Positions 1 through 64,000 of a DNA stretch of 64,000 nucleotides are shown here, in pieces. Below the pieces are notes generated by a model. It saw nothing but the letters and a program-made list of their open reading frames with translations, was not told the DNA's origin and searched no databases. The stretch's first letter is position 1. Each line of letters opens with the position of its first letter. Made by a program: the position numbers and the translations under genes. Origin of the DNA: Salisediminibacterium beveridgei (GTDB lineage: Bacteria > Bacillota > Bacilli > Bacillales > Salisediminibacteriaceae); assembly GCF_001721685.1 (NCBI RefSeq), contig NZ_CP012502.1:2232001-2296000 (forward strand), written 5' to 3'.

Positions 1-512
1 TCTGTTCGCTGCCCGGATTCCAGGAAATTATTCCGGATAAAGTGGTTCACCACATGCATGGCAATATAGTTCATCATGATCGTAACAATAACTTCATGTA
101 CTTCTAAAGTCGCTTTCAGATAGCCAGGAACTGTTCCCCACAAGGCACCTGCAAGGGCACCTGCCAATATCGCAAGCGGCAAATGGATAATCATCGGCAG
201 TTCAATAGCAAAGCCGACTACAACTGCTGCGAACCAACCAACCATCAACTGGCCTTCGACACCGATATTCAGCAGCCCGGCACGGAATGCAAAGGCAACC
301 GCGAGACCTGAGAAAATCAGCGGTGTCATCCGTTGGAGTGTTTCACCGAAGTAATAAATATCGCCAAATATACCTGAAATAAGTGCAACGTAGGCATCGA
401 TCGGATTATTCCCACTGAAAAGCATAACAATCGCACCAGCAAGAAACCCGAAAAAGATTGCGATCAACGGGATCAGAATCCCGAATAATTTTCCGGTTAA
501 CAATCTCTTCAT
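1..512 (-). CDS. nupP: Nucleoside ABC transporter permease, partial (NupP-like)
   Basis: This is the first 170 residues of a membrane permease that runs off the left edge. The protein starts MKRLLTGKLFGIL, is almost entirely hydrophobic helices, and carries the NIGVEGQ motif typical of the BmpA/NupN-linked permeases of the branched-chain-amino-acid-permease-like family. Its ATG overlaps the TGA of the upstream ATPase gene (ATGA), so translation is probably coupled. With the ATPase and the lipoprotein upstream it forms an importer like Bacillus subtilis NupNOPQ (guanosine and other nucleosides). A second permease (nupQ-like) is expected beyond the window. The family call is secure; the exact substrate is inferred from the homologous system. 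Confidence 0.85.
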   Translation of the reverse strand, partial: MKRLLTGKLFGILIPLIAIFFGFLAGAIVMLFSGNNPIDAYVALISGIFGDIYYFGETLQRMTPLIFSGLAVAFAFRAGLLNIGVEGQLMVGWFAAVVVGFAIELPMIIHLPLAILAGALAGALWGTVPGYLKATLEVHEVIVTIMMNYIAMHVVNHFIRNNFLESGQRT

Positions 513-2038
513 GTCGACGTCTCACCTGCTTCCCTTTTACCGCCTGCCATCAAGAGACCCAATTCATTTTCATTGGTTTCCTTCGCATCGACGATATCCA
601 CAATCTTACCTTCATAAATAACCGCGATGCGGTCACTGACATTCAACACTTCATCCATTTCAAGAGAAACGAGAAGGACACCCCGTCCTTTATCACGTTC
701 TTCCACCAGCTTTTTATGGATAAACTCGATTGCTCCAACATCAAGCCCTCGGGTTGGCTGGGCTGCAATAATGAGTTTCGGAGAACGATCCACCTCACGG
801 GCAATGATCGCTTTTTGCTGATTACCACCTGATAATGAGCGGGCCAATGTCATGGAACTTGGTGTCCTGACATCATACTCCTCCATCAGTTCTTCTGCTT
901 TCTTATACATTTTTCCATAGTCAAGAATACCATTTCTCGTATATGGCTTTTGGTAATACGTTTGAAGCATCATGTTTTCCCCGATGGTGAATTCCAGTAC
1001 AAGGCCGTGTTTGTGACGGTCAGACGGAATATGAGAAACGCCGGCTTCCGTAACCTTACGCGGCTTCTTCCCACTGATATCTTCACCCGACAGTGTCACC
1101 GTTCCGGATTTGGCTTCACGAAGCCCCGTCAATGCTTCTACGAGTTCTGTCTGTCCATTTCCGTCAACACCGGCAATACCGAGAATCTCACCGGAACGAA
1201 CTTCCAGATCAAGCTGATCAACCATGTCGATCCCCCGGACGTCTTCAACCGTCAGCCCTTTAACAGACAAAATTGCTTCTCCCGGCTTTGGAGGACCCTT
1301 CTCAACTTCAAAACTGATTTCACGACCGACCATCATTTCAGCCAATGAGGTTTGATCGGATTCAGAAACATCCACAGTACCAATGCCCTTACCTCTGCGA
1401 ATAACCGTACATCGATCGGCTACTTCCAAAATTTCTTTCAGCTTATGCGTGATCAGGATGATGGATTTCCCTTCATTGATCAGATTACGCATAATCTGAA
1501 TCAGTTCTTTGATTTCCTGGGGAGTCAGTGCAGCCGTCGGTTCATCAAAAATCAGAATGTTTGCACCGCGGTATAGTGTTTTCAATATTTCCGCACGCTG
1601 CTGCATACCAACAGAAATATCTTCGATTTTAGAATTGGGATCTACCCTCAGTCCATATCGATCAGAAATCTCTGCAACATCCTGGGCAGCTTTACGGATA
1701 TCAATACTCATTCCTTTTTTCGGCTCACTGCCGAGAATGATATTTTCAGTTACCGTAAATTTCTGAACCAGCATAAAGTGCTGGTGTACCATTCCAATTC
1801 CCAAACGATTCGCTACATTAGGATCCGTCACGTTCACTTTTTCACCGCGAACTTTAATTTCTCCTTTTTCAGGTTGATACAAGCCGAACAAGACGTTCAT
1901 TAAAGTAGATTTCCCGGCCCCGTTTTCACCTAATAATGCATGAATTTCGCCTTGTTTGACCTGCAGCGTGATATTGTCATTGGCAACGATACCGGGAAAC
2001 TCTTTACGTATGCCGTTCATCTCGATTACGTATTCCAA
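509..2038 (-). CDS. nupO: Nucleoside ABC transporter ATP-binding protein (NupO-like)
   Basis: This is a tandem ABC ATPase of 509 residues with two nucleotide-binding domains. The first has Walker A GENGAGKST near residue 37 and Walker B ILIFDEPTAAL. The second is degenerate: its Walker A position reads GVDGNGQTE, while LSGGNQQK and LIIAAQPTRGLD remain, as is usual in RbsA/BmpA-type ATPases. It would energise nucleoside import at the inner face of the membrane. It lies between the binding-protein gene (about 100 bases upstream) and the permease (4-base overlap). Length and domain order match YufO/NupO. The second signature reading AQPTRG rather than DEPTRG is normal for this family. Confidence 0.9.
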   Translation of the reverse strand: MEYVIEMNGIRKEFPGIVANDNITLQVKQGEIHALLGENGAGKSTLMNVLFGLYQPEKGEIKVRGEKVNVTDPNVANRLGIGMVHQHFMLVQKFTVTENIILGSEPKKGMSIDIRKAAQDVAEISDRYGLRVDPNSKIEDISVGMQQRAEILKTLYRGANILIFDEPTAALTPQEIKELIQIMRNLINEGKSIILITHKLKEILEVADRCTVIRRGKGIGTVDVSESDQTSLAEMMVGREISFEVEKGPPKPGEAILSVKGLTVEDVRGIDMVDQLDLEVRSGEILGIAGVDGNGQTELVEALTGLREAKSGTVTLSGEDISGKKPRKVTEAGVSHIPSDRHKHGLVLEFTIGENMMLQTYYQKPYTRNGILDYGKMYKKAEELMEEYDVRTPSSMTLARSLSGGNQQKAIIAREVDRSPKLIIAAQPTRGLDVGAIEFIHKKLVEERDKGRGVLLVSLEMDEVLNVSDRIAVIYEGKIVDIVDAKETNENELGLLMAGGKREAGETST

Positions 2039-2069
2039 TGGGTAACACTCCTATCGGACTCATTAACAA

Positions 2070-2091
2070 GGGCTAGTACAATGACTAGCCC
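2070..2091 (-). terminator. Intra-operon hairpin between nupN and nupO
   Basis: A perfect 8-bp stem (GGGCTAGT / ACTAGCCC, 6-base loop) lies between the lipoprotein and ATPase genes. It is followed on the minus strand by a poor T-rich run. It may act as a leaky terminator or 3' stabiliser, giving more binding protein than transporter, a common arrangement in ABC operons. Confidence 0.5.
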
Positions 2092-2139
2092 CCCTTAATG
2101 ACATTATAGTGACGGATTACCGTCTGTAAAACAATTCAA

Positions 2140-3315
2140 TTAAAGTGAATCGTACCACTCATCGTACTCATCATCAGTTTGTGGGACTTCGATGTCACCG
2201 TTGATGATTTGATCGCGATAATCATTAGCTGCCTCGATTGCCTCGTCAGAGACATTATCGCGTGTTTCGGCAAAGCCGACACCTTCATCTTCAAGTGCGA
2301 ATTCAAGAACTTCGCCGCCAGGGAAGTTGCCGTTCATTGTGTCTTCAGAAACCTGATACACAGACTGGTCAACACGTTTAACCATCGATGTCAAGATGAC
2401 GTTCCCTTCGCTCCATTCGCCTTCAGTCAACGCCTGGTCCTGGTCGACACCAATTGCCCAAACTTCTTCGCCGCTCTCACGACGGTCGATCGCTTCAGTG
2501 AAGAGACCGTTACCTGTTCCACCTGCAGCGTGATAAATGATATCTGCGCCGCCAGCGTACATACCATCAGCAATCTGCTGACCGAGAGATGCATCGTTAA
2601 AGTCCTGTGCATATTGCGTTGCAATTTCAATGTCAGGATCTACAGAGTGAACACCGGCTTTAAAGCCGCTTTCGAACTTTTTGATCAGTTCACTTTCAAC
2701 ACCGCCGATAAAGCCAACTTCGTTGGTTTCAGTATGCATTGCTGCAATAACACCCACGAGGAATGAACCTTCATGCTCGGCAAATGTAATGTTTGCAACG
2801 TTGTCAATCATGTTACCGTCTTCGTCTGTAACAACTGTGTCAACAATGGCAAAGTTCTGATCAGGATTCTGACCTGCTACGTCGCGGATCTCATCTTCCA
2901 TCAGGAAGCCGATACCGAAAGTAATATCCGTGCCATCACGTGCCAGACGGTTAAGGTTTGGTGCATAGTCGGATGAGTCACTTGATTGAAGATAATCCAC
3001 TTCTGCTCCCGGATAATCTTCACCGAACATCGTCAAGCCTGCCCATGCTGATTCGTTGAATGAACGGTCATCAACACCGCCCACATCCGTAACCATCTTG
3101 GAAGAGAAACCTTCACCGTCTCCGGTTGCTTCGTTCCCTTCGTTGTTGTCATTGTTGTTGTCGGCGTTGTCAACATTGTTCTCAACGTTGTTGTTTCCTT
3201 CGTTGTTGTTCCCTTCGTTGACCGGTGTTGCATTGTCGTTGTTGTCATTACCGCAAGCCGCAAGCACTGTTGCTGCCAGTACGGATGACAAGAGCACTGA
3301 ATAACGCTTCTTCAT
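2140..3315 (-). CDS. nupN: BMP-family nucleoside-binding lipoprotein (NupN-like)
   Basis: This 391-residue lipoprotein opens with a signal peptide and lipobox (LAACGN). About 45 residues of Asn/Asp/Glu-rich low-complexity linker follow, then the BMP (basic membrane protein) periplasmic-binding fold. Hallmarks are VTDVGGVDDRSFNESAW at the domain start and an AIGVDQDQ motif. It captures nucleosides outside the membrane for the NupOP transporter encoded downstream. The linker sequence recurs in two other lipoproteins of this window (32738-33295 and 33975-34979). The very acidic composition fits a halophile. The ATG has an AAGGGGG ribosome binding site about 8 bases upstream. The family is certain; nucleoside specificity is inferred. 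Confidence 0.9.
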   Translation of the reverse strand: MKKRYSVLLSSVLAATVLAACGNDNNDNATPVNEGNNNEGNNNVENNVDNADNNNDNNEGNEATGDGEGFSSKMVTDVGGVDDRSFNESAWAGLTMFGEDYPGAEVDYLQSSDSSDYAPNLNRLARDGTDITFGIGFLMEDEIRDVAGQNPDQNFAIVDTVVTDEDGNMIDNVANITFAEHEGSFLVGVIAAMHTETNEVGFIGGVESELIKKFESGFKAGVHSVDPDIEIATQYAQDFNDASLGQQIADGMYAGGADIIYHAAGGTGNGLFTEAIDRRESGEEVWAIGVDQDQALTEGEWSEGNVILTSMVKRVDQSVYQVSEDTMNGNFPGGEVLEFALEDEGVGFAETRDNVSDEAIEAANDYRDQIINGDIEVPQTDDEYDEWYDSL

Positions 3316-3349
3316 GTCTAATCCCCCTTGGATCTTTTTTTATGTGCCA

Positions 3350-3371
3350 CTGAATTGTTTTGACAATTCAG
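3350..3371 (-). promoter_or_regulatory. Inverted repeat in the nupN 5' region
   Basis: A perfect 9-bp inverted repeat (CTGAATTGT / ACAATTCAG, 4-base loop) sits about 35 bases upstream of nupN, just before its ribosome binding site. No T-run follows on the minus strand, so it is more likely an operator or leader hairpin than a terminator. I found no purine riboswitch core in this leader. Confidence 0.4.
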
Positions 3372-3497
3372 GTGACTACAGCCTTATTATGCCACACAAA
3401 GCGACCAAAAAGCATCACTTTTTCTTCTTTTAAAACGATTTCAGTTGTCAAAAATTCACCGTTTACTTGTACGATGTCTGACAACTACCTTCGTTAA

Positions 3498-3521
3498 AAA
3501 AACCTTAAGCGCTTTCAAGGT
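3498..3521 (-). terminator. Terminator of the EutH operon, overlapping a cre-like site
   Basis: Reading the minus strand, ACCTT / AAGGT arms enclose GAAAGCGCTT and are followed by seven T, about 50 bases after the EutH-like stop codon. This fits a short intrinsic terminator. The same bases (TTGAAAGCGCTTAA) match most of the CcpA cre consensus and lie upstream of nupN, so catabolite control is an alternative reading. Confidence 0.45.
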
Positions 3522-3571
3522 AAGTACACTATATCATGATTTTTATAATTAATAAATACTTTTCACGAAAA

Positions 3572-4645
3572 TTATTTGTGAATTTTCCTTACAAAATAAT
3601 AGTGTACACCACAAACAGCCAATACGCCGGAAATCAGTTTACCTGCCATCATTGCCATGACCATATCCGGCTCCAGGGCCGCAGTGAATCCCAAATGACC
3701 ACCAAGAACAAAGGCTCCGCTCACCGAAAAAGCAATGTTCATCAGTTTACCCTTTTCCTCCATCAAATAGAGATTTTTGTACATTGGTATACTGTGCGCA
3801 AGGGAGGACACAAAGCCTGTAACCGCAACCTGATCTCCTTTCTCTTTCGAAATCAATCGCGGAATCAGCTTGGTTTTGAGAAAATGAACCATCGGAAACG
3901 CTCCGCCCAGTGCAAGCACAATCAGACCAATGATTTCCATCGCCTCAGAAAATGGGAGGAATCCAGTCAAAATCCGGATACCCAAAAGCTCCTGAACCGC
4001 AACCAGAACAATCATTGTTAACGTAAAGGCCAAAATCAGTCTCCCCATCCAAAGAAATAAACGAATCATTACCTTGGGAATCAGGAATAAGCCTGCCCCT
4101 GTGATTAACACCATGACCAGTACAGGAATTAATTGAATCAATAAAAATACTGGAGAAAACCCTGCCAGTAATCCGGCAATGAAGGCTCCTGGAGGCACAG
4201 CAAGTAATCCGGCAAGAATTCCTTTTGCGAGAAACGGGAATTCTTTTTCCGGGATCAGTCCAAGTGCTACAGGCACCGTAAAGACAAATGTCGGACCCAG
4301 TAATGTGGACAGAATGATCCCGGAAAAGAGAGCCGCCTCCTCAGTCAAGGCCATCTCCATGGCGATCGCATAACCACCCATATCAATCGCCAAAAGCATG
4401 CCGCTGAGCATGGCCGGATCTGCACCAAACCAGGCAAATACAGGCCCCGCTATCGGCAAGACGACTTCTGCAATCACCGGAGAAGCCATAATCATCCCGA
4501 TCATAACCAGCGCCAACGGCCCCATCGTCTGGAATCCCTCATCAAAGGCTTTACCGTAACCTTTATTGAGCTGAAAGATTTTATCAACCACACCGATAAT
4601 AAGAAATAAAATCAAAAGCATGACAATGACTTGATTGACAAGCAT
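3572..4645 (-). CDS. eutH: EutH-family ethanolamine permease-like protein
   Basis: This is a 357-residue polytopic membrane protein with about ten hydrophobic helices. It shows the EutH-type segments AIDMGGYAIAMEMA, LGPTFVFTVPVALG and SSLAHSIPMY. EutH proteins are proposed ethanolamine transporters. No ethanolamine ammonia-lyase or microcompartment genes are nearby; instead the gene ends an operon with sfsA (14-base gap) and a DUF1028 gene. The protein may therefore serve ethanolamine uptake for another use, or another amine. The start has AAGGAG 9 bases upstream. The family call is good from sequence; the substrate is by homology only. Confidence 0.75.
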   Translation of the reverse strand: MLVNQVIVMLLILFLIIGVVDKIFQLNKGYGKAFDEGFQTMGPLALVMIGMIMASPVIAEVVLPIAGPVFAWFGADPAMLSGMLLAIDMGGYAIAMEMALTEEAALFSGIILSTLLGPTFVFTVPVALGLIPEKEFPFLAKGILAGLLAVPPGAFIAGLLAGFSPVFLLIQLIPVLVMVLITGAGLFLIPKVMIRLFLWMGRLILAFTLTMIVLVAVQELLGIRILTGFLPFSEAMEIIGLIVLALGGAFPMVHFLKTKLIPRLISKEKGDQVAVTGFVSSLAHSIPMYKNLYLMEEKGKLMNIAFSVSGAFVLGGHLGFTAALEPDMVMAMMAGKLISGVLAVCGVHYYFVRKIHK

Positions 4646-4659
4646 AGTGAAGGACTCCT

Positions 4660-5382
4660 TCAGTCTGTGATAACCGGGATGGTTTGTTTAAACGAAACGC
4701 CTTCAGTTGAGACATTCATTGTACAAGCCAGCACATGCACACCGGATTTTTTTGCATTTTTTAATGCTTTACTGAATAATGGATCGACAACTTCTGCCAT
4801 TTGGACATTCGACGCATCCGCACGCTGTACGACAAACAGAATAAACGTCTCTGTATCTTCACTACAGTTCAATTCCTGAAGTTCTTCCACATGACGCTTC
4901 CCTCTTGCAGTTACAGCTCCGGGAAAAAATGCCGTGCCATCTTCCACCCAAGTGATCCCCTTGACTTCAAGAATCGCCTGTTTAAGATTCATTTTCAATA
5001 CGTGATCAAACCGGGACGGCCCGATTCTGACTTCACGGGCCTTGTGAGTATATGAAGCTAATTCGGGTATCAGTTTGTGATGAATAATCTGTTCAGCTAG
5101 CTGATTGGGCATTGTGGAAAAGATGGATACGAGCCCACTCCCGTCCTGATTTTCTATCAGCCGCGCAGTGTAGTTTGTCTTTCGATGCGGCGCATTGTGA
5201 CAGGAGACATAGATTGTCTTGCCGGGAATCAAAAGCTCGGTCAATCTCGCTGAATCTGCCAAATGTACATCGACCCGCTCGCCTGTTTCACCTAACGCCA
5301 CCTCCATCAGGAAACGATTTTTCCTGGCGATATATGCCGTTTCGATCAAAGGCTCTTCAAATAAAATCTCAGCCGGGTTCAT
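4660..5382 (-). CDS. sfsA: SfsA family protein
   Basis: This 240-residue protein has the SfsA landmarks in order: ARKNRFLMEV near residue 20, VHLADSARLTELLIPG near 40-55, and FFPGAVTARGKRHVEEL near 150-165. Family length is about 230-240, so it looks complete. SfsA was named for stimulation of maltose metabolism in E. coli and has been proposed to be a nucleic-acid-binding or nuclease-like protein; the true role is unsettled. It starts 3 bases after the DUF1028 stop with only a weak ribosome binding site, implying translational coupling. The third gene of the operon is EutH-like. Confidence 0.88.
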   Translation of the reverse strand: MNPAEILFEEPLIETAYIARKNRFLMEVALGETGERVDVHLADSARLTELLIPGKTIYVSCHNAPHRKTNYTARLIENQDGSGLVSIFSTMPNQLAEQIIHHKLIPELASYTHKAREVRIGPSRFDHVLKMNLKQAILEVKGITWVEDGTAFFPGAVTARGKRHVEELQELNCSEDTETFILFVVQRADASNVQMAEVVDPLFSKALKNAKKSGVHVLACTMNVSTEGVSFKQTIPVITD

Positions 5383-5385
5383 ACT

Positions 5386-6267
5386 TTAATACATCGTTTC
5401 CTGTTTTCTCATATAGGAAAGAACTTCCGGATCGATTTGCGCATCCTCAATCCAGCGTTCTTCGAAATTTTCCCTCATGAAATAAGTTTTCAGCGCTTCT
5501 TTGACCTCATCGGTATATGCCTTTTCATCCGGCACCTGAATACCTTGTTCGCGGATCAGACCAATCAGTTCCTTGAGCAGATCTCCTTCTACAGGGATAA
5601 GATCTTCCTCTTTCGGACGCGTAAAGTAGAGTTGATGTAAATCATACAAACGCCTCAGTTCCTTGATCGGCTCTTTATGGTCATCCACTCTCAGGTCATA
5701 CACCCGATCATTATAGCCGCCATAACCACCCTTTTCCTTTACAACAAACAGCGCGGCCGATTGCTTTCCACGGGAGTCACCACCAGCTTCCTGCCCTTGA
5801 TGCAAAGCCTCAAGCAGTCTTTCAGCAAGAGTTCCTTGTGCCGACTCAAATGTATGGACCAACTGGTGAACCGTGTCCTCACTGACGAGAATATTCCCCT
5901 GTGCAGTGCAGTGAGCACCCTGTCGATGACCTGCCCAATCATAGCAATCATTACCTGTGAATACAGCAGTCTCTCCATGACGATCCATCACTGCGAACTG
6001 GCGAAGTTCCATGTCAGGATCGTCTGCGATTAATTTTTCAACCACTTCTTCAGGTGACAGACCACGGTCCAGATACGTCAAACCATCGGGGCCAAAAGAG
6101 GTATTTGCAAATGACTGGGTTGCAATCGCACCGGTTTCCGCTTTTGCCCAAGGCACCACAGCACCTACCCCGAGGAATTTCGATTGCACAGCAATCCCCC
6201 ATTCCCGGGTATCCGGATCAAATCCAATAAGCGAGAATGTGGCAACTTTCGGTTGCTGTTTCTTCAT
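5386..6267 (-). CDS. DUF1028 protein (Ntn-hydrolase-like) with C-terminal extra domain
   Basis: The protein begins KKQQPKVATFSLIGFDPDT and shows the DUF1028 signature AIATQSFANTSFGPDGLTYL, then ALFVVKEKGGYGGYNDR. About 70 residues after the core resemble the small C-terminal domain often fused to DUF1028. The family belongs to the Ntn-hydrolase fold group; no reaction is established. I place the start at 6267 rather than the in-frame ATG at 6288, because AGAGGAAG lies about 10 bases before the former. It is the first gene of the operon with sfsA and the EutH-like gene. Confidence 0.8.
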   Translation of the reverse strand: MKKQQPKVATFSLIGFDPDTREWGIAVQSKFLGVGAVVPWAKAETGAIATQSFANTSFGPDGLTYLDRGLSPEEVVEKLIADDPDMELRQFAVMDRHGETAVFTGNDCYDWAGHRQGAHCTAQGNILVSEDTVHQLVHTFESAQGTLAERLLEALHQGQEAGGDSRGKQSAALFVVKEKGGYGGYNDRVYDLRVDDHKEPIKELRRLYDLHQLYFTRPKEEDLIPVEGDLLKELIGLIREQGIQVPDEKAYTDEVKEALKTYFMRENFEERWIEDAQIDPEVLSYMRKQETMY

Positions 6268-6350
6268 TTTATGTACACTTCCTCTCATTACTTTTGCATT
6301 TCTTAGTATTTATCATAATGCTTTGAAAATTCATTCGTCAATAACAACGA

Positions 6351-6379
6351 TTGCGCAAAGTACACTCCAAAGCTATACT
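6351..6379 (+). promoter_or_regulatory. Sigma-A-type promoter of the small membrane protein gene
   Basis: TTGCGC and TATACT are separated by 17 bases, 35 bases before the start codon of the 76-residue protein. The -10 is good and the -35 is weak. Confidence 0.45.
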
Positions 6380-6414
6380 GAGGATAAGAAATTCAAGAGA
6401 AATGAGGGATTCAT

Positions 6415-6645
6415 ATGTCTTTTTGGACAACACTCTCCAAAGCGAAAAAGAATGAATACATGATTGTCAGCGGCATATTGATTACAGCTGTCATCATCGG
6501 GATCATCGTCGGTATGAATCCGGAATTCGTCGCCATCCGCAACTTCACTGCCGGCTACATGGCCGCTTCACTGATGTCGGCACTTGTCATGTTTGCGGTG
6601 TATCACTCGATTCTTTACTTCCGCGAAAAAAAACAAAACGCATAA
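6415..6645 (+). CDS. Small two-helix membrane protein, unknown
   Basis: This is a 76-residue protein with two hydrophobic helices (about residues 15-35 and 43-66) separated by a short MNPEFVAIRNF loop, and a Lys-rich tail. A GAGGG ribosome binding site precedes the ATG by 6 bases, a promoter lies upstream and a strong hairpin follows, so it is a real single-gene unit. I do not recognise the family. It lies between the DUF1028 operon and signal peptidase, and neither neighbour suggests a role. Confidence 0.7.
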   Translation: MSFWTTLSKAKKNEYMIVSGILITAVIIGIIVGMNPEFVAIRNFTAGYMAASLMSALVMFAVYHSILYFREKKQNA

Positions 6646-6650
6646 TCAAC

Positions 6651-6691
6651 CAAAACAGCCTGCTGAGTGGGAAGCTCAGCAGGCTGTTTTG
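6651..6691. terminator. Bidirectional terminator
   Basis: A 17-bp perfect stem (arms 6651-6667 and 6675-6691) has A-rich and T-rich outer ends. It serves the small membrane gene on plus and the signal peptidase gene on minus. Confidence 0.85.
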
Positions 6692-6697
6692 TATCAC

Positions 6698-7270
6698 TTA
6701 ACGGATTAACCGGAAATTATCAATCGGCCAGAATGTTAAATTGGCCTGTCCAACGATTTCTTCCTTTGAAACAAAGCCGATGTGCCGGCTATCAACACTA
6801 TTTTGTCTATTATCACCGAGAACAAATACAAAGTCATCAGGCACTTCCGAAGCGAACATCATCTCTTCAAGCTCAAAATTCCCGGTGAATGGTCTTTCAT
6901 CACTGGCTTTTTTGAAGTCTTCAAGAAACGGTTCTTCAATCGGTTCTTCATTAATAAAAAGCTGATCATCCATATATTCAATATGATCCCCTGGTAATCC
7001 AATCACCCGTTTAATGTAATCAGTGGAATCATCCACGTGGAAAATGATCAGATCAAAACGGCTTGGCTCAGCGACTTCATAACCGATCTTATTCACGATA
7101 ATCCGTTCCCCGTCTTCTATAGTCGGCATCATCGATTGACCGTATACGATGTAATTGCTGAATAGCAACCCACGGGCCAATATAAAAAGGGCTCCGGCAA
7201 TAACCATTACTTTGGCAAGTAAGAACAGGTTCTGCCTGTACTGATGATTTCGCTTTTTCTCTGAATACAT
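6698..7270 (-). CDS. lepB: Type I signal peptidase (SipS-like)
   Basis: This 190-residue protein has one N-terminal transmembrane helix (about 15-40) followed by an extracellular catalytic domain. The catalytic Ser is Ser46 in YGQSMMPT and the general-base Lys is Lys87 in DYIKRVIGLPGD. The conserved box GDNRQNSVDSRHIG is present near the C-terminus. It removes signal peptides from Sec- and Tat-exported proteins. Size matches Bacillus Sip enzymes. It is a single-gene unit ending in the bidirectional terminator. Confidence in function is high; which Sip paralogue it corresponds to cannot be told here. Confidence 0.95.
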   Translation of the reverse strand: MYSEKKRNHQYRQNLFLLAKVMVIAGALFILARGLLFSNYIVYGQSMMPTIEDGERIIVNKIGYEVAEPSRFDLIIFHVDDSTDYIKRVIGLPGDHIEYMDDQLFINEEPIEEPFLEDFKKASDERPFTGNFELEEMMFASEVPDDFVFVLGDNRQNSVDSRHIGFVSKEEIVGQANLTFWPIDNFRLIR

Positions 7271-7473
7271 AAACGATCCTCCATCTCAGGATTCATTAAT
7301 CCTTTTGATAGCTTCCATATAACCGTTTACGAATCATTTAAAACAATTATTATTTGACAAATAAAATAGATATCCATATTTCTGTCACATTTATCGTGGC
7401 GTTAAGTAAAGATTTTCTTTTCATACATAGTCATTTACAATGAAGAGACGAGTCATGGATTGGAGGCATTTCT

Positions 7474-9342
7474 GTGCGATTGTTTACCGGATCCCTTTTC
7501 ACATTGCTTCTATCAAGCGTATTTGTCTTACTCTTTATGCAAGTATCAAAAGAATTTGCTGCCGTTGAAGGAATCGAAGAGGCAATTGATGAACGCGTAT
7601 CCTTGGACGACATGCAATTACATAACAACAGCTACATCCTCGACGCAAATCATGAGGTTGTCTCGGACATTTACTCCGGTGAAAACCGGATCATCCTCGA
7701 ATACGATGATATCCCTGAAACACTGGTTGATTTATTGATTGCAACCGAGGACCGCACCTTTCGTGATCATCCTGGTTTTGATGCGACCGGGATTGCCAGA
7801 GCCCTGATGGTGAATTTGCAGAGTGACGGCATCGAACAGGGCGCAAGTACCATCACCCAGCAAGTCGCCAGAAATCTGTACTTAAGTCATGATCAGACTT
7901 ATGACAGAAAACTGACTGAACTTCTGTACGCTTATGAAATGGAGCAAGCCTTCGATAAAGAAGAGATTCTCGAACTCTATTTTAACTCCATCTATTTTGC
8001 AAACGGCGTTTACGGAATTGAAGCTGCTGCACAATATTACTTCAATAAAAGCACAGCTGATTTGTCACTTGCAGAGGGTGCCTTTCTTCTGGCGATTCCG
8101 AACAATCCTGCTTACTATAACCCTCTAAACTCTAAGGAGCGGACCCTTCTCAGGCAAGAACGGTTCATCAATAATTTGTTCGATGAGGGCGGTATCGATG
8201 AAGAGACAGCCATTCAATCGAAAAATGAGACGATTGAATTAAAAACAACCCGTAAAGTAGATGACTATCCGGATTATGTGAGTTATGTCTACGATGAGTT
8301 CAAAGAACTGGTAGGTCAATCGGAAGGCTACAGCTCGAGGTTAAATAGTGCCAGCCCGGAAGAGCGCGACCGCATTCAGGAAATGCTCAATGACCGCGTA
8401 AACAATCTTTTAAGTGACGGAATCATAATTGAAACCGCCCTGCAACCCTCTGTGCAAGAGACGGTTGTCTCGACCATGAACCGGCAGTTGACACACAATA
8501 CGTATCAGGGTGCTTTCGTGTTGATTGATCATCAATCCAATGAAATCAAAGCGATCACCGGTGGCCAGGATTACAATAAATTCGATTTTCACCGGGGGCA
8601 TAAAGCCTTTCGACAGCCTGGTTCTGCTTTTAAACCATTGCTCGTTTACGGGCCTTTATTAGATGAAACGAGGTTACGTCCAAGCTCCGTGATCGACGCG
8701 GGTCCCTTTGAACGGGACGGCTATTCACCGGTCAATTTCGGAGGTGCGGTGTATGGGAAATCCAGTATTCTGAATGCACTCACTCATTCATATAATACCG
8801 CAGCCGTTCGTATGCTTGATATGATCGGTGTTGATAAGGGATTTCAATTCATTGAACAGCTTGGCTTTTCGAGGATTACGCCAGCTGATTACCGTCTTCC
8901 AGCTTCTCTCGGCGGATTAACCTATGGAACCAGTGTCCTTGAGATGACCAGAGCTTACACTGTTTTCCAACGAGATGGCGTATACCGCCCTGCCAGGGCG
9001 ATTAAACGGGTTACCACGATCGATGGTGAGGTTCTCTATGAATGGGCCGATGAAGCTCATCAGGTATTCACACCCGATGGGACCCGTCATATGAAGTCAA
9101 TGCTCGCCAATATCGTCAACGAGGGGACTGCGAGACCCTTGAATTTATCCGGTTACAGTTATGTCGGTGGAAAAACGGGAACCAGTAATGATTTCAATGA
9201 CCTCTGGTTTATAGGTTCAGCAGATCATTACACTGCCGGAGTTTGGGTCGGGTACGATAACCCGAAGTCCCTTGAAAGTCAATCAAACGCACATCTTTCC
9301 ATATGGGAAGCTGTGATGAATGCTTTAGCCCAAAACCAGTAA
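7474..9342 (+). CDS. Class A penicillin-binding protein (transglycosylase/transpeptidase)
   Basis: This 622-residue bifunctional peptidoglycan synthase has an N-terminal membrane anchor. The GT51 transglycosylase domain has its catalytic Glu92 in the ATEDRTFRDH motif and GASTITQQVARN after it. The transpeptidase domain has Ser384/Lys387 in PGSAFKP and the KTGTS box at about residue 567. It makes glycan strands and cross-links them outside the membrane. The start is a GTG with TGGAGG 7 bases upstream. Length is close to Bacillus PbpD/PbpF-type enzymes; the exact paralogue is unclear. It lies divergent from signal peptidase with its own terminator. Confidence 0.93.
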   Translation: MRLFTGSLFTLLLSSVFVLLFMQVSKEFAAVEGIEEAIDERVSLDDMQLHNNSYILDANHEVVSDIYSGENRIILEYDDIPETLVDLLIATEDRTFRDHPGFDATGIARALMVNLQSDGIEQGASTITQQVARNLYLSHDQTYDRKLTELLYAYEMEQAFDKEEILELYFNSIYFANGVYGIEAAAQYYFNKSTADLSLAEGAFLLAIPNNPAYYNPLNSKERTLLRQERFINNLFDEGGIDEETAIQSKNETIELKTTRKVDDYPDYVSYVYDEFKELVGQSEGYSSRLNSASPEERDRIQEMLNDRVNNLLSDGIIIETALQPSVQETVVSTMNRQLTHNTYQGAFVLIDHQSNEIKAITGGQDYNKFDFHRGHKAFRQPGSAFKPLLVYGPLLDETRLRPSSVIDAGPFERDGYSPVNFGGAVYGKSSILNALTHSYNTAAVRMLDMIGVDKGFQFIEQLGFSRITPADYRLPASLGGLTYGTSVLEMTRAYTVFQRDGVYRPARAIKRVTTIDGEVLYEWADEAHQVFTPDGTRHMKSMLANIVNEGTARPLNLSGYSYVGGKTGTSNDFNDLWFIGSADHYTAGVWVGYDNPKSLESQSNAHLSIWEAVMNALAQNQ

Positions 9343-9376
9343 AGAGCACTGCCAAACTGGTTTGGCAGTGCTCTTT
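9341..9376. terminator. Terminator after the PBP gene
   Basis: A 17-bp stem with arms 9341-9357 and 9360-9376 overlaps the PBP stop codon and ends in CTCTTT. It probably works for both strands. Confidence 0.75.
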
Positions 9377-9398
9377 ACGTCTTACGTATCATGATGTC

Positions 9399-9956
9399 TC
9401 AGACCGGCAGACTGGCTATTATACTGTTATAAAGTCGCAATATTGCAAAGGTCACCGCCAGAATGAACACACCCCAGAACAAGAGGTGAAACATCACAAG
9501 TCCGATCACAGCAGGTACTGAGAGCTGTTCACTCACTTTGTAAATAAAATAGACAAAGTACATGATGCAAGCCAGGAAAAAGACCGATACAAGCACTGAA
9601 AGCTGAATCTGCGCCAAAAGAGAAACGATGGAGGTCAACAGAAAAATCCATGAACCGCCTCTGACCCGATTCAAATCGGCGCCATCCTGATCTTTGGAAA
9701 AAAATAATAACGACAACTCGTTAATGGTATCTGCAATCAGTTTAAAAGCTGCAAAGAGCATAAAAAATAGAAGCCACATAATAAACAGCATCGTCAGCTG
9801 GATACCACTCTCCGAAAAAAATTCGACCATGCCGCTGTACAAACCCAGTTCATCCATATACTGAATGGCAAACCGGCTGGTAAACAGGGCGAATGATAAG
9901 CTGTACAGGATAATGGAGATCAGTGGAAAGTGACTGGTTAAATACGCATTTTTCAT
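9399..9956 (-). CDS. Polytopic membrane protein, DUF5366/YufK-like
   Basis: This is a 185-residue protein with five or six hydrophobic helices. It starts MKNAYLTSHFPLISI and contains FKLIADTINELSLLFFSKD, which I recall from the Bacillaceae DUF5366 (YufK) family. No function is known. I use the ATG at 9956 because AGAGGA lies about 10 bases before it; a longer reading frame to 10019 lacks a ribosome binding site and would add polar residues. It is not clearly co-transcribed with the adjacent monooxygenase gene (75-base gap), though it could be. Confidence 0.6.
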   Translation of the reverse strand: MKNAYLTSHFPLISIILYSLSFALFTSRFAIQYMDELGLYSGMVEFFSESGIQLTMLFIMWLLFFMLFAAFKLIADTINELSLLFFSKDQDGADLNRVRGGSWIFLLTSIVSLLAQIQLSVLVSVFFLACIMYFVYFIYKVSEQLSVPAVIGLVMFHLLFWGVFILAVTFAILRLYNSIIASLPV

Positions 9957-10031
9957 GAATAGGCCGTCCTCTGTCCTGACGTTAATTCTGATGCTACACG
10001 TTCGGCTACTGAACTGCAATCTTTGATTTTA

Positions 10032-10337
10032 CTAGAGGTGGTGAACGGCCTCATAGGCGAAGATTTCGTTACTTTGAGTCGGTGAAGAATCAAGATTGTC
10101 CCGACGCTTTTTATGAGCAGATTTAAACGCATCACTGTTCACCCAATTTTCATAGTCCGCCCTCGACTCCCATTTTGTTAAGACCACCGGATATTTCTCG
10201 TCCTCTTCGGGCTGCAGGAACATAAAATCCAGGCAACCCGGAATTTCCTTCATCTTCTCTGAACTGTTGCTGAAACGTGCCGCGACATTCTCACGACCTT
10301 CAGGCGGAACATACAGCTGATTCATCACTACAAACAT
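10032..10337 (-). CDS. ABM-domain protein, HmoA/IsdG-like heme monooxygenase
   Basis: This 101-residue protein is one antibiotic-biosynthesis-monooxygenase (ABM) ferredoxin-like domain. Features are VMNQLYVPPEG at the N-terminus, FMFLQPEEDEKYPVVLTKWES in the middle and an FKSAHKK stretch. In Bacillus such proteins (HmoA) open the heme ring to release iron. Whether this one degrades heme cannot be proven from sequence, since the ABM fold has several uses. The start ATG at 10337 has AGGAAGG about 10 bases upstream; a GTG two codons earlier is too close to it. Confidence 0.75.
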   Translation of the reverse strand: MFVVMNQLYVPPEGRENVAARFSNSSEKMKEIPGCLDFMFLQPEEDEKYPVVLTKWESRADYENWVNSDAFKSAHKKRRDNLDSSPTQSNEIFAYEAVHHL

Positions 10338-10496
10338 GTACACTCATCCTTCCTTTCGCCTCAACGGCGTTTTTATCATCACTGATTCTACTAAAATTGG
10401 CCTCTATCTGGCAAAAAAGAAGCTTATACACATTTCTTTTGTTTTGCTTACATGCATGATATAGTAAGGTCAGCATAGTGACAAGGGGGTCTAGTG

Positions 10497-10586
10497 ATGG
10501 GACTGCTATTAATTCTTGGGGTATGTGCAGCATTCCTGGCAGCCATTTGGACTGCGGGGTACAATGACAAACCATACAAGAACTGA
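10497..10586 (+). CDS. 29-residue single-helix membrane peptide
   Basis: This short frame encodes a peptide starting MGLLLILGVCAAFLAAIW and ending in a charged tail NDKPYKN. It would be one transmembrane helix. An AAGGGGG ribosome binding site stands 7 bases before the ATG, and a strong terminator begins 17 bases after the stop. The neat fit between signal and frame supports translation. I do not know the family. Confidence 0.5.
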   Translation: MGLLLILGVCAAFLAAIWTAGYNDKPYKN

Positions 10587-10602
10587 ATCATGTAGATGAA
10601 TT

Positions 10603-10640
10603 AAGAAGCCGCAGACTGATTGATCAGTCTGCGGCTTCTT
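10603..10640. terminator. Bidirectional terminator between the small peptide and trmL
   Basis: Perfect 18-bp arms at 10603-10620 and 10623-10640 end in CTTCTTT. On the minus strand the hairpin overlaps the last codons of trmL. Confidence 0.85.
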
Positions 10641-11115
10641 TGATGGCAATAGGTGCGAATGCTTGCTGTCTTAAAGCTTCGTAGACCACAATAGCCGCTG
10701 TGTTGGAGAGATTCAATGAACGCACAAGATCTGTTTGGGGAATCCGGAAACACTGTTCCTTGAATTGATCTGTTAACTCACTGGGTAAACCGGTTGTCTC
10801 CTTACCGAACACAAAAAAATAATCCGCATCAGGATTGGAATAATCAAAATCGTAAACATTTTTTTCACCAATTGTCTCGATAAAATAAAATACTGCGTTC
10901 GGATACTTTTCTGGAATATCGGAAAAACGATCATGATGTTCGATCTGCACATTTGGCCAATAGTCGCAACCCGCGCGTTTCAGCATTCGATCATCCGTTG
11001 AAAAGCCCAAGGGATGTATCAGATGCAAATGGGAGTGCGTACCCGCACAGGTTCTGGCTATATTTCCGGTATTCGCCGGAATTTCAGGTTCATATAGTAC
11101 GACATGTATACTCAC
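10624..11115 (-). CDS. trmL: tRNA (cytidine/uridine-34 2'-O)-methyltransferase TrmL
   Basis: This 163-residue SPOUT methyltransferase modifies the wobble base ribose of some leucine tRNAs using S-adenosylmethionine. The N-terminus MSIHVVLYEPEIPANTGNIA is the family hallmark. The knot region carries FVFGKETTGLP and IPQTDLVRSLNLSNTAAI, the cofactor-binding loops. Length is typical (about 155-165). It lies 38 bases after a lipoprotein-like gene on the same strand, so the two may share a message. Confidence is high. Confidence 0.95.
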   Translation of the reverse strand: MSIHVVLYEPEIPANTGNIARTCAGTHSHLHLIHPLGFSTDDRMLKRAGCDYWPNVQIEHHDRFSDIPEKYPNAVFYFIETIGEKNVYDFDYSNPDADYFFVFGKETTGLPSELTDQFKEQCFRIPQTDLVRSLNLSNTAAIVVYEALRQQAFAPIAIKEAAD

Positions 11116-11153
11116 GTGAAGCTCACTCCCGATTCAATGATTTCTTTAATAAC

Positions 11154-11699
11154 TCAAGTTGTTGCTTGCGATGATGTCAAAGAAGCAGCAAATTGAAGTA
11201 CCGTTTCAGCGGTAACATTTTTCCCTACGATTTGATAAATTGGAATATCAAAACTCGTAGCTGTCGTTAAATCATCCTGCTTTACAAAGGTGAGCTGCAC
11301 CGTCAGTTCTTCACCGTCCACCAGACTGATCTCTCCAACAAAATCATCAAATTCAATGATTTCGTCATCCTGATCATCAGGTGCAATGGTGTGATCCAAA
11401 CCGAGCACATACTCCCGGAGGTGTTGCAGATCCAGTCCTTGTATGTTTTTGTCCTGAACGATTTCCACCTGACCTTCTTCTTCTTCCGATTCAAAAATCA
11501 TAATGAACAGATCATCTTCAAAGTGTGACTCCATCAGCACCCAATCATCAGGAACCGGATCTGCGACCAGCACGTCAAAAGGCAGTTCCCTTTGAGCCTG
11601 ATTAAGTGTCGCCCCCGTTTGCGTACATGCAACCAGAAGAGAACCTGCGAGAAAAATCGTCACAAGCATGATACATAACTGAATTGTTGATTGTCTCAT
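11154..11699 (-). CDS. Putative lipoprotein, unknown
   Basis: This 181-residue protein has a hydrophobic N-terminus ending in the lipobox LLVAC, so it is likely a lipid-anchored exported protein. The mature part is acidic, with a segment ELPFDVLVADPVPDDWVL and alternating beta-like stretches. It resembles DUF4367-type exported domains only loosely, and I do not assign a family. It lies just upstream of trmL. No enzymatic motif is visible. Confidence 0.65.
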   Translation of the reverse strand: MRQSTIQLCIMLVTIFLAGSLLVACTQTGATLNQAQRELPFDVLVADPVPDDWVLMESHFEDDLFIMIFESEEEEGQVEIVQDKNIQGLDLQHLREYVLGLDHTIAPDDQDDEIIEFDDFVGEISLVDGEELTVQLTFVKQDDLTTATSFDIPIYQIVGKNVTAETVLQFAASLTSSQATT

Positions 11700-11814
11700 C
11701 TCATCACCGATCTTTCCTCATCAACTACTCATCATGTGATATTTATTCACAGTGAACCAAAATTTAGTATACCACATTTTCTCATATTTCAAATCTCATT
11801 TTGGTAAATTGTAA

Positions 11815-12348
11815 TTATCGTCTAGTGAAACTCAAGGTCCCTTCAAGTTCGAGGAGGTGTTCTTTCTTATCGATTCCGCCACCATAACCGACTAGAGAAC
11901 CATTCGACCCAATGACCCGATGACAAGGAATGACCAGCGGTAACGGGTTTTGATTATTTGCTCCACCGACAGCCCGGACTGCTTTTGGTGCACCAATGGC
12001 TTTTGCGATGTCTTTGTAAGATCTGGTCTCTCCAAATGGAATCGATGCCACCTCCGCCCAAACCATTTTTTGGAACGGCGTGCCGTACAAATCGGTTGCA
12101 AGATCAAATGTTGTCCGTTCCCCGTTGAAAAACTGCTGTATTTGCAGTTTTTCTTCAAGAAAATCATCATCTGAAAACAGCAGTTCTTCTCTGATTTGCC
12201 GCGCTCTCAACTTGCGTTTAACGTGACAAATCGTTTCTTTTGAACTCCCAAAAGCGATGAAACATAATCCATACTGACTCTTTACAAGCGTTAAATCGCC
12301 GATCGGACTTGGCATCACACTGTATTTCATTTCTATGCGATTTGACAT
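11815..12348 (-). CDS. ogt: Methylated-DNA--protein-cysteine methyltransferase
   Basis: This 177-residue protein repairs O6-methylguanine by transferring the methyl group to its own cysteine. The active site IPCHRVIGSNG and the helix-turn-helix region FGETRSYKDIAKAIG are present, with GGGIDKKEHLLELEG at the C-terminus. An N-terminal ribonuclease-like domain precedes these. It follows queG after 32 bases on the same strand and is likely co-transcribed. AGGAGG lies 11 bases before the ATG. Confidence 0.93.
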   Translation of the reverse strand: MSNRIEMKYSVMPSPIGDLTLVKSQYGLCFIAFGSSKETICHVKRKLRARQIREELLFSDDDFLEEKLQIQQFFNGERTTFDLATDLYGTPFQKMVWAEVASIPFGETRSYKDIAKAIGAPKAVRAVGGANNQNPLPLVIPCHRVIGSNGSLVGYGGGIDKKEHLLELEGTLSFTRR

Positions 12349-12380
12349 TCGAAACGAGTCCTCCTTTTGTGCTTCTCTCT

Positions 12381-13526
12381 TTATAGACGTGTCGTTCTGG
12401 ATAAATGTTTCATTACATCTGCAATTTCGGCAATGACTTCATCTGCTGTTTCGTCGTCCAAGTGCGCCTCGAGACGAGGCATTGCCTCATCTCCTTTGAT
12501 CTCCGAAAGGGCCCACGCAGCTGTCGCTCGCATTACAGGGCGCTGGTCGTTTTTCAGTACCTCCTCAATCGCAGGGACCGCTGAAACATCTTTGAAATTT
12601 GCCAACGCAATGAGTGCATTTCGTTGAATCGGTTTCTTCCCCCGCCAGGAACCTGAAACCTCACCGAACGTTCTCTTAAACTCTTTATTCGACAAGCTGA
12701 GCAACGGAATTAACTGAGGTTTTGCTTTTTCAGGGTCCGGGGTCATCTCTTCGTGATGGGTATGATTTTTCCCTTTGTTTTCGGGACAGACGACTTGGCA
12801 GGTATCACATCCATAGAGCCTGTTCCCCAGTTTCTGACGGTATTCTTTCGGAATCATCGATTTCGTCAGCGTCAAGTAGGCAATGCATTTTGAACTGTCC
12901 AGTTGACCCCCTTGAATCAATGCATCGGTCGGACAGGCATCAATGCATTTCGTACAGCTTCCGCATTGATCCTCCAATGGTGTATCAGGTTCCACGTAAG
13001 CAGTCATCAGCATCTCACCCAGATAGACATACGAACCAAATTCAGGTGTGATGATCGCACAGTTTTTCGCACTCCAGCCAATACCGGCGCGTTCAGCAAC
13101 AGCGCGATCGGAGAGTTCTCCGGTATCAACCATCACCGCAGTCCGTTCATCAGGCATCAACTCATGCAGATACGCTTCCAACGCTTTCAGTTTCCGTTTC
13201 AGAATATGATGATAGTCTTCACCCCACGAAGCCCTGCAAAAGACACCACGACGATCTCCTTTTACAGACCGGGGCGGGTTTTTTAATTTCGACGGATAGG
13301 CCATTGCAATGGAGACGATGGTTTTCGCTTCCGGAAGAAGACGCTCTGGCTCTGTCCGCTCTTTGACAGAACCTTTTTCAAAGCCTGTTTCAAAACCCAG
13401 CGACTGCTGGTCTTCAAGACGTGATTTCAATGTCACGAAGGGGTCTGCTGAAGCAAAACCGATCTTATCGATCTCTAGTTCCCGGCTTTTTTCAATTAAT
13501 TTATTTTTCAATTCTGATGCTTTCAT
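12381..13526 (-). CDS. queG: Epoxyqueuosine reductase QueG with HEAT-repeat tail
   Basis: This 381-residue enzyme catalyses the last step of queuosine synthesis in tRNA, using cobalamin and two 4Fe-4S clusters. The cluster ligands are in CGSCTKCIDACPTDAL and CDTCQVVCPENK. About 90 C-terminal residues (RNALIALANFKDVSAVPAIE and following) are HEAT-like repeats, which Bacillus QueG also has. I set the start at 13526 (ATGAAAGCATC), where GGGTGGT lies 7 bases upstream; the in-frame GTG four codons earlier overlaps that site. Confidence 0.93.
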   Translation of the reverse strand: MKASELKNKLIEKSRELEIDKIGFASADPFVTLKSRLEDQQSLGFETGFEKGSVKERTEPERLLPEAKTIVSIAMAYPSKLKNPPRSVKGDRRGVFCRASWGEDYHHILKRKLKALEAYLHELMPDERTAVMVDTGELSDRAVAERAGIGWSAKNCAIITPEFGSYVYLGEMLMTAYVEPDTPLEDQCGSCTKCIDACPTDALIQGGQLDSSKCIAYLTLTKSMIPKEYRQKLGNRLYGCDTCQVVCPENKGKNHTHHEEMTPDPEKAKPQLIPLLSLSNKEFKRTFGEVSGSWRGKKPIQRNALIALANFKDVSAVPAIEEVLKNDQRPVMRATAAWALSEIKGDEAMPRLEAHLDDETADEVIAEIADVMKHLSRTTRL

Positions 13527-13805
13527 TTTATATACCACCCTGAGAATTTCAGATCAAAATAACCGACATCACATGGAAAAAGCAGTGCATTCACCATTCA
13601 TTTAAGACACATGCGGTCACGCTCTCCGAAGGCCTTATTGAATATGAAACACTGCTGAATTGCGTCATCTGAAATTCGGTGCAATCATTGTTCATAGAAA
13701 ATCATACTATAGATCAGCGAGAGACGTCAATTCCCTGCAAACGTTCCCAAATTATGTTATGCTAATCGTGAAGCAACTGACTATGTTAACATGGAGGCGA
13801 TGAAA

Positions 13806-14192
13806 ATGACTTTTGACTATACTGTTCCAAGTGATAAGCCGATTGAGCAATTACTCACCGATCTCGAAGTGGAGCTTAAAGAAATCAAGTTCGGCGTGCT
13901 TTGGCCTTTCGATGTGACAGAAACACTCCAGAGTAAAGGGCAGGACTTCGATCAACCCTATTTCATCTATGAAGTTTGTCAACCTGCAGCAGCGAAGAAA
14001 CTGTTGGATATCTCTAACCTCGCGGGCACATTCCTCCCTTGTAAACTGGTAATTTATCAAAGTGGAGATCAATGTTACATTTCCATGCCTAAACCAACGA
14101 AAATGTTTGCCATGCTTGATGATGAAGAGATTCAGCACATTGCATCCGACATCGAAGTGGATTTGATCGATGCCATCAACAAAGCTGTTTAA
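13806..14192 (+). CDS. DUF302 domain protein
   Basis: This 128-residue protein is a single DUF302 domain: an N-terminal FDYTVPSDKPIEQLLTDLE, then KFGVLWPFDVTETL, then FIYEVCQPAAAKKLL and LLPCK-like LPCKLVIYQ. Family members are small alpha/beta proteins of unknown biochemical role, sometimes linked to redox or sulfur metabolism. The start is ambiguous among three in-frame ATGs; the third (13806) has GGAGG 8 bases upstream. It is a monocistronic gene ending at a strong bidirectional terminator. Confidence 0.8.
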   Translation: MTFDYTVPSDKPIEQLLTDLEVELKEIKFGVLWPFDVTETLQSKGQDFDQPYFIYEVCQPAAAKKLLDISNLAGTFLPCKLVIYQSGDQCYISMPKPTKMFAMLDDEEIQHIASDIEVDLIDAINKAV

Positions 14193-14201
14193 TTTAAGCC
14201 A

Positions 14202-14244
14202 ATAGAACGCCCTGACTGCAGAAAAAGCAGTCAGGGCGTTCTAT
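14202..14244. terminator. Bidirectional terminator between DUF302 and yebC genes
   Basis: Perfect 18-bp arms (14202-14219 and 14227-14244) ending in TTCTAT close both convergent genes. Confidence 0.85.
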
Positions 14245-14248
14245 TATT

Positions 14249-14968
14249 TCAGTTTAAATCCACATTGTGATAAACCTGCTGGACATCATCAAGGTCTTCA
14301 AGAGCGTCAACCAGCTTTTCGAATTTTTCTTTACTTTCCTCATTCGGCAATTGCGTTTCTGTTTGCGGCAGCATTTCGAATTCCGCGACTGTAAATTCAG
14401 TCACACCTGCCTGCTTCAGTGCTTCCTGCACGACATGAAACTCCTCAGGTGCTGTATAAATAATGACCTGGTTGTCTTCTTCGAGAATATCACGGGCATC
14501 AAGATCCGCTTCCATCAGCCATTCCATAACGTCTTCAGCAGACACGTCCGCAATACCGATGACGGCGTTTTGTTCAAACATATATGCAACCGATCCACTG
14601 ACTCCCATATTGCCGCTGTTCTTTCCAAAAGCAGCTCTCACTTCACTTGCGGTGCGGTTGACGTTATTCGTCAGAGCGTCCACGATAAGCATTGAGCCAT
14701 CGGGTCCAAATCCTTCGTAGCGAAGTTCGTCATAACTTTCTTCCCCACCGCCTTTTGCCTTATCAATGGCCTTGTCAATGATATGCTTTGGCACATTGTA
14801 CGTTTTTGCCTGCTCCAATACGAATTTCAACGCCTGATTTGACTCCGGATCGGGCTCGCCGTCTTTTGCCACCATATAAATTTTCCGTCCGAATTTCGCA
14901 TAGATACGACTGACGTTCTTATCGCGTGCTGCCTTTTTTTCTTTAATGTTGCTCCATTTACGTCCCAT
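14249..14968 (-). CDS. yebC: YebC/PmpR-family protein (YeeI-like)
   Basis: This 239-residue protein matches the YebC family: [18 protein letters not shown] at the start, [20 protein letters not shown], and [12 protein letters not shown]. Members bind DNA, and recent work on the family links them to translation of proline-rich stretches. The sequence is the YeeI-like variant, which begins with MGRKW rather than MAGHS. I use the ATG at 14968, which gives the usual family N-terminus; the frame continues nine codons upstream to a poorer start. Confidence 0.9.
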
Positions 14969-15038
14969 GATACGCTCCCCTCTCCTTTTACTCAACGAAC
15001 TTATTATACACGATTTCCCGCTCTGTTTGTGAGATGTT

Positions 15039-15365
15039 TCACCGGATTGTTTTCACAAACTTCCAGCTCTTTTCATTCGGATCATCGGAATTGTTCACCT
15101 GCTTGATGAGACCCGCTTCAGCAATGTAGCTGAGGTAGGTGTTCACTTCTACTGGATCCGCTTTATTGGAAAAGACGTTTTTCACCATCTCTCCTGTGGT
15201 TGCGGATTTCCCGTTTTTCTCTTCACGCAGATACAACAGCAGTTTGACCCGTTTTTTCTGCCGGGCTTCTTCTTGATATTTACCCGTGAACAGTTTCTTA
15301 ATGGGCTCTGCTGCAAACACACCCAATGTCATCCCGAACAGCACAAGTATCAAATCATAAAACAT
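15039..15365 (-). CDS. Membrane-anchored small protein with winged-helix-like tail, unknown
   Basis: This is a 108-residue protein with one N-terminal helix ([21 protein letters not shown]) and a basic connector ([15 protein letters not shown]). The soluble part reads like a winged-helix or PadR-type fold, ending in [19 protein letters not shown] do not recognise a named family, and the fold suggestion is inference. It lies between yebC and a methyltransferase, all on the minus strand, with gaps of 70 and 31 bases. Confidence 0.6.
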
Positions 15366-15396
15366 CCATTGCCGCCTCCTGATTGCTCCTATTTTT

Positions 15397-16155
15397 CTAT
15401 TCTCCCGGTTTCACCGCTTCAACTGTGATCATTCCGGTGCCTTTTTGAGGTGTTTTTCCGTAGTCATAATCTGCAGAAAAGGATACATCGACAAATCCCA
15501 GTTTTTCAAGCTGGAGCCGCAGCTCTTCCAGTCCGTACCATCTGATTCTGAATTCTTCCAACTCTGTATCCACAAGCCTCTGCTCGTACCATTTTTCATA
15601 GCGGTGATGATACAAGAGTGTCTGATTGATCTGATTTGCTTCAATCAGTTTTGATTCGAGTGTGATTAAATCACCAGCAGGCAAGTGGAAACGCCGTGTG
15701 GAAATATAGCCGGGGGTCAGGCAGTCAGGCAGGAACACATCAAAGATCAATCGACCATTTGGCATGAGACTGGCCATGAATTTCTCCAGCACTTTGATGG
15801 CTGTTTCTCTGTCGTGAATCAGCAAAAAGGAGCCTGCAGGCAGGATGATCGCCGCGTAGGATTTGTTCAAGCTGACATGCGTCATGTCCTCATGGTTCAC
15901 ACGAATGGCAGTCCCCCGCTCCTTTGCGTGATGCCGGCACAAAATAAGCATTTCCCTGGAATTGTCAAATCCTTCAATATTGAAATTTGCTTCCTGGAGA
16001 GGAATCAATATTCTTCCATTTCCGCAAGCTGGTTCCAAAACAGGGCCCGAAATGTCTTTTAGTCTCTCGCTATAAAATTCCAAATCACCGAAGGAAAATC
16101 CGATGGGTTTATCGACATCATACACTTCCACAGACAGTTTACCGTAGACCGCCAT
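15397..16155 (-). CDS. Class I SAM-dependent methyltransferase
   Basis: This 252-residue enzyme has a Rossmann-type methyltransferase core: motif I is VLEPACGNGRILIPL, followed by the acidic FDNSREML and NHEDMTHV. PNGRLIFDVFLPD corresponds to motif III. The C-terminal part (WYEQRLVDTELEEFRIRWY) would form the substrate side. The substrate is not predictable. The start at 16155 has GGGGTGGTG upstream; GTG codons before it lie inside that site. It probably forms an operon with the next gene at 15039-15365. Confidence 0.8.
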   Translation of the reverse strand: MAVYGKLSVEVYDVDKPIGFSFGDLEFYSERLKDISGPVLEPACGNGRILIPLQEANFNIEGFDNSREMLILCRHHAKERGTAIRVNHEDMTHVSLNKSYAAIILPAGSFLLIHDRETAIKVLEKFMASLMPNGRLIFDVFLPDCLTPGYISTRRFHLPAGDLITLESKLIEANQINQTLLYHHRYEKWYEQRLVDTELEEFRIRWYGLEELRLQLEKLGFVDVSFSADYDYGKTPQKGTGMITVEAVKPGE

Positions 16156-16307
16156 ATTCACCACCCCTTTTTCTCTTGCTTTGTTTCTATTATAGTATGA
16201 AGGAAGGCCGCAAACAATTCACATACTATTTTAAAGCAAGAATACTTTTCATCTAAAAGGGTATCCGGTATACTAAGTTAATATATGAATTGAAAGGGGA
16301 AACCTCC

Positions 16308-17099
16308 ATGCTCTACTATAAGACCTATCCACATGAATCCAGCAAAGAATGGGTTACCTTCGTGCATGGTGCAGGCGGAAACTCCGCTACCTGGTATAAA
16401 CAAATTAAAGCGTATCGACAGCATTTCAACGTACTGCTCGTTGATTTACGCGGTCACGGGCGCTCCCAATCAAAAAAATGGTCTAAAAATGACAGCTTCA
16501 AAGACATTGCGACAGATATAAAAGAGGTGCTTGATTACGAACAGATTCAAAGCACACATATGATCGGCATCTCCCTTGGAACCATCGTGATTCAAACCTT
16601 CAGTCATCTGTACCCGGATCGACTTACATCGATGATTCTCGGTGGTGCCGTTGTGCATGTGAATCTGCGAACCAATATCCTGATCAACTTAGGCAATATG
16701 ACCAAACATGTTATTCCATACATGTGGCTCTATAAATTCTTTGCATGGGTCATCATGCCAAAGAGTAATCACCTCGAATCACGGGTGGCATTCGTCTCGC
16801 AGGCCAAAAAGATGTATCAAAAAGAATTCATCCGCTGGTTTAAGCTCACCCGGGCCATCAACCCATTTCTTTCAAGACTCCAACGGAATTTTAACGGCAT
16901 TCCCACATTGTTTGTCATGGGAGATGAAGATTACCTGTTCCTCCCTCCGGTGGAAGATCTGATCCGAACCGGCAAAGGATTAACACTTGAAATCGTTCCA
17001 AATTCAGGCCATGTATGCAATATTGATCAGGCGGACTACTTCAACAATTCAACCATCGCTTACATTAATAAACTGAAACAAACCATTCATGATCGATAA
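16308..17099 (+). CDS. Alpha/beta hydrolase
   Basis: This 263-residue hydrolase has an oxyanion motif HGAGGNSATW, nucleophile Ser in GISLG, likely catalytic Asp in VMGDEDYLF and His in NSGHVCNID. A cap of about 80 residues lies between the nucleophile and the Asp. No substrate can be inferred; the family includes esterases, lactonases and haloperoxidase-like enzymes. ATG at 16308 has AAAGGGG 8 bases upstream; a TTG six codons earlier sits in the Shine-Dalgarno region. Confidence 0.85.
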   Translation: MLYYKTYPHESSKEWVTFVHGAGGNSATWYKQIKAYRQHFNVLLVDLRGHGRSQSKKWSKNDSFKDIATDIKEVLDYEQIQSTHMIGISLGTIVIQTFSHLYPDRLTSMILGGAVVHVNLRTNILINLGNMTKHVIPYMWLYKFFAWVIMPKSNHLESRVAFVSQAKKMYQKEFIRWFKLTRAINPFLSRLQRNFNGIPTLFVMGDEDYLFLPPVEDLIRTGKGLTLEIVPNSGHVCNIDQADYFNNSTIAYINKLKQTIHDR

Positions 17100-17120
17100 C
17101 AATTTCAACCATGATAATGA

Positions 17121-17156
17121 AAGCCGGCCCTTGCACCTCTGTGCAAAGACCGGCTT
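17121..17156. terminator. Bidirectional terminator between hydrolase and OpuAC-like gene
   Basis: The outer arms AAGCCGG / CCGGCTT and the inner perfect stem TTGCAC-CTCT-GTGCAA form a stacked hairpin followed by ATTTTA. Confidence 0.75.
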
Positions 17157-17164
17157 ATTTTACA

Positions 17165-18043
17165 TTAATTCATCGCTTGTTCAATCATTTCGTCCACACG
17201 ATCCCGATTCTCTTCAATCCAGGCTGCGGCTGTCTCTTCAAACGGTACTTCATGATGCTCATATTCATACATCATGTCTTCGAGATCTGACACACTGATG
17301 GACCATTGACTAAGGAGTGCATATGCTTCAGGGTGGTCTTCTTGTATCCCGTCATAGGACAGAACATATACATTGTCATAATTGAAATGTCCTTCAGGGT
17401 CCTCAAGGAATTTCAAATCGTAGCGCGAAAACATGGAGTGTGGTCTCCAGCCCGTGAGTATAAAAGGCTCTTGGGATTGCATCTTCGTCTCCATGACACC
17501 GAGCATTGCAGCTTCACTGGACGGGATCAGTTCATAGTCATCCAGACCGTATGTTTCATCCTCTATTACCTCTCTGGAAATGTCGACAATTCCAGCTCCT
17601 TCACCGATCGTCACAACTTCACCATCAAACATGTCTGCATTTCCCTCAAGATCTGAAATGCTGTCAAACGGAACGGATTCCGGAACAACCCAACCGAGCG
17701 GAACATCTTCATAGCTGGTGGTGACCTGAATTAATTCGTCTTCATATTCTTCCCATAAGGCTGCTTCCGTGTATGGAAGCCAGGCATCCATAAAGAAGTC
17801 CACGTCCTGATTTTGCATCCCTTCGAAGATAACCGGCTGATCCAACAGTGAAATATCAACGTCATAGCCCATTTCCTCAAGAATCTGCCTGACGATTTCT
17901 GTCGGTGCTTCCGTACTCGTCCAGGCCGTCTGTCCAAAAACAATCGTCCCTTGATCTGCCAATGATTCTTCTGCATTATTATCGTTTCCACAAGCTCCAA
18001 GTACAAAGAGACTTGTTCCTGCTATGATCCATTTCTTATTCAT
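17165..18043 (-). CDS. Glycine-betaine-type substrate-binding lipoprotein (OpuAC domain)
   Basis: This 292-residue lipoprotein (lipobox LGACGN) carries the OpuAC/ProX binding fold: VFGQTAWTSTEAPTEIVRQIL, FFMDAWLPYTEAALW and LTGWRPHSMFSRYDLKFL. Trp residues at these sites form the aromatic box that binds quaternary ammonium groups in relatives. No permease or ATPase is encoded beside it. It is the last gene of an operon with a cysteine hydrolase (ATGA overlap) and a GbsR-like regulator. It may feed a transporter encoded elsewhere or act as a sensor. Betaine, choline, carnitine or ectoine are all possible ligands. Confidence 0.88.
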   Translation of the reverse strand: MNKKWIIAGTSLFVLGACGNDNNAEESLADQGTIVFGQTAWTSTEAPTEIVRQILEEMGYDVDISLLDQPVIFEGMQNQDVDFFMDAWLPYTEAALWEEYEDELIQVTTSYEDVPLGWVVPESVPFDSISDLEGNADMFDGEVVTIGEGAGIVDISREVIEDETYGLDDYELIPSSEAAMLGVMETKMQSQEPFILTGWRPHSMFSRYDLKFLEDPEGHFNYDNVYVLSYDGIQEDHPEAYALLSQWSISVSDLEDMMYEYEHHEVPFEETAAAWIEENRDRVDEMIEQAMN

Positions 18044-18705
18044 ATCAAATCATCTCCTGTCAATCGTTTGAATTCCTGATTCAACGTACCTTCTGTAAAT
18101 TGATAATCATCCGTTTTTTCGTGGCGCCAGCGCTCAAATGGCTGCCCGTTCAGCCTCTTGATCATTTCATCTGTGCGATAAATGTTCAGATTATAAACCC
18201 AGTTCGCCATGGTTAACATTGCCGACTGATGGGCCCCTCTGTTCGAAGCCGTTACCATATCCGAAACAAGGTGAACCTCATAGTCTCGGAAATAAGCATC
18301 AAATACCGATGTCATCAAGCAGCCATCTGTCACTACACCACCCATGATCACTTCCTCTGCCCCATAACTTTTGAGCATGACATCCAACGAAGTTTCATAA
18401 AAAGCGCTCCAGCGGTATTTATCGATGACGATATCTCCTTCATGAGGCTTCAAATCATCTATGATTTCGATCTGATCCGTATGATCTGCGTAATAAAGCG
18501 GTGTCCCATCTGCCTTCAACGGCTCCCCTTTGGATAACCCAATACCATCCATGCGATTAATCTGCCGCGTGTAGATGATCGGGATTCCTTGTTCCCGGCA
18601 AGCTGCAATGAGTTTTTGACTGTTCGAAATCACACGGTCAAGATTAAACAAGCCAAAATTCGATTCTTTTTGTAAATCAATCAATACCAATACTTTAGTT
18701 GTCAT
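18040..18705 (-). CDS. Isochorismatase-family cysteine hydrolase
   Basis: This 221-residue protein has the Asp-Lys-Cys triad of the family: Asp9 in VLIDLQKE, Lys in VIDKYRWSAFY and Cys in GVVTDGCLMTS. The family includes N-carbamoylsarcosine amidase, nicotinamidase and ureidoacrylate hydrolase. Because it is sandwiched, with overlaps, between a GbsR-like regulator and an OpuAC-like binding protein, an amide or ester derivative of an osmolyte (carbamoyl-sarcosine, betaine or choline related) is an attractive but unproven substrate. AAAGGAAG precedes the ATG by 7 bases. Confidence 0.85.
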   Translation of the reverse strand: MTTKVLVLIDLQKESNFGLFNLDRVISNSQKLIAACREQGIPIIYTRQINRMDGIGLSKGEPLKADGTPLYYADHTDQIEIIDDLKPHEGDIVIDKYRWSAFYETSLDVMLKSYGAEEVIMGGVVTDGCLMTSVFDAYFRDYEVHLVSDMVTASNRGAHQSAMLTMANWVYNLNIYRTDEMIKRLNGQPFERWRHEKTDDYQFTEGTLNQEFKRLTGDDLI

Positions 18706-19246
18706 TTTGATCTTCCTTTTCTTTTGGTAAGTAGGTAAAAATTTCTCCGGATTCCATTTGATTCGCCAGTGTCATGATCCAATCGAGGTATCCTTTTGCA
18801 TCATCCATCAACTCCAAATCCCTTGCTGCGTTCTCCCTGACCGATTCACTTTCACTGTTCTGGGCCAGATCCTCAAACACAGGTTCTGTTTGATCTGTGG
18901 CTTTTGCAATCAAACTTCTTTCCAATCGCAGCATTTTTACAAAGAAATTAATGAAGTTCTGCAAAAAGTCTTTTTCTGCAATGAAATGATCTTTTCGTTC
19001 CCCTTTTTTCCAGACTTTCGTGACCATTTCTGTCTCCATTAATTCTCTGATTCCGTTACTGACACTCGCCTTACTCATGGCTACCTCATCCTTCAGTTCG
19101 TCAAGTGTCATCGGTTCACGCGCAAAATATAAAACACCATAGATTCTCCCGACTGATGGCGTGACCCCATAGATCACCATCGCCTGAGCGACAGCACTGA
19201 TGACAATATCGCGGGCTTCCTGAAGCTTTTCTTCTTCTCGATTCAT
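18695..19246 (-). CDS. GbsR/MarR-type transcriptional regulator
   Basis: This 183-residue regulator has the GbsR-like winged helix: YGVTPSVGRIYGVLYFAREPMTLDELKDE, then MSKASVSNGIREL as recognition helix. Helical dimerisation segments and a charged tail follow. GbsR proteins sense choline or betaine and repress osmoprotectant genes. Here it heads an operon with a cysteine hydrolase (11-base overlap) and an OpuAC-type binding protein. A palindromic site 12-37 bases upstream suggests autoregulation. ATG at 19246 has GAGGTG 6 bases upstream; the ATG one codon earlier is too close. Confidence 0.85.
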   Translation of the reverse strand: MNREEEKLQEARDIVISAVAQAMVIYGVTPSVGRIYGVLYFAREPMTLDELKDEVAMSKASVSNGIRELMETEMVTKVWKKGERKDHFIAEKDFLQNFINFFVKMLRLERSLIAKATDQTEPVFEDLAQNSESESVRENAARDLELMDDAKGYLDWIMTLANQMESGEIFTYLPKEKEDQNDN

Positions 19247-19260
19247 CATGTCACCTCACT

Positions 19261-19286
19261 TTGTACAATTAATTTAATCTATACAA
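19261..19286 (-). promoter_or_regulatory. Inverted repeat upstream of the GbsR-like operon
   Basis: An 8-base palindrome TTGTACAA at one end and TATACAA at the other form an imperfect inverted repeat about 26 bases long, just upstream of the regulator start. Its TTTGTACAATTA portion (19259-19270) also occurs in the rhodopsin promoter region (reverse strand, about 52729-52740). It is a likely operator, probably for the GbsR-like protein itself. Confidence 0.5.
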
Positions 19287-19438
19287 TTTATTTTAAACAA
19301 ATTAGACAAAATGTCAACAGTTCGCCGATAAATTCACAGGTATTCTGCTCATTTATTCGTTTCTCGTCGTTTTAATAAGCATTTCAGATGATGATTGAGC
19401 TAATCGCTTCAATCAGACGAACATGGAGGAATAAGACA

Positions 19439-19478
19439 TAAAAAAGCAGCCCCGCTGATTCAGCGGGCTGCTTTTTTT
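19439..19478 (-). terminator. Terminator overlapping the 3' end of the GNAT gene
   Basis: A GC-rich hairpin (AGCAGCC...GGCTGCT arms) flanked by A and T runs. The stop codon and last Lys-Lys-Ala-Ala-Arg codons of the GNAT gene lie within it. Confidence 0.75.
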
Positions 19479-20356
19479 GTCGCTTCTCTTGTCAATTGGT
19501 TCACGGCTTCATGAAGCACCCAGATGGATGAGAGATCAAACGGGTGATCTGCCGGGAGTTTATAGGCATGGGTTTTCGGAAGATCGAGCCAGACCGTGAC
19601 ATCATCTTGCACTTCTTCTTTATGCTCTGTCTGCGCGATTGCCACCGTATCCCAAAGACCTGGTTGTTCAAAATAATCATCCCACGGGTACACAACCTGT
19701 GTGTAGTGATACCGCTTCATGTCCTTTTTCAAAATCATATACCGTGACCGGTCAGCATTCTCAAAGAAACGCCACTCCTGAAGACTTTCTTCATCAAAGA
19801 GCGATTCGGTGGCGGGAAACGGGTAATAGCACTGCAGGGGAAACGGCTGCTGGGTGCGGATATAGGTCTCATTGAGCCAGCTGCGCTTCACTTCAAGATC
19901 CGTCACTTCCTGCCACTCAGGTCCTTTTTCTCCGAGACCGCTCACATCTTTTGCCACTGCAGCATGCTGCGGCAAAATCGGGTACGCCTGAATCTTTTCA
20001 AGGACCCTCATTGCCGGACCGTTATATTCCTCCGTGTTTGCACCTATCCAGTCAACTGCCGGATCTTGTTTTGCCAGTTCCAGAACACGGGTCAACACAT
20101 CGGTACCGATATTTTTTCCACGGATCGCCTGACTCGCCCGAAGCCTTCCGAGCATCGCATAGCGTCCTGCGAATAACGTATAGCCCGCAGTCGCGATCAG
20201 GTCCTCTCCTTCAAACAAACCGAACAGGCGGTTATTTCCGGATGAAATCCGCTCGAAAAAACGGGCAATATAATCGTCCTCGATCCCCGTTTCCATTGAT
20301 TGATATACATCCAGATCTTCCACATGAAGCTGTCTCATCCATCGTTCCATCTCCAT
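19460..20356 (-). CDS. GNAT-family N-acetyltransferase, long form
   Basis: This 298-residue protein has an N-terminal GNAT fold of about 130 residues: LFGLFEGEDLIATAGYTLF and RLRASQAIRGKNIGTDVLTRVLE, the latter containing the acetyl-CoA pyrophosphate loop. The remaining 160 residues, rich in Trp, Tyr and Pro, form a second domain I cannot identify. The acceptor substrate is unknown. AAAGGACG lies about 5 bases before the ATG. The gene is monocistronic, with its terminator overlapping the coding end. Confidence 0.75.
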   Translation of the reverse strand: MEMERWMRQLHVEDLDVYQSMETGIEDDYIARFFERISSGNNRLFGLFEGEDLIATAGYTLFAGRYAMLGRLRASQAIRGKNIGTDVLTRVLELAKQDPAVDWIGANTEEYNGPAMRVLEKIQAYPILPQHAAVAKDVSGLGEKGPEWQEVTDLEVKRSWLNETYIRTQQPFPLQCYYPFPATESLFDEESLQEWRFFENADRSRYMILKKDMKRYHYTQVVYPWDDYFEQPGLWDTVAIAQTEHKEEVQDDVTVWLDLPKTHAYKLPADHPFDLSSIWVLHEAVNQLTREATKKAAR

Positions 20357-20438
20357 ACACGTCCTTTACGATAGCTTATTCCATCCATCATTATAGACTG
20401 CATGAAGAGAAATTTCATGACTTATGCATAAAAAAATG

Positions 20439-21341
20439 TTATTCAATTTCAAAATCATCGTTTTCCCAGCTCCCCATGCCGCCTTTCAGAGAATAGGCAT
20501 CAAATCCTGCCATTCGTAACACACTGGCCGCCTGGGCACCAGTTTGCCCCGAATAACAATAGACCATCAATGGTTTATCGTCAGGCAGATCCCCCATTGA
20601 TAACCCCAGATCCGCCACCGGGTAATGATGGGCTCCCGGCAGATGACTCGACTGATAATCCGCCTCACTGCGTGTATCCACCACATAAAGTTCATCAAGC
20701 TTTTCGTTCAATTCATCTGGTGACAGCAAAAACAAAGATTGTTCAATGCCCTGACTCAGAACACCTTCAGCACGGTTCATCATTACCTCTGACTCATGTG
20801 AATCATGCCGGACAACATCTGCACCCGTTAACTCGTCCTCCAACCATTTCGAACCCTTTTCAGTGCCACCCTCCCAATTCTCCATGCCGCCTGCCAAAAC
20901 GTAACTGTCCAGACCGGCCATGCGGGTCATTGCCATGACCATCGATGCAGTTTGACCATCGGCACTCACCCATAAAACCGGTTCATTCTGAGGGAGCGAA
21001 GCGAGACGCTCAGCCACGTCCTGCCATGATGCATGATGGGCATCAGGTAATGCTTGCAGCTCGAAATCCGATGGATCTCTCAAGTCCACCACGAGCCATT
21101 CCTCTGTAATTTCTGACATGTCTTCTGCATCAAGCATATACCGGGTCATCGGCATGCGATTGAAATAGGCCACTCCGCTGTTCCAGTGGATCTCCTCTTC
21201 TGTCAGCTGATCCGCTTCTTCCATCGTGTCATCTGCTGCTTCTTCTTCGTTTTGATGTTCAGCATCGTCAGAACATCCAAAAAGCAATCCAACTGACAAG
21301 CCCATACTCACAAAGGTAACGCTCCATCCTCTCTTCATCAT
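20439..21341 (-). CDS. Tandem rhodanese-domain lipoprotein
   Basis: This protein of about 300 residues has a lipobox (LLFGCSDD), an acidic linker and two rhodanese domains. The first (about 80-165) has WVSADGQTAS at the active-site loop, so the catalytic Cys is replaced and it is probably inactive. The second (about 220-300) has VYCYSGQTG with the catalytic Cys intact. Such tandem proteins move sulfane sulfur, here on the outer membrane face. ATG at 21341 or 21338 is preferred, with GAAGGG about 8 bases upstream. The neighbouring operon encodes an ArsR-ArsP-thioredoxin set, and an Arr-like reductase lies 18 kb away. Confidence 0.85.
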   Translation of the reverse strand: MMKRGWSVTFVSMGLSVGLLFGCSDDAEHQNEEEAADDTMEEADQLTEEEIHWNSGVAYFNRMPMTRYMLDAEDMSEITEEWLVVDLRDPSDFELQALPDAHHASWQDVAERLASLPQNEPVLWVSADGQTASMVMAMTRMAGLDSYVLAGGMENWEGGTEKGSKWLEDELTGADVVRHDSHESEVMMNRAEGVLSQGIEQSLFLLSPDELNEKLDELYVVDTRSEADYQSSHLPGAHHYPVADLGLSMGDLPDDKPLMVYCYSGQTGAQAASVLRMAGFDAYSLKGGMGSWENDDFEIE

Positions 21342-21420
21342 CAACACACCCTTCTCTTTCTCCATTATCTCTTACAATCATGAATTCGAAGTGAAAACCT
21401 TATGACACTTCACCAACAAA

Positions 21421-21451
21421 AAAGCCCCCGGAATCTGTTCCGGAGGCAAAA
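21421..21451 (-). terminator. Terminator of the ArsR-permease-thioredoxin operon
   Basis: GCCTCCGGAA / TTCCGGGGGC arms on the minus strand are followed by a run of six T. Confidence 0.85.
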
Positions 21452-21456
21452 AAAGC

Positions 21457-21687
21457 TCAACTGAGTAATTTTTTAATTTCTTTAACCGTCAAAACTTTCC
21501 CCGATGCCTTCACTTCGCCGTCTACAACAAATCCTGGCGTTTTGAACACCCCGTATTCCACAATTTGATCGATCTCTTCCACTTTGACGACTTCAGCCGT
21601 TACACCCATTTCCTCAAGGGCTTCATGGGTGCGTTCCTCCAGGCGTTTACATTTTGAACAACCGGTTCCCAATACTTCAATTTTCAT
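21457..21687 (-). CDS. Small thioredoxin-like redox-active disulfide protein
   Basis: This 76-residue protein of the TM0996/MTH895-like family has an active-site Cys-x-x-Cys in GTGCSKCKRLEE and the cis-Pro region FKTPGFVVDGEV. It is the last gene of an operon with an ArsP-type permease and ArsR regulator. In many genomes this pair travels together, the thioredoxin probably reducing or passing a metal(loid) or thiol substrate to the permease. The ATG at 21687 has GAGGTG 6 bases upstream. Confidence 0.88.
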   Translation of the reverse strand: MKIEVLGTGCSKCKRLEERTHEALEEMGVTAEVVKVEEIDQIVEYGVFKTPGFVVDGEVKASGKVLTVKEIKKLLS

Positions 21688-21726
21688 TTCAATCACCTCA
21701 TATCATTTATTTAGACTGCTCCAAAA

Positions 21727-22752
21727 TCAGAAGAACAACATTCCGACTGCCAGAGCCATCACCGCCGACATTGTCGTCACAAGCGCAATATAAGTCACCG
21801 TTTTCTTCAGACCCATGACACGTCCGACGATGATCATATTCGGAAGACTCATCGAAGGTCCCGCAAGTAAGAGTGCCAAAGCAGGCCCCTTTGCCATGCC
21901 CAGATCAAGAAAGCTCTGTACAATCGGTACTTCAGTCAATGTGGCAAAGTACATGAAGGCCCCGAAAATGGCTGCAAGGAACGTTGCAGAGATGGTATTG
22001 TCTCCTGCTGCTGCAGTCATGAAGGTTTCTGGAATTAACACCGTAATGATCCCGGCTATGAATATCCCCACAATAAACAAAGGAACGATTTTTTTCACCA
22101 GATCATAGGTCTCCAGACACCATTCCCATAATTCATCACGCTCAAAGAAAAGCATGAGTTGAATAAGCAGAAAAATGAAAGCTGCCCCTGTCACCGCCGG
22201 CAGATTCATTCCGGCAAGAAGCATAACCAGCAGGGTAATAAAAAACAGAACCGTCTGCCAGAGCGGTTTGTCCGAACCGTCCTGCACATGGAAGATCGCG
22301 CTGTTTCTGTCTGATTTCTTCTCTTCTTTATGAAAAATCAGGTGCATCAATACCCCAATCAACACCGCAAGGATCATCGCAGTTACCACACGGCTGATAC
22401 CGAGTCCGATACCGAGAAAGCTGAATGTGAACGTAATGGCCAATACATTGATCGCCGGTCCCGAGAACAAAAAAGTCACTGCCGGACCGATCCCTGCTCC
22501 CTTTTTCCAAATGCTGGCGAACATAGGCAGAACCGAGCACGAACAAACCGTGAGAATAACCCCGGACACAGATGCCATCGTAAATGCCGTCGATTTCTTA
22601 GCTTCAGGGCCGAAATATTTCAGCACCACACCCTGGCTCATAAACTGGGCAATGGCACCCGATAAGAAAAAGACGATCGTGAGTGTAATCACCCTGGGTA
22701 CAGTGAAATAATCCACAAGAAACTGCCATCCGGCTAACAGGATCTCCATCAT
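21727..22752 (-). CDS. ArsP/UPF0718-type permease
   Basis: This protein of about 341 residues with 8-10 membrane helices has the family motif TVCSCSVLPMFASIWKKGAG early and FATLTEVPIVQSFL plus LLAGPSMSLPNMI late. ArsP members export trivalent organoarsenicals, but the broader UPF0718 family may move other substrates. It lies between an ArsR-type repressor (TGATG overlap) and a mini-thioredoxin. I use the ATG at 22752; a GTG three codons upstream also fits the frame. The substrate, metalloid or thiol compound, is inferred from context. Confidence 0.85.
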   Translation of the reverse strand: MMEILLAGWQFLVDYFTVPRVITLTIVFFLSGAIAQFMSQGVVLKYFGPEAKKSTAFTMASVSGVILTVCSCSVLPMFASIWKKGAGIGPAVTFLFSGPAINVLAITFTFSFLGIGLGISRVVTAMILAVLIGVLMHLIFHKEEKKSDRNSAIFHVQDGSDKPLWQTVLFFITLLVMLLAGMNLPAVTGAAFIFLLIQLMLFFERDELWEWCLETYDLVKKIVPLFIVGIFIAGIITVLIPETFMTAAAGDNTISATFLAAIFGAFMYFATLTEVPIVQSFLDLGMAKGPALALLLAGPSMSLPNMIIVGRVMGLKKTVTYIALVTTMSAVMALAVGMLFF

Positions 22753-23096
22753 CACATCCACCCTCTAAGCCATTGCTTCACTTTCTCTTTATCCGCATGA
22801 AGGTGAAACAAGGTATATTTCCCATCTTTTGAAGAAGCAATCAGACCCGCCTTCTCCAGAATTGAAAGATGATGGGTGATCGTCGATGCAGCGCCATCCA
22901 ATGCGTCAACAAGCTCACATTTGCAGCACCTGCGCTCAACGAGCATCCCGAGAATCTCCAGGCGCACCGGATCCCCAAGTGCTTTATAGACTGCTGCGGT
23001 ATCGGCTGCATTTCTAAGACCTGCGTGTTGATCCCGCACGTTCGCAAGCAGTGAACGACTCTCCTTTTGGTTTAAGATAGACAAGGTCTGTTTCAT
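22752..23096 (-). CDS. ArsR-family metal(loid)-responsive repressor
   Basis: This 114-residue winged-helix protein has YKALGDPVRLEILGMLVE, RRCCKCELVDALDGAASTITHH and LEKAGLIASSKDGKYTLFHL. The Cys-Cys-x-Cys in the alpha-3 region corresponds to the classical ArsR/SmtB inducer site, so it probably senses a thiophilic metal(loid). It heads the operon with the ArsP-type permease and thioredoxin. ATG at 23096 has GGAGAGGG 5 bases upstream; the frame extends 33 codons upstream but without support. Confidence 0.9.
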   Translation of the reverse strand: MKQTLSILNQKESRSLLANVRDQHAGLRNAADTAAVYKALGDPVRLEILGMLVERRCCKCELVDALDGAASTITHHLSILEKAGLIASSKDGKYTLFHLHADKEKVKQWLRGWM

Positions 23097-23175
23097 CGAA
23101 ACCCTCTCCTTTACTGCTTCCAATATATCATATAAAACTACAAAACTAGTTATGTAATTATGATAAATTTGTGAC

Positions 23176-23217
23176 AAAAAAACACTGCCCGTCATGAATC
23201 CAACGGCAGTGTTTTTT
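23176..23217. terminator. Bidirectional hairpin between arsR and the chemoreceptor
   Basis: Arms with seven-A and seven-T ends flank ACACTGCC / GGCAGTGT. It lies just after the chemoreceptor stop codon on the minus strand, so it mainly terminates that gene. Confidence 0.75.
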
Positions 23218-23219
23218 CT

Positions 23220-24695
23220 TTACGCTCCAGCCAGAAGCTCTTGCGCGTTTTGCTCGGTTTCCTTAAGGGTTTGATCGATGCTCTGGTTCTGTTCATTGAG
23301 ATTATCCACCGAGGCACTGACCTCTTCAAGACTGGCTGAAGCCTGCTCAATAATGGCGGCCAAGTCTCCCGTCGCAGACTCCACGTCTTGTGTATGCTGC
23401 TGGACTTCTTCGGAGTGGCCTTGAAACGTATTGAACACTTCCTCTATTTGATGAATCGTCTCTGACAGACTTGAGAACGATTGATATACTTCTTTGGCAG
23501 ATTTCATGCTTTCTCCCATTTGCTTTTGGTTTTCACCCATCTTCGACAGCGCTGTTTGATTGGCTGTCGTTACTTCATTCAAATTAGATGTAATCCGCTC
23601 TGCAGAACGATTGGAGGATTCAGCCAGCTTTCGAATCTCATCCGCCACCACCGAGAAGCCTTTTCCTGCCTCACCGGCCCGGGCCGCTTCGATGCTCGCA
23701 TTCAATGCCAGAAGATTCGTCTGATCACTGATTTGAATGATCTCCTGGGAAAACTGGCTGGTTTCATTGATTTTTTTCGACAGCGCATCAAATACCTGAT
23801 TTAATTCATCTACATGCGTTCGGAAGGAATTCATCTGATCGGTCAGCTGATTGGAGTGCTTGCCCCCATCAGCCGACAACGCGATGGCCTGTTCAAAGTT
23901 TGCTGCCAACGAATGGTTCAGCCGCATCATTTCCTCCATCTTCTCTCTGGTAGCCTGGGATCGTTCGGCAATATCGGTAATTTTCGAACTCTGTTCCACA
24001 CTGCCTTCCGTCACATCGTTCACCGCTGTGGCCATCTCCGATTGGGCGGAAATGTTATCCTGCACACGCTCCCCGACATCCATAAACTGGCGGGTCATCG
24101 TACCCACTTTTTCTTCAAAACACGCCTGTTGCTCTCCTTTTCGCCTCTGTTCGGCTTCACTTTCCAGCAACAACCGTTCGATCTCTTTGAACTGTTGCTG
24201 ATTCAGATAGATCAACACATAACTGAGAAGAGCGGTTAACAGAAACAATAGCATAACCGACGGAAAGTATTCGGAAATGACCTCCGGGTAGTGAACGGCA
24301 TACTCCAGGTTCAAATACAAGCCGATGATACCGGAGATCAATCCCATTAAAAACACGGAACGGTACATGTGAACCGTCGCAAGAATTAATAAAAAGAAGA
24401 AAATAATCGTTACTTCCAGACCCCCACCTGAAAATAAAATCAATGATAAACTAAACATAAACGTTGTGAATATCAATAAGTACGGAAACCAGGCATCACG
24501 TTTCAATGCAAATTTCAACGCAACAAACAGCCCGCTCACAACCAGGAGCTGCACACCATACATCAGCGTTTTCAATTCATCACCCAATACAATATTTAAT
24601 AAAAACCCCATGATCAGAGAAATTGACAATGCTACCAACGTCAAAATATTTTTCTTCTTTAAGTCCTCCTGCAACATCTCTGCTACACTGTTCAT
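23220..24695 (-). CDS. Methyl-accepting chemotaxis protein with polytopic sensor
   Basis: This 491-residue chemoreceptor has six or so helices packed in residues 15-190, with little extracellular sequence. A coiled region follows and then the signalling hairpin with tip [25 protein letters not shown]. No HAMP domain is evident. Such a compact membrane sensor may detect membrane energy, light or a small lipophilic signal, but that is inference. AAGGGGGC precedes the ATG. A second chemoreceptor is divergent from it, 332 bases away. Confidence 0.92.
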
Positions 24696-24945
24696 CTTGA
24701 AATGCCCCCTTCATCAATCTATTCATTATTATATGCGAAACTATACTGTAAGGATATTGCTCTTCCATCATTTTATCGTAGGGCTTTTTTATAAACTTTT
24801 CGGATTTTGAATTACCTGTGAAAATTACTCAATAACCGGTTTGATTTGAATCTCCAGAGACTCCTTTTCCTGCCCCATGATATAAATCGGTTTCGTAAAG
24901 AATCCTGAAAAGACGACTGATGCCCCAATTTTTTCAATATTCACT

Positions 24946-24974
24946 TTGACAAATCAGGACCAACGTCATATAAT
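24946..24974 (+). promoter_or_regulatory. Near-consensus sigma-A promoter of the second chemoreceptor
   Basis: TTGACA (24946-24951) and TATAAT (24969-24974) are both perfect and separated by 17 bases. The gene start follows 53 bases later. Confidence 0.8.
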
Positions 24975-24981
24975 TATAGCA

Positions 24982-24997
24982 ACGAAAGCGGTTTCGT
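24982..24997 (+). promoter_or_regulatory. cre-like palindrome at the chemoreceptor transcription start
   Basis: The palindrome ACGAAAGCGGTTTCGT lies directly after the -10 box, where transcription should begin. It matches 12 of 14 positions of the CcpA cre consensus. This suggests carbon-catabolite repression of the chemoreceptor. Confidence 0.5.
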
Positions 24998-25027
24998 AAA
25001 CTACTTATCCTGTTTGGAGGTCTCTCA

Positions 25028-26827
25028 ATGTTCAAAAAAATGCAAAGTCTGTCCTGGAAATACGCCTCTGTATTCCTGATCACCGTTCTCCTGTTTATTC
25101 TTTCCTCGTTTGCTGTAAGCGTTCTATTATCGAACACGGAAGAAGAAGTTCAGTATTTGAACGAAAGTTCCGGGCATGGTCAAACCCTCGCTGAAATGGA
25201 ATTACATACGCAAGAACAGTTTCTGATGCTGACACAGTTTATGGTCAGTCCGAACAACACCACACCCCGTCTGTTTGAGGAAACGTACGAAACTTTTACT
25301 GCCATGGCGGCGGAAATCGAACCACATCTCTCATCGGAGGAAGCCGGATTTCTGCTTCAATCCGCCGTCGATCACAACCTGGAAATTGCGGAAGCCTTCC
25401 GGAATTATGACGCCCTTCCTGCTGATGAGCAGACTGACCGTTTACAACAACGTATCATTGAAGACGCTGGTGCTGCCTACCAGACCAGTTCTTTTGCTTT
25501 CGGTGAACTACGGTCGTTGATGGGCGAAGAGGCAGATCATGCTGCAACATCTGTTTATTCAAGTTTTGACGCCACGACCACTTTATTAATGTATTCAATC
25601 CTCCTTTCCATCGCGGTAGGACTGATCATTCTGTACGTGGTAAACCGGGGTGTTCAAAAACATCTGAAGGGAATTCTCAGCTTCAGTGAACGCATTGCTC
25701 AAGGCGATTTAACTTCTGAGCCTTTGAATATCAAGGGGCATGGTGAGTTTGCCCAGATCGGCGCATCACTGAATACGATGAAACATGCGCTCGACGGTAT
25801 CCTGACTGATCTCTCAGACGTTTCCGGCAGTATCACCGGCCGCAGCAAAGAGCTTGACGATACGGCCCATTACCTCGATACAGAAAGCAAGGTCGTTTCA
25901 GACCGCCTGCACGAACTGATTGCAACGGTTGAAGAACAATCGGCCTCGCTGACAGAAATCGCGGGCACAAATAACGGGTTCAACGGCCGCATTAAAGAGA
26001 TTGAATCCTCCAGTCAGGCGATGAAAACGTCATCCGGCGCCGTATCTGACAGCACACGACATGGTATTTCCCTGATGCGTGATGCGGTTGATCGCATGAA
26101 ACAGATCAGCGGATCCGTGGATCAGTCCACTTCGAAGGTGGATGCGCTCGTCAACCGGGCCGAAGAAATGATGACCTTCACCGAAGCAATTAACGCCATC
26201 GCCGACAAAACGAACCTGCTGGCCATCAATGCTTCCATCGAAGCGGCACGCGCCGGGCAGCACGGAAAAGGCTTTGCTGTTGTAGCAGATGAAATCCGGA
26301 TTCTTTCTTCTGATGTCAACCGGACAACAGGTGAAATGAATGACGTGATCAACGTATTTCGTGAGGAAGCCGGCACGATCGCAAACGAACTGAAAACATC
26401 CAGTGAACATACCCAGGAAGAACAAATGCAAATGCAGGGAAATATTGAGACCCTTTCAAAAATCGAAGAAATGGTCGATCAACTGGTGGACGGGATCGAT
26501 CAATCTTCGAACAGTCTCTCCGTTATGGCAAAGGAAAGTGCGGAGATCAATGATTCATTGGAAGAACTGACGACCCTCTCTTCCAAAACGAACGAATACA
26601 TCGATGAAGCCAGTCAATCTGTTTATGAGCAGAACACGATGATCGGGAAGATGAACACGCACACATCGAACCTGAACGACAACGCTGTGACCCTGAATCA
26701 GGCTATGGCTCGTTTTCAGAACCATAAAAATGTTGACGATGCGAAACAAACTGATCTTGCACCGGTACCTCAACGTAAAAAAAGAATCCGGTTTTCTTTG
26801 CCTAAATGGCTGAAGAAATCGGCTTAA
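25028..26827 (+). CDS. Methyl-accepting chemotaxis protein, two-helix type with HAMP
   Basis: This 599-residue receptor has a first membrane helix at about 15-38, an extracellular helical-bundle-like domain to about 185, and a second helix near 188-208. A HAMP domain ([16 protein letters not shown]) and the signalling domain with tip [24 protein letters not shown] follow. The tail is basic ([15 protein letters not shown]), unusual for a C-terminal pentapeptide-tethered receptor, and may associate with the membrane. GGAGG lies 8 bases before the ATG. The promoter is near-consensus with a cre-like site. Confidence 0.93.
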
Positions 26828-26841
26828 GTAAAGGCAACTCA

Positions 26842-26923
26842 GCTTTTCGCCAAGCAGGTTTTTAAAAGCTTCAGTTCTACTGATACTTCACTCCTTTCGC
26901 AAATGTACGCTTCCTGAGCAGTA
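26842..26923 (+). repeat. Degenerate intergenic repeat, copy A
   Basis: About 80 bases starting GCTTTTCGCCAAGC and containing TGATACTTCACTCCTTTCGC resemble 33849-33933 (GCTTCTCGCCCAGC ... TTATACTTCAATCCTTTAGG) in the same order and spacing, at very roughly two-thirds identity by eye. Both copies lie beside transcription units in non-coding DNA. Its nature (mobile remnant, RNA element) is unknown. Confidence 0.45.
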
Positions 26924-26931
26924 ACATCAAA

Positions 26932-26973
26932 ACGCCCTGAAGATGATTTCCCGGGAAATCATCTTCAGGGCGT
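26932..26973. terminator. Terminator formed by a 42-base perfect palindrome
   Basis: Arms 26932-26952 and 26953-26973 are exact reverse complements with no spacer. CCTTTATT follows on plus and TTTTGATG on minus. It probably terminates the upstream chemoreceptor gene. Confidence 0.7.
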
Positions 26974-27061
26974 CCTTTATTCTTGCAGATTCCGGCAAGT
27001 GAGACTAAACTGAACACTAGAAATGTGGCAGAGCCCTGACCTTTCGGAGGAACGATATCGC

Positions 27062-27721
27062 ATGAAAAAATTACTCACCTTAAGCACGACCATAACCGTC
27101 ATTTTGACGGCAGCCATCCTCGCTCTGTTTTTGTCATTGGCAAACAGCAGCTGGTTCGCCTTTGAACCCCCAGAACCGGAAGTGCCTGAGCGGGTGATTG
27201 CACAGGATGAAATCCCTGGTGATTTCATCCCCCTCTATCAGGAAGCGGGCGCAGCCTATGAAATTCCTTGGCAACTTTTAGCTGCAGTTCACCGGGTAGA
27301 GACCATTTTTTCCACGATGGACCCCTTAATCAGTCCAGCAGGAGCCGAAGGCCATATGCAGTTTATGCCCTGCACCTGGACAGGATGGTCTCACCCCACT
27401 TGCGGCGAACTCGGACTCGGTGCGATCTCAGAGACCGAAAAGGTGGATCCGGATAGGATTGCACGCTACGGAGGATATGGTGTCGATGCAACAGATTCGG
27501 GAACCGCTGATCCCTTTGAAATCAGGGACGCCATTTTCAGCGCAGCCCATTATCTCGCCAGTGCCGGTGCCGCCGAAGGAGACATTGAAGGGGCTATATA
27601 CGACTACAACCGCGCTGACTGGTATGTTGACGATGTACTCAGCTACTATGAACGTTACCGGAGCGGTTATTCCACCATTGATCTTGAAGAAGAAGGTATC
27701 CAAGTCCAGCACGTCGAATGA
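27062..27721 (+). CDS. Lytic transglycosylase-like exported protein
   Basis: This 219-residue protein has one N-terminal hydrophobic anchor (residues 8-30) and an SLT/lysozyme-like domain. The likely catalytic Glu is in LLAAVHRVETIFSTM, and AGAEGHMQFMPCTWTGW matches the GLMQ-type motif. AIYDYNRADWYVDDVL is the usual C-terminal motif. It would cleave peptidoglycan between MurNAc and GlcNAc. The start at 27062 has GGAGG upstream with rather long spacing. An intergenic structured element follows the gene. Confidence 0.85.
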   Translation: MKKLLTLSTTITVILTAAILALFLSLANSSWFAFEPPEPEVPERVIAQDEIPGDFIPLYQEAGAAYEIPWQLLAAVHRVETIFSTMDPLISPAGAEGHMQFMPCTWTGWSHPTCGELGLGAISETEKVDPDRIARYGGYGVDATDSGTADPFEIRDAIFSAAHYLASAGAAEGDIEGAIYDYNRADWYVDDVLSYYERYRSGYSTIDLEEEGIQVQHVE

Positions 27722-27800
27722 CCGTGTCTTTTTTCGGGGGCTGGGAGAAAAAGATTTACTCAAAATGAACACACGAACCTTTTAAAATGGATTTAATATT

Positions 27801-27971
27801 CGTGCCAATCGAACACGAGACGCCTGTGGCGGATGTAGACACAGTGAGGAACGAACTGATCTCGCCCAGGTACCTTTAGATGGAAAGCAAGAGCTGAAAA
27901 TCCACCGTCGGTACTTTTCCGACGGTTAGTTGAAGCCTTGCCCATGGCAAGCGAAGTGTTCGATTGACACG
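27801..27971 (+). ncRNA. Candidate structured RNA (or small inverted-repeat element), family unknown
   Basis: A 16-bp terminal stem with a single mismatch (27801-27816 with 27956-27971) encloses several internal hairpins. These are CGCC-TGT-GGCG (27821-27831); CAGT...ACTG (27842-27858) within a possible GGCG...CGCC stem (27828-27867); an 8-bp stem ACCGTCGG / CCGACGGT (27904-27926); and CTTGCC-CAT-GGCAAG (27938-27952). No reading frame fits it. The nested pairing points to a folded RNA of about 171 bases; a MITE is the alternative. I see no strong promoter directly upstream. Confidence 0.55.
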
Positions 27972-28009
27972 GTTATAGGAAAATCCCGTAATGTAACCCC
28001 AACCGGATG

Positions 28010-28053
28010 ATCCCGTCTTTAGAGATAGAACTAATCAAAATTAAAGGCGGGAT
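28010..28053 (+). promoter_or_regulatory. Hairpin that would sequester the next gene's ribosome binding site
   Basis: ATCCCGTCTTT (28010-28020) can pair with AAAGGCGGGAT (28043-28053), 11 bp with one G-T wobble. The second arm contains the GGCGGG that serves as Shine-Dalgarno for the ATG at 28058. This could regulate translation, for example by temperature or by the upstream RNA. Confidence 0.45.
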
Positions 28054-28057
28054 AATT

Positions 28058-28678
28058 ATGGAACGCATGATTGGTGTGATTTTGATTTTGATCGCAGCAT
28101 TTCTCTTCAGTCCGGCCGTAGCCGCTGCAGAAAATAACCTGAAATATGAAGATGGCGTGGATCCAAATCATATGGACGTCACGGAAGCGATCCACGATTA
28201 CGTAGAGGAACATTTGGAAGAAAATTTTGCCGGCCGTTACATTGACCGGGACGAACGTGACTTGGGCGTCATTGTCTACCTGTTCACGGAGATGCCTGGT
28301 GATGAACACGTAAGCGCCATGGAAGAACGCCTCGATGAAGATGCAGAATTGGCTATTCAGGTCGCAGAACTGTCGGAAGATGAACTGAACAGTATCCAGC
28401 AGGACATCGACAGTGCCGGTTTCAATTACGGGGATTTCGAGATCACCCATACGGCTTCGATGATTCAGGACACTGCCGTTGAAGTCGGTATCAAGCCGTA
28501 TTCAGATGAAAACGCCCAGGTTATTTATGACGAATTCGGCTCCGATTATGTTAACGTCGTGGAAGGTGAAGAAGCGACTGATGATATGGGCGAGGACAAT
28601 GCGCCATCCGGCGCCGTTCAGGAAGAACGGCAGAACCTCTTTAACCGGATCATTGACTGGTTCAGAAACTTGTTTTGA
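28058..28678 (+). CDS. Secreted acidic protein, unknown
   Basis: This protein of about 206 residues has a signal peptide (MERMIGVILILIAAFLFSPA with AVAAAE cleavage region). The mature chain is acidic and contains HDYVEEHLEENFAGRYIDRDERDLGVIVYLF and ends with an amphipathic basic stretch FNRIIDWFRNLF. No known family is recognised. The length of the exported part and the C-terminal helix suggest a surface-associated protein. Its ribosome binding site lies in a hairpin arm, see 28010-28053. A strong terminator follows. Confidence 0.65.
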   Translation: MERMIGVILILIAAFLFSPAVAAAENNLKYEDGVDPNHMDVTEAIHDYVEEHLEENFAGRYIDRDERDLGVIVYLFTEMPGDEHVSAMEERLDEDAELAIQVAELSEDELNSIQQDIDSAGFNYGDFEITHTASMIQDTAVEVGIKPYSDENAQVIYDEFGSDYVNVVEGEEATDDMGEDNAPSGAVQEERQNLFNRIIDWFRNLF

Positions 28679-28699
28679 TCCACTGATGATCCAACAGAT

Positions 28700-28734
28700 A
28701 AGGAGTCGTGGGAAGTTTTCCCCGACTCCTTTTT
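28700..28734. terminator. Terminator between the secreted-protein gene and thiY
   Basis: AAGGAGTCG / CGACTCCTT arms with an inner GGGAA-TT-TTCCC-like stem and a T-run on the plus strand. Confidence 0.75.
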
Positions 28735-28740
28735 CGAACA

Positions 28741-29745
28741 TTACTCACCAACCAGATTCACAAAAATCTCATCCAGATCCGGTTTCTCACTGATGAATCC
28801 AGTGTCATACAACCAATCGATCGTCTCTTCCCATGAAGATTCTTCCTGACTGCCGAACGCTTCGCCTTCCGCTGTCATTTTCGTGAGCAGGATTTCCATA
28901 CTCTCTTCTTCGACGTCACGAATCAGCGGGAAATTCTCCTGATCTTCGTTACTGAACAACAGATCGAGACTGTCATCCGGGTTCTCTTCCATGAATTCAA
29001 ATCCTCTTGAAGCCGCACGCCAGAACGCATCAATCGTCTCAGGATCTTCCTCAAGCTGGTCTTCATTTGTCACCATCACCAGCTCATAAAACGCAGGAAC
29101 ACCGTGATCCACCGGATTGAAGTAACTGACGTCATGCCCCTGATGACGAAGAACCGGTACCTCATGATTAATGTAGGCTCCGACCACGGCATCCACCTGA
29201 CCGCTGACGATGGATGAACCGAGTTCAAACCCGACATCGATCATTTCCACATCACCCGGATCCGCCCCGGCATCACTGACCATCGTCTCGATTAATGCCT
29301 CGTTCACCGGAATCCCTGGATAGCCTACTGTTTTACCCGCTAAGTCTGCAGGTGAAGAAAGTCCATCTTCCAGGTAAATTATGTGATTCAAGGGCGTTCG
29401 GACAATCGACGCAAACGACACCACCGGGATATCCTGGTTCCTGGCCGTGATGACATCCGGTTGATACGTAATTCCAACCGTCACGTCTCCTGTCGCAGCG
29501 AGATTAATCGGATCCGTCGGGTTTGCCGGAAAACGAATCGTCACATCCAGTCCTTCCTCTTCAAAATACCCATTTTCCAGTGCCACATATAAATAACTGT
29601 GCACCGCATTCGGATACCAGTCGAGCATCAGGTCCACTTCCTGTAATTCTCCTTCTTCCGCAGCATCTGTATTGTCTTCATTGCCACACGCCGCAACCAC
29701 CATTAACACGCTCGCTGCCATTCCTGCTTTCATCCATTTCATCAT
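28741..29745 (-). CDS. thiY: Thiamine-precursor-binding lipoprotein (ThiY-like, NMT1/THI5 family)
   Basis: This protein of about 334 residues has a lipobox (VVAACGN) and the NMT1/THI5-like fold beginning VDLMLDWYPNAVHSYLYVALENGY. Members bind the pyrimidine precursors of thiamine (formyl-aminopyrimidine, HMP). It is the last gene of a three-gene ABC operon below a TPP riboswitch, which makes the ligand class very likely. The start is 29745 or 29742, where GGAGG precedes ATGATG; the first overlaps the permease stop. The frame runs further upstream but only into the permease gene. Confidence 0.9.
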   Translation of the reverse strand: MMKWMKAGMAASVLMVVAACGNEDNTDAAEEGELQEVDLMLDWYPNAVHSYLYVALENGYFEEEGLDVTIRFPANPTDPINLAATGDVTVGITYQPDVITARNQDIPVVSFASIVRTPLNHIIYLEDGLSSPADLAGKTVGYPGIPVNEALIETMVSDAGADPGDVEMIDVGFELGSSIVSGQVDAVVGAYINHEVPVLRHQGHDVSYFNPVDHGVPAFYELVMVTNEDQLEEDPETIDAFWRAASRGFEFMEENPDDSLDLLFSNEDQENFPLIRDVEEESMEILLTKMTAEGEAFGSQEESSWEETIDWLYDTGFISEKPDLDEIFVNLVGE

Positions 29746-30506
29746 CTTTTCCTCCATTTCATTGATTGATATTCCATCCATTTCACGAATAAAAACAGCA
29801 AAATACCCAGAATTGATAAAAGGACAATCGGGGCAAAAACCCCCGCTCCGTCCATTTGCGTCATCATCCGCCTGCTGAAGTATCCAAGACCGCGACTTGC
29901 TCCGAGCCACTCCCCGATCGCTGCTCCAATGACACTCAAGGTCACCGCAACCTTCATCCCCGAAAAAAAATAAGGCAGTGCTGACGGTACCTGAATCTTC
30001 GTGAAGATCTGCCGGGTATTCGCCCCCATCGTCTTTAGGAGTTCAATCTGATCCCGGCTCGAAGATCGCAGTCCATCAAACACCCCCACTGTGATGGGAA
30101 AAAAGGTGATCAACACCGTCACTGCAACCTTGCTCCAAATCGAATAGCCGAACCAGAGAACGAAAATCGGCGCCAAGGCAATGATCGGGATGGTTTGTGA
30201 AGCAATGACCAGTGGATAAAAAGTCCGTTCCATCAGCTGGTACTGGTTCATCGCCACGGCAAGAGCCCCGCCGAACAGGATCGAAATCCCAAGCCCCACA
30301 AGGATCACTTGAAGGGTTGCCGGTAAGTGTACCCCTATCAGGACATCCCGCAGTTCCCATAACCGGATCACTACACCCGAAGGCGTCGGCAAGATAAATG
30401 CCCGGTCATAGATCCGTGCACCGATCTCCCAAAAACTGAGCAACAGGAGTATGAATACCAGAGAACCTGCGTACGGTAACAGCCGCTTTCGTAAAAATGT
30501 CACCAT
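29742..30506 (-). CDS. thiX: Thiamine-precursor ABC transporter permease (ThiX-like)
   Basis: This 254-residue permease has six or so helices and the EAA-type loop DQIELLKTMGANTRQIFTKIQVPSALPYFF. It is of the SsuC/TauC/NMT1 family. It overlaps the ATPase gene upstream (7 bases) and the binding-protein gene downstream (ATGA type), so the three are translationally coupled. The start MVTFLRKR has a site within the ATPase 3' end. Substrate assignment follows from the riboswitch and the ThiY-type binding protein. Confidence 0.9.
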   Translation of the reverse strand: MVTFLRKRLLPYAGSLVFILLLLSFWEIGARIYDRAFILPTPSGVVIRLWELRDVLIGVHLPATLQVILVGLGISILFGGALAVAMNQYQLMERTFYPLVIASQTIPIIALAPIFVLWFGYSIWSKVAVTVLITFFPITVGVFDGLRSSSRDQIELLKTMGANTRQIFTKIQVPSALPYFFSGMKVAVTLSVIGAAIGEWLGASRGLGYFSRRMMTQMDGAGVFAPIVLLSILGILLFLFVKWMEYQSMKWRKR

Positions 30507-31258
30507 ACCGAACGCCCCCCGCGGATTTTCCGGAGAAGTTCCTGTTTCAATGCCATAAACGCTTCTGTACTTCGCTGTTCGTCAACCCTCGGCCTCGGCA
30601 AATTGACTTCTACCGATTCACACACTCCGCTTACCGGACAGTCATTCATAAGCAAAATCCGGTCCGACAGAAAAACAGCCTCTTCAATATCATGTGTAAT
30701 AAAGACGATCGTTTTCTCCACATCCCGCCATTGCGCCAAGAGCCATTCCTGCATCGCAAAACGGGTAAACGAATCCAGTGCGCTGAACGGTTCGTCCAAT
30801 AAAATAACATCATTGCCTCCGAGGTATGCGCGTAGAAAAGAGACGCGCTGCCGCATCCCCCCTGACAGCTCATGTGGAAACTGATGCTCCGTTCCTGCCA
30901 GGCCGAATTTCTCGATATAAGCCATGACCTGTTTTTTTGCTTCTTTACGCTGGATACCCTGAATTTCCAAGGGCAGTAGGCCATTCTCGAGTATCGTCCG
31001 CCACGGCAGAAGCAGATCCTGCTGGGGCATGTATCCGATTTTCCCCAATCGATTCGTTGTTTCACGATCACGCAGAAGAATCCGTCCTCCATGCGGATTC
31101 TCAAGACCTGCAATCAACCGGAACAACGTGGATTTTCCGACACCGCTCGGCCCTAAGACCGTTACAAACTCCCCTTTTTGGACAGACAGGTTGAAGGACG
31201 TGAAAACAGACGAACCGCCATACGCAAATGAAACATCTTCAAAAGTTAATTCAGCCAT
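30500..31258 (-). CDS. thiZ: Thiamine-precursor ABC transporter ATPase (ThiZ-like)
   Basis: This 252-residue ABC ATPase has Walker A GPSGVGKST, Q-loop GYMPQQDLLLPW, signature LSGGMRQR and Walker B VILLDEPFSALD. The His switch is in FITHDIEEA. It is the first gene after the TPP riboswitch and powers import by ThiX/ThiY. The Q-loop LLPW variant is typical of the NitT/TauT/SsuB-type family. Clear ribosome binding site GAAGGTGAGGGTGCC upstream. Confidence 0.92.
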   Translation of the reverse strand: MAELTFEDVSFAYGGSSVFTSFNLSVQKGEFVTVLGPSGVGKSTLFRLIAGLENPHGGRILLRDRETTNRLGKIGYMPQQDLLLPWRTILENGLLPLEIQGIQRKEAKKQVMAYIEKFGLAGTEHQFPHELSGGMRQRVSFLRAYLGGNDVILLDEPFSALDSFTRFAMQEWLLAQWRDVEKTIVFITHDIEEAVFLSDRILLMNDCPVSGVCESVEVNLPRPRVDEQRSTEAFMALKQELLRKIRGGRSVW

Positions 31259-31298
31259 GGCACCCTCACCTTCTTATGCAAAATGATTTCCATAACGC

Positions 31299-31330
31299 AA
31301 AAAACCACTTCCTGGATTTCAGGAAGTGGT
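31299..31330 (-). terminator. Riboswitch-controlled terminator of the thi operon
   Basis: On the minus strand CCACTTCCTG / CAGGAAGTGG arms are followed by six T. The 5' arm can also pair with GGAAGTGGT at the riboswitch 3' end, giving an antiterminator. This is the expected ON/OFF design. Confidence 0.85.
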
Positions 31331-31410
31331 CAACAGTCGGATTCGGTTCAGCTGCTTTTTATACCCTCAGTATGTGGGTGAAGCGCCTGCTGATTGAACG
31401 AATTGTCTCG

Positions 31411-31499
31411 CACCACTTCCCTACGCTGGTATTATCCAGATCAGGTGACGGGGTTAAGACATTCGTCCCTCTCAGCTTTTCAGCACCCCCAGTGGTTAC
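31411..31499 (-). promoter_or_regulatory. TPP riboswitch (THI element)
   Basis: On the minus strand the conserved pieces occur in order: ACCACTGGGGGTGC, GCTGAGAGGG, AACCCCGTCACCTGATCTGG, and AATACCAGCGTAGGGAAGT. This is an aptamer for thiamine pyrophosphate. Bound TPP should free the terminator at 31299-31330 and stop thiZXY transcription. Confidence 0.95.
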
Positions 31500-31776
31500 T
31501 ATTCAGTTATGGTTCTTTGTAACTTTAACACATTATTCGAAAAATTCAAAATCGGCACACCCGACGTGCCGTCGTCTTCTACACCTGATGATGCCTCATC
31601 CGATATTTAACCAAAATACCCCCACCCGAAATAAATTTGCCGTGTATCAAGTCTTCCAAACGTGTTCTTCAAATTGTCACATTCTAAACAACACGGTTTA
31701 AACACTGATACAAAGGGATTTCAATGCCTGTTCAACGACTTCCTTATCCCCTGTATCATTTAATTGAATCTGCCTG

Positions 31777-31827
31777 TTGACATACCCACTAGGGTATAGT
31801 ATTATTCACTTATACCCGTTGGGGTAT
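31777..31827 (+). promoter_or_regulatory. Promoter with two CsoR/CstR-type operators
   Basis: TTGACA (31777-31782) and TATTAT (31800-31805) have 17-base spacing. One 16-base palindrome, ATACCC-ACTA-GGGTAT (31782-31797), fills the spacer. A second, ATACCC-GTTG-GGGTAT (31812-31827), covers the start of transcription, 30 bases away centre to centre. The pattern ATACCC-N4-GGGTAT matches operators of the CsoR-like sulfur-sensing repressor CstR. Confidence 0.7.
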
Positions 31828-31851
31828 CAAAAATTACTGGAGGGATTCACA

Positions 31852-32508
31852 ATGAAAGATATGGTTTTAGACGGTTCTCAGCAATTTGAAAGAGAAGCAA
31901 CAAGCAAAACAGAAACAAATGATACAACGTATACGTACGGTTCAATCGTCACAAAGTTATTTGCATTATTTACACTTGTCGCAGCGATCGGTTGGACAGT
32001 CAGTACATTCTTAACCGGTATTCACTTCTGGGCTCTTCCACTGCCTGCAGGTGTCGATGTCAGCGGTGGACCGCTAGCCGTTATGACCAGCGAATGGGCA
32101 TACGTGATGGGGATTCCATTGGCATTATTAGGTGCGGTGTATTATCTCAGCGTTCTGATATTCTCAGGTCTCTGGTTCCAGACACGCTCACCATTGGTTC
32201 TTAAAATCCTCACACCGATTACGATCATCGGTGTTGCATCATCTGCAGTCTTTGTTTATTTGCAATTATTCGTAATCAATGCAATCTGCCCGTTCTGTAT
32301 GGTTTCTGCAGGTGCTACAACCGTTTTATTGATTCTTGAAATCATAATGCTGAAAAACAGCAAACTGCCACCTGTTAAACAATTGATCCGCATGGCACCG
32401 CAAACATTCAACATCAAATCCGTCACCTGGATGGTCCTCATGTTCGCAGTAGGTGCACTACCAGTTATTGCCTTCTGGATCGTAACAACAATGCCCATCC
32501 CTGGATAA
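31852..32508 (+). CDS. VKOR-family membrane protein lacking loop cysteines
   Basis: This 218-residue protein has four or five helices and a VKOR-type core: PLAVMTSEWAYVMGIPLALLGAVYYL, then the active-site Cys146-x-x-Cys149 in INAICPFCMVSA. VKOR family enzymes oxidise thiols through a quinone and usually have two more cysteines in the extracellular loop before the first segment. Here that loop (LPLPAGVDVSGG) has none, so it may not pass disulfides to a DsbA-like partner in the usual way. The promoter has two CsoR/CstR-type operators, suggesting a link to copper or sulfane sulfur. ATG at 31852 follows TGGAGGG. Confidence 0.8.
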   Translation: MKDMVLDGSQQFEREATSKTETNDTTYTYGSIVTKLFALFTLVAAIGWTVSTFLTGIHFWALPLPAGVDVSGGPLAVMTSEWAYVMGIPLALLGAVYYLSVLIFSGLWFQTRSPLVLKILTPITIIGVASSAVFVYLQLFVINAICPFCMVSAGATTVLLILEIIMLKNSKLPPVKQLIRMAPQTFNIKSVTWMVLMFAVGALPVIAFWIVTTMPIPG

Positions 32509-32523
32509 ATCAAATTACGAAAT

Positions 32524-32550
32524 GAGCCTGTCTCAAGCGACAGGCTCTTT
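32524..32550. terminator. Terminator after the VKOR-like gene
   Basis: GAGCCTGTC / GACAGGCTC arms with TTTA on the plus strand. On the minus strand it lies just after the stop codon of the alarmone-synthetase relic. Confidence 0.7.
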
Positions 32551-32636
32551 ACTGTTTATCAATCATTTTTTCCGTTGTTTTGTCCCCAACAGCTGCTTTT
32601 GCAGCAGTTGTCAGCTCTTCGATTAAATCCGCTCCA
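32549..32636 (-). pseudogene. C-terminal relic of a small alarmone synthetase
   Basis: Translated on the minus strand, this fragment reads GADLIEELTTAAKAAV then GDKTTEKMIDKQ and a stop. It lines up with PADLIEELTSAAKAVMALDKKMERI of the intact alarmone synthetase at 35045-35776, about 3 kb away. Nucleotide identity is also clear. Nothing upstream continues the frame, so it is the decayed tail of a duplicate gene. Confidence 0.65.
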
Positions 32637-32737
32637 CCACGCTTCACGCAAAATCCGTTACCTGAATGGGACTGCTGTTTACGTTCCCCTGGTAAATGCT
32701 CCATACATGGTAAAAATGCTGATGTATCAAAACATAT

Positions 32738-33295
32738 TTAAAATCCTACTTCATCAGCTGCATGTTCCGCATCCTCTTGACTATGGCCTTCATAGATAAG
32801 TTGATCAATCAACCCACTTCGGGAAAATGAAGTGTACTCCAAATACGCTTCAGCATCTAATACAGCCTGCTCTCGCCAGTCAACGTCAAGATGATCAACA
32901 GCAAAACTTGCATCTTCATTACTGAAACCTTCATACTCCAACTGGTCTATCAAACCTTCTTTCGAAAAGGCCGTGTAATTTATATAAGACTCAGCACTGG
33001 AAATCGCATTTTCCTGAGAAACCGTCAGGTCACTTCCACTGTCTTCATCTTCAACAATTTCTTCTTCGTTATTATCAGACACACTTTCTTCTGCTGCAGC
33101 TTCTTCATTTTCCCCATTGTTATCCTCGTTGTTCTCATCGTTTGCATTGTTATTCCCGTTGTTTTCACTATCTTCTACCTCACCTACGACATTGTTGTCA
33201 TTGTTCTGATCATTGTCATTGTTTACATCCAAATCCCCACAACCAACGAACAACACACTCGCCAACAACAATGATAAACCTAGATTATTTTTCAT
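32738..33295 (-). CDS. Ltp-family lipoprotein with two Ltp repeats
   Basis: This 185-residue lipoprotein (lipobox LFVGCG) has an Asn/Asp/Glu-rich linker of about 75 residues. Two copies of an Ltp-type helix-turn-helix repeat follow: AESYINYTAFSKEGLIDQLE and AEAYLEYTSFSRSGLIDQLI, each ending EGFSNEDASFAVDHL or EGHSQEDAEHAADEV. In Ltp of a streptococcal phage this module blocks phage DNA injection. Many chromosomal copies have unknown roles. The gene is monocistronic with a long upstream non-coding stretch. Confidence 0.85.
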   Translation of the reverse strand: MKNNLGLSLLLASVLFVGCGDLDVNNDNDQNNDNNVVGEVEDSENNGNNNANDENNEDNNGENEEAAAEESVSDNNEEEIVEDEDSGSDLTVSQENAISSAESYINYTAFSKEGLIDQLEYEGFSNEDASFAVDHLDVDWREQAVLDAEAYLEYTSFSRSGLIDQLIYEGHSQEDAEHAADEVGF

Positions 33296-33568
33296 ACCTC
33301 ACTACCCCTTTTCCTGTTTTTCTGTTTCTCCCCGTAAATTATACCACAGATTAGTATAATCTACCTTATTTTCTCAAAAATATGTTTCTATTAACGTGAA
33401 TTGTTGCAACAACAATTCTTTTATACTCATGACTTCTCTTTTTTGACGCACTGACTGCTCTTGAAGAGCACTTACAGTTTCGCCATTTTCAGTACAATAA
33501 TCACTAGAAGTTGCGTAGCCATGATCGCTTATACGTTATCGCTATGTTGAATTTTCGTTCCCAAAACC

Positions 33569-33598
33569 GTACCCTTCATCCTTAAAGGGTACTTTTTT
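33569..33598 (+). terminator. Orphan intrinsic terminator
   Basis: GTACCCTT / AAGGGTAC arms and six T form a good terminator on plus, but no plus-strand gene lies upstream within 1 kb. It may end a small RNA. Confidence 0.65.
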
Positions 33599-33848
33599 AT
33601 ACTGACTTGAAAAGTTTACTTTCAATGAAAGATTCAAGCAGCAGATGAATGACTATTGTCTTCTTTTCACGTCAAAGGGTTTACAAATTCACGCAGTGTA
33701 GTAACATTAATAACGTTAAATACTTATTTAACACTTTTAATTTAAAAAGGAGTGTGAAGTGCCATCCTATTATTTTTGTCATTTAATAAGGTCGTCTGTT
33801 CATCACCTTAAGACAAAACCCAAAAATAAATTCAGTAAAGAAAACCTG

Positions 33849-33933
33849 GCTTCTCGCCCAGCTTAAATGGCGAAAGCCTTCGTTGCACTTATACTTCAAT
33901 CCTTTAGGGAACGTAAACATTCCTAAGAAGTAT
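33849..33933 (+). repeat. Degenerate intergenic repeat, copy B
   Basis: This is the partner of 26842-26923. Its first part folds into a stem GGCTTCTCGCC / GGCGAAAGCC (33848-33878). It ends about 40 bases before the GDPD lipoprotein start codon, so it lies in that gene's leader. Confidence 0.45.
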
Positions 33934-33974
33934 AAAAAAACAGACAATATTCATGACAAAAGGAGCCGATCAAC

Positions 33975-34979
33975 GTGAAAAAACAGTATGTATTATCTAT
34001 CATCCTGCTCGCAGGAATCCTCTCAGGCTGCGGCAATGACAACAACGACAATGAGAACAACCTGAACAGTCAAAATGACGACAACCAGGAACCCGCCGAG
34101 GTTAATGCAGATGACACGGACAATAACGATGCCACAGAAGCTGGAGACCAAGAGGATGTGAAAATCATTGCCCACCGCGGTGCCAGTGGTCATGCACCCG
34201 AGTCAACAACCTATGCCATTGATCAAGCCATCGAGATGAATGCCGATTGGATTGAACTCGATATTCAGATCACCGAAGATGGCCATCTCGTCGCCTTTCA
34301 TGACGACGAAATCAGCCGTACATCAGATGGAGAAGGCGAAATTGGCGATTATACCCTCGCCGAATTACAAGAACTCGATAGCGGATCCTGGTTCAATGAA
34401 GAATATCCGGATAAAGCCGATGCCGCATTCGCAGGTGCAGAGATTCTCACACTTGAAGAAATCTTTGACACATACGGTTCGGAAGTGAACTATTACATCG
34501 AAACGAAATCGACTTATCTTAACGAGGACATGGAAGAACCAATGGTTGAGATGGTTGAAAATTTCGGTTACGAAGAGAACGTGATTATTCAGTCCTTTCA
34601 TCAGGACAGCCTTGAAACCATTTCGGAATTAAATGACGAGCTGACCCTCGTTCAGCTTCTGTGGTGGGAAGTAGATGAAGAAACCGGTGAACTGAATGAG
34701 TGGCTCGATATCACACCGGCACCGAATGATATGACTGATGAAGATTTCGAAACGATTGGCGACTATGCCGATGGTTTAGGGATGCACCTCGACTATTATG
34801 ATGGCACAGAAGTCATTGACGAAGCCTTCGTTCAAACCATGAGAGATCATGATTTCATGGTTCACGTCTATACGATCAATGACGAAGAGGATATGGAACG
34901 TCTCATTGACTGGGGTGTGACCGGTCTCTTCACCGACTTCCCGGACCGCCTCGACAATGTCCTGCAAAATCTGAACTAA
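33975..34979 (+). CDS. Glycerophosphodiester phosphodiesterase lipoprotein
   Basis: This 334-residue protein starts with a GTG (AAAAGGAG 7 bases upstream). It has a lipobox LSGCGN, an Asn/Asp-rich linker and a GDPD TIM-barrel: IIAHRGASGHAPESTTYA with catalytic His-Arg and Glu, WIELDIQITEDGHLVAFHDD for metal binding, and YYIETK. It hydrolyses glycerophosphodiesters such as phospholipid or teichoic-acid breakdown products, outside the membrane. Very acidic. Its linker resembles those of the NupN and Ltp lipoproteins. Confidence 0.93.
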   Translation: MKKQYVLSIILLAGILSGCGNDNNDNENNLNSQNDDNQEPAEVNADDTDNNDATEAGDQEDVKIIAHRGASGHAPESTTYAIDQAIEMNADWIELDIQITEDGHLVAFHDDEISRTSDGEGEIGDYTLAELQELDSGSWFNEEYPDKADAAFAGAEILTLEEIFDTYGSEVNYYIETKSTYLNEDMEEPMVEMVENFGYEENVIIQSFHQDSLETISELNDELTLVQLLWWEVDEETGELNEWLDITPAPNDMTDEDFETIGDYADGLGMHLDYYDGTEVIDEAFVQTMRDHDFMVHVYTINDEEDMERLIDWGVTGLFTDFPDRLDNVLQNLN

Positions 34980-34995
34980 CAACTGCCAATAAATA

Positions 34996-35031
34996 AAGGC
35001 CCTTTGCTATTCTGTTTAGCAAAGGGCCTTC
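34996..35031. terminator. Bidirectional terminator between GDPD and alarmone synthetase genes
   Basis: Arms 34996-35009 and 35017-35030 (AAGGCCCTTTGCTA / TAGCAAAGGGCCTT) form a 14-bp stem, followed by TTCTTC on plus. Confidence 0.8.
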
Positions 35032-35044
35032 TTCATGTAATGAT

Positions 35045-35776
35045 TCAGTTATCACGTTGCTCGGTACCCAACAACCGCTTCAGCATCTCCTCCGGCAGAT
35101 CAAAGGGGTCCTCTTCTTTCGTCGCTGGGGGCGGATCTTCTTTTCGAAGTTCCTGGTGAATCCGTTCCATCTTTTTATCCAGTGCCATCACCGCTTTCGC
35201 AGCGCTTGTCAGCTCTTCGATCAAGTCCGCCGGGGCTTCTTTTTCATACTTGTAATAGATTTTATGTTCCAGACTTGCCCAAAAATCCATGGCAATCGTG
35301 CGGATCTGCAGTTCCACATACGGATACTCCACCCGGTCGGACATAAACACCGGTACCCGGACGATGAGATGGAGACTCTGATAGCCGTTTGGCTTCGGCT
35401 GTTGGATATAATCCTTCTCTTCGACGAGTTCAATATCCTGCTGACTCAAAAGCATGTTTCGGATCTCATAGATATCGGAACGAAATGAGCAAGTGATCCG
35501 AATCCCGGCAATGTCCTTGATCGCTTCGCGGATAACGGGTGTTTTGAAACCAAGGTCTTTTCGCCGCACCTTTTGAATGATGCTCTCCGGTGTCTTCAAT
35601 CTCGATTTCGTATGTTCAATCGGATTGTAATCGTGCGCAATCGCAAACTCTTCTTTTAAAATCTCCACTTTCGTCATCATTTCGTCCAGGGCAAAACGGT
35701 AAGACATCAGGAACTTCGTCATCTTTTTACGAACTGCCTGCAGTTCACCCAATTCGATCGATGGCATTTCTGTCAT
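35045..35776 (-). CDS. Small alarmone synthetase (RelP/RelQ-type (p)ppGpp synthetase)
   Basis: This protein of about 243 residues is a stand-alone RelA/SpoT synthetase domain without hydrolase. Motifs include HDYNPIEHTKSRLKTPESI, DIAGIRITCSF, NGYQSLHLIVRVPV and VELQIRTIAMDFWASLEHKI. It makes (p)ppGpp in response to cell-envelope or other stress. The C-terminal acidic tail (EEDPFDLPEEMLKRLL) is longer than usual. I start at 35776 (AGGAG about 10 bases upstream); the open frame to 35917 would overlap the FAD oxidoreductase gene. A relic of a second copy lies at 32549-32636. Confidence 0.88.
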   Translation of the reverse strand: MTEMPSIELGELQAVRKKMTKFLMSYRFALDEMMTKVEILKEEFAIAHDYNPIEHTKSRLKTPESIIQKVRRKDLGFKTPVIREAIKDIAGIRITCSFRSDIYEIRNMLLSQQDIELVEEKDYIQQPKPNGYQSLHLIVRVPVFMSDRVEYPYVELQIRTIAMDFWASLEHKIYYKYEKEAPADLIEELTSAAKAVMALDKKMERIHQELRKEDPPPATKEEDPFDLPEEMLKRLLGTEQRDN

Positions 35777-35867
35777 CAGCACCCAACTCCTATCGCAAAT
35801 CTTTTTCTCCTCTTGTTCTATACGAACGAATGGACCAAAAGGATTCGACACGTTGGCTTGATTCACG

Positions 35868-36965
35868 TCACGATTTGAGGACAGGCGCGAGCAACGTCTC
35901 ACTGACATACCGGGCAATCGCCGGTGCTGCTGTCACGCCAGGTGAATCGATCCCGGCAACATGAATGAAATTGTCACATTCCTTCGACCGGGCAATATAG
36001 AAATCGTCTTGCTCGTGAAGTGATGAACGTACACCTGCATACTTATTTACTACATGCTCATATGGCGGTTGAATAAAACGCTCAATCTCCTGTTTGATCA
36101 ACCGTTCCCCTTCTACCGTCATACCCGCCTGATCTGTACGATGGATCTCTGTACTGGTTGGCCCGAGTCGTGTTGTACCATCGGGCTGAGGTATGACCAG
36201 TACACCTTTCGTCTCATGGGTCGGGATCGGATAGAGAATATGTTGAAACCAATCTTTCGCATGTCTCCCTAAAACCAAGTATTCGCCTTTGACTGCACGA
36301 CTTCGGTAGGGGACATGATGTTCCACCATCGAAGCGATTGTTTCGCTGGCGAGTCCGGCTGCATTCACCAGGAACGTGGTCTGAAACTGTCCTCCATCCT
36401 CTGTATAAACGGTAAAGCCATCGTTCCCTGTCTCAATAGCGGTAACACCGGATCGTCTCCGTATTTCCGCTCCTCTGTTAACTGCCTCTTTGGCAACAGC
36501 CTTCGTCAAGGCTGTCGTATCTGCACTGAATGCTGAAGGTAACAAAAGGCCAGATCTGATATGCGGACGAAGTCCAGGCTCTCTTTTGCGGATCTCTTTT
36601 TGACTCAGACGTTCAAAAGCTGTAATCCCATCTGCTTTCGCCTCAGCAATGATACGCTCCAGCATTGCTTCTTCGTCCACATTTCCAGCTAATAAAAGCC
36701 CACCATTTTGAAAGACCGGAATGTGCCATTTTGGTGCCATTTCCTGATAAGCCCGGTTGCCCTCCCAAGCCAGTTGAGCCTTTAAAACTCCTTTTTTCTT
36801 AGGGACCATAACAGGAGAGTGCACTAACGCGCTGTTATGAATCGTTTGCACCTGTGACAATTCCCCTTCTTTCTCAACCAACAATACATCTTTGTGCTGC
36901 TTTGCAAGTTCCATCGCAATATACGTCCCGACTATGCCGCCACCTATGACTGTGATCCGGTACAT
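35868..36965 (-). CDS. FAD-dependent oxidoreductase, L-2-hydroxyglutarate oxidase-like
   Basis: This 365-residue DAO-fold enzyme has the FAD-binding ITVIGGGIVGTYIAMELAK and the acidic end VLLVEKEGEL, plus FLVNAAGLASETIAS. NSALVHSPVMVPKKKG and VIPQPDGTTRLGPTS resemble LhgO-type L-2-hydroxyglutarate dehydrogenases, while glycerol-3-phosphate dehydrogenase-like enzymes are the alternative. AGGAGG lies about 9 bases before the ATG. The substrate is therefore only suggested. It stands alone between the alarmone synthetase and a 450-base non-coding stretch. Confidence 0.75.
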   Translation of the reverse strand: MYRITVIGGGIVGTYIAMELAKQHKDVLLVEKEGELSQVQTIHNSALVHSPVMVPKKKGVLKAQLAWEGNRAYQEMAPKWHIPVFQNGGLLLAGNVDEEAMLERIIAEAKADGITAFERLSQKEIRKREPGLRPHIRSGLLLPSAFSADTTALTKAVAKEAVNRGAEIRRRSGVTAIETGNDGFTVYTEDGGQFQTTFLVNAAGLASETIASMVEHHVPYRSRAVKGEYLVLGRHAKDWFQHILYPIPTHETKGVLVIPQPDGTTRLGPTSTEIHRTDQAGMTVEGERLIKQEIERFIQPPYEHVVNKYAGVRSSLHEQDDFYIARSKECDNFIHVAGIDSPGVTAAPAIARYVSETLLAPVLKS

Positions 36966-37415
36966 ACCCCAACCTCCTCATCGTAATTGATGCCATTATC
37001 ACTTCTGTTAACTCTGTCTGCACTCCGTTTTTCACTGCAAGTATAGTGTATAACTGTCCACCTGCATGATTCAAAGAATATGCTCATTTGTTCACGTGAG
37101 GGGAAAAGCATTAAAAAGGTCCAGATGATCAATTCTTATCTGGACCCCATTCGCTTTTGATAAGCATTCCGTTATTCCTCTTTGCTCAGGATGCGGCTTC
37201 ATAGAACTGCTCGCGAATCTACTGCTATACATCCAGTACCGGTAAAAGTACGCGATCCAGCCGGTTCGCTTCAATCAACCCGAATAACATCACGAAAACA
37301 CCTAACTATCTGATGATAATTTGCCGATTCAGTAACGCATTCATCATTTTCATATCAGCCTTGCTTTCCTCTGTGTGCGAATGTATCAGCACTTTCATCT
37401 ACATAATGAACACGC
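36966..37415. other. Intergenic region with possible gene remnant
   Basis: No intact gene. A minus-strand terminator lies at 37113-37146. Between it and 37320 the minus strand reads a short frame MLFGLIEANRLDRVLLPVLD then stop, which looks like a piece of a real protein but I cannot identify it. The terminator may have belonged to that lost gene or to a small RNA. Confidence 0.4.
37113..37146 (-). terminator. Intrinsic terminator without an intact upstream gene
   Basis: GGTCCAGAT / ATCTGGACC arms with five T on the minus strand. The nearest minus-strand gene ends 270 bases upstream. Confidence 0.6.
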
Positions 37416-38390
37416 TCACTCAGGGGCCTGAGGATCATCTTCCGTACGTTCGTGCAACATCCCGAGTTGCTGCAGCTTTTTATACCGTTCCACTGCGAGA
37501 ATCCCCTGCCAGGAACGTCTCGCACTGGCAAAGGCTTCGGGAAACTGGCCCCATTGCCAATTGATATCCCAGATACCTTTGTCCAAACGGGTGTCCTGCC
37601 AATACTGAATCTGCCTTTCCACCAGTTTCTGATCAAAACCCAGTTCGTCAGCATCACGCCATGTATGCACAAAGTCCAGCGGCAGTGACTGATAGCCTTC
37701 GCCCCAATTGTCAGGATTCGTTTCAACAGCCTGATAAATCAAGGCGTGCAAGTGACTTTGACACTGACTGAACGAGAAACCTGTCTCCTCTTCAATCGCC
37801 GGAAAATGATGCTTCACAAGCCATAACGCATACTGAAAATTACTCAATTCATGAAAATCCATGTCCTCCGAAAGCATCAGCCGCTTGATGGCCTTTCGCA
37901 TGGTCAGCATCCCCGCCTCAAAAGCTCCGGGAGCGGCATCAGCCCAGTGCATGCAATACGCAGCCAGTTCCACACCCGGGTTGAACTGCCAAACATCCTG
38001 CGCCCCTTCACTCCATGTCCACCACGGCGCACGGGGATAGTCATTCATCTCCGGGATCGTCGTCGCCCACATTCCGGTCGCTCTGTCCTGAGTCTCAATC
38101 AAATACCGGACCAGATGCTGTACAGTGAGCATGTCACATGTGGCATCCAGTTCCAACAGGATTCTGGCTGCAGTCCAGCTCCCGATTGCGGTGGAACCCG
38201 GGTAGGTGAAATCCGGCTCAATTCCGAAACCGAACCCCCCATCCTTGTTTTGATAGACGCCCAGGGCTGCATACACATCTTCAACCGGCCCTTTTTCAAA
38301 CAAGAAGCGGTACCTGGCCAGTTCAAGAGGCCGTGCATAAATAAACAACCATTCTCTCGCATCCCTTGGGTGCAGTGTGAATCCGCTCAT
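37416..38390 (-). CDS. Alpha-toroid (terpenoid-cyclase/prenyltransferase-fold) protein, unknown
   Basis: This protein of about 324 residues contains repeats of the alpha-alpha toroid class: VYAALGVYQNKDGGFGFGIEPD and YLIETQDRATGMWATTIPE, with QW/GGFG-like motifs. It resembles squalene-cyclase or prenyltransferase-type folds but has no DXDD/DCTAE-type catalytic motif that I can see. The ATG at 38390 has GGAGG 8 bases upstream. It lies 14 bases after an unknown 371-residue gene and is co-transcribed with it. A binding or scaffolding role is as likely as catalysis. Confidence 0.65.
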   Translation of the reverse strand: MSGFTLHPRDAREWLFIYARPLELARYRFLFEKGPVEDVYAALGVYQNKDGGFGFGIEPDFTYPGSTAIGSWTAARILLELDATCDMLTVQHLVRYLIETQDRATGMWATTIPEMNDYPRAPWWTWSEGAQDVWQFNPGVELAAYCMHWADAAPGAFEAGMLTMRKAIKRLMLSEDMDFHELSNFQYALWLVKHHFPAIEEETGFSFSQCQSHLHALIYQAVETNPDNWGEGYQSLPLDFVHTWRDADELGFDQKLVERQIQYWQDTRLDKGIWDINWQWGQFPEAFASARRSWQGILAVERYKKLQQLGMLHERTEDDPQAPE

Positions 38391-38404
38391 GTCATCAGCC
38401 TCCT

Positions 38405-39520
38405 TCAAGAAGTTTGAGCATCGTTTTGAGCACTTTCTTTTACTCTGCGCCAAGCTGACGTGGAGTGAAGTGTCTCCAGATCAATCACCTGCTTATACTC
38501 ATATGTCGCAGGCCATTGACGAAATACCGATTTCTCCTGAAACATCAATTTTGTAAATAACGAATCAGGTACCGCGCACCAGCCACCTTCAGGCAAAAGC
38601 ATCAGTGTGACTTTGCTGCCTTGTCGTTCAACAATATATTTTCCTTCAATCGTACCCATTTCCGGCTTGGCCCGGATACTGAACAAACCGGAAACAGAAT
38701 GATTATCCTGTATCGTTCGAATATCCGGAATGCCTTCGGAAAATATCACTTCTAACGGATGATCGTCAGTTATCGCCTCCATCCGCTGTAAAGCCGAGTT
38801 TTCAGAGAAAGTATATTTGACTTCAGCTGTTTCTGCCACACCATTTTCCTCGACCGGCAACCGTTTTAGTGTTTCTTCGAATGAAGGCGCAAACTCGACG
38901 ATCTGACAATCATCACTGTAGCGGGCATAATAGCGCCACTGCATGTCTTTTGGAACAGGATAAGGAAACGGATCCATCTGATATTCCTGGTCATCGATTT
39001 TAACGGACGCCTCAGTGCCTCTTTTTCTGACGAAGTCAAACTGATAGAGAAAGAATACAGGCAAATACGTTGGATTCAATGAAGAAGAGCCGACAGGGGC
39101 AAGAAGGGATACACCCTTGGAAGATTTCGTTGAATGCTCCTGAATCTTCACCTGAACGTGTCGACCATACTTATCGAGAAAAGAGAAACTCAGCCTCAGC
39201 CGGTCCTGTTCCCGGAAAAAGGCAACATTCTTAATCGTCGTGGTGATGCGTTCACACAAGCCCTTTCCTGTCACATCAAAGCTTTGTTCATTTTCCAAAA
39301 CCAGCTGTGGCTCATCATACACATCCACATACCCATCGAGCCGATATGCAATGACCCGGTATCCGGTGATTCCATCTTTTTGTTTGATCCATTGCGGTTC
39401 CAGTCCCATATAATACTGATCCGGATCTTTTTCAATATTCACCAGTGCAAGTTTCCGGATTTCGGTATAACGGAACCCGAAAAGAATCACAGCCGTTTGC
39501 CTTTTCTCTTGAACAGACAT
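38405..39520 (-). CDS. Unknown protein, first gene of a two-gene operon
   Basis: This 371-residue protein has no signal peptide or transmembrane helix. It is rich in beta-like stretches (WIKQKDGITGYRVIAYRLDGYVDVYDE, SFSFLDKYGRHVQVKIQEH) and could be a lipocalin-like or beta-barrel protein. I do not recognise a family. It stands 14 bases upstream of the alpha-toroid gene with a shared promoter, and a strong terminator separates it from the arr-like operon upstream. A joint role with the toroid protein is inferred from the spacing. Confidence 0.6.
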   Translation of the reverse strand: MSVQEKRQTAVILFGFRYTEIRKLALVNIEKDPDQYYMGLEPQWIKQKDGITGYRVIAYRLDGYVDVYDEPQLVLENEQSFDVTGKGLCERITTTIKNVAFFREQDRLRLSFSFLDKYGRHVQVKIQEHSTKSSKGVSLLAPVGSSSLNPTYLPVFFLYQFDFVRKRGTEASVKIDDQEYQMDPFPYPVPKDMQWRYYARYSDDCQIVEFAPSFEETLKRLPVEENGVAETAEVKYTFSENSALQRMEAITDDHPLEVIFSEGIPDIRTIQDNHSVSGLFSIRAKPEMGTIEGKYIVERQGSKVTLMLLPEGGWCAVPDSLFTKLMFQEKSVFRQWPATYEYKQVIDLETLHSTSAWRRVKESAQNDAQTS

Positions 39521-39601
39521 GATCGTTCCTCCCTAATGTTCAATAAAAGTTTGTTACCTGCAGTATATCACTGAGGGATCTCCAAGTTGACATAAAAGCA
39601 G

Positions 39602-39630
39602 AAAAAGAGCCCGCCTCAGCGGACTCTTTT
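39602..39630. terminator. Terminator of the Arr-like operon
   Basis: AAAAGAGTCCGC / GCGGGCTCTTTTTC arms on the minus strand, ending with a T-run 12 bases after the arrC-like stop. Confidence 0.75.
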
Positions 39631-39642
39631 GAAAACCTTGAT

Positions 39643-40806
39643 TTATACAGCTTCATTCTTTTCCATTAATGACAGTTCATCTTCTTCATGGTGACCTGGT
39701 GTTTCATCAAGGGTAAGGAATTTCACGCCAATCAGGTAAAGCAGAACCGATCCGGCCATACCTCCAAGGAAAATGAACCATTCCGTTGGTGTTGTTGAAT
39801 ATGTGGCAACTTCAATCATTGTCGTATATGGCTGAACGAGCTGCCCTGCAATGATTGTCACATATTTATCCATGAACATCCCGATGATCACAAAGGCTGA
39901 AGCCGTCATCACCATTGCAGGCTTTCTTGAAGCAATGAGCATCACAAGAGGAATGACGAGTCCCAGTGCAATGGCTCCTCCCCAGTACATCAACGCATAT
40001 TGACCGCTGAAAAGAAGTTCATAATCAATTGACCCGGTATAGAAAAGTGAAATCAAACGCCATGCGTTAAATCCAAGAGCCACAACAATTCCAGCCCCTA
40101 AAATTTTCGTTAACCCATTCAGGTTATTGAGAACGAGCATTTCGCGTTTTTCACCACTCGCTTTAGCTGTGAAGTAGGAGACAATGATCAATAACGCGAG
40201 TCCGGAAACGGCAGCCGATAAGACGAAGAATACGCTTGTCGCATCTCCGAACCAGAGTGGACGCTGTACAGTGACCGCAAAGATACCACCCAGGATACTT
40301 GTTGCGGCAATTGCAGCTGCGAGCGTGAAATAAGACATGTAATGCATCAGCTTCTCGTTTTTAAGATGCATGGAAACAAATTCAACAAGAAGCAATACTA
40401 CGTAAACAGCATAGACAGCACCCATCCACCACATTGGAGCTTGAAGATTTGGATTGAGGATAAACTGGTATACACGGTCCAACCGTCCAAGTTCAAGTGA
40501 CAGGACCACTAAAGCAGGAATCACGACGACAATCGCTAAGAAAATCGCCCGCTTACTTAAAAACATATAGCTCTTTGCTCCAAGCAGGTGCGCTGCCGAA
40601 GCAAACATACACATACCACTCGCCATCAGGGCGAGGAATACATAGGCCACGATTAACAAGTTCCAAGGTACTTCATCCGATGAACCGAAAACCACCTGGC
40701 CTTGTATTAGTGTATTGACTGCACCGAACAGTCCGATCCCGAGAACAATCAATATTCCGACCAGTGCCGCTAATGTGACTGGTTTTATTTTTCTTTGAGC
40801 AGACAT
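39643..40806 (-). CDS. arrC: NrfD/PsrC-type membrane quinol-oxidising subunit (ArrC-like)
   Basis: This 387-residue protein has about eight to ten hydrophobic helices with NrfD-type features: FVSMHLKNEKLMHYMSYFTLAAA, PLWFGDATSVFFVLSAAVSG, and FVIIGMFMDKYVTIIAGQLVQP. NrfD/PsrC subunits anchor molybdopterin reductases and take electrons from the menaquinone pool. It is the last gene of an operon with catalytic, iron-sulfur and chaperone genes. The name ArrC follows from the ArrA-like catalytic subunit. Confidence 0.85.
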   Translation of the reverse strand: MSAQRKIKPVTLAALVGILIVLGIGLFGAVNTLIQGQVVFGSSDEVPWNLLIVAYVFLALMASGMCMFASAAHLLGAKSYMFLSKRAIFLAIVVVIPALVVLSLELGRLDRVYQFILNPNLQAPMWWMGAVYAVYVVLLLVEFVSMHLKNEKLMHYMSYFTLAAAIAATSILGGIFAVTVQRPLWFGDATSVFFVLSAAVSGLALLIIVSYFTAKASGEKREMLVLNNLNGLTKILGAGIVVALGFNAWRLISLFYTGSIDYELLFSGQYALMYWGGAIALGLVIPLVMLIASRKPAMVMTASAFVIIGMFMDKYVTIIAGQLVQPYTTMIEVATYSTTPTEWFIFLGGMAGSVLLYLIGVKFLTLDETPGHHEEDELSLMEKNEAV

Positions 40807-40832
40807 ATTGCTTTCCCTCCTTTTGTTTTGGG

Positions 40833-41456
40833 TTACGTCTGGTGTTCAAACTGACGCGCTTCCCATTCGATCACTTCTTCTGTGAATCGGGCCAGTTTTA
40901 CATAAAACGGCTCATTCGCATTTTCTCTGATCTTTTTTGTGAATTTATAAACCCATGGCATCAGAAATTCACCGATAAACCGCTGCATGAGTTCCAAGTA
41001 TTTGAGCTCACCGGTTTCAACATACTTGAAATACAGAAAATACAGGAATTCAAATTCAACGGTGATATGATCTGCCGGCTGATGAAACACATTCAGCTTT
41101 TCAACACCTGAATTTCCGTAAAATTTTTCAACGGCCTTTGTGGAATCCCCCATCAACCGTCGCCCTTCATCGAGATAAACCGATCCGTAAGGCGGAGCCT
41201 TCATGTCAAAAGGACCAACAAAAAGCTTTGCATAGTCAATGACCAGTTTGTTTTCGTTTGATGTCAACGGATACTTTTCCAGTTCGTTTGCCAAATCTTC
41301 AGCCTTCAAAGCCAGTGCAGGATGAAGTTCTTCCAGGGCTTCGATCAGATAATCCATGTAGCCAAGGAGATCAGTCCCTGGCTCTTTATACAATTCACTC
41401 ATGACTTTGAAGAGATTTGCTTTATAATGAAACTCCCCTAATTCTGCTGTACTCAT
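40833..41456 (-). CDS. arrD: TorD/DmsD-family assembly chaperone (ArrD-like)
   Basis: This protein of about 207 residues is helical, with KLFVGPFDMKAPPYGSVYLDEGRRLMG matching the TorD motif and DHITVEFEFLYFLYF later. Such chaperones bind the signal region of the catalytic subunit until the molybdenum cofactor is inserted. ATG at 41456 has GAGGGGTGA upstream with about 9-base spacing. It lies between the iron-sulfur subunit and the membrane subunit, 7 bases after the former. Confidence 0.88.
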   Translation of the reverse strand: MSTAELGEFHYKANLFKVMSELYKEPGTDLLGYMDYLIEALEELHPALALKAEDLANELEKYPLTSNENKLVIDYAKLFVGPFDMKAPPYGSVYLDEGRRLMGDSTKAVEKFYGNSGVEKLNVFHQPADHITVEFEFLYFLYFKYVETGELKYLELMQRFIGEFLMPWVYKFTKKIRENANEPFYVKLARFTEEVIEWEARQFEHQT

Positions 41457-41480
41457 GATGATCTCACCCCTCAAAGTCGA

Positions 41481-42173
41481 TTATTTGCTGAATTTTCTCA
41501 AGTAGAATACTTTTGGTTTTGTTCCGAGCTCTTCTTTTAACCCCTCGTGACTGTATTTTAACAACTCATGGATTTTATCATCCGGATCATTCAAGTCACC
41601 GACGTACATCGCTTCAGATGGACATCTGTCCACACAGTATGGCTGCTCATCTCTTGCCAGTCTGTGATCACAGAACTGACATTTCTCAACAATGCCCCGG
41701 TAACGGATTGATTCATAGTTGTAATCACGCTCTGGGTTGTGATACGGGATCGGTGCGCCAGCATGGTCCTGAACTTCTTTTGGCGTAGCTGAGAGCTCGC
41801 TCCATGCGTTGTTTTCATTCCAGTACTGATGCGGGTTCTCCTTATTATAAGAGATGACGCCGTATGGGCAGGCTGTCATACATGCTTTACATCCGATACA
41901 ACGGTCTGCATCGTGGAGTGTCAAGCCATCTTCATCCTTGTACATCGCTGTCACCGGGCAGGCTTTAATACACGGTGCATTATCACAGTGATTACAAAGT
42001 GTTGGCATGAAATCATAGCGTACATGCGGGAATTCCCCGGTCTCTTTTTTCGTGTAGTGCATCCAGTTGATTCCGTCAACGGTGTTATTCTCGTTTTTAC
42101 AAGTGACCGCACAACCAGCACAACCGATACACGCTTGTAAGTCTATTGTCATTGCATAATTTTTCTTAGCCAT
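41481..42173 (-). CDS. arrB: Four-cluster ferredoxin-type iron-sulfur subunit (ArrB-like)
   Basis: This protein of about 230 residues has four [4Fe-4S] binding sets: CIGCAGCAVTC; CNHCDNAPCIKACP; CIGCKACMTACPYG; and CQFCDHRLARDEQPYC with CP nearby. It carries electrons from the NrfD subunit to the molybdopterin subunit. There is no signal peptide, so it travels with the Tat-exported catalytic subunit. The ATG at 42173 has GGAGG 8 bases upstream. Typical length of PsrB/ArrB proteins. Confidence 0.93.
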   Translation of the reverse strand: MAKKNYAMTIDLQACIGCAGCAVTCKNENNTVDGINWMHYTKKETGEFPHVRYDFMPTLCNHCDNAPCIKACPVTAMYKDEDGLTLHDADRCIGCKACMTACPYGVISYNKENPHQYWNENNAWSELSATPKEVQDHAGAPIPYHNPERDYNYESIRYRGIVEKCQFCDHRLARDEQPYCVDRCPSEAMYVGDLNDPDDKIHELLKYSHEGLKEELGTKPKVFYLRKFSK

Positions 42174-42201
42174 TTGTTTCACCTCCGCTTATTGTCTTCT
42201 C

Positions 42202-44754
42202 TTATACTTTCTCCACTCGAACGCGTGTCTGTCCACCGTGTCTGGCGCCGCTTCCACTCAATGCTTCATGAACCGGTGCGAGAATAATGTTGTTATTTCC
42301 ACCCCGAGCAATTTGACGACGGCGATCCAGAGATGCGATATGCCCGTATGCCCAGTGGCCCTGTCCGTAACATTTTGCAACGACACCTGGTCGTGTACCT
42401 TCCCAAAGCTTGGCTTTCACTTCGATTTGACCTTCAGGCGTCACCAGACGGACCATATCACCATTCTCGATGCCCAGTTCTGCAGCATCTTTCGGATTCA
42501 GCTTGGCCACATCGTCCCACGCTTCGTCACCCAGGTCGATATCCTTGAATTCCTGATACCAGCTCGTATTGGCTGAACGTGCCTCACGGTTCAACTTGGA
42601 ACGGTGTTCCATGAAAATAAGCGGATATTCGGACTCATCGCCAACTCGTTTAGCCGGCTCATAGTGAGGAACAAATGCCCCGTCTCCGCGGACGGTGTTA
42701 AATGTCGCTTCCATCACGTCATCAATACTGACGTTATGCTTATCCGCATGATCCTGAAGCGCTGCTTTCAAGGTTTCACTGTAGAATTCAAACTGGCCGG
42801 TTTCCGTGCCCCAATTGCCGTCCCACTTCTGACGGAATTCATAACGGTTTGTATTCCAGGTACCGAGTCGTTTGTACTCTTCCCATCCGTCAATCTGATC
42901 TCCGTCTTTTTCGAAGGTTGGATCCCAAACCGGGTGCGTAAAGTGTTTCGTAGCAATTTCATCGAATTCTGCAGCATTTGTTGGGGCATCTCCGGTTTCA
43001 GGATCTCTGAATTCATTCCGGAAATAATCAATCAGGTTCGAAAATCCTTTTTTCTCAAGCGCTTCACCGAGCATCCATGGAATCTCGGTTTCATCAACAC
43101 GGATGTCAAACGGTGATTCAATTACACGGTTTTGCAAGTGCAGGTGACGGTGGAGGTTTCCGTTACTGCCGGCAACAGGGCTTTGGCGCTCAAACTGCGA
43201 GTGCGGTACAGGCAACACGATATCAGCAAAGTGTGTCTGTTCAGCCGGATTGACCGTCATATGCACCATAAATGGAATTTTTGCCAATGCTCTGTCCCAA
43301 CGATCCGTCCCTTGATTGGAGAAATTGAAGTTGGTCCAATAGCTCAGTACCACTTTCAGATTATAAGGATCCTCTGCAAGAACCGCATCGGCAACGGTGT
43401 TCGTCACTTTCACACCACCGGATGCACTGTCTTTTAATGCAGGCAGTTCCAGTCTGCCGCCCCAGTCGATTCGTTCTTGTTCCAAGCCATTTGCTGCAAT
43501 CTCATCAATATAATCATCCGGATCAGGGAAACCGTTGTTCGGAACAGAGATCCCGTTACTGATGACGCCGCCTTCGTTATCTGCAGAACCGACGAGACCG
43601 TTCAGTGCTGCTTGCGTCATCGCGGTATAACCGCCGCGGATTGTCATGCTTGATCCTGGTGAAGAGAAAGAGATCGCCTTCGGTGCAGCATTGGCAAAGC
43701 CTCTGGCTACACGGTAGATCTGATCTGCTTCGATACCGGAACGTTCAGCTGCCCATTCAGGTGTTTTATCTTTCAGTTCAAGATTCCACCATTTCACAAG
43801 ACCATGGGTTTGAATTTCTTCGAAGTCGTCTTCATCGACGTCCTCACCTTCGACAAATCGATTTTGTCCATCTGTGAAATCCCCGACGAACGGCTTATAC
43901 CACAGTCCTTCGGTTAAAATGACGTGGGCAATCGCTGAAGCAATCGCGCCGTCTTCACCTGGAATAACCGGCATCCATTCATCTGATTTTGCTGCCGTCG
44001 TGGAAAATCGCGGATCTACACATGCGAGTGTGGCTCTGTCAGACAGCTCGCCCCAGATGCTTGCAGTGTGCGGTACCTGACGGTTTGTTGCGATCGGATC
44101 GCCGCCCCAGAAGATTTCATACAGTGCTTTTTCATGATCATAGTCGGCATAGCCCCAGTAACGTTCTGTGTAATAACGCCCGAATTTTTCAGACTCGGCA
44201 CAGATCGAACTGTGGGAAATGTTATTTGGTGAACCGATGATTTTCGGTAAGTTCCCGTAAAGAATGCCATTGTTCGACGTGTAACGTCCGCGCCAGACGC
44301 TGAATTTATGCGTTTCGTTATTTTCACGAAGCTCAATAATCTTCTCAGCAATGGTATCCATGGCTTCTTCCCAGCTGATCGGTACAAATTCCGGATCTTC
44401 GTCACGGCCTTTGTTCGGGTTGGTTCGCTTCATTGGCTGCTTAACCCGGTCCGGGTCATACACTTGTTGCAGACCGATGTGGGATCTGACACAGGAATGA
44501 CCGTGGTTGGCCTTTGCATTCGGATTTCCCCGTACCTTTGTTGCTCTTCCATCAATTCTGTACACCTGGACTGCGCACCATGCCGTACACCCTTGACATA
44601 CACTTGCGATCCATTCACCTTGTTCAACGTTTTCCTGACTTGCTTCTGTTTTGGTTGAGAACGCATTCAAAGCCGGTTTGGTTGATGCGGCCCCTGCTGC
44701 AAATAACCCGGTTGCTGCGGATGCTTTTAAAAAACCTTTTCTTGATAATTTCAA
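42202..44754 (-). CDS. arrA: Molybdopterin oxidoreductase catalytic subunit, respiratory arsenate reductase-like
   Basis: This protein of about 850 residues has a Tat-type leader (SRKGFLKAS; Arg-Lys instead of Arg-Arg). The [4Fe-4S] set C-x2-C-x3-C-x27-C is at about 58-93 (numbering from the upstream ATG at 44769), and the molybdenum ligand is Cys190 in HSSICAESEKFG. FVGDF (294-298) and TPEWA (336-340) are, as I recall, the motifs targeted by degenerate arrA primers. Length also fits ArrA (about 850) better than PsrA/PhsA (about 760). Thiosulfate, polysulfide, tetrathionate or selenite reductase remain possible. The start is likely TTG at 44754, with GGAGG 8 bases upstream. Confidence 0.8.
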   Translation of the reverse strand: MKLSRKGFLKASAATGLFAAGAASTKPALNAFSTKTEASQENVEQGEWIASVCQGCTAWCAVQVYRIDGRATKVRGNPNAKANHGHSCVRSHIGLQQVYDPDRVKQPMKRTNPNKGRDEDPEFVPISWEEAMDTIAEKIIELRENNETHKFSVWRGRYTSNNGILYGNLPKIIGSPNNISHSSICAESEKFGRYYTERYWGYADYDHEKALYEIFWGGDPIATNRQVPHTASIWGELSDRATLACVDPRFSTTAAKSDEWMPVIPGEDGAIASAIAHVILTEGLWYKPFVGDFTDGQNRFVEGEDVDEDDFEEIQTHGLVKWWNLELKDKTPEWAAERSGIEADQIYRVARGFANAAPKAISFSSPGSSMTIRGGYTAMTQAALNGLVGSADNEGGVISNGISVPNNGFPDPDDYIDEIAANGLEQERIDWGGRLELPALKDSASGGVKVTNTVADAVLAEDPYNLKVVLSYWTNFNFSNQGTDRWDRALAKIPFMVHMTVNPAEQTHFADIVLPVPHSQFERQSPVAGSNGNLHRHLHLQNRVIESPFDIRVDETEIPWMLGEALEKKGFSNLIDYFRNEFRDPETGDAPTNAAEFDEIATKHFTHPVWDPTFEKDGDQIDGWEEYKRLGTWNTNRYEFRQKWDGNWGTETGQFEFYSETLKAALQDHADKHNVSIDDVMEATFNTVRGDGAFVPHYEPAKRVGDESEYPLIFMEHRSKLNREARSANTSWYQEFKDIDLGDEAWDDVAKLNPKDAAELGIENGDMVRLVTPEGQIEVKAKLWEGTRPGVVAKCYGQGHWAYGHIASLDRRRQIARGGNNNIILAPVHEALSGSGARHGGQTRVRVEKV

Positions 44755-45245
44755 AATGTCCACCTCCATATATATTCAAAATCATTAACGACCATTACTG
44801 AAATCAATAACCTTGCCCCCTTTTGAGACATATTAAGATTTTCTTATACGTTTAGTTTAATATATCCAGTCCTCCCTGAACCGACTCAAATGTGAAGATT
44901 TTCGCAAGTAAGCGTGACAATCCTGTGACTTTCGATCTATCGATTGTTTGGAACCCTCCACAAACTACATGAAATAATGAACATTCAGGGAAATTTAGCC
45001 TTCACCATCACCTCAATTTCATCATCATGTGAATACTTTAACTAGTTTCAGTATGCTTCAGCCCCAGTCGTTCTCTCTATCAGAAAAATGAGCAGAGTTT
45101 GTAGGGAAAAAACGAAATTGTGACTGAAAAAATCCCTACATAACCATATCGTAATATTTCATGACAATTTCCTGACCTTTCGTTTTGGGGCAGCCCTTTC
45201 TTATACAATGAAGGAAGCTGAAAATGTTTGAAGGGGGGAACCGTT
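44755..45245. promoter_or_regulatory. Divergent control region between the reductase operon and its regulators
   Basis: This 490-base AT-rich stretch has no gene. It holds a long inverted repeat (45100-45140) and must contain both divergent promoters. I saw no perfect FNR box. TTTCTTATACAATG (45200-45213) gives a plausible -10 for the binding-protein gene. Confidence 0.5.
45100..45140. promoter_or_regulatory. Inverted repeat, candidate response-regulator site
   Basis: Perfect 8-base arms TGTAGGGA (45100-45107) and TCCCTACA (45133-45140) are 25 bases apart, so their centres are about 33 bases (three helical turns) apart. Two half-sites on one DNA face suit a dimeric NarL-type regulator such as the one encoded at 48048-48704. 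Confidence 0.45.
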
Positions 45246-46175
45246 ATGGGGAAAATTCTTTCATCTGTCATGATGCTTTTTATCTTCCTGCTGGCCGGCT
45301 GTTCGAACGAGCGGGACCTGGATTTTATCACGATAAAAAGTGAGGATGTTTCAGAAATGAGTCAAGAGGACATCCAGATCAGAGATAATCACGAGGATAT
45401 CGTCAATATCGCTTTTGCTTCCGTTGTATCGCCGAAAGAAACAAAATCCAAATACGAGCTTCTGGTCGATTATATTGAAGAAGAACTTGAACGTCCTGTA
45501 AACGTCATCCGCAAACAGACGTATGATGAGGTCAATCAGCTGCTGAAAAACGGTGAGGTGGACATTGGATTTATCTGTTCATTGTCTTATGTGCTCGGGA
45601 GAGAGGAAGGGTTCCTCGAAGGCGTCGCTACGCCTGTTGTAAACGGTGAAGATATGTACAGATCCTACCTGATCGTCAACAAAAACAGTGATCTCTATGA
45701 GCTTGAAGACCTGCAAGGAACACGCTTTGCCTATATGGACCCCTATTCCTATTCGGGCCGGCTGGCAATGCTCGATTTGATTGAGCAAAAGGGTTTCAAC
45801 CGGGAAACCTTTTTTAAGGAAACGTTCTACACCTACAGTCACGATTACTCAGTCAATGCTGTGGCTAAAGGAGCTGTGGATGCTGCCTCGGTGGACAGCA
45901 TACTTTTCGACCTTTTGATCGAAAATGATAATGACTATGCCAATGAAATCCGGATCATAGATAAAGGCTCCTACGCCGGGGCCCCGCCGGTTGTTGTCTC
46001 GAGCCAGATTGATCCTGAACTGAAAGGGCAGTTTATCAACATCATGCTTACCCTTCATGAAAATCCTGAAGGGAAAGACATCCTCGACCAGGTTCAGATC
46101 GATTCCTACACCGGACTCAAACCATCTCATTACGACCCGATCGCGGACATCGTCGAGAAAATAGGTGATTTCTGA
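45246..46175 (+). CDS. PhnD-like substrate-binding lipoprotein, sensory partner of a two-component system
   Basis: This protein of about 309 residues has a lipobox (LLAGCSNE) and a PhnD/phosphonate-type binding fold: NIAFASVVSPKETKSKYELLVDYIEEEL, GEVDIGFICSLSYVLG, and GTRFAYMDPYSYSG. Binding proteins of this type often act as the receptor for a sensor kinase next door, as in the TtrS and Arx/Arr systems. Here its stop overlaps the kinase start (TGATG). The ligand may be the anion reduced by the divergent operon. ATG at 45246, AAGGGGGG upstream. Confidence 0.85.
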   Translation: MGKILSSVMMLFIFLLAGCSNERDLDFITIKSEDVSEMSQEDIQIRDNHEDIVNIAFASVVSPKETKSKYELLVDYIEEELERPVNVIRKQTYDEVNQLLKNGEVDIGFICSLSYVLGREEGFLEGVATPVVNGEDMYRSYLIVNKNSDLYELEDLQGTRFAYMDPYSYSGRLAMLDLIEQKGFNRETFFKETFYTYSHDYSVNAVAKGAVDAASVDSILFDLLIENDNDYANEIRIIDKGSYAGAPPVVVSSQIDPELKGQFINIMLTLHENPEGKDILDQVQIDSYTGLKPSHYDPIADIVEKIGDF

Positions 46176-48073
46176 TGCCGATCTTATTCAAAAAATTTGC
46201 CCGCTCTTTATCCGGATTTCCAATCCATTTAAAGATATACTTTATGGTGGTTTCAGCCATCGTGCTTTTAGCGCTGATCAGTCTCTTTGCCATTCGCATC
46301 TCAGTAACTGACACCATGTCGGTTCAGCTCGACGAACGGGTGAAATCCATCAGCGGTGACGTCGCGGCAAGAACCGGCGATTTACTGCTTACGAATAATA
46401 TTTATGCGATGCAGACCCTCGTCAATGACACGATCGATAATTACAATGACCTTGAGTATGTGTTTATTTTGAACGAGGACAATGAAGTGCTCGTTGATTC
46501 CTATTCAGATGGTCATGTATCTGAAGAAATCATTCATGCGAACAGCGTGGAAGATGAGGAATTTAATCATCTGCTGACCTTTCGCTCTGAAGAAGGGATT
46601 ATCCGTGATGCTGCAGCACCGGTGGATAAAGGCATTGACGGAACCGTACGCGTTGGACTTCGTGACGATTCCCTTGAAACCGCCATTTCCAGTGTGACCT
46701 TTCAGATTATCAGTTTTATGGTGCTTCTGATCCTTTTCTCGCTGGCCATCGTCATGAAGTTGACCCGTATTATTACCAATCCGATCAATGACCTCGTATC
46801 CTTGACCAATCGGGTTGCAAAAGGAGATATGACAGCCCGGATCGACGCTTATCCAAAAGATGAAATCGGTGATTTAACGGAATCGTTCCATGATATGCTC
46901 GGAACCCTTGAAACCGCAAAATCGGAGAAAGAAAACTATTTGAATCAGATTATTACAAGAAACAGAGAATTGACACTGCTCAATGATCTGTCGGATAACC
47001 CGCATACCATCAAAGACTTCAATCAAATGATGAATCATTTCGTCCGGGATCTCGTGCATGAACTGAAGCTCGGCAGTGGAGTCATTGAAGCAACGATTAA
47101 TCAGCAACAGGAGTATTTCAGCTACCAGGCGGAAGGCTGTCCTGCTGAAAACACCGCCTGTCTTGAAGATTGGACCTGTGTATGCGAAAAGAAAGAGTAT
47201 AATATTAAAAGCGTCTTTCCGATTTATTCGAATCAACAGAAAATCGGGCAGATTAAAATCTGCAGCGGCGACGTTCTCGATGCCTATTCAGAGAAAATCC
47301 TTGATTCCATCGCCAACCATCTCGGTACGGTGATCGAAAACAATGAACTGTCCCACGAAATCAAGAAAAAAGAGGAGATCAGGCAAATGCTTCTCGAAAA
47401 AATCATGACCGTTCAGGAAGACGAGCGAAAACGGATCGCCAGAGAACTGCATGATGAAACCGGTCACGCCTTATCATCCATCCTTCTCGGTCTGAAAATG
47501 ATGGAAGACGCCGAGAGTCCGGATGAGATCAATCATCAGATTCAGAAACTGCGCAAACTGACGCATCAGTCCATCGAAAATATTCATGACCTTGCCTGGC
47601 AGCTGCGACCGACCATTCTCGATAAATTCGGCCTTAAAGTCGCCATTGAACGGTATATGGAAGAATTCAAACAAAAGCTTGATATCGACTATGACGTACT
47701 GATCAACGGCATTGACACGACGCGCCTGACCCCTGAAATGGAAACCGCCATTTTCCGGATCGTTCAGGAATCCCTGACCAACATCTTCAAATATGCCAAT
47801 GCCAGTTCCGTCAGTGTGATCATTATCAGAAACGATGATTTGATTTCCGTTATCATTGAAGATGATGGCACAGGTTTCAATGTGGACAGCATGGTGAATA
47901 AAGATCCTTCCAAATTCAACCTGGGTCTGCACGGTATGCAGGAAAGAGCTTCACTTCTTGGCGGCACCTTTGAAATTGAATCCGAGACAGGCAAAGGCAC
48001 AGCCGTGATGGTCAAACTCCCGATCTCAGACGAAAGTGGTGAATCCTATGAAAACACGTATTATGCTGGTTGA
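46175..48073 (+). CDS. Sensor histidine kinase with HAMP and cysteine-rich GAF-like domain
   Basis: This 632-residue membrane kinase has helices near 15-38 and 180-205 around a 140-residue extracellular domain, and a HAMP (NRVAKGDMTARIDAYPKDE). A GAF-like region follows, carrying Cys322, 329, 335, 337 and 363 (C-x6-C-x5-C-x-C). A HisKA_3 dimerisation helix has phospho-acceptor His426 in IARELHDETG. The ATPase has IVQESLTNIFKYA and GLHGMQERASLLGG. The NarL-type regulator gene overlaps its end, and the binding-protein gene its start. The cysteine cluster suggests redox, metal or arsenite sensing in the cytoplasm. Confidence 0.92.
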   Translation: MPILFKKFARSLSGFPIHLKIYFMVVSAIVLLALISLFAIRISVTDTMSVQLDERVKSISGDVAARTGDLLLTNNIYAMQTLVNDTIDNYNDLEYVFILNEDNEVLVDSYSDGHVSEEIIHANSVEDEEFNHLLTFRSEEGIIRDAAAPVDKGIDGTVRVGLRDDSLETAISSVTFQIISFMVLLILFSLAIVMKLTRIITNPINDLVSLTNRVAKGDMTARIDAYPKDEIGDLTESFHDMLGTLETAKSEKENYLNQIITRNRELTLLNDLSDNPHTIKDFNQMMNHFVRDLVHELKLGSGVIEATINQQQEYFSYQAEGCPAENTACLEDWTCVCEKKEYNIKSVFPIYSNQQKIGQIKICSGDVLDAYSEKILDSIANHLGTVIENNELSHEIKKKEEIRQMLLEKIMTVQEDERKRIARELHDETGHALSSILLGLKMMEDAESPDEINHQIQKLRKLTHQSIENIHDLAWQLRPTILDKFGLKVAIERYMEEFKQKLDIDYDVLINGIDTTRLTPEMETAIFRIVQESLTNIFKYANASSVSVIIIRNDDLISVIIEDDGTGFNVDSMVNKDPSKFNLGLHGMQERASLLGGTFEIESETGKGTAVMVKLPISDESGESYENTYYAG

Positions 48074-48704
48074 TGACCATCCTGTATTCCGTTCCGGCTT
48101 GAAACACATTCTCTGTACGGAAACGGATTATCACGTGATCGCTGAGGCGGATGATGGCGAGTCTGCCATCGAGATGGCCGCTGAGATGATGCCGGACATT
48201 ATCGTCATGGATATCAGCATGCCGGGCCTTGACGGCATTGAAGTCACCCGCGAGATCAAAAAGAAACTTCCCGGCATCCGTGTACTGATGCTTACGATGT
48301 ATTCCGACGAAGCCTTTTTGAAAGAATCCCTCGATGCAGGTGCTTCCGGTTATGTGCTGAAACGGGCTGTCGATACTGAGCTTGTCCATGCCGTGAAACT
48401 GGTCATGAACGGGGAACATTACATCTACCCGACCCTGATTCCGAAACTTTACAATGCCAACCAGGCGCCACAGGCATCGGATAGTTCCAACGATGAACAG
48501 ATTCAATTCAGTCAACGGGAAAAAGAGGTTCTCAAATACATTGCCCTTGGCTATACGCAAAAAGAAATTTCAACGGAACTCTTCATCAGTATCAAAACCG
48601 TCGACACGTATAAGAAAAGAGTCATGGACAAGATCGGCTCCAAGAAAAAATCCGCCCTCGTCCGTTACGCGCTCAAGAACAACATCATCAGTAACTCCCT
48701 TTGA
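48048..48704 (+). CDS. NarL/LuxR-type response regulator
   Basis: This 218-residue protein has a receiver domain with Asp9, Asp10 and phospho-acceptor Asp55 (IVMDISMPGLDG) and Lys in the VLKRA position. A C-terminal helix-turn-helix follows: FSQREKEVLKYIALGYTQKE and LFISIKTVDTYKKRVMDK. The kinase gene overlaps its start by 26 bases. ATG at 48048 has AAAGTGGTG upstream; the frame continues four codons earlier. It probably activates the divergent reductase operon. The site at 45100-45140 is a candidate. Confidence 0.92.
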   Translation: MKTRIMLVDDHPVFRSGLKHILCTETDYHVIAEADDGESAIEMAAEMMPDIIVMDISMPGLDGIEVTREIKKKLPGIRVLMLTMYSDEAFLKESLDAGASGYVLKRAVDTELVHAVKLVMNGEHYIYPTLIPKLYNANQAPQASDSSNDEQIQFSQREKEVLKYIALGYTQKEISTELFISIKTVDTYKKRVMDKIGSKKKSALVRYALKNNIISNSL

Positions 48705-48732
48705 AACCAATCGTAACCGTTTTTTCAAACAG

Positions 48733-48766
48733 AAAACCATCCCGCTGAACAGTGCGGGATGGTTTT
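48733..48766. terminator. Bidirectional terminator after the response regulator gene
   Basis: Perfect 13-bp arms AAAACCATCCCGC / GCGGGATGGTTTT close the regulator operon and the convergent VanW gene. Confidence 0.85.
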
Positions 48767-48777
48767 CTTTATCCTCA

Positions 48778-49635
48778 TCATTCATCTGTTGACTGCACTT
48801 CGCTCTCACTATGGGTCAGTAAAGGATGATACATCATCAAGGCATGATTTTCCGTGATGTATTCGTCATCGATCTGCTTTCCTTGCCCGTTGAATACCTT
48901 TCGGTAGATCGTATTGTGTCTGACATAACCTCCCCAATGTTCGTGGGTAATCCGATGATCTTTTTGATAGACTTCGTAGGTCATCGAAGGAGGCAAAACG
49001 GATCGCCATTCTCCGTGAAGATGGGTCTCTGTCAGTTCGAAGCAAAGCTGGAATGGCTGATCCGTATCGTTTCGAATCTGCAGATCCAGGTAGTTATACG
49101 CGCAAGTTGCACCACTGCCAAAGGGTTGCGTTCGTTTCGAGTCTGGAAAGACATCATAACTGTGGCGATGACGTTCAACAACTGTCAAAGGGGTATGCAG
49201 CGTGATCCAGTAAATCAGATTGGAGAGCTGACACAATCCACCGCCTGTCCCTGATTTATAAGAGCCATAGTGGAGCACCATCCCTTTTTGATACCCCTTC
49301 CTTTTGGATGTGGAACCAATAAGTTTCCAATAAGACAGCGTTTCTCCGGGATAAACGACAACCCCGTTTAACTTATTGATGGCGATCTGGAGATTGGTGA
49401 TTTTATTTTCCTGATACCACATGTCCACATCCTTCAACTCTCGCCTCAGAATCGTTTTATGCGTTTTGTGTAAATATGGTAATGTTCTCTCTTCAATCGA
49501 CGAGGCGTACCTTTTTTGATCGGTCAAGTACTCGATCCGCCTTTTCAATCTGTAATATTTTGTACCGGCAAAAATTCTCAAACGACTTCTTTCTTTCGGC
49601 TTGATTTTCTCTGATGCAATCAGATTCCACTGCAT
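48778..49635 (-). CDS. VanW-family protein
   Basis: This protein of about 285 residues has the VanW core: NGVVVYPGETLSYWKLIGSTSKRKGY, GTGGGLCQLSNLIYW and ERHRHSYDVFPDSKRTQPFGSGA. No signal peptide is clear, the N-terminus being basic. VanW proteins accompany some vancomycin-resistance clusters but have no assigned reaction, and chromosomal members are common in bacilli. No van genes are present here. The ATG at 49635 has GGGGGAA about 7 bases upstream. Confidence 0.85.
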   Translation of the reverse strand: MQWNLIASEKIKPKERSRLRIFAGTKYYRLKRRIEYLTDQKRYASSIEERTLPYLHKTHKTILRRELKDVDMWYQENKITNLQIAINKLNGVVVYPGETLSYWKLIGSTSKRKGYQKGMVLHYGSYKSGTGGGLCQLSNLIYWITLHTPLTVVERHRHSYDVFPDSKRTQPFGSGATCAYNYLDLQIRNDTDQPFQLCFELTETHLHGEWRSVLPPSMTYEVYQKDHRITHEHWGGYVRHNTIYRKVFNGQGKQIDDEYITENHALMMYHPLLTHSESEVQSTDE

Positions 49636-49753
49636 AAATGATTCCCCCATCACCTTTATTCTTCCTCTACCAAAACAGACGAAAGGAGGGAGGAGAAGTT
49701 TCCCTCTTCAAGATGATTTTTCAAAATTGTCACATCGCATTTTTAAACGACAA

Positions 49754-49782
49754 AAAGAAACAGCGCATTAAGCGCCGTTTCT
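49754..49782 (-). terminator. Terminator overlapping the DAK2-DegV gene end
   Basis: GAAACGGCGC / GCGCTGTTTC arms and five T on the minus strand; the hairpin covers the stop codon. Confidence 0.65.
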
Positions 49783-51567
49783 CAGATTATCCTCTTTTAA
49801 AATCATTGCGATGCTGACGGCACCTTTTCCTGCATTCCCTCCAATGACCGGGGAGACGCTTGTCGTATACAGCGGTTCCGATCCGGTGATGCGTTCCATG
49901 GCTTCCTGGCATTCCGCCATCATCTCAGGAGAACCTGCATGCAGCAAAACGTATTCATGAATTCCATGCTGATCATGGATCGACTGAATTTGTTTGTACA
50001 TTTTTCCGAGGCTCGAACTGGAGAAGAACGTTTTGCCATAGAGTAAGGAATTCCCCTCACTGTCAATGGAGACGATCGGTTTCATGTTCAACAGGCGTGC
50101 AACTTTGCCTTGCAGCGGACTTACCCGTCCCCCGCGGATCATATGCTTCAGTGTTTTGACACTGACGAGAATTTCCGATTTCGGTATCCACTCACGAAGT
50201 GCTTCTTTCACTTCATCAAAGGATTTCCCCTTCTCTATCTCTCTTGCCGTCTCATAAGCCAGGAGCCCGAATGCCCCTGACAACGTTTTGGAGTTCACCA
50301 CATGGATACGACTTGGATCGATGTTTTCCGCGGCTTTTTGGCAGACATCAAAGGTCCCGCTTAACTTTTGTGATACATGCAGCGAGATCACCGAATCGTA
50401 TTGCATCAGAAGCGATTGATACAATGTTTCCACACTTAGGAGGGAAGGCTGGGAACTCTTCGGCTGATCGGTTCCGGCATCGAGCAGTTCATAAAATGAA
50501 CCTGCTTCAAGCGTTACCTTATCCAGATACGTGGACTCATTCACTTCGAGATTTAACGGAATCATATGAATCTGATGCTCGTCCATCCACTCTTTAGGGA
50601 GGTCACAGGCAGAATCAACCACCAAAGCGATCGGTGCTTTCCGCTGATAGATGCTTTCATACTGACGTTTCATATCTTCCACTTTCTGATAGACAACCTT
50701 CCCTTTTTTCACGAGCATTTCCGCAATATCTGCCGGCTCATTGGTGTGAATATGCACTTTCCCCAGATCGTTGTCATTGACCATGACGATCGAATCGCCG
50801 AAATCAGCCATATGCGCTTTCAATGAAGTGATGTCTTCCCCATTCTTCAGTTCAATGAGAAACTCCGAACAATAGCGGAACGTGAGCTCATCGGACTCGT
50901 GCATCACATGGGCCGTTTCGTCGAGCAAAAGAGAAGAGCGGCTCTCCGTGTCTTCATCTGCTTTCACATCTTTTCGTTCAATCAAGCCGTGCAAAAAATG
51001 AATGAATCCCTTCGCCCCTGCATCCACGACGTCATGGATGCGAAAGACCTCCATTTGCGATTTCGTTTTTTCAAGTGCGAGATTCGCTTCAGGATAAGAT
51101 TTTTTCAAAACAGCCTCAATACTGGTTGTCGTTGAGCTCTCTTGTTTCATGCTCTCCACCCAGGCTTTCATGACGGTGAGCACCGTTCCTTCTTCCGGGA
51201 TCGAGACGGCACTGACCGCGCTCTCCACCGACTCATCACACATATCGAGAAACTTCTCCATATTTAATTCCTGATGGCGGATCAGGAAATTACACATCGT
51301 AATAATGAATTGGGAGAAGATCATCCCTGAATTGCCTCTGGATCCGCGCATACAAGCCTTTTTGATTGTTTCCAGGGTCTCGATGGATGAATCATTCCAT
51401 CTCCCTTCCCTCATGATCATCTGCATCAGATAGGCCAGATTATTCCCTGTATCCCCGTCAGCAACGGGAAAGACGTTAATCGCATTTAACTCCTTCTGAT
51501 GATCAATGATTTCATGAGCTCCGGACATGAGCATTTCGTAAAAATGCCGGTGATTGAGAACCTCCAT
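49768..51567 (-). CDS. DAK2-DegV fusion protein
   Basis: This protein of about 599 residues joins an N-terminal DhaL/DAK2 domain (INVFPVADGDTGNNLAYLM with the ADP-metal-binding Asp residues, RGSRGNSGMIFSQF) to a C-terminal DegV/EDD domain (ALVVDSACDLPKEW, VTLEAGSFYELL, HMIRGGRVSP). In Firmicutes, FakA (DAK2 plus other domains) and FakB (DegV) are separate partners of fatty-acid kinase. This single-chain form could combine kinase and lipid-binding roles. ATG at 51567 has GAAGGGGG upstream. A hairpin with a T-run overlaps its end. Confidence 0.88.
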   Translation of the reverse strand: MEVLNHRHFYEMLMSGAHEIIDHQKELNAINVFPVADGDTGNNLAYLMQMIMREGRWNDSSIETLETIKKACMRGSRGNSGMIFSQFIITMCNFLIRHQELNMEKFLDMCDESVESAVSAVSIPEEGTVLTVMKAWVESMKQESSTTTSIEAVLKKSYPEANLALEKTKSQMEVFRIHDVVDAGAKGFIHFLHGLIERKDVKADEDTESRSSLLLDETAHVMHESDELTFRYCSEFLIELKNGEDITSLKAHMADFGDSIVMVNDNDLGKVHIHTNEPADIAEMLVKKGKVVYQKVEDMKRQYESIYQRKAPIALVVDSACDLPKEWMDEHQIHMIPLNLEVNESTYLDKVTLEAGSFYELLDAGTDQPKSSQPSLLSVETLYQSLLMQYDSVISLHVSQKLSGTFDVCQKAAENIDPSRIHVVNSKTLSGAFGLLAYETAREIEKGKSFDEVKEALREWIPKSEILVSVKTLKHMIRGGRVSPLQGKVARLLNMKPIVSIDSEGNSLLYGKTFFSSSSLGKMYKQIQSIHDQHGIHEYVLLHAGSPEMMAECQEAMERITGSEPLYTTSVSPVIGGNAGKGAVSIAMILKEDNLRNGA

Positions 51568-51795
51568 TGTTGTTCCCCCTTCAAAATAATGGTAACCAGT
51601 TCCTGAATATAACAACAATTACTTTCAGACTACTGATTCCTTCTTCATGGATTATATCATTGTTATACATGAAAGTTAATGCAAATGCGCATGCAACTAT
51701 CGTCCGGGCTCTTTTAGTTGACTTCATACCCTGATAATCGACATACTGAGAATAGGATTTTACCAATATCATACACAGTATCGGAGGAATCATTG

Positions 51796-52569
51796 ATGTT
51801 AGAACTCTACCTTTACAGCACGTTAGCCATTTTCATTTTTATGGTGTCCGTCTTTTTACTCGCTCAAAAAAAGAAAGACAATTCCATCGTCGATATCGCC
51901 TGGGGATTCGGTTTTGTGATCATTGCATGGGTCAGTTTGCTTTACACACAAGAAAACTCGATTCGTGAACTGCTTGTCGTCACGCTGGTCACGCTCTGGG
52001 GTGTGAGACTGGGCAGCTTCCTCTGGTACCGCTCCATCGGACGAGGGGAGGATTTCCGCTATGCTAACTTCCGGAAAAACTGGGGCAAAAACGCCGTCAG
52101 GATTGCCTTCTTCCGTGTCTTTATGCTGCAGGGCGCCTTCATGTTGCTTATCGCCTACCCGATCATACGGGTCCATGCATCGGAGGGACCCGGTGTTGAT
52201 TTCTTTTTGATCGCAGGTACCCTCATCTGGCTCGTCGGCTTCTTCTTCCAAGTCGTTGGGGATACCCAACTGGACAAATTCAAGAAAAATAAAACGCACA
52301 AAGATCAGATCCTGACGACAGGGGTTTGGCGCTACACAAGACACCCGAACTATTTCGGGGAAGCCGCGATGTGGTGGGGGATATTCGTCATCGTTCTTCC
52401 GGTCGAACTCGGTTGGACCGCAGTATTCAGTGCACTGTTCATCAACTTCATGCTCCTGAAAGTCTCCGGCGTTCCATTTCTTGATGAGCGCTTTAAAGAC
52501 AACGAAAACTACCAGCAGTACAAAAGAGAAACCAATAACTTTGTTCCCTGGTTTCCGAAAAAAAGTTAA
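51796..52569 (+). CDS. DUF1295 family membrane protein (steroid 5-alpha-reductase-like)
   Basis: This 257-residue protein has about seven helices. The motif GVWRYTRHPNYFGEAAMWWG, with LTTG before it, is the hallmark of DUF1295 and isoprenylcysteine methyltransferase-like enzymes; DIAWGFGF is at the start and FLDERFKDN near the end. Family members are NADPH-dependent reductases or methyltransferases of lipid-like substrates, so its role is unclear. It lies directly upstream of the rhodopsin gene but is separated from it by a terminator. ATG at 51796 with CGGAGG 9 bases upstream. Confidence 0.85.
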   Translation: MLELYLYSTLAIFIFMVSVFLLAQKKKDNSIVDIAWGFGFVIIAWVSLLYTQENSIRELLVVTLVTLWGVRLGSFLWYRSIGRGEDFRYANFRKNWGKNAVRIAFFRVFMLQGAFMLLIAYPIIRVHASEGPGVDFFLIAGTLIWLVGFFFQVVGDTQLDKFKKNKTHKDQILTTGVWRYTRHPNYFGEAAMWWGIFVIVLPVELGWTAVFSALFINFMLLKVSGVPFLDERFKDNENYQQYKRETNNFVPWFPKKS

Positions 52570-52582
52570 AACAACAGTACAG

Positions 52583-52619
52583 GCCTGATGCGGATTCATT
52601 TAAGCATCAGGCTTTTTTT
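52583..52619 (+). terminator. Terminator between DUF1295 and rhodopsin genes
   Basis: GCCTGATGC / GCATCAGGC arms and seven T. Confidence 0.85.
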
Positions 52620-52679
52620 GTGCTTTCATTAAAATAAATAATCGCCTCATTTTTTTTACATCAACTGGTGAAATATCGA

Positions 52680-52738
52680 TTGAAAGCCGTCAAAAGGGGT
52701 ATAATATAACTGTACAATCATTATCCAATAATTGTACA
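52680..52738 (+). promoter_or_regulatory. Rhodopsin promoter with downstream palindromic operator
   Basis: A TATAAT at 52700-52705 has only a weak TTGAAA at non-standard spacing (14). Directly after it lies a perfect inverted repeat TGTACAAT (52711-52718) / ATTGTACA (52731-52738). Its core TTGTACAA and flank recur in the GbsR-like operon leader. The placement around the transcription start suggests repression. Confidence 0.55.
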
Positions 52739-52761
52739 AAAGAAAAGAAGGAGGGTTTAAC

Positions 52762-53493
52762 ATGGAAGAAGTAAGTCTTCTCGTATTGGCCACTCAGTAC
52801 ATGTTTTGGGTCGGTTTTGTAGGCATGGCTGCAGGCACACTTTACTTTCTCGTAGAACGAAACAGCCTGAGTCCGGAATACCGATCGACTGCAACGGTTG
52901 CCGCACTGGTCACGTTTGTCGCCGCCATTCACTATTACTTCATGAAGGACGCCGTAGGCACGCAGGGTTTGATCTCGGAAATCAGTAATTTTCCTACGGA
53001 GATCCGCTACATTGACTGGCTCGTCACCACACCACTGTTGCTCGTCAAGTTTCCGCTGTTGCTGGGATTGAAAAACAAAGCCGGGAAAATTCTTTTGATT
53101 CACCTGATCGTCGCGGATATCATCATGATTGTTGCCGGTTATTTAGGTGAAACATCGATCAATCAGGCTGGCGGATTTACCCAGTTTGGCCTCTGGACGT
53201 TTGTGATCGGAACGCTTGCATGGATTTATATCATCTACCTCCTGTTTACAAACGTAACGAAAGCGGCCGAAAACAAACCTGCACCAATCAAGAAAGCACT
53301 CCTCAATATGAGGCTGTTCATTCTGATCGGGTGGGCCATCTATCCTATCGGTTATGCTGTGACCCTGGTTTCCTCAGGCATTGAAGTACAGCTTGTTCGG
53401 GAACTGATTTACAACTTTGCCGATTTAACGAACAAAGTCGGCTTCGGGCTCGTTGCCTTCTTCGCCGTCAAGACCATGTCCAAGATGAAATAA
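52762..53493 (+). CDS. Retinal-binding proton-pump rhodopsin with DTK motif (Exiguobacterium-type)
   Basis: This 243-residue seven-helix protein has the retinal Lys225 in FADLTNKVGFG and Arg82, Asp85, Thr89 in RYIDWLVTTPLLLVKF. Lys96 stands at the proton-donor position where proteorhodopsin has Glu, and His57 is in AAIHYYF. These residues and numbers agree with Exiguobacterium sibiricum rhodopsin, a light-driven outward proton pump. The protein would supply proton-motive force when respiration is limited. No carotenoid or retinal synthesis genes are in the window. ATG has AAGGAGGG upstream. It may need retinal made elsewhere or taken up. Confidence 0.95.
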   Translation: MEEVSLLVLATQYMFWVGFVGMAAGTLYFLVERNSLSPEYRSTATVAALVTFVAAIHYYFMKDAVGTQGLISEISNFPTEIRYIDWLVTTPLLLVKFPLLLGLKNKAGKILLIHLIVADIIMIVAGYLGETSINQAGGFTQFGLWTFVIGTLAWIYIIYLLFTNVTKAAENKPAPIKKALLNMRLFILIGWAIYPIGYAVTLVSSGIEVQLVRELIYNFADLTNKVGFGLVAFFAVKTMSKMK

Positions 53494-53715
53494 GATATGC
53501 CACTCATCATTACCAGGGAGCGTTTAAACCCGTTAAATGCTTCCTGTACATAAGCTTGACATGATCAAACAGCTGGAATTCATCTGAGCCTCTAAAAGGA
53601 TCGGATGTTTTTTCATGTAAGGGTTTTCTTTTTGTGAATTAATTCACAAGTCCCTTTCTTTTTCGTCTCTTGCGTTGTATCGTTACCCTGTGACGAACAG
53701 AAAGGATGTCTGACA
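53494..53715. other. Intergenic region after rhodopsin
   Basis: A hairpin with GGGAGCGTTTAA / TTAAATGCTTCC arms (about 53517-53545, two G-T pairs) follows the rhodopsin gene but has no T-run. It may stabilise or weakly terminate the message. The FNT promoter is not obvious. No gene seen. Confidence 0.4.
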
Positions 53716-54495
53716 ATGGAAATTCAATCTCTGGAACAAGTCGAATACCTATCACTCAAAAAAGAAAAAATCTTCAACACCGGGAAAATCCGCTATCTGA
53801 TTCGCGCCATGCTTGCGAGCATGTTCATCGGCTTTGGCGTCATCGTTGCCTTTCGAACGGGCAGCTATTTCTATGTCGCCGGTTCCCCGTGGGCCTATCC
53901 GATGGCAGGGTTCACCTTCAGTGTAGCCATCATCTTAATTGCCTACGGAGGTGCGGATTTATTTACCGGTGATACGTTCTATCACACATACGCAGCCATT
54001 AGGCGGAAAATGTCCTGGGCGGTGGTCACAAAGCTGTGGACATACACCTACATCGGCAACATCATCGGTGCGGTGCTGTTCGCCGTATTGATCTTTACGA
54101 CCGGGCTGTTTAATGACCCGGAAATCAATTCGTTTCTCCTCACGATCACCGATAAGAAAATGACTGACCCGGTTTCGGAACTGTTCTTTCGGGCCATTCT
54201 CTGTAACTGGCTGATCTGCATGGCCTTTTTCGTACCAATGTCCATGAAGGAGGATATCGCCAAAATGGCTGCCATGGTCCTCTTTGTCTTCGGTTTCTTC
54301 ATCTCGGGTTATGAACACAGCATTGCCAATATGTGTACTTTCGCGATCGCACTCGTGCTCGATAACCCCGGTGCGGTGAACATCGAAGGAATTGTTCGAA
54401 ACCTCATTCCCGTCACCGCAGGAAATATCATCGGCGGCTCGATTTTTATGGGCGTCGTCTATTACTACATCAATCGTCCGTTTATGGATAAATAA
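53716..54495 (+). CDS. Formate/nitrite transporter (FNT) family channel
   Basis: This 259-residue protein has six helices, with the FNT signatures GGADLFTGD in the first half and the central His in FISGYEHSIANMC. The family carries formate, nitrite, lactate or hydrosulfide. The LFTGD (usual LFTGN) and GYEH variants fit YwcJ/NirC-like or hydrosulfide-type channels. No formate or nitrite enzyme is beside it, so the ion is uncertain; hydrosulfide export or nitrite uptake would both suit the respiratory context. The ATG is preceded by AAAGGATG. Confidence 0.88.
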   Translation: MEIQSLEQVEYLSLKKEKIFNTGKIRYLIRAMLASMFIGFGVIVAFRTGSYFYVAGSPWAYPMAGFTFSVAIILIAYGGADLFTGDTFYHTYAAIRRKMSWAVVTKLWTYTYIGNIIGAVLFAVLIFTTGLFNDPEINSFLLTITDKKMTDPVSELFFRAILCNWLICMAFFVPMSMKEDIAKMAAMVLFVFGFFISGYEHSIANMCTFAIALVLDNPGAVNIEGIVRNLIPVTAGNIIGGSIFMGVVYYYINRPFMDK

Positions 54496-54501
54496 CTGCT
54501 A

Positions 54502-54535
54502 AGAGCCGGATCAGGTTAACGATCCGGCTCTTTCT
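54502..54535 (+). terminator. Terminator after the FNT gene
   Basis: AGAGCCGGATC / GATCCGGCTCT arms with TTTCTTT. Confidence 0.85.
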
Positions 54536-54826
54536 TTGCCTCAAATAATCCTTCTGTCTTTTACCCTAGTGCTCATTTTATGGTCTTCTCCTATCCCGAA
54601 ATGTGATTGTGCAAGTTTTATATATGTAGATATTTAGAGCTTAACCAAGTATAAATGGTGATAACCATCGGTCACTCCCCCTCAGCATTCATTATGCAAG
54701 TTGCTTATCTGATCCAGGTTGGTTATCCTCAATCTTGAGTTAATAAATTTGTTAAGTATATATTTAATGTATTTAACAAGTTAATTATTGGTTGCTTTAT
54801 TAATTTATTAGGAAAGGAGGTACATC
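54536..54826. other. Intergenic region before the HAD/ABC operon
   Basis: AT-rich with no gene. It must hold the operon promoter; I see no palindromic operator or riboswitch. AAGGAGG lies 8 bases before the HAD gene's ATG. Confidence 0.4.
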
Positions 54827-55582
54827 ATGATCCGTATTGGAAATCACACTTTACCAATTGATACCGTCATCTTCGATAAAGATGGCACATTGGTTGATTT
54901 TGAATCACTCTGGTTCACCTGGCTTGATGACATTCATTCCTATCTTACATCTTCTTTTTCTATCGAAGATCCGAACTTCAAAGACGAGTTATATCAGGCA
55001 CTTGGTATAGCTGGTCGTGACATCGACCCGATGAGCCCGCTTGCCATTGGCAGTTTGAATGACAGCAAAGTGATCATTTCATTTAAATTGTACATAAAAG
55101 GCGTTCCTTGGGATCAGGCTGTGGAACTTGTTACAAAGAGCATCGATTATGCCAATGAACGTCAAAGCAAATCGGATGCCATTCGACCTGTCCAAGGCAT
55201 CGAAAGAGTTCTCGAGGAGATGAAAAGCATTGGCATGAAACTCGGCGTGATGACAGCGGACGAAACCAGTCAGGCCAAAGAACACCTGCGAGCCTTGAAG
55301 CTTGCACATTTCTTCGACTTCATTATTGGGAATGACCAGGTTGAAAACGGGAAGCCATACCCCGATATGGCTTTTCTCGCAGCCGATCAGTACGATGCAG
55401 TCCTTGAACGATCCGTGATGATTGGCGACACCAATGGTGACATGAAGCTTGGAAAGAACGCAGGTATGCATGCCTCAATTGGCATACTGAGTTATGCAAA
55501 AAACCACGGTGCCCATCTCGAAGATGCGGATTACAAAATTACTACCTATGACGACATTCAAATCATTAAAAAAACAAAGTAA
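54827..55582 (+). CDS. HAD-superfamily phosphatase
   Basis: This 251-residue HAD hydrolase has motif I DKDGTLVDF, motif II GVMTADE and motif IV MIGDTNGDMKLGKNAG. The cap is inserted after motif I (C1 type), as in phosphoglycolate phosphatases. It is the first gene of a four-gene operon with an ABC importer (SBP 26 bases downstream), so it may act on a phosphorylated or phosphonate solute brought in. It lacks the DWAGT-type motif of phosphonoacetaldehyde hydrolase. AAGGAGG 8 bases upstream of the ATG. Confidence 0.85.
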   Translation: MIRIGNHTLPIDTVIFDKDGTLVDFESLWFTWLDDIHSYLTSSFSIEDPNFKDELYQALGIAGRDIDPMSPLAIGSLNDSKVIISFKLYIKGVPWDQAVELVTKSIDYANERQSKSDAIRPVQGIERVLEEMKSIGMKLGVMTADETSQAKEHLRALKLAHFFDFIIGNDQVENGKPYPDMAFLAADQYDAVLERSVMIGDTNGDMKLGKNAGMHASIGILSYAKNHGAHLEDADYKITTYDDIQIIKKTK

Positions 55583-55608
55583 ACACAACTAATCAGGAGG
55601 AATGACAA

Positions 55609-56589
55609 ATGAAACTGACTTTTACATGGGCTTTAGGCCTCGCACTCATGCTGGTAGTGAGTGCATGTGGCGGCAACGAAAACAATACGGTTGAACTGTA
55701 TACACATAATGATGAAACTGAAATGCAAGCATTCGCCTCTGCTCTTGAAGAGGAAACAGGCGTGAATATCGATATTCTCAGAATGTCCAGTGAAGAAGCG
55801 TGGAGTCGAATTGATGCTGAATATCCAGACGTTGGCGCAGATATGCAATGGGGTATGCTGCACAGCTTTGCACTGATCGCTGAAGAACAGGACATGCTCG
55901 AATCTTACGACTCACCAACCTGGGAAGACGTACCTGACGAATTCAAAGACCCGGACGGCAAATGGTATGGCTGGTCTTACTGGTTTAATGTACTGGCCAT
56001 TAACGATGACCTTCTCGATGAACTGGGCCTTGATAAGCCTGAGTCGTGGGACGACTTATTAGATCCGCAGTACGAAGGCGAAATTGTCCTTCCTGATCCG
56101 GGTACATCCGGAACAGCATTCCTGTTTGTATCTGCCATCATGCAGATCATGGGCGAAGAAGAAGGCTGGGCATACCTCGAACAATTGGATGAAAATGTCG
56201 GCCAATATTCCCAGTCCGGTTCTGCACCGGCACAAATGGTCGCGCAAGGGGAATATGCAATCGGGATTACATGGGACCAGGCCGTTTTTGATCGCATGGA
56301 TGAAGGATACCCGATCACGCCTGTCGTTCCTGAAGAAGGCGTAGGCTTTGACCTCGATGTGGCCTGGATCTTCAAAGATGCTGAAAACAAGGAAGCTGCT
56401 AAGAAAGTCATCGACTTCATCGGATCTGACGAAGGCATGGAATTAGCTTCAGAATACCGTTCCATGGTTACTAAACCTGGAATGAGTGCGGATCTGGATT
56501 TCGATCCGAACTTTATCGACTATGACGCCGTATGGGCAGCAGATAACCGCGAGCGCATCATGCAGGAATACCAGGAGAAATTCGACTAA
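55609..56589 (+). CDS. ABC substrate-binding lipoprotein, FbpA/aminoethylphosphonate type
   Basis: This 326-residue lipoprotein (lipobox VVSACGG) starts its mature part VELYTHNDETEMQAFASALEEETG and has WYGWSYWFNVLAINDDLLDELGL and GEIVLPDPGTSGTAFLFV, typical of the iron/thiamine/2-aminoethylphosphonate-binding family. Ligand choice among ferric iron, phosphonates or organophosphates cannot be made. The adjacent HAD phosphatase favours a phosphorus compound, and the absence of Tyr clusters typical of ferric-binding proteins is in keeping. AGGAGG precedes the ATG. Confidence 0.85.
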   Translation: MKLTFTWALGLALMLVVSACGGNENNTVELYTHNDETEMQAFASALEEETGVNIDILRMSSEEAWSRIDAEYPDVGADMQWGMLHSFALIAEEQDMLESYDSPTWEDVPDEFKDPDGKWYGWSYWFNVLAINDDLLDELGLDKPESWDDLLDPQYEGEIVLPDPGTSGTAFLFVSAIMQIMGEEEGWAYLEQLDENVGQYSQSGSAPAQMVAQGEYAIGITWDQAVFDRMDEGYPITPVVPEEGVGFDLDVAWIFKDAENKEAAKKVIDFIGSDEGMELASEYRSMVTKPGMSADLDFDPNFIDYDAVWAADNRERIMQEYQEKFD

Positions 56590-56611
56590 TAAAAAAGAAG
56601 GGATTGTTACC

Positions 56612-58270
56612 ATGTCCACACTGACCGGAGCAATTAAAGCGAAATCACAACCACGAATTGAACCCGGTTTTGCAGTGGCAGCTATCACCATAGCTGCCCT
56701 TCTTATCCTGTTTATTTTGGCACCTGTCATGGCTGTCTTATTGCGCAGCTTTGGTGTTGGAACCGGCGAATTAACCTTTCAATACTATATACAGTTTTTC
56801 CAAAACGCTTCATATTTCAGGGCATTCATTAACAGTGTTTCGGCAGGGCTGATTTCAACCTCGGTGATCGTTATGATCAGTATACCCTTTGCGCTGTATG
56901 TCACAAGATCAGGAAGTGCTTTGTCCAAAGTTTACCGGGGAATCGGTCTGTTGCCCTTGGTTGCTCCTCCGTTCATCTTTTCGTTAGCTCTCATTATTTT
57001 GTTCGGCCGACGGGGGATTATCACCGACTGGATCAATACCTTTACAGGCTGGGAGATCAGTATTTATGGTTTCTGGGGCGTTGTCATCGCTCAGATTCTC
57101 GGCTATTTCCCCATCGCTTATATGATGATTGAGAGTTCGCTTCGCTCCATTAACCCAAGCGTGGAAAATGCCTCACAGGATCTTGGTGCAAGCCAGGGAA
57201 AAACGATTCGTTCCGTCACACTCCCACTCGCAGGAACGGCGATCTTAAAAGCAAGCCTGATCGTGTTCGTCATGGCCCTGGCTGATTTCTCCAATCCGTT
57301 GATCATCGGTGGTGGCGAATCCTTTCTGGCGTCCGATGCTTTCCTGTTGGTCACTGGCCGGCAAAACCTTGAAATGGCTGCGGTACTGGGTGTGTTCCTG
57401 ATTATCCCAAGCCTTCTTGTATTTTTGTTTCAAACCTATTTGCTGAAGGATCACGAAACTGCATCGAACAACACAGCGAGCGCACTCACTAACCCACTGA
57501 ACAAAAAAGTGAAGGGCTTTGTCTTCACGATCAGTACACTGATGACCTTGTTCATTACATTGATGTTTGTGATGGTTGTCTTAGGTGCATTTGTACAAAT
57601 CATAGGGATCAACAACACATTTACCCTATCCCACTTCTCGGATCAATCCGGGTGGAACTTCTTATGGAACAGTGTGGTTGTCTCTTTTTTCGCCGCACTC
57701 ATTGCCGCAGGGCTCGGTATCCTGCAAGGGTATCTGACTGCGAGAAAAAACATTCACGCCAAGAAATTCCTCGAATTTACTGCACTGTTCGGCCTTGCCG
57801 TTCCCGGTACGGTGATGGGGATCGGGTATGTGCTGATCTTCAATGGCCCGCCATTCTTTTTAACAGGGACTGTACTTTTACTGGTTCTGAATATGGCATT
57901 CCGTAAAATCGGTGTCGGTCTCGAAGCCGGGATCAGTAACCTGCAGCAAATTGATAAATCGGTCGAAGAGGCTTCATCTGACCTTGGAGCAGGTCCGTAC
58001 CGAACCTTCTTTAAAGTGGTTGTCCCACTCTTGATGCCGGCATTCATGGCTGGTTTTGTCTATACATTCATGACAGCCATGGTTTCGGTCAGCTCTGTTA
58101 TCTTCCTGATATCACCAGGGAATAATTTAGCTGCGGCATACATTCTGAACCTTGCCGATCAGGCCGCCATCGGCCGCGCTTCAGCCATGTCATTTATCCT
58201 GATTGTCATTGTCCTTGGATGTATGGGACTCTTGAAATTCATTGAAAAACGAAGCAATCTATCCGTTTAA
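56612..58270 (+). CDS. ABC permease, fused double-domain
   Basis: This 552-residue permease contains two permease halves, each with six helices and an EAA loop: NASQDLGASQGKTIRSVTLP and EASSDLGAGPYRTFFKVVVP. A single chain thus replaces a dimer, as in FbpB/ThiP-type transporters. ATG at 56612 has GAAGGG about 9 bases upstream; the frame extends upstream through the SBP 3' end without a start signal. The downstream ATPase gene begins 13 bases after its stop. Confidence 0.9.
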   Translation: MSTLTGAIKAKSQPRIEPGFAVAAITIAALLILFILAPVMAVLLRSFGVGTGELTFQYYIQFFQNASYFRAFINSVSAGLISTSVIVMISIPFALYVTRSGSALSKVYRGIGLLPLVAPPFIFSLALIILFGRRGIITDWINTFTGWEISIYGFWGVVIAQILGYFPIAYMMIESSLRSINPSVENASQDLGASQGKTIRSVTLPLAGTAILKASLIVFVMALADFSNPLIIGGGESFLASDAFLLVTGRQNLEMAAVLGVFLIIPSLLVFLFQTYLLKDHETASNNTASALTNPLNKKVKGFVFTISTLMTLFITLMFVMVVLGAFVQIIGINNTFTLSHFSDQSGWNFLWNSVVVSFFAALIAAGLGILQGYLTARKNIHAKKFLEFTALFGLAVPGTVMGIGYVLIFNGPPFFLTGTVLLLVLNMAFRKIGVGLEAGISNLQQIDKSVEEASSDLGAGPYRTFFKVVVPLLMPAFMAGFVYTFMTAMVSVSSVIFLISPGNNLAAAYILNLADQAAIGRASAMSFILIVIVLGCMGLLKFIEKRSNLSV

Positions 58271-58283
58271 GGAGGAGAAAAGT

Positions 58284-59342
58284 GTGAGCAATCAACCCAT
58301 CTTACAAGTAAAAGGCATCGATAAATCCTTTGCTGATGTAGAGGTATTAAAGAACATCTCCATTGATATTGAAAAAGGAGAGCTCGTCACCTTTATTGGT
58401 CCGAGTGGCAGTGGGAAAACCACTTTGCTGCGTGTCCTTGGCGGGTTTCATCCGCAAACAGCCGGAGAAATTGTCATTAATGGGGAATCTGTCGACCATC
58501 TGCCTCCGGAAAAACGCATGACCGGTATGGTCTTTCAAAACTATGCCCTGTTTCCGCATATGACGGTATACAAAAATGTTGAATACGGACTGAAGTTGCT
58601 GAAAAAATCCACAAAAGAAAAACAGGCACTGATTCAAGAAGCGCTCGCTCAGGTACAACTCGAAGGGTATGAAGACCGAAAACCAAGCGAACTGAGCGGT
58701 GGTCAACAGCAACGGGTTGCCATTGCCCGCTGCCTTGTATTAAAGCCCAAGGTTTTGCTATTGGATGAACCCCTCTCCAATCTCGACGCTAACCTGCGCA
58801 TGACAATGAGAGATGAAATCCGCAGGTTGAAAGAAGAATTGAATCTCACCATTGTCTTTGTGACCCACGATCAAGAAGAAGCACTCAGTATTTCAGACCG
58901 TGTCCTCGTCCTGAAAGATGGCATCGTACAACAATTGGCCAGTCCAACCGAGGTGTATCAGTATCCTGCCAATGAATTCGTAGCCAATTTTGTCGGTCAC
59001 GCCAATATGATCAAAGGCGCCTTTACAGAAGAAGGCAACGAAAATGTCTTTCGCTCCACAGAAGAAGAATCAATTCATTTCCATGTGGAACGCACCGATG
59101 AATCCATCAAAAAGGGACTTGCCATCCTCCGACCGGAAATGGCAAGCATCGACCAGGACGCCGCTGTAAAAGGAAAGCTGACCAATGCGGTATACCACGG
59201 CAGCTACATTCGTTATATAATTGAAATCGGTAATCAGGAGTTCATCATTGACGATTATAATCCGTTCAAAAAAGAAATTCTGAAACGCGGACAAACCGTC
59301 GGCATTTCGTTCCCACGGGATATGCATGTCATCCCTTCTTAA
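58284..59342 (+). CDS. ABC transporter ATPase, FbpC/PotA type
   Basis: This 352-residue ATPase has Walker A GPSGSGKTT, Q-loop GMVFQNYALFPHMTV, signature LSGGQQQR, Walker B VLLLDEPLSNLDANL and His switch FVTHDQEEA. A C-terminal TOBE-like domain of about 110 residues follows (LRPEMASID ... VYHGSYIRYIIEIG). It powers the fused permease encoded just upstream. The start is a GTG at 58284 with GGAGG 7 bases upstream. Confidence 0.92.
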   Translation: MSNQPILQVKGIDKSFADVEVLKNISIDIEKGELVTFIGPSGSGKTTLLRVLGGFHPQTAGEIVINGESVDHLPPEKRMTGMVFQNYALFPHMTVYKNVEYGLKLLKKSTKEKQALIQEALAQVQLEGYEDRKPSELSGGQQQRVAIARCLVLKPKVLLLDEPLSNLDANLRMTMRDEIRRLKEELNLTIVFVTHDQEEALSISDRVLVLKDGIVQQLASPTEVYQYPANEFVANFVGHANMIKGAFTEEGNENVFRSTEEESIHFHVERTDESIKKGLAILRPEMASIDQDAAVKGKLTNAVYHGSYIRYIIEIGNQEFIIDDYNPFKKEILKRGQTVGISFPRDMHVIPS

Positions 59343-59357
59343 TATAAAAACTATTCG

Positions 59358-59394
59358 AGAAAAAGCCGGATCGCTGACCCGATCCGGCTTTTTC
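59358..59394. terminator. Bidirectional terminator between the ABC operon and AlkD
   Basis: Arms GAAAAAGCCGGATCG and its complement near 59380-59394, with T-rich end on plus. Confidence 0.8.
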
Positions 59395-59421
59395 TCTGTC
59401 CTGTGCCTCACATCATATAAA

Positions 59422-60081
59422 TCATCTAAGATGCTTCAACGCTTCCCGTTTACTCAGCTTCTGAAGCGGTGTTTCATCCACAAACTTCAACACGGCTTCA
59501 GGATTTGTTTTCCCGTATTCCCTCAGCGCCCAGCCGATAGCCTTAGCGATGAAGAATTCAGAGTCCCCGCTATGCATCCGGCAATAGGTAAATAAGCGCT
59601 CTTCATCGGTTTGATCTTTATAGGATAACTGATGAATGATCGCTGTTCGCCGTACCCAGAGGTTCTCATCACGAATCCACGCGTCCATTGTCGTCACCTG
59701 ATTTGGTGCATTCAATATCATTTGGCCCACCGGACCACTTGCCAGATTGTCGATACTGTCCCACCATGATTTCTTCATGATGATGCTCTTCATGTCCTCA
59801 AATTCCCCCGGCATAAGAAACCTGGCCGATTTTTTCAAGTAATCAATCCCCACGTACTGATACTCACGCTCTGGCCTTTCCCACAGTTCATGAATCAGCC
59901 CCCAATCAACGGGTTTTCTGCCGGCTTCCCATGCCTTTAAAAAGGGCGTACTGATCACACGTCTCTCGGGGGAACGAATCCCTAAAAAATCAAAGTGATG
60001 TTTCATATAGGCCGCCATGATCGAAGCTTTCTCAGGGTCTGCGGCTTTTTGAAATGCATCGGTCAAATCGTGGATGTTCAT
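59422..60081 (-). CDS. AlkD-type DNA alkylation repair glycosylase
   Basis: This protein of about 219 residues has the all-helical HEAT-like fold of AlkD. Key segments are YMKHHFDFLGIRSPERR, ELWERPEREYQYVGIDYL, SWWDSIDNLASGPVG and ENLWVRRTAIIHQLSY. AlkD excises positively charged alkylated bases (3-methyladenine, 7-methylguanine). The catalytic Trp-Asp pair (WWDSID) and Arg (VRR) are visible. Either of two ATGs (60084/60081) can start it; GGTGG is upstream. Together with Ogt elsewhere in the window it forms part of alkylation repair. Confidence 0.93.
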   Translation of the reverse strand: MNIHDLTDAFQKAADPEKASIMAAYMKHHFDFLGIRSPERRVISTPFLKAWEAGRKPVDWGLIHELWERPEREYQYVGIDYLKKSARFLMPGEFEDMKSIIMKKSWWDSIDNLASGPVGQMILNAPNQVTTMDAWIRDENLWVRRTAIIHQLSYKDQTDEERLFTYCRMHSGDSEFFIAKAIGWALREYGKTNPEAVLKFVDETPLQKLSKREALKHLR

Positions 60082-60200
60082 CATTTTCCACCCCATAATA
60101 GTCTGACATTTATGCTGATTATACTACAGACATGATGAGACGTCATGCCACTTTTACATGCTTCGCTTTCGAGGAGACCGGGGTCACTGACCTGAAAAAT

Positions 60201-60247
60201 AGCACCTGATCCCGATCGGTTCAACTCATACCATCAGGTCAGGTGCT
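60201..60247 (-). terminator. Terminator of the thioredoxin-like fragment
   Basis: AGCACCTGA / TCAGGTGCT arms followed by ATTTTT on the minus strand. Confidence 0.7.
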
Positions 60248-60255
60248 ACTTAAAA

Positions 60256-60618
60256 TCAGTCTGTACCGGGGATTTTGCACCCATCAGGGCCACAATCCGC
60301 CAGTTCATCGGCTCGTTCTATTTCCAACTGTTGCTGTTGCCAAGTCAGATCGATCGTGGGGGTGAATTTCTCCGGATGTCGGATATACCACCGCTGTTTT
60401 CGAATCAGATAGTTATCAGGATCATACCGAAAGGCATCATCCAATTCACTAAGCGCACTTTCCTTTTGATTCTGTTTCAAATACTCCAACGCGAGTTTGA
60501 ATTTTGTCATCGCAAGTTTTGCCTCGAGCGGCGTTTCTCCACCCTTGGGCTCGTGATAGACGTCATCCAAACTGATTTTTTCCTCTTTTTCAGCGATCAG
60601 ATCTTGCACCGCCTGCAC
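60256..60618 (-). pseudogene. 5'-truncated gene: C-terminal part of a thioredoxin/redoxin-like protein
   Basis: The frame reads DLIAEKEEKISLDDVYHE, then a TPR-like LAMTKFKLALEYLKQNQKES..LDDAFRYDP, then IRKQRWYIRHPEKF and a Cys-rich end CGPDGC. The C-terminal HPEKF...W segment resembles the tail of thioredoxin-like proteins whose N-terminal redoxin domain is missing here. The frame stays open upstream to about 60700 (RLEAIRNHFRYEGF...) but has no ATG and no ribosome binding site, and it ends against the LysR promoter. It is therefore probably a decayed gene, though a GTG start at 60618 cannot be excluded. Confidence 0.55.
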
Positions 60619-60724
60619 ATGTGTTTCATTGGTGACCTGAAAGCCTTCATAACGAAAGTGATTGCGGATGGCTTCTAACCTTGTGCTACAATGAAACTGT
60701 CATGACCAACATGGAGGTGTTCGA

Positions 60725-61645
60725 ATGACCTTACAGCAATTACGCTATGTGATCGAAGTGGCCAAGCACCGCTCGATCAGTAAAGCTGCCCAAAAGCTTT
60801 TTATCAGCCAGCCGAGTCTCTCCAATGCCATGAAAGAACTGGAGACGGAACTGGGTGTGACGATATTTTCCCGGACAAACAAAGGCATCGTGATTACGCC
60901 TGAGGGTTCGGAGTTTTTAGGCTACGCGAGACAGGTGATTGAACAGACGGATCTCCTCGAGAACCGTTTCAACAATGCGGCCCAGTCTCCCCAGCAGCAC
61001 TTCTCCGTCTCGGCGCAGCACTATGCCTTCGCCGTCAGTGCCTTTGTGAAACTCCTGAAGGATTATAACCAGGACGAGTATGAATTCACACTCCGGGAAA
61101 CGAGAACGTACGAGATTATCGACGACGTGAAAAACCTCCGCAGCGAAATCGGCATTCTGTATATGAACGACTTTAACCGTCAGGTGATCAGTAAGTTTTT
61201 GCGGGAAGGAAACCTGGTCTTTCACGATCTGTTTGAAGCCAGCCCGCACGTCTTTATCAGTTCCACGAACCCGTTGGCGAAGCAAGAATCAGTTACCTTG
61301 GAGGATCTCCTCCCTTACCCGTATCTCTCTTTTGAACAAGGGGATTATAATTCCTTTTATTTCTCCGAAGAGATTCTCAGCACGGTTTCAAGACCGAAGA
61401 ACATCCGTGTCAGTGACCGGGCGACACTGTTTAACCTGTTGATCGGCTTGAACGGCTACACGATTTCCACCGGTGTCATCAGCTATGACCTGAACGACGA
61501 TGACATTGTCGCCGTGCCTCTTCAAGTGGATGAGCGCATATCTGTCGGCTACATTACCCATAAGCACGTCACCATGAGCCCCCTGGCTACGATCTATATC
61601 GACCATTTGAAGGAAACCATCGCTGAGGAACTGACCTTGCTATAG
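60725..61645 (+). CDS. LysR-family transcriptional regulator
   Basis: This 306-residue LTTR has the N-terminal helix-turn-helix LRYVIEVAKHRSISKAAQKLFISQPSLSNAMKELETELG and a periplasmic-binding-like effector domain. It lies 96 bases upstream of a betaine-homocysteine methyltransferase-like gene on the same strand. A palindrome with ATA-N9-TAT spacing (61642-61656) lies at its end, before that gene. It probably regulates the methyltransferase gene, perhaps in response to a sulfur or methyl metabolite. TGGAGGTG lies upstream of the ATG. Confidence 0.92.
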   Translation: MTLQQLRYVIEVAKHRSISKAAQKLFISQPSLSNAMKELETELGVTIFSRTNKGIVITPEGSEFLGYARQVIEQTDLLENRFNNAAQSPQQHFSVSAQHYAFAVSAFVKLLKDYNQDEYEFTLRETRTYEIIDDVKNLRSEIGILYMNDFNRQVISKFLREGNLVFHDLFEASPHVFISSTNPLAKQESVTLEDLLPYPYLSFEQGDYNSFYFSEEILSTVSRPKNIRVSDRATLFNLLIGLNGYTISTGVISYDLNDDDIVAVPLQVDERISVGYITHKHVTMSPLATIYIDHLKETIAEELTLL

Positions 61646-61656
61646 CCGCAGGCTAT
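61642..61656 (+). promoter_or_regulatory. LTTR-type palindrome
   Basis: ATAGCC-GCA-GGCTAT is a perfect palindrome overlapping the lysR stop codon, 86 bases upstream of the methyltransferase start. The ATA-N9-TAT format is typical of LysR-family binding sites. Confidence 0.5.
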
Positions 61657-61741
61657 GACCAACGATCAGTTTTAAGTGTTATGCTATACGGCCGTCCTGA
61701 TGCTACACTGACAACACAATCCAGAAAGAGGTGATCGTCAG

Positions 61742-62800
61742 ATGGCCAATACAAAAAGAAGTCTCGAAGAACGATTAAACGAAGGCACCGTCATTGTCGG
61801 TGAAGGGTATTTGTTTGAAATGGAACGAAGAGGCTATTTGCAGGCAGGCTCTTTCGTACCGGAAGTCGCTTTGGAGCACCCTGATGTCTTAAAACAAGTT
61901 TACCGGGACTATATGAACTGCGGATCGGATGTCGTCCTGGCATTTACCTATAATGCCCACCGCGAAAAGATGCGGATCATTGGGAAAGAAGAGTTACTCG
62001 AACCGCTGAACCGAAATGCCATCCGGCTCGCCAAGGAAGTTGCCAAAGAGCATCCGACGGAAGAAGCCCTGGTCGCCGGAAACATCTCAAACACGAACAT
62101 TTTCGACCCGGAAGATCCCGCATCGAAAGACCAGGTCAGGGCGATGTTCGCCGAGATGATCCAATGGTCCAAAGAAGAAGGGGTGGATTTCATCAATGGC
62201 GAAACCTTCTACTACCATGAAGAGGCCGTCATTGCCCTGGAGGAAATTCAGAAGCAGGACTTACCGGCCGTCATTACATTGGGGCTCATGGCGGAGAACA
62301 AAATGCGTGAGGGCATGTCTGTCGAAGAATCGTGCAGGATCCTCTCGGAAAAAGGGGCGCTCGTTGTCGGCATGAACTGTTTTAGAGGACCGGATACGAT
62401 GCAGCCATACCTGAAGAAAATCAGAGAAGCAGTGGACGGGTTTGTCGGAGGTTTGCCGATTCCGTACCGGACAACAGAAGAGCACCCGACGTTCTTCAAC
62501 TTACCCGACGGCGGCTGCAGCTGTTCATTGCCAACGGAAACGACGTTTCCCACATCCCTCGACCCGCTTTACCATAACCGCTATGAGCTGGCCGCGTGGG
62601 CAAAGGAAGCACAGGAGCTGGGTGTGAACTACATCGGCCTCTGCTGCGGCGCATCACCGGCGATGATCCGGGCGATCGCGGAAGCAACCGGCAACACAAC
62701 CATCAATTCCAAGTACTCGCCAAACATGGAAAAACACTTTTTGTTTGGAAAAGATGAATCACTCAAGACCCACAATCAGGATTACCGGACAAAAGCATAG
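61742..62800 (+). CDS. Homocysteine S-methyltransferase family, BHMT-like
   Basis: This 352-residue TIM-barrel enzyme has the zinc-binding set expected of betaine-homocysteine methyltransferases: Cys in VGMNCFRG and the Cys-Cys pair in IGLCCGASPAMIRAIAEATG. Other features are LAFTYNAHREKMR and GNISNTNIF. It would transfer a methyl group (from betaine, S-methylmethionine or dimethylsulfonio compounds) to homocysteine, giving methionine. It is regulated in all likelihood by the LysR protein upstream. AGAGGTGA lies 7 bases before the ATG. The donor is unproven. Confidence 0.88.
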   Translation: MANTKRSLEERLNEGTVIVGEGYLFEMERRGYLQAGSFVPEVALEHPDVLKQVYRDYMNCGSDVVLAFTYNAHREKMRIIGKEELLEPLNRNAIRLAKEVAKEHPTEEALVAGNISNTNIFDPEDPASKDQVRAMFAEMIQWSKEEGVDFINGETFYYHEEAVIALEEIQKQDLPAVITLGLMAENKMREGMSVEESCRILSEKGALVVGMNCFRGPDTMQPYLKKIREAVDGFVGGLPIPYRTTEEHPTFFNLPDGGCSCSLPTETTFPTSLDPLYHNRYELAAWAKEAQELGVNYIGLCCGASPAMIRAIAEATGNTTINSKYSPNMEKHFLFGKDESLKTHNQDYRTKA

Positions 62801-62811
62801 AGAATACACTT

Positions 62812-62850
62812 TGACCCCCGTCGCATAATGCCAAATTGCGACGGGGGTCA
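62812..62850. terminator. Strong hairpin between methyltransferase and HicB fragment
   Basis: 14-bp arms TGACCCCCGTCGCA / TGCGACGGGGGTCA. No good T-run follows on plus, so it may be rho-independent only weakly. Confidence 0.5.
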
Positions 62851-62864
62851 GTTATTGATGTTGA

Positions 62865-63113
62865 TTATTCTTCTACTTCTTTTAACTCAATGCGAGCTTC
62901 TTTAACTAGATGCTTAGCCGCCCAAGCGTTTAGACTTTCACCCGAATACGCAGCAGCAACCGTAATCAGTTTATGCTCCTCTAGCGACAATCTCAGAACA
63001 AACTTACCGGAATATGGCTTCTCGGGTTTTACACCTTCGGCTTCGCAAAATGCAAGATAATCATCAATGGAATCCTCGAATGCTTTTTTTAGTTCAGCCA
63101 CATTATTCACCAT
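62865..63113 (-). pseudogene. Truncated HicB-family antitoxin
   Basis: The 82-residue frame reads ELKKAFEDSIDDYLAFCEAEGVKPEKPYSGKF, then LSLEEHKLITVAAAYSGESLNAWAAKHLV, which is the C-terminal half of HicB (linker plus DNA-binding ribbon-helix). The N-terminal partner-binding beta domain is missing, and no HicA toxin gene is adjacent. It is probably a decaying toxin-antitoxin remnant, though a short DNA-binding protein could still be made. No clear ribosome binding site is visible before the ATG at 63113. Confidence 0.65.
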
Positions 63114-63146
63114 AACCGCAAACGTCTTGACGCATCTCCATACATC

Positions 63147-63665
63147 CTAAACGGGTGGAATTAAAAATATGGGGACTAAAATTAAACCTAAAGTCCAAAG
63201 ATATGCTAAATGAGCCGTCTTTTCATCCCGCTCTTCATGATCACGGTTTTTAGAAACCACTGAAAAGACAAAAACAAATACCAGAAATATAAAATAACTC
63301 ATCAGTCCATATATCAAATAGCCCCAGTCCTGCGTCCAATGAAACAAGGGACCGGTTGCAAAAGCGATCATAAAAATAATAAGTGATACTGCACCGACAC
63401 CAAAAACAATGAATGGCATCTTCCGCCAAACGTCATGAACGAACAGGTTGTTTTCTTTTTTCGTTTCAAACAGAAAAATCAAATAAAAACAGCCGACGAC
63501 TATACCAACAAATAGAATGAGTGGTATACCGCTGTTTACTTGCCCGGAGGCTTGCGCTGATGCCCCTGGATTCATCGTTCCTCTTATAAGTTCAGCCAGA
63601 ATAAATATACCTATGAGTGCTGCCACCGTCAGACCTTGATAGAAATGCCATTTTGAAAGTACCAT
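63147..63665 (-). CDS. Four-helix membrane protein, unknown
   Basis: This 172-residue protein has hydrophobic helices at about 8-28, 46-66, 82-106 and 115-140, plus a fifth at the end (LWTLGLILVPIFLIPPV). The connecting loops are charged. I do not recognise a family. GAGAGGG lies before its ATG. The gene is monocistronic, next to the HicB fragment. Confidence 0.7.
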   Translation of the reverse strand: MVLSKWHFYQGLTVAALIGIFILAELIRGTMNPGASAQASGQVNSGIPLILFVGIVVGCFYLIFLFETKKENNLFVHDVWRKMPFIVFGVGAVSLIIFMIAFATGPLFHWTQDWGYLIYGLMSYFIFLVFVFVFSVVSKNRDHEERDEKTAHLAYLWTLGLILVPIFLIPPV

Positions 63666-63712
63666 GATAACCCTCTCTTTCCAATAAATACACTATAACA
63701 CAAAGAGGTGTC

Positions 63713-63778
63713 ATGGTGTCTCAGGAGCAATACGAATCATTGATTAAAGAAATTGAAGACATCCCAAAACACAGATAA
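63713..63778 (+). CDS. Possible 21-residue peptide
   Basis: A short frame (MVSQEQYESLIKEIEDIPKHR) has AGAGGTG close to its ATG. It may be the beginning of a deleted gene, or not be expressed. Divergent from the membrane protein gene. Evidence is weak. Confidence 0.25.
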   Translation: MVSQEQYESLIKEIEDIPKHR

Positions 63779-63914
63779 CCGAATGAGAAGCTGAATAGCG
63801 ATCACTGACTGAAACAGTTCCACATACTCAGACCCGGAAGTCCGAGGTACGAAATCAGAGGAACCTCCTGTCATCGGCGACGAAGACGGGTGGTCATAAA
63901 ACAGCTCATGAGAG

Positions 63915-63943
63915 AAAAAACTCCGCTCACGGCGGAGTTTTTT
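63915..63943. terminator. Terminator before the window end
   Basis: AAAAAACTCCGC / GCGGAGTTTTTT arms close the minus-strand gene running off the right edge. Confidence 0.8.
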
Positions 63944-63959
63944 CAGGTATTCACCTGAC

Positions 63960-64000
63960 CTATTTCGTATTCGTAAATCCTCCGTCAATCCGGATCACAT
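63960..64000 (-). CDS. C-terminus of an SDR-family oxidoreductase, partial
   Basis: The last 12-13 codons before a TAG stop (63962-63960) read VIRIDGGFTNTK. The IRIDGGFT ending is typical of short-chain dehydrogenases such as FabG/FabI-like reductases. Almost all of the gene lies outside the window, so only the family is suggested. Confidence 0.5.
   Translation of the reverse strand, partial: VIRIDGGFTNTK

Follow-up and report, generated by a model that had tools for sequence, protein, structure and literature searches.

A probable respiratory arsenate reductase locus with a divergent arrXSR sensor set and a conserved predicted operator in a Salisediminibacterium-type haloalkaliphile

Described arr and arx systems and the locus

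In 2003, Arr was reportedly purified from B. selenitireducens MLS10 by Afkar. arrA, arrB, arrD and arrC of B. selenitireducens form one operon, according to the available part of PMC12607644, and XSR modules adjoining arr, including some in Firmicutes, are reported in the available part of PMC5908839. The system is thus already known, both arrABDC and arrXSR having been published earlier. ArrXSR-ArrAB of Chrysiogenes arsenatis resembles the window in that a binding protein, a kinase and a regulator without AAA+ stand beside arr, but unlike in the window no arrC or arrD is named in the accessible part of the source, and the authors detected no promoter for its arr genes (PMC5908839). The site proposed there, tcaggtttttccctga, has TTTTTCCCT in common with the window block; the predicted operator of the window is longer and is tied to a -10 box. 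In the ArxXSR-ArxB'ABCD clusters of a Sulfuricella plasmid (L106) and a Cereibacter plasmid (L107), an XSR of the same kind adjoins the sister enzyme of ArrA, and an NrfD anchor and a TorD chaperone are present as in the window. Unlike the window, these clusters belong to the arsenite oxidase clade, with GRGWG, an extra ArxB' gene, a kinase without a Cys-rich stretch and, in L106, a sigma-54-type regulator. Shewanella has CymA and no ArrC, as far as the available part of PMC2500031 tells, whereas the window has arrC.

The window, the whole stretch of 64,000 nucleotides that was analysed, comes from a haloalkaliphilic Bacillus relative. All seven genes of the sequence-only reading, an A-B-D-C set opposed to a lipoprotein-kinase-regulator set, were found at the positions it gave and with the expected domains in a domain search (Table 1). 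Judged by sequence, this is very probably a respiratory arsenate reductase locus, arrABDC with divergent arrXSR, and the three-gene arrXSR sensor most likely detects arsenate and turns the arr genes on. The analysis adds a conserved 63-bp predicted ArrR operator, a Cys-rich loop in ArrS and variable accessories. MLS10 has the same divergent layout and the same predicted operator, and its proteins are 96% (ArrA), 92% (ArrB), 80% (ArrD), 82% (ArrC), 66% (ArrX), 76% (ArrS) and 86% (ArrR) identical to those of the window. The two loci differ 3' of arrR, where MLS10 has an SBF-family transporter and the window a VanW gene.

Table 1. Features of the locus and its surroundings, in window coordinates
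Feature	Position	Strand	Basis or remark
ArsP	21727-22761		about 16.4 kb from cassette
ArsR	22752-23195		about 16.4 kb from cassette
Intrinsic-terminator-like hairpin 3' of arrC	39603..39630	-	12 pairs, loop of 4, T-rich tail
arrC, NrfD/PsrC-type membrane anchor, 387 aa	39643..40806	-	PF03916, 117 bits
arrD, TorD/NarJ-type chaperone, 213 aa	40833..41474	-	PF02613, 95 bits
arrB, Fe-S electron-transfer subunit, 233 aa	41481..42182	-	ArrB model 294 bits
arrA, catalytic molybdopterin subunit, 850 aa	42202..44754	-	ArrA model, tree, 6cz7 match
Predicted -10 element CATACT, arr promoter	45050..45055	-	by eye, 21-22 bases from CYGATA in the rows compared
Predicted ArrR operator, 63 bp	45078..45140	-	cross-locus conservation, ahead of arr operon
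Operator element TTTTTCTGATA	ending at 45078	-
Operator element TCCCTACA	45107-45100	-
Operator element TGTAGGGA	45140-45133	-
arrX, oxyanion-binding lipoprotein	45228..46175	+	PF12974; start TTG 45228 or ATG 45246
arrS, sensor kinase	46175..48073	+	sCache, HAMP, Cys-rich GAF-like stretch, HisKA_3, HATPase
arrR, LuxR-type response regulator	48036..48704	+	PF00072 and PF00196

Identity of the reductase genes

In the family-model search the arrA product scored 1064.6 bits with the ArrA model against 235.3 with the PhsA model, and arrA is the sole gene of ArrA type in its genome. The phylogeny proposed in the sequence-only reading, run as a 29-row tree without any named SrrA or PsrA row, showed no clustering with PsrA/PhsA. 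The subunit sits beside the MLS10 protein inside an 18-row ArrA clade (support 100/99); outside it fall ArxA, PhsA and a paralogue from the same genome that groups with PhsA (L007). The ArrA entry 6cz7 of the Protein Data Bank, which we take to be ArrA of Shewanella ANA-3, matched residues 50-855 with 912 bits and has RGRY, SSxCAE and FVGDF in common with the window protein. RGRY lies at residues 160-163, and both ArxA references have GRGWG there; (R/K)GRY is given as a mark of ArrA in the available part of PMC6549141. RGRY separates ArrA from ArxA and favours Arr. By clade and model scores the 850-residue subunit is the respiratory arsenate reductase ArrA, and reduction of arsenate is its predicted activity. 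PhsA-type identity was rejected, as were ArxA and other molybdoenzyme identities, on tree and model scores. The curated NCBIfam ArrA cut-off of 1600 bits was missed by the window protein, but none of the six proteins tested (MLS10 ArrA, with 1068.7 bits, and five others) reached it; a threshold this strict cannot settle the matter. A single N-terminal [4Fe-4S] motif is formed by Cys 58, 61, 65 and 93. FVGDF (residue 294) and TPEWA (residue 336), cited earlier in favour of arsenate reductase, are both present; TPEWA also occurs in a Thermus PsrA-type enzyme and therefore does not favour Arr. Some of the motifs first relied upon are weak.

The more likely start of arrA is TTG 44754, because the ATG at 44769, which gives an 855-residue form, falls within the ribosome-binding stretch ATGGAGGTGG, and because 850 residues match the MLS10 protein. 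Cys190, likewise cited earlier, exists in the 855-residue numbering and becomes Cys185 from the TTG. The candidate Tat motif is atypical and reads SRKGFLK, not SRR. MLS10 has RR where the window has RK, and among the homologues listed, read by eye, RR was found in 119 of 120 and RK in one (P0092), which makes the motif of the window rare among relatives. For arrB the ArrB model was the best of 62 families, its score lying below the model's own cut-off of 450. The hairpin directly after the arrC stop codon is the longest of six terminator-like sites; as shuffled sequences gave a mean of 8.6 such sites, a single match is weak.

A foreign island was rejected on composition, as G+C was 0.44-0.49 per kb in the cassette and 0.43-0.49 in the flanks, with no difference between them. 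No known RNA family reached the gathering threshold in 39500-48900. The ArsR-ArsP genes noted earlier are real, at a distance of about 16.4 kb and not 18 kb.

The sensor set and the predicted operator

ArrX was the best solved-structure match of the lipoprotein (E 9.9e-49), followed by AioX, and a lipobox, LAGC, is present. The pocket residues described for ArrX, Tyr88, Cys106, Tyr131, Ser161, Ser163, His192 and Asp210 (available part of PMC5908839), are all present by alignment, with Tyr131 being either of two conserved tyrosines. The lipoprotein is accordingly named ArrX, and we infer arsenate as its ligand. Since it is closest to ArrX/AioX and has kept the pocket residues, the 'sense-and-respire cassette' proposed earlier is the best reading of the sequence.

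Three cysteines of the Cys-rich ArrS loop were found in all 11 arr-linked copies, and Cys322 and Cys363 also occur in six of seven paralogous kinases. The loop is perhaps a second, cytoplasmic input. Cysteine geometry could not be judged in the predicted ArrS structure because of its pTM of 0.36 and pLDDT below 50 at residues 323-325 and 336-342. The best 50 fold matches listed were mostly kinase cores, and a literature search for NarX-type cysteine clusters returned nothing related.

XSR adjoins arr in 15 of the 19 Bacillales loci examined. The predicted operator, in a pattern drawn from 11 of the loci counted, stands ahead of arr in all 15 XSR-bearing arr loci of Bacillales, the strict pattern finding 14 of them and a relaxed one the last, and in 0/3 arr loci without XSR. 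In the order set the strict pattern occurs in 10 of 11 arr genomes against 4 of 386 arr-less genomes, and it occurs once in the genome of the window. A motif-free 20-mer test saw the block in eight loci, with 18-20 of 20 positions identical (seven with XSR, one unknown); the other seven XSR loci gave 14-16, inseparable from shuffles (13-17) or the XSR-less loci (15 each). A sigma-70 scan gave seven promoter-like sites against 14.2 in shuffles, none of them at the predicted arr promoter, and a palindrome search found neither a dyad common to the loci nor any in the window. As three relatives carry arr but not XSR, the enzyme can do without this module. One of the three without close X and S is S. 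halotolerans, whose ArrA is second nearest in the tree. These relatives are a natural experiment, and the joint absence of sensor and block makes the control wiring directly testable.

Proposed working and alternatives

ArrX would capture arsenate outside the cell and contact the extracellular domain of ArrS, which would pass a phosphoryl group to ArrR. ArrR, on the conserved TGTAGGGA/TCCCTACA/CTGATA block upstream of the -10 box, would then turn arrABDC on. Cofactor loading would be aided by ArrD, and ArrA and ArrB would be exported and docked to ArrC, so that menaquinol electrons could run through ArrC and the Fe-S clusters of ArrB to arsenate. The Cys-rich stretch of ArrS may contribute, from the cytoplasm, a signal of redox state, O2 or arsenite. 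It is possible, and put forward tentatively, that arsenate respiration in Bacillales is governed by a dedicated two-input circuit acting through an ArrR operator. That operator would follow whichever gene opens the operon (tatA, arrC or arrA) and disappear along with XSR. The inputs would be ArrX-arsenate outside and, inside, the Cys-rich GAF-like stretch of ArrS as an Fe-S cluster or thiol site for oxygen, redox state or the product arsenite.

In the tree ArrA has ArxA as its sister group, and XSR genes of the same kind also neighbour the arx clusters, as would be expected of an ArxA-type arsenite oxidase or an enzyme running mainly in that direction. This is highly improbable, as the ArxA references reach only 431 and 438 bits against 1064.6 for the window protein, carry GRGWG in place of RGRY and lie outside the ArrA clade, and the window operon has no ArxB'-type gene. 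It is also very unlikely that ArrAB respires antimonate, selenite or selenate in vivo with ArrX sensing that oxyanion, although the genome has 13 PF00384 matches. Baesman 2009, by its title, reportedly concerns Se/Te oxyanion respiration among kin. Such respiration besides that of arsenate is also described in the available part of PMC11944866. Against this, the enzyme groups with that of MLS10 in the ArrA clade, a separate paralogue groups with PhsA, and XSR-type ArrX binds arsenate, and phosphate weakly, but bound no selenate, antimonite, sulphate or thiosulphate according to the accessible part of PMC5908839.

Rather doubtful is the view that the block belongs to a general regulator, for instance Fnr, or is a plain promoter. 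The CTGATA element lies about at the position of a -35 box, and ArrR binding is predicted from sequence. A general site would be expected to recur, yet the strict pattern is as restricted as described above, and the block is missing from the three arr operons whose genomes have no close X and S. Biosensors could make use of the block as a promoter that responds to arsenate. Arsenate respiration mobilises arsenic into water, and the cassette clearly predicts how it is controlled in a Gram-positive: through a single sensor protein, a single kinase that may take a further input, and a single short block of DNA. Accessories vary among the arr loci in anchor type, tatA and polyferredoxin.

Identity of the reductase

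The host genome of 3,582,268 bases was assembled in one contig. Four minus-strand genes of the locus (Table) code for a molybdopterin and an Fe-S subunit, a TorD-type chaperone and an NrfD-type anchor; a terminator-like hairpin follows the anchor gene. On the plus strand lie three genes, for a PF12974 lipoprotein (ArrX), a sensor kinase (ArrS) and a LuxR-type regulator (ArrR). The locus is well supported as a member of a known system, an orthologue of the arsenate reductase of Bacillus (Salisediminibacterium) selenitireducens MLS10 with an ArrXSR switch.

Table. Positions of the features (window numbering unless a locus is named)
Feature	Position	Strand
ArsR-ArsP pair	21727-23195	
Distal gene downstream of arrC	37416-38453	-
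Proximal gene downstream of arrC	38405-39520	-
arrABDC	39643-44754	-
Tat motif of ArrA	44725-44754	-
TTG start of arrA	44754	
ATG start of arrA	44769	
Predicted ArrR operator	45078-45140	
arrXSR	45228-48704	+
PF01758 transporter of MLS10	L086:14591-15682	+

The catalytic subunit scored 1064.6 bits against the ArrA model and 235.3 bits against the PhsA model. The second-best ArrA-model match in the genome reached just 86.6 bits, and the protein is therefore the only ArrA encoded there. The sequence-only reading had favoured an arsenate reductase, and phylogeny agreed: in a 29-row tree the window and MLS10 proteins paired within an 18-row ArrA clade (support 100/99). Grouping with ArxA, PhsA or DmsA was rejected, as this clade excluded two ArxA sequences, PhsA, DmsA, one haloarchaeal enzyme and six paralogues from the window's own genome; the tool flagged long branches among the excluded sequences. 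The solved ArrA 6cz7, absent from the tree, gave a 912-bit match, the next solved protein 141. At the motif described as discriminating ArrA from ArxA in PMC6549141, the window protein reads RGRY.

The score is below the curated ArrA cut-off of 1600 bits (NCBIfam NF041714), as are those of ArrA from MLS10 (1068.7), Anaerobacillus arseniciselenatis (1062.4), Calidifontibacillus (1137.1) and an Omnitrophota protein (1266.9); two ArxA proteins scored 431 and 438 bits. Because the cut-off excludes the MLS10 protein, Bacillus-type ArrA will escape automatic annotation.

The TTG is the more likely start of the catalytic gene, since the ATG sits within the ribosome-binding stretch. The Tat motif is SRKGFLK and not SRR. 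Nearly all homologues have RR, and RK was otherwise found, by reading, only in P0092 among the 120 homologues listed. Given this departure, the motif may mean weaker export, or a codon needing confirmation in reads.

The textbook order given in PMC2500031 is CAB or AB, whereas the window has ABDC, the anchor encoded downstream being PsrC-like. In G071, G152, G085 and other genomes the anchor gene instead precedes arrA and codes for a shorter NrfD protein, with 24-26% identity to that of the window where BLAST aligned them. The two genes downstream of arrC had no Pfam or NCBIfam matches at E 0.001. The genome has 13 PF00384 matches, many molybdoenzymes for 3.6 Mb; one paralogue, L007, clusters with PhsA and is possibly of the selenite reductase type.

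The predicted sensors ArrX and ArrS

The best solved relatives of the window lipoprotein were ArrX (E 9.9e-49) and AioX (9.5e-36); the phosphite binder PtxB (7.2e-22) came after them. All AioX pocket residues named in PMC5908839 were found in it. Cys106 and Asp210 are conserved in 11/11 arr-linked X copies and 2/2 ArxX copies, and Ser163 is replaced by Thr in seven of the 11. The two other high-scoring PF12974 proteins of the genome lack the pocket cysteine. The same paper reports arrXSR in Firmicutes, among other groups, and an ArrX binding arsenate (Kd 1 uM) and phosphate (150 uM). On the ArrX relationship, the pocket residues and these published findings, the earlier idea of a self-contained sense-and-respire cassette appears right, and had been published before.

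Between HAMP and HisKA_3 of ArrS, Cys322, Cys337 and Cys363 are conserved in 11/11 arr-linked kinases and Cys335 in eight; the stretch is absent from both ArxS. Cys322 and Cys363, not Cys337, are also conserved in 6/7 paralogous kinases. Among the 58 closest database kinases, whatever their gene neighbours, Cys363 occurred in 58, Cys337 in 52 and Cys322 in 43, and 55 had at least four cysteines in the stretch. In the predicted structure the cysteines lie in or beside a loop, of low confidence, in a small alpha-beta domain. The ArrS profile search touched the sensor domain 3o5y, a GAF domain. A natural guess is that the Cys-rich stretch is a second, cytoplasmic input to ArrS. This stretch and the predicted operator are testable additions to the known system.

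A predicted ArrR operator

The arrA-arrX gap contains TGTAGGGA, then TCCCTACA 33 bases later (start to start), followed by TTTTTCTGATA and a -10-like hexamer. In each of the six loci where the two arms were found, and likewise in the draft G210, this step is 33 bases. Away from arr the two-arm pattern turned up a single time, in G071, where the step is 32 bases. A strict pattern, TCCCTACA-N(9-18)-TTWCYGATA, was derived from 11 of the tested loci, and the later matching genomes (G210, G466, G474, G475) are their close kin. It occurred 12 times in 14 genomes, always preceding an arr operon, and in 0/3 arr genomes lacking XSR. The block precedes arrA in the window and MLS10, tatA in L088, L090, L092, L095, L012 and L153, and an upstream arrC in L089, L091, L093, L094 and L149-L152.

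In the order set of 397 genomes the strict pattern was found in 14, namely 10/11 with arr and 4/386 without, and a reversed control in 12 by our own count. The only arr genome missed was S. halotolerans. In the overlapping family set of 193 genomes it was found in 11 (6/7 with arr, 5/186 without) and the control in eight. Matches by chance are therefore roughly as frequent as those of the control, and the surplus lies at arr. G567, the XSR genome that the strict pattern missed, has TCCCTACA and ACTGATA at the equivalent position, a block recovered by a relaxed pattern devised post hoc.

In seven XSR loci sharing is limited to the core of the block, which, with the derivation of the pattern from these loci and the kinship of the later ones, cautions against over-interpretation. 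The block of L091, whose ArrA is 58% identical to that of the window, is identical at 20/20 bases; in S. halotolerans (ArrA 84% identical) block similarity was not above the shuffled level. The Chrysiogenes site proposed in PMC5908839 has TTTTTCCCT in common with the window block. We infer from these sequence patterns that ArrR would bind the block.

Distribution and related modules

ArrA was found in 11/397 genomes of the order and 7/193 of the family. Nineteen Bacillales arr loci from 18 genomes were read. XSR adjoins arr in 15 and is absent in three; the remaining locus is on a 4.3-kb contig, where XSR status is unreadable. In the window and in MLS10 the two gene sets point away from each other; in the other 13 loci XSR lies downstream of the arr genes. 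G386 has two arr operons (L093, L094), each with its own XSR and operator copy. tatA is present in 16/19 loci and a polyferredoxin gene in 15/19; the three Salisediminibacterium loci have neither.

The XSR-less loci belong to S. halotolerans, Salipaludibacillus keqinensis and S. daqingensis. Genome-wide, no close X was found: the best matches have E 1e-16 in S. halotolerans and 1e-18 in S. keqinensis, and that of S. daqingensis is a 35% paralogue. Nor was there a close S, with nothing at E 1e-60 in S. halotolerans and S. keqinensis and a 36% paralogue in S. daqingensis. Two Omnitrophota loci have A, B and D, and X, S and R were not found within the DNA examined.

Paralogous XSR modules, about 35% identical, occur in Anaerobacillus-type and Salipaludibacillus genomes (L096-L102), adjoining thrS in L096, L097, L099, L100 and L101. 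In L096, L097 and L099 R is followed by a multihaem cytochrome lipoprotein, in L099 also with Fe-S and NrfD subunits. Their X proteins keep Cys106; since Asp210 is replaced by His (5/7) or Tyr (2/7), they likely bind another ligand.

An ArsR-ArsP pair directly follows arrR in eight relatives (L089, L091, L093, L094, L149, L150, L151, L152), whereas that of the window is 16.4 kb off. In L107 an ArsR-permease pair lies 3' of the arx genes. The gene after arrR is a VanW gene in the window; in MLS10 this place is taken by a transporter of the sodium/bile-acid-symporter family, possibly for arsenic efflux.
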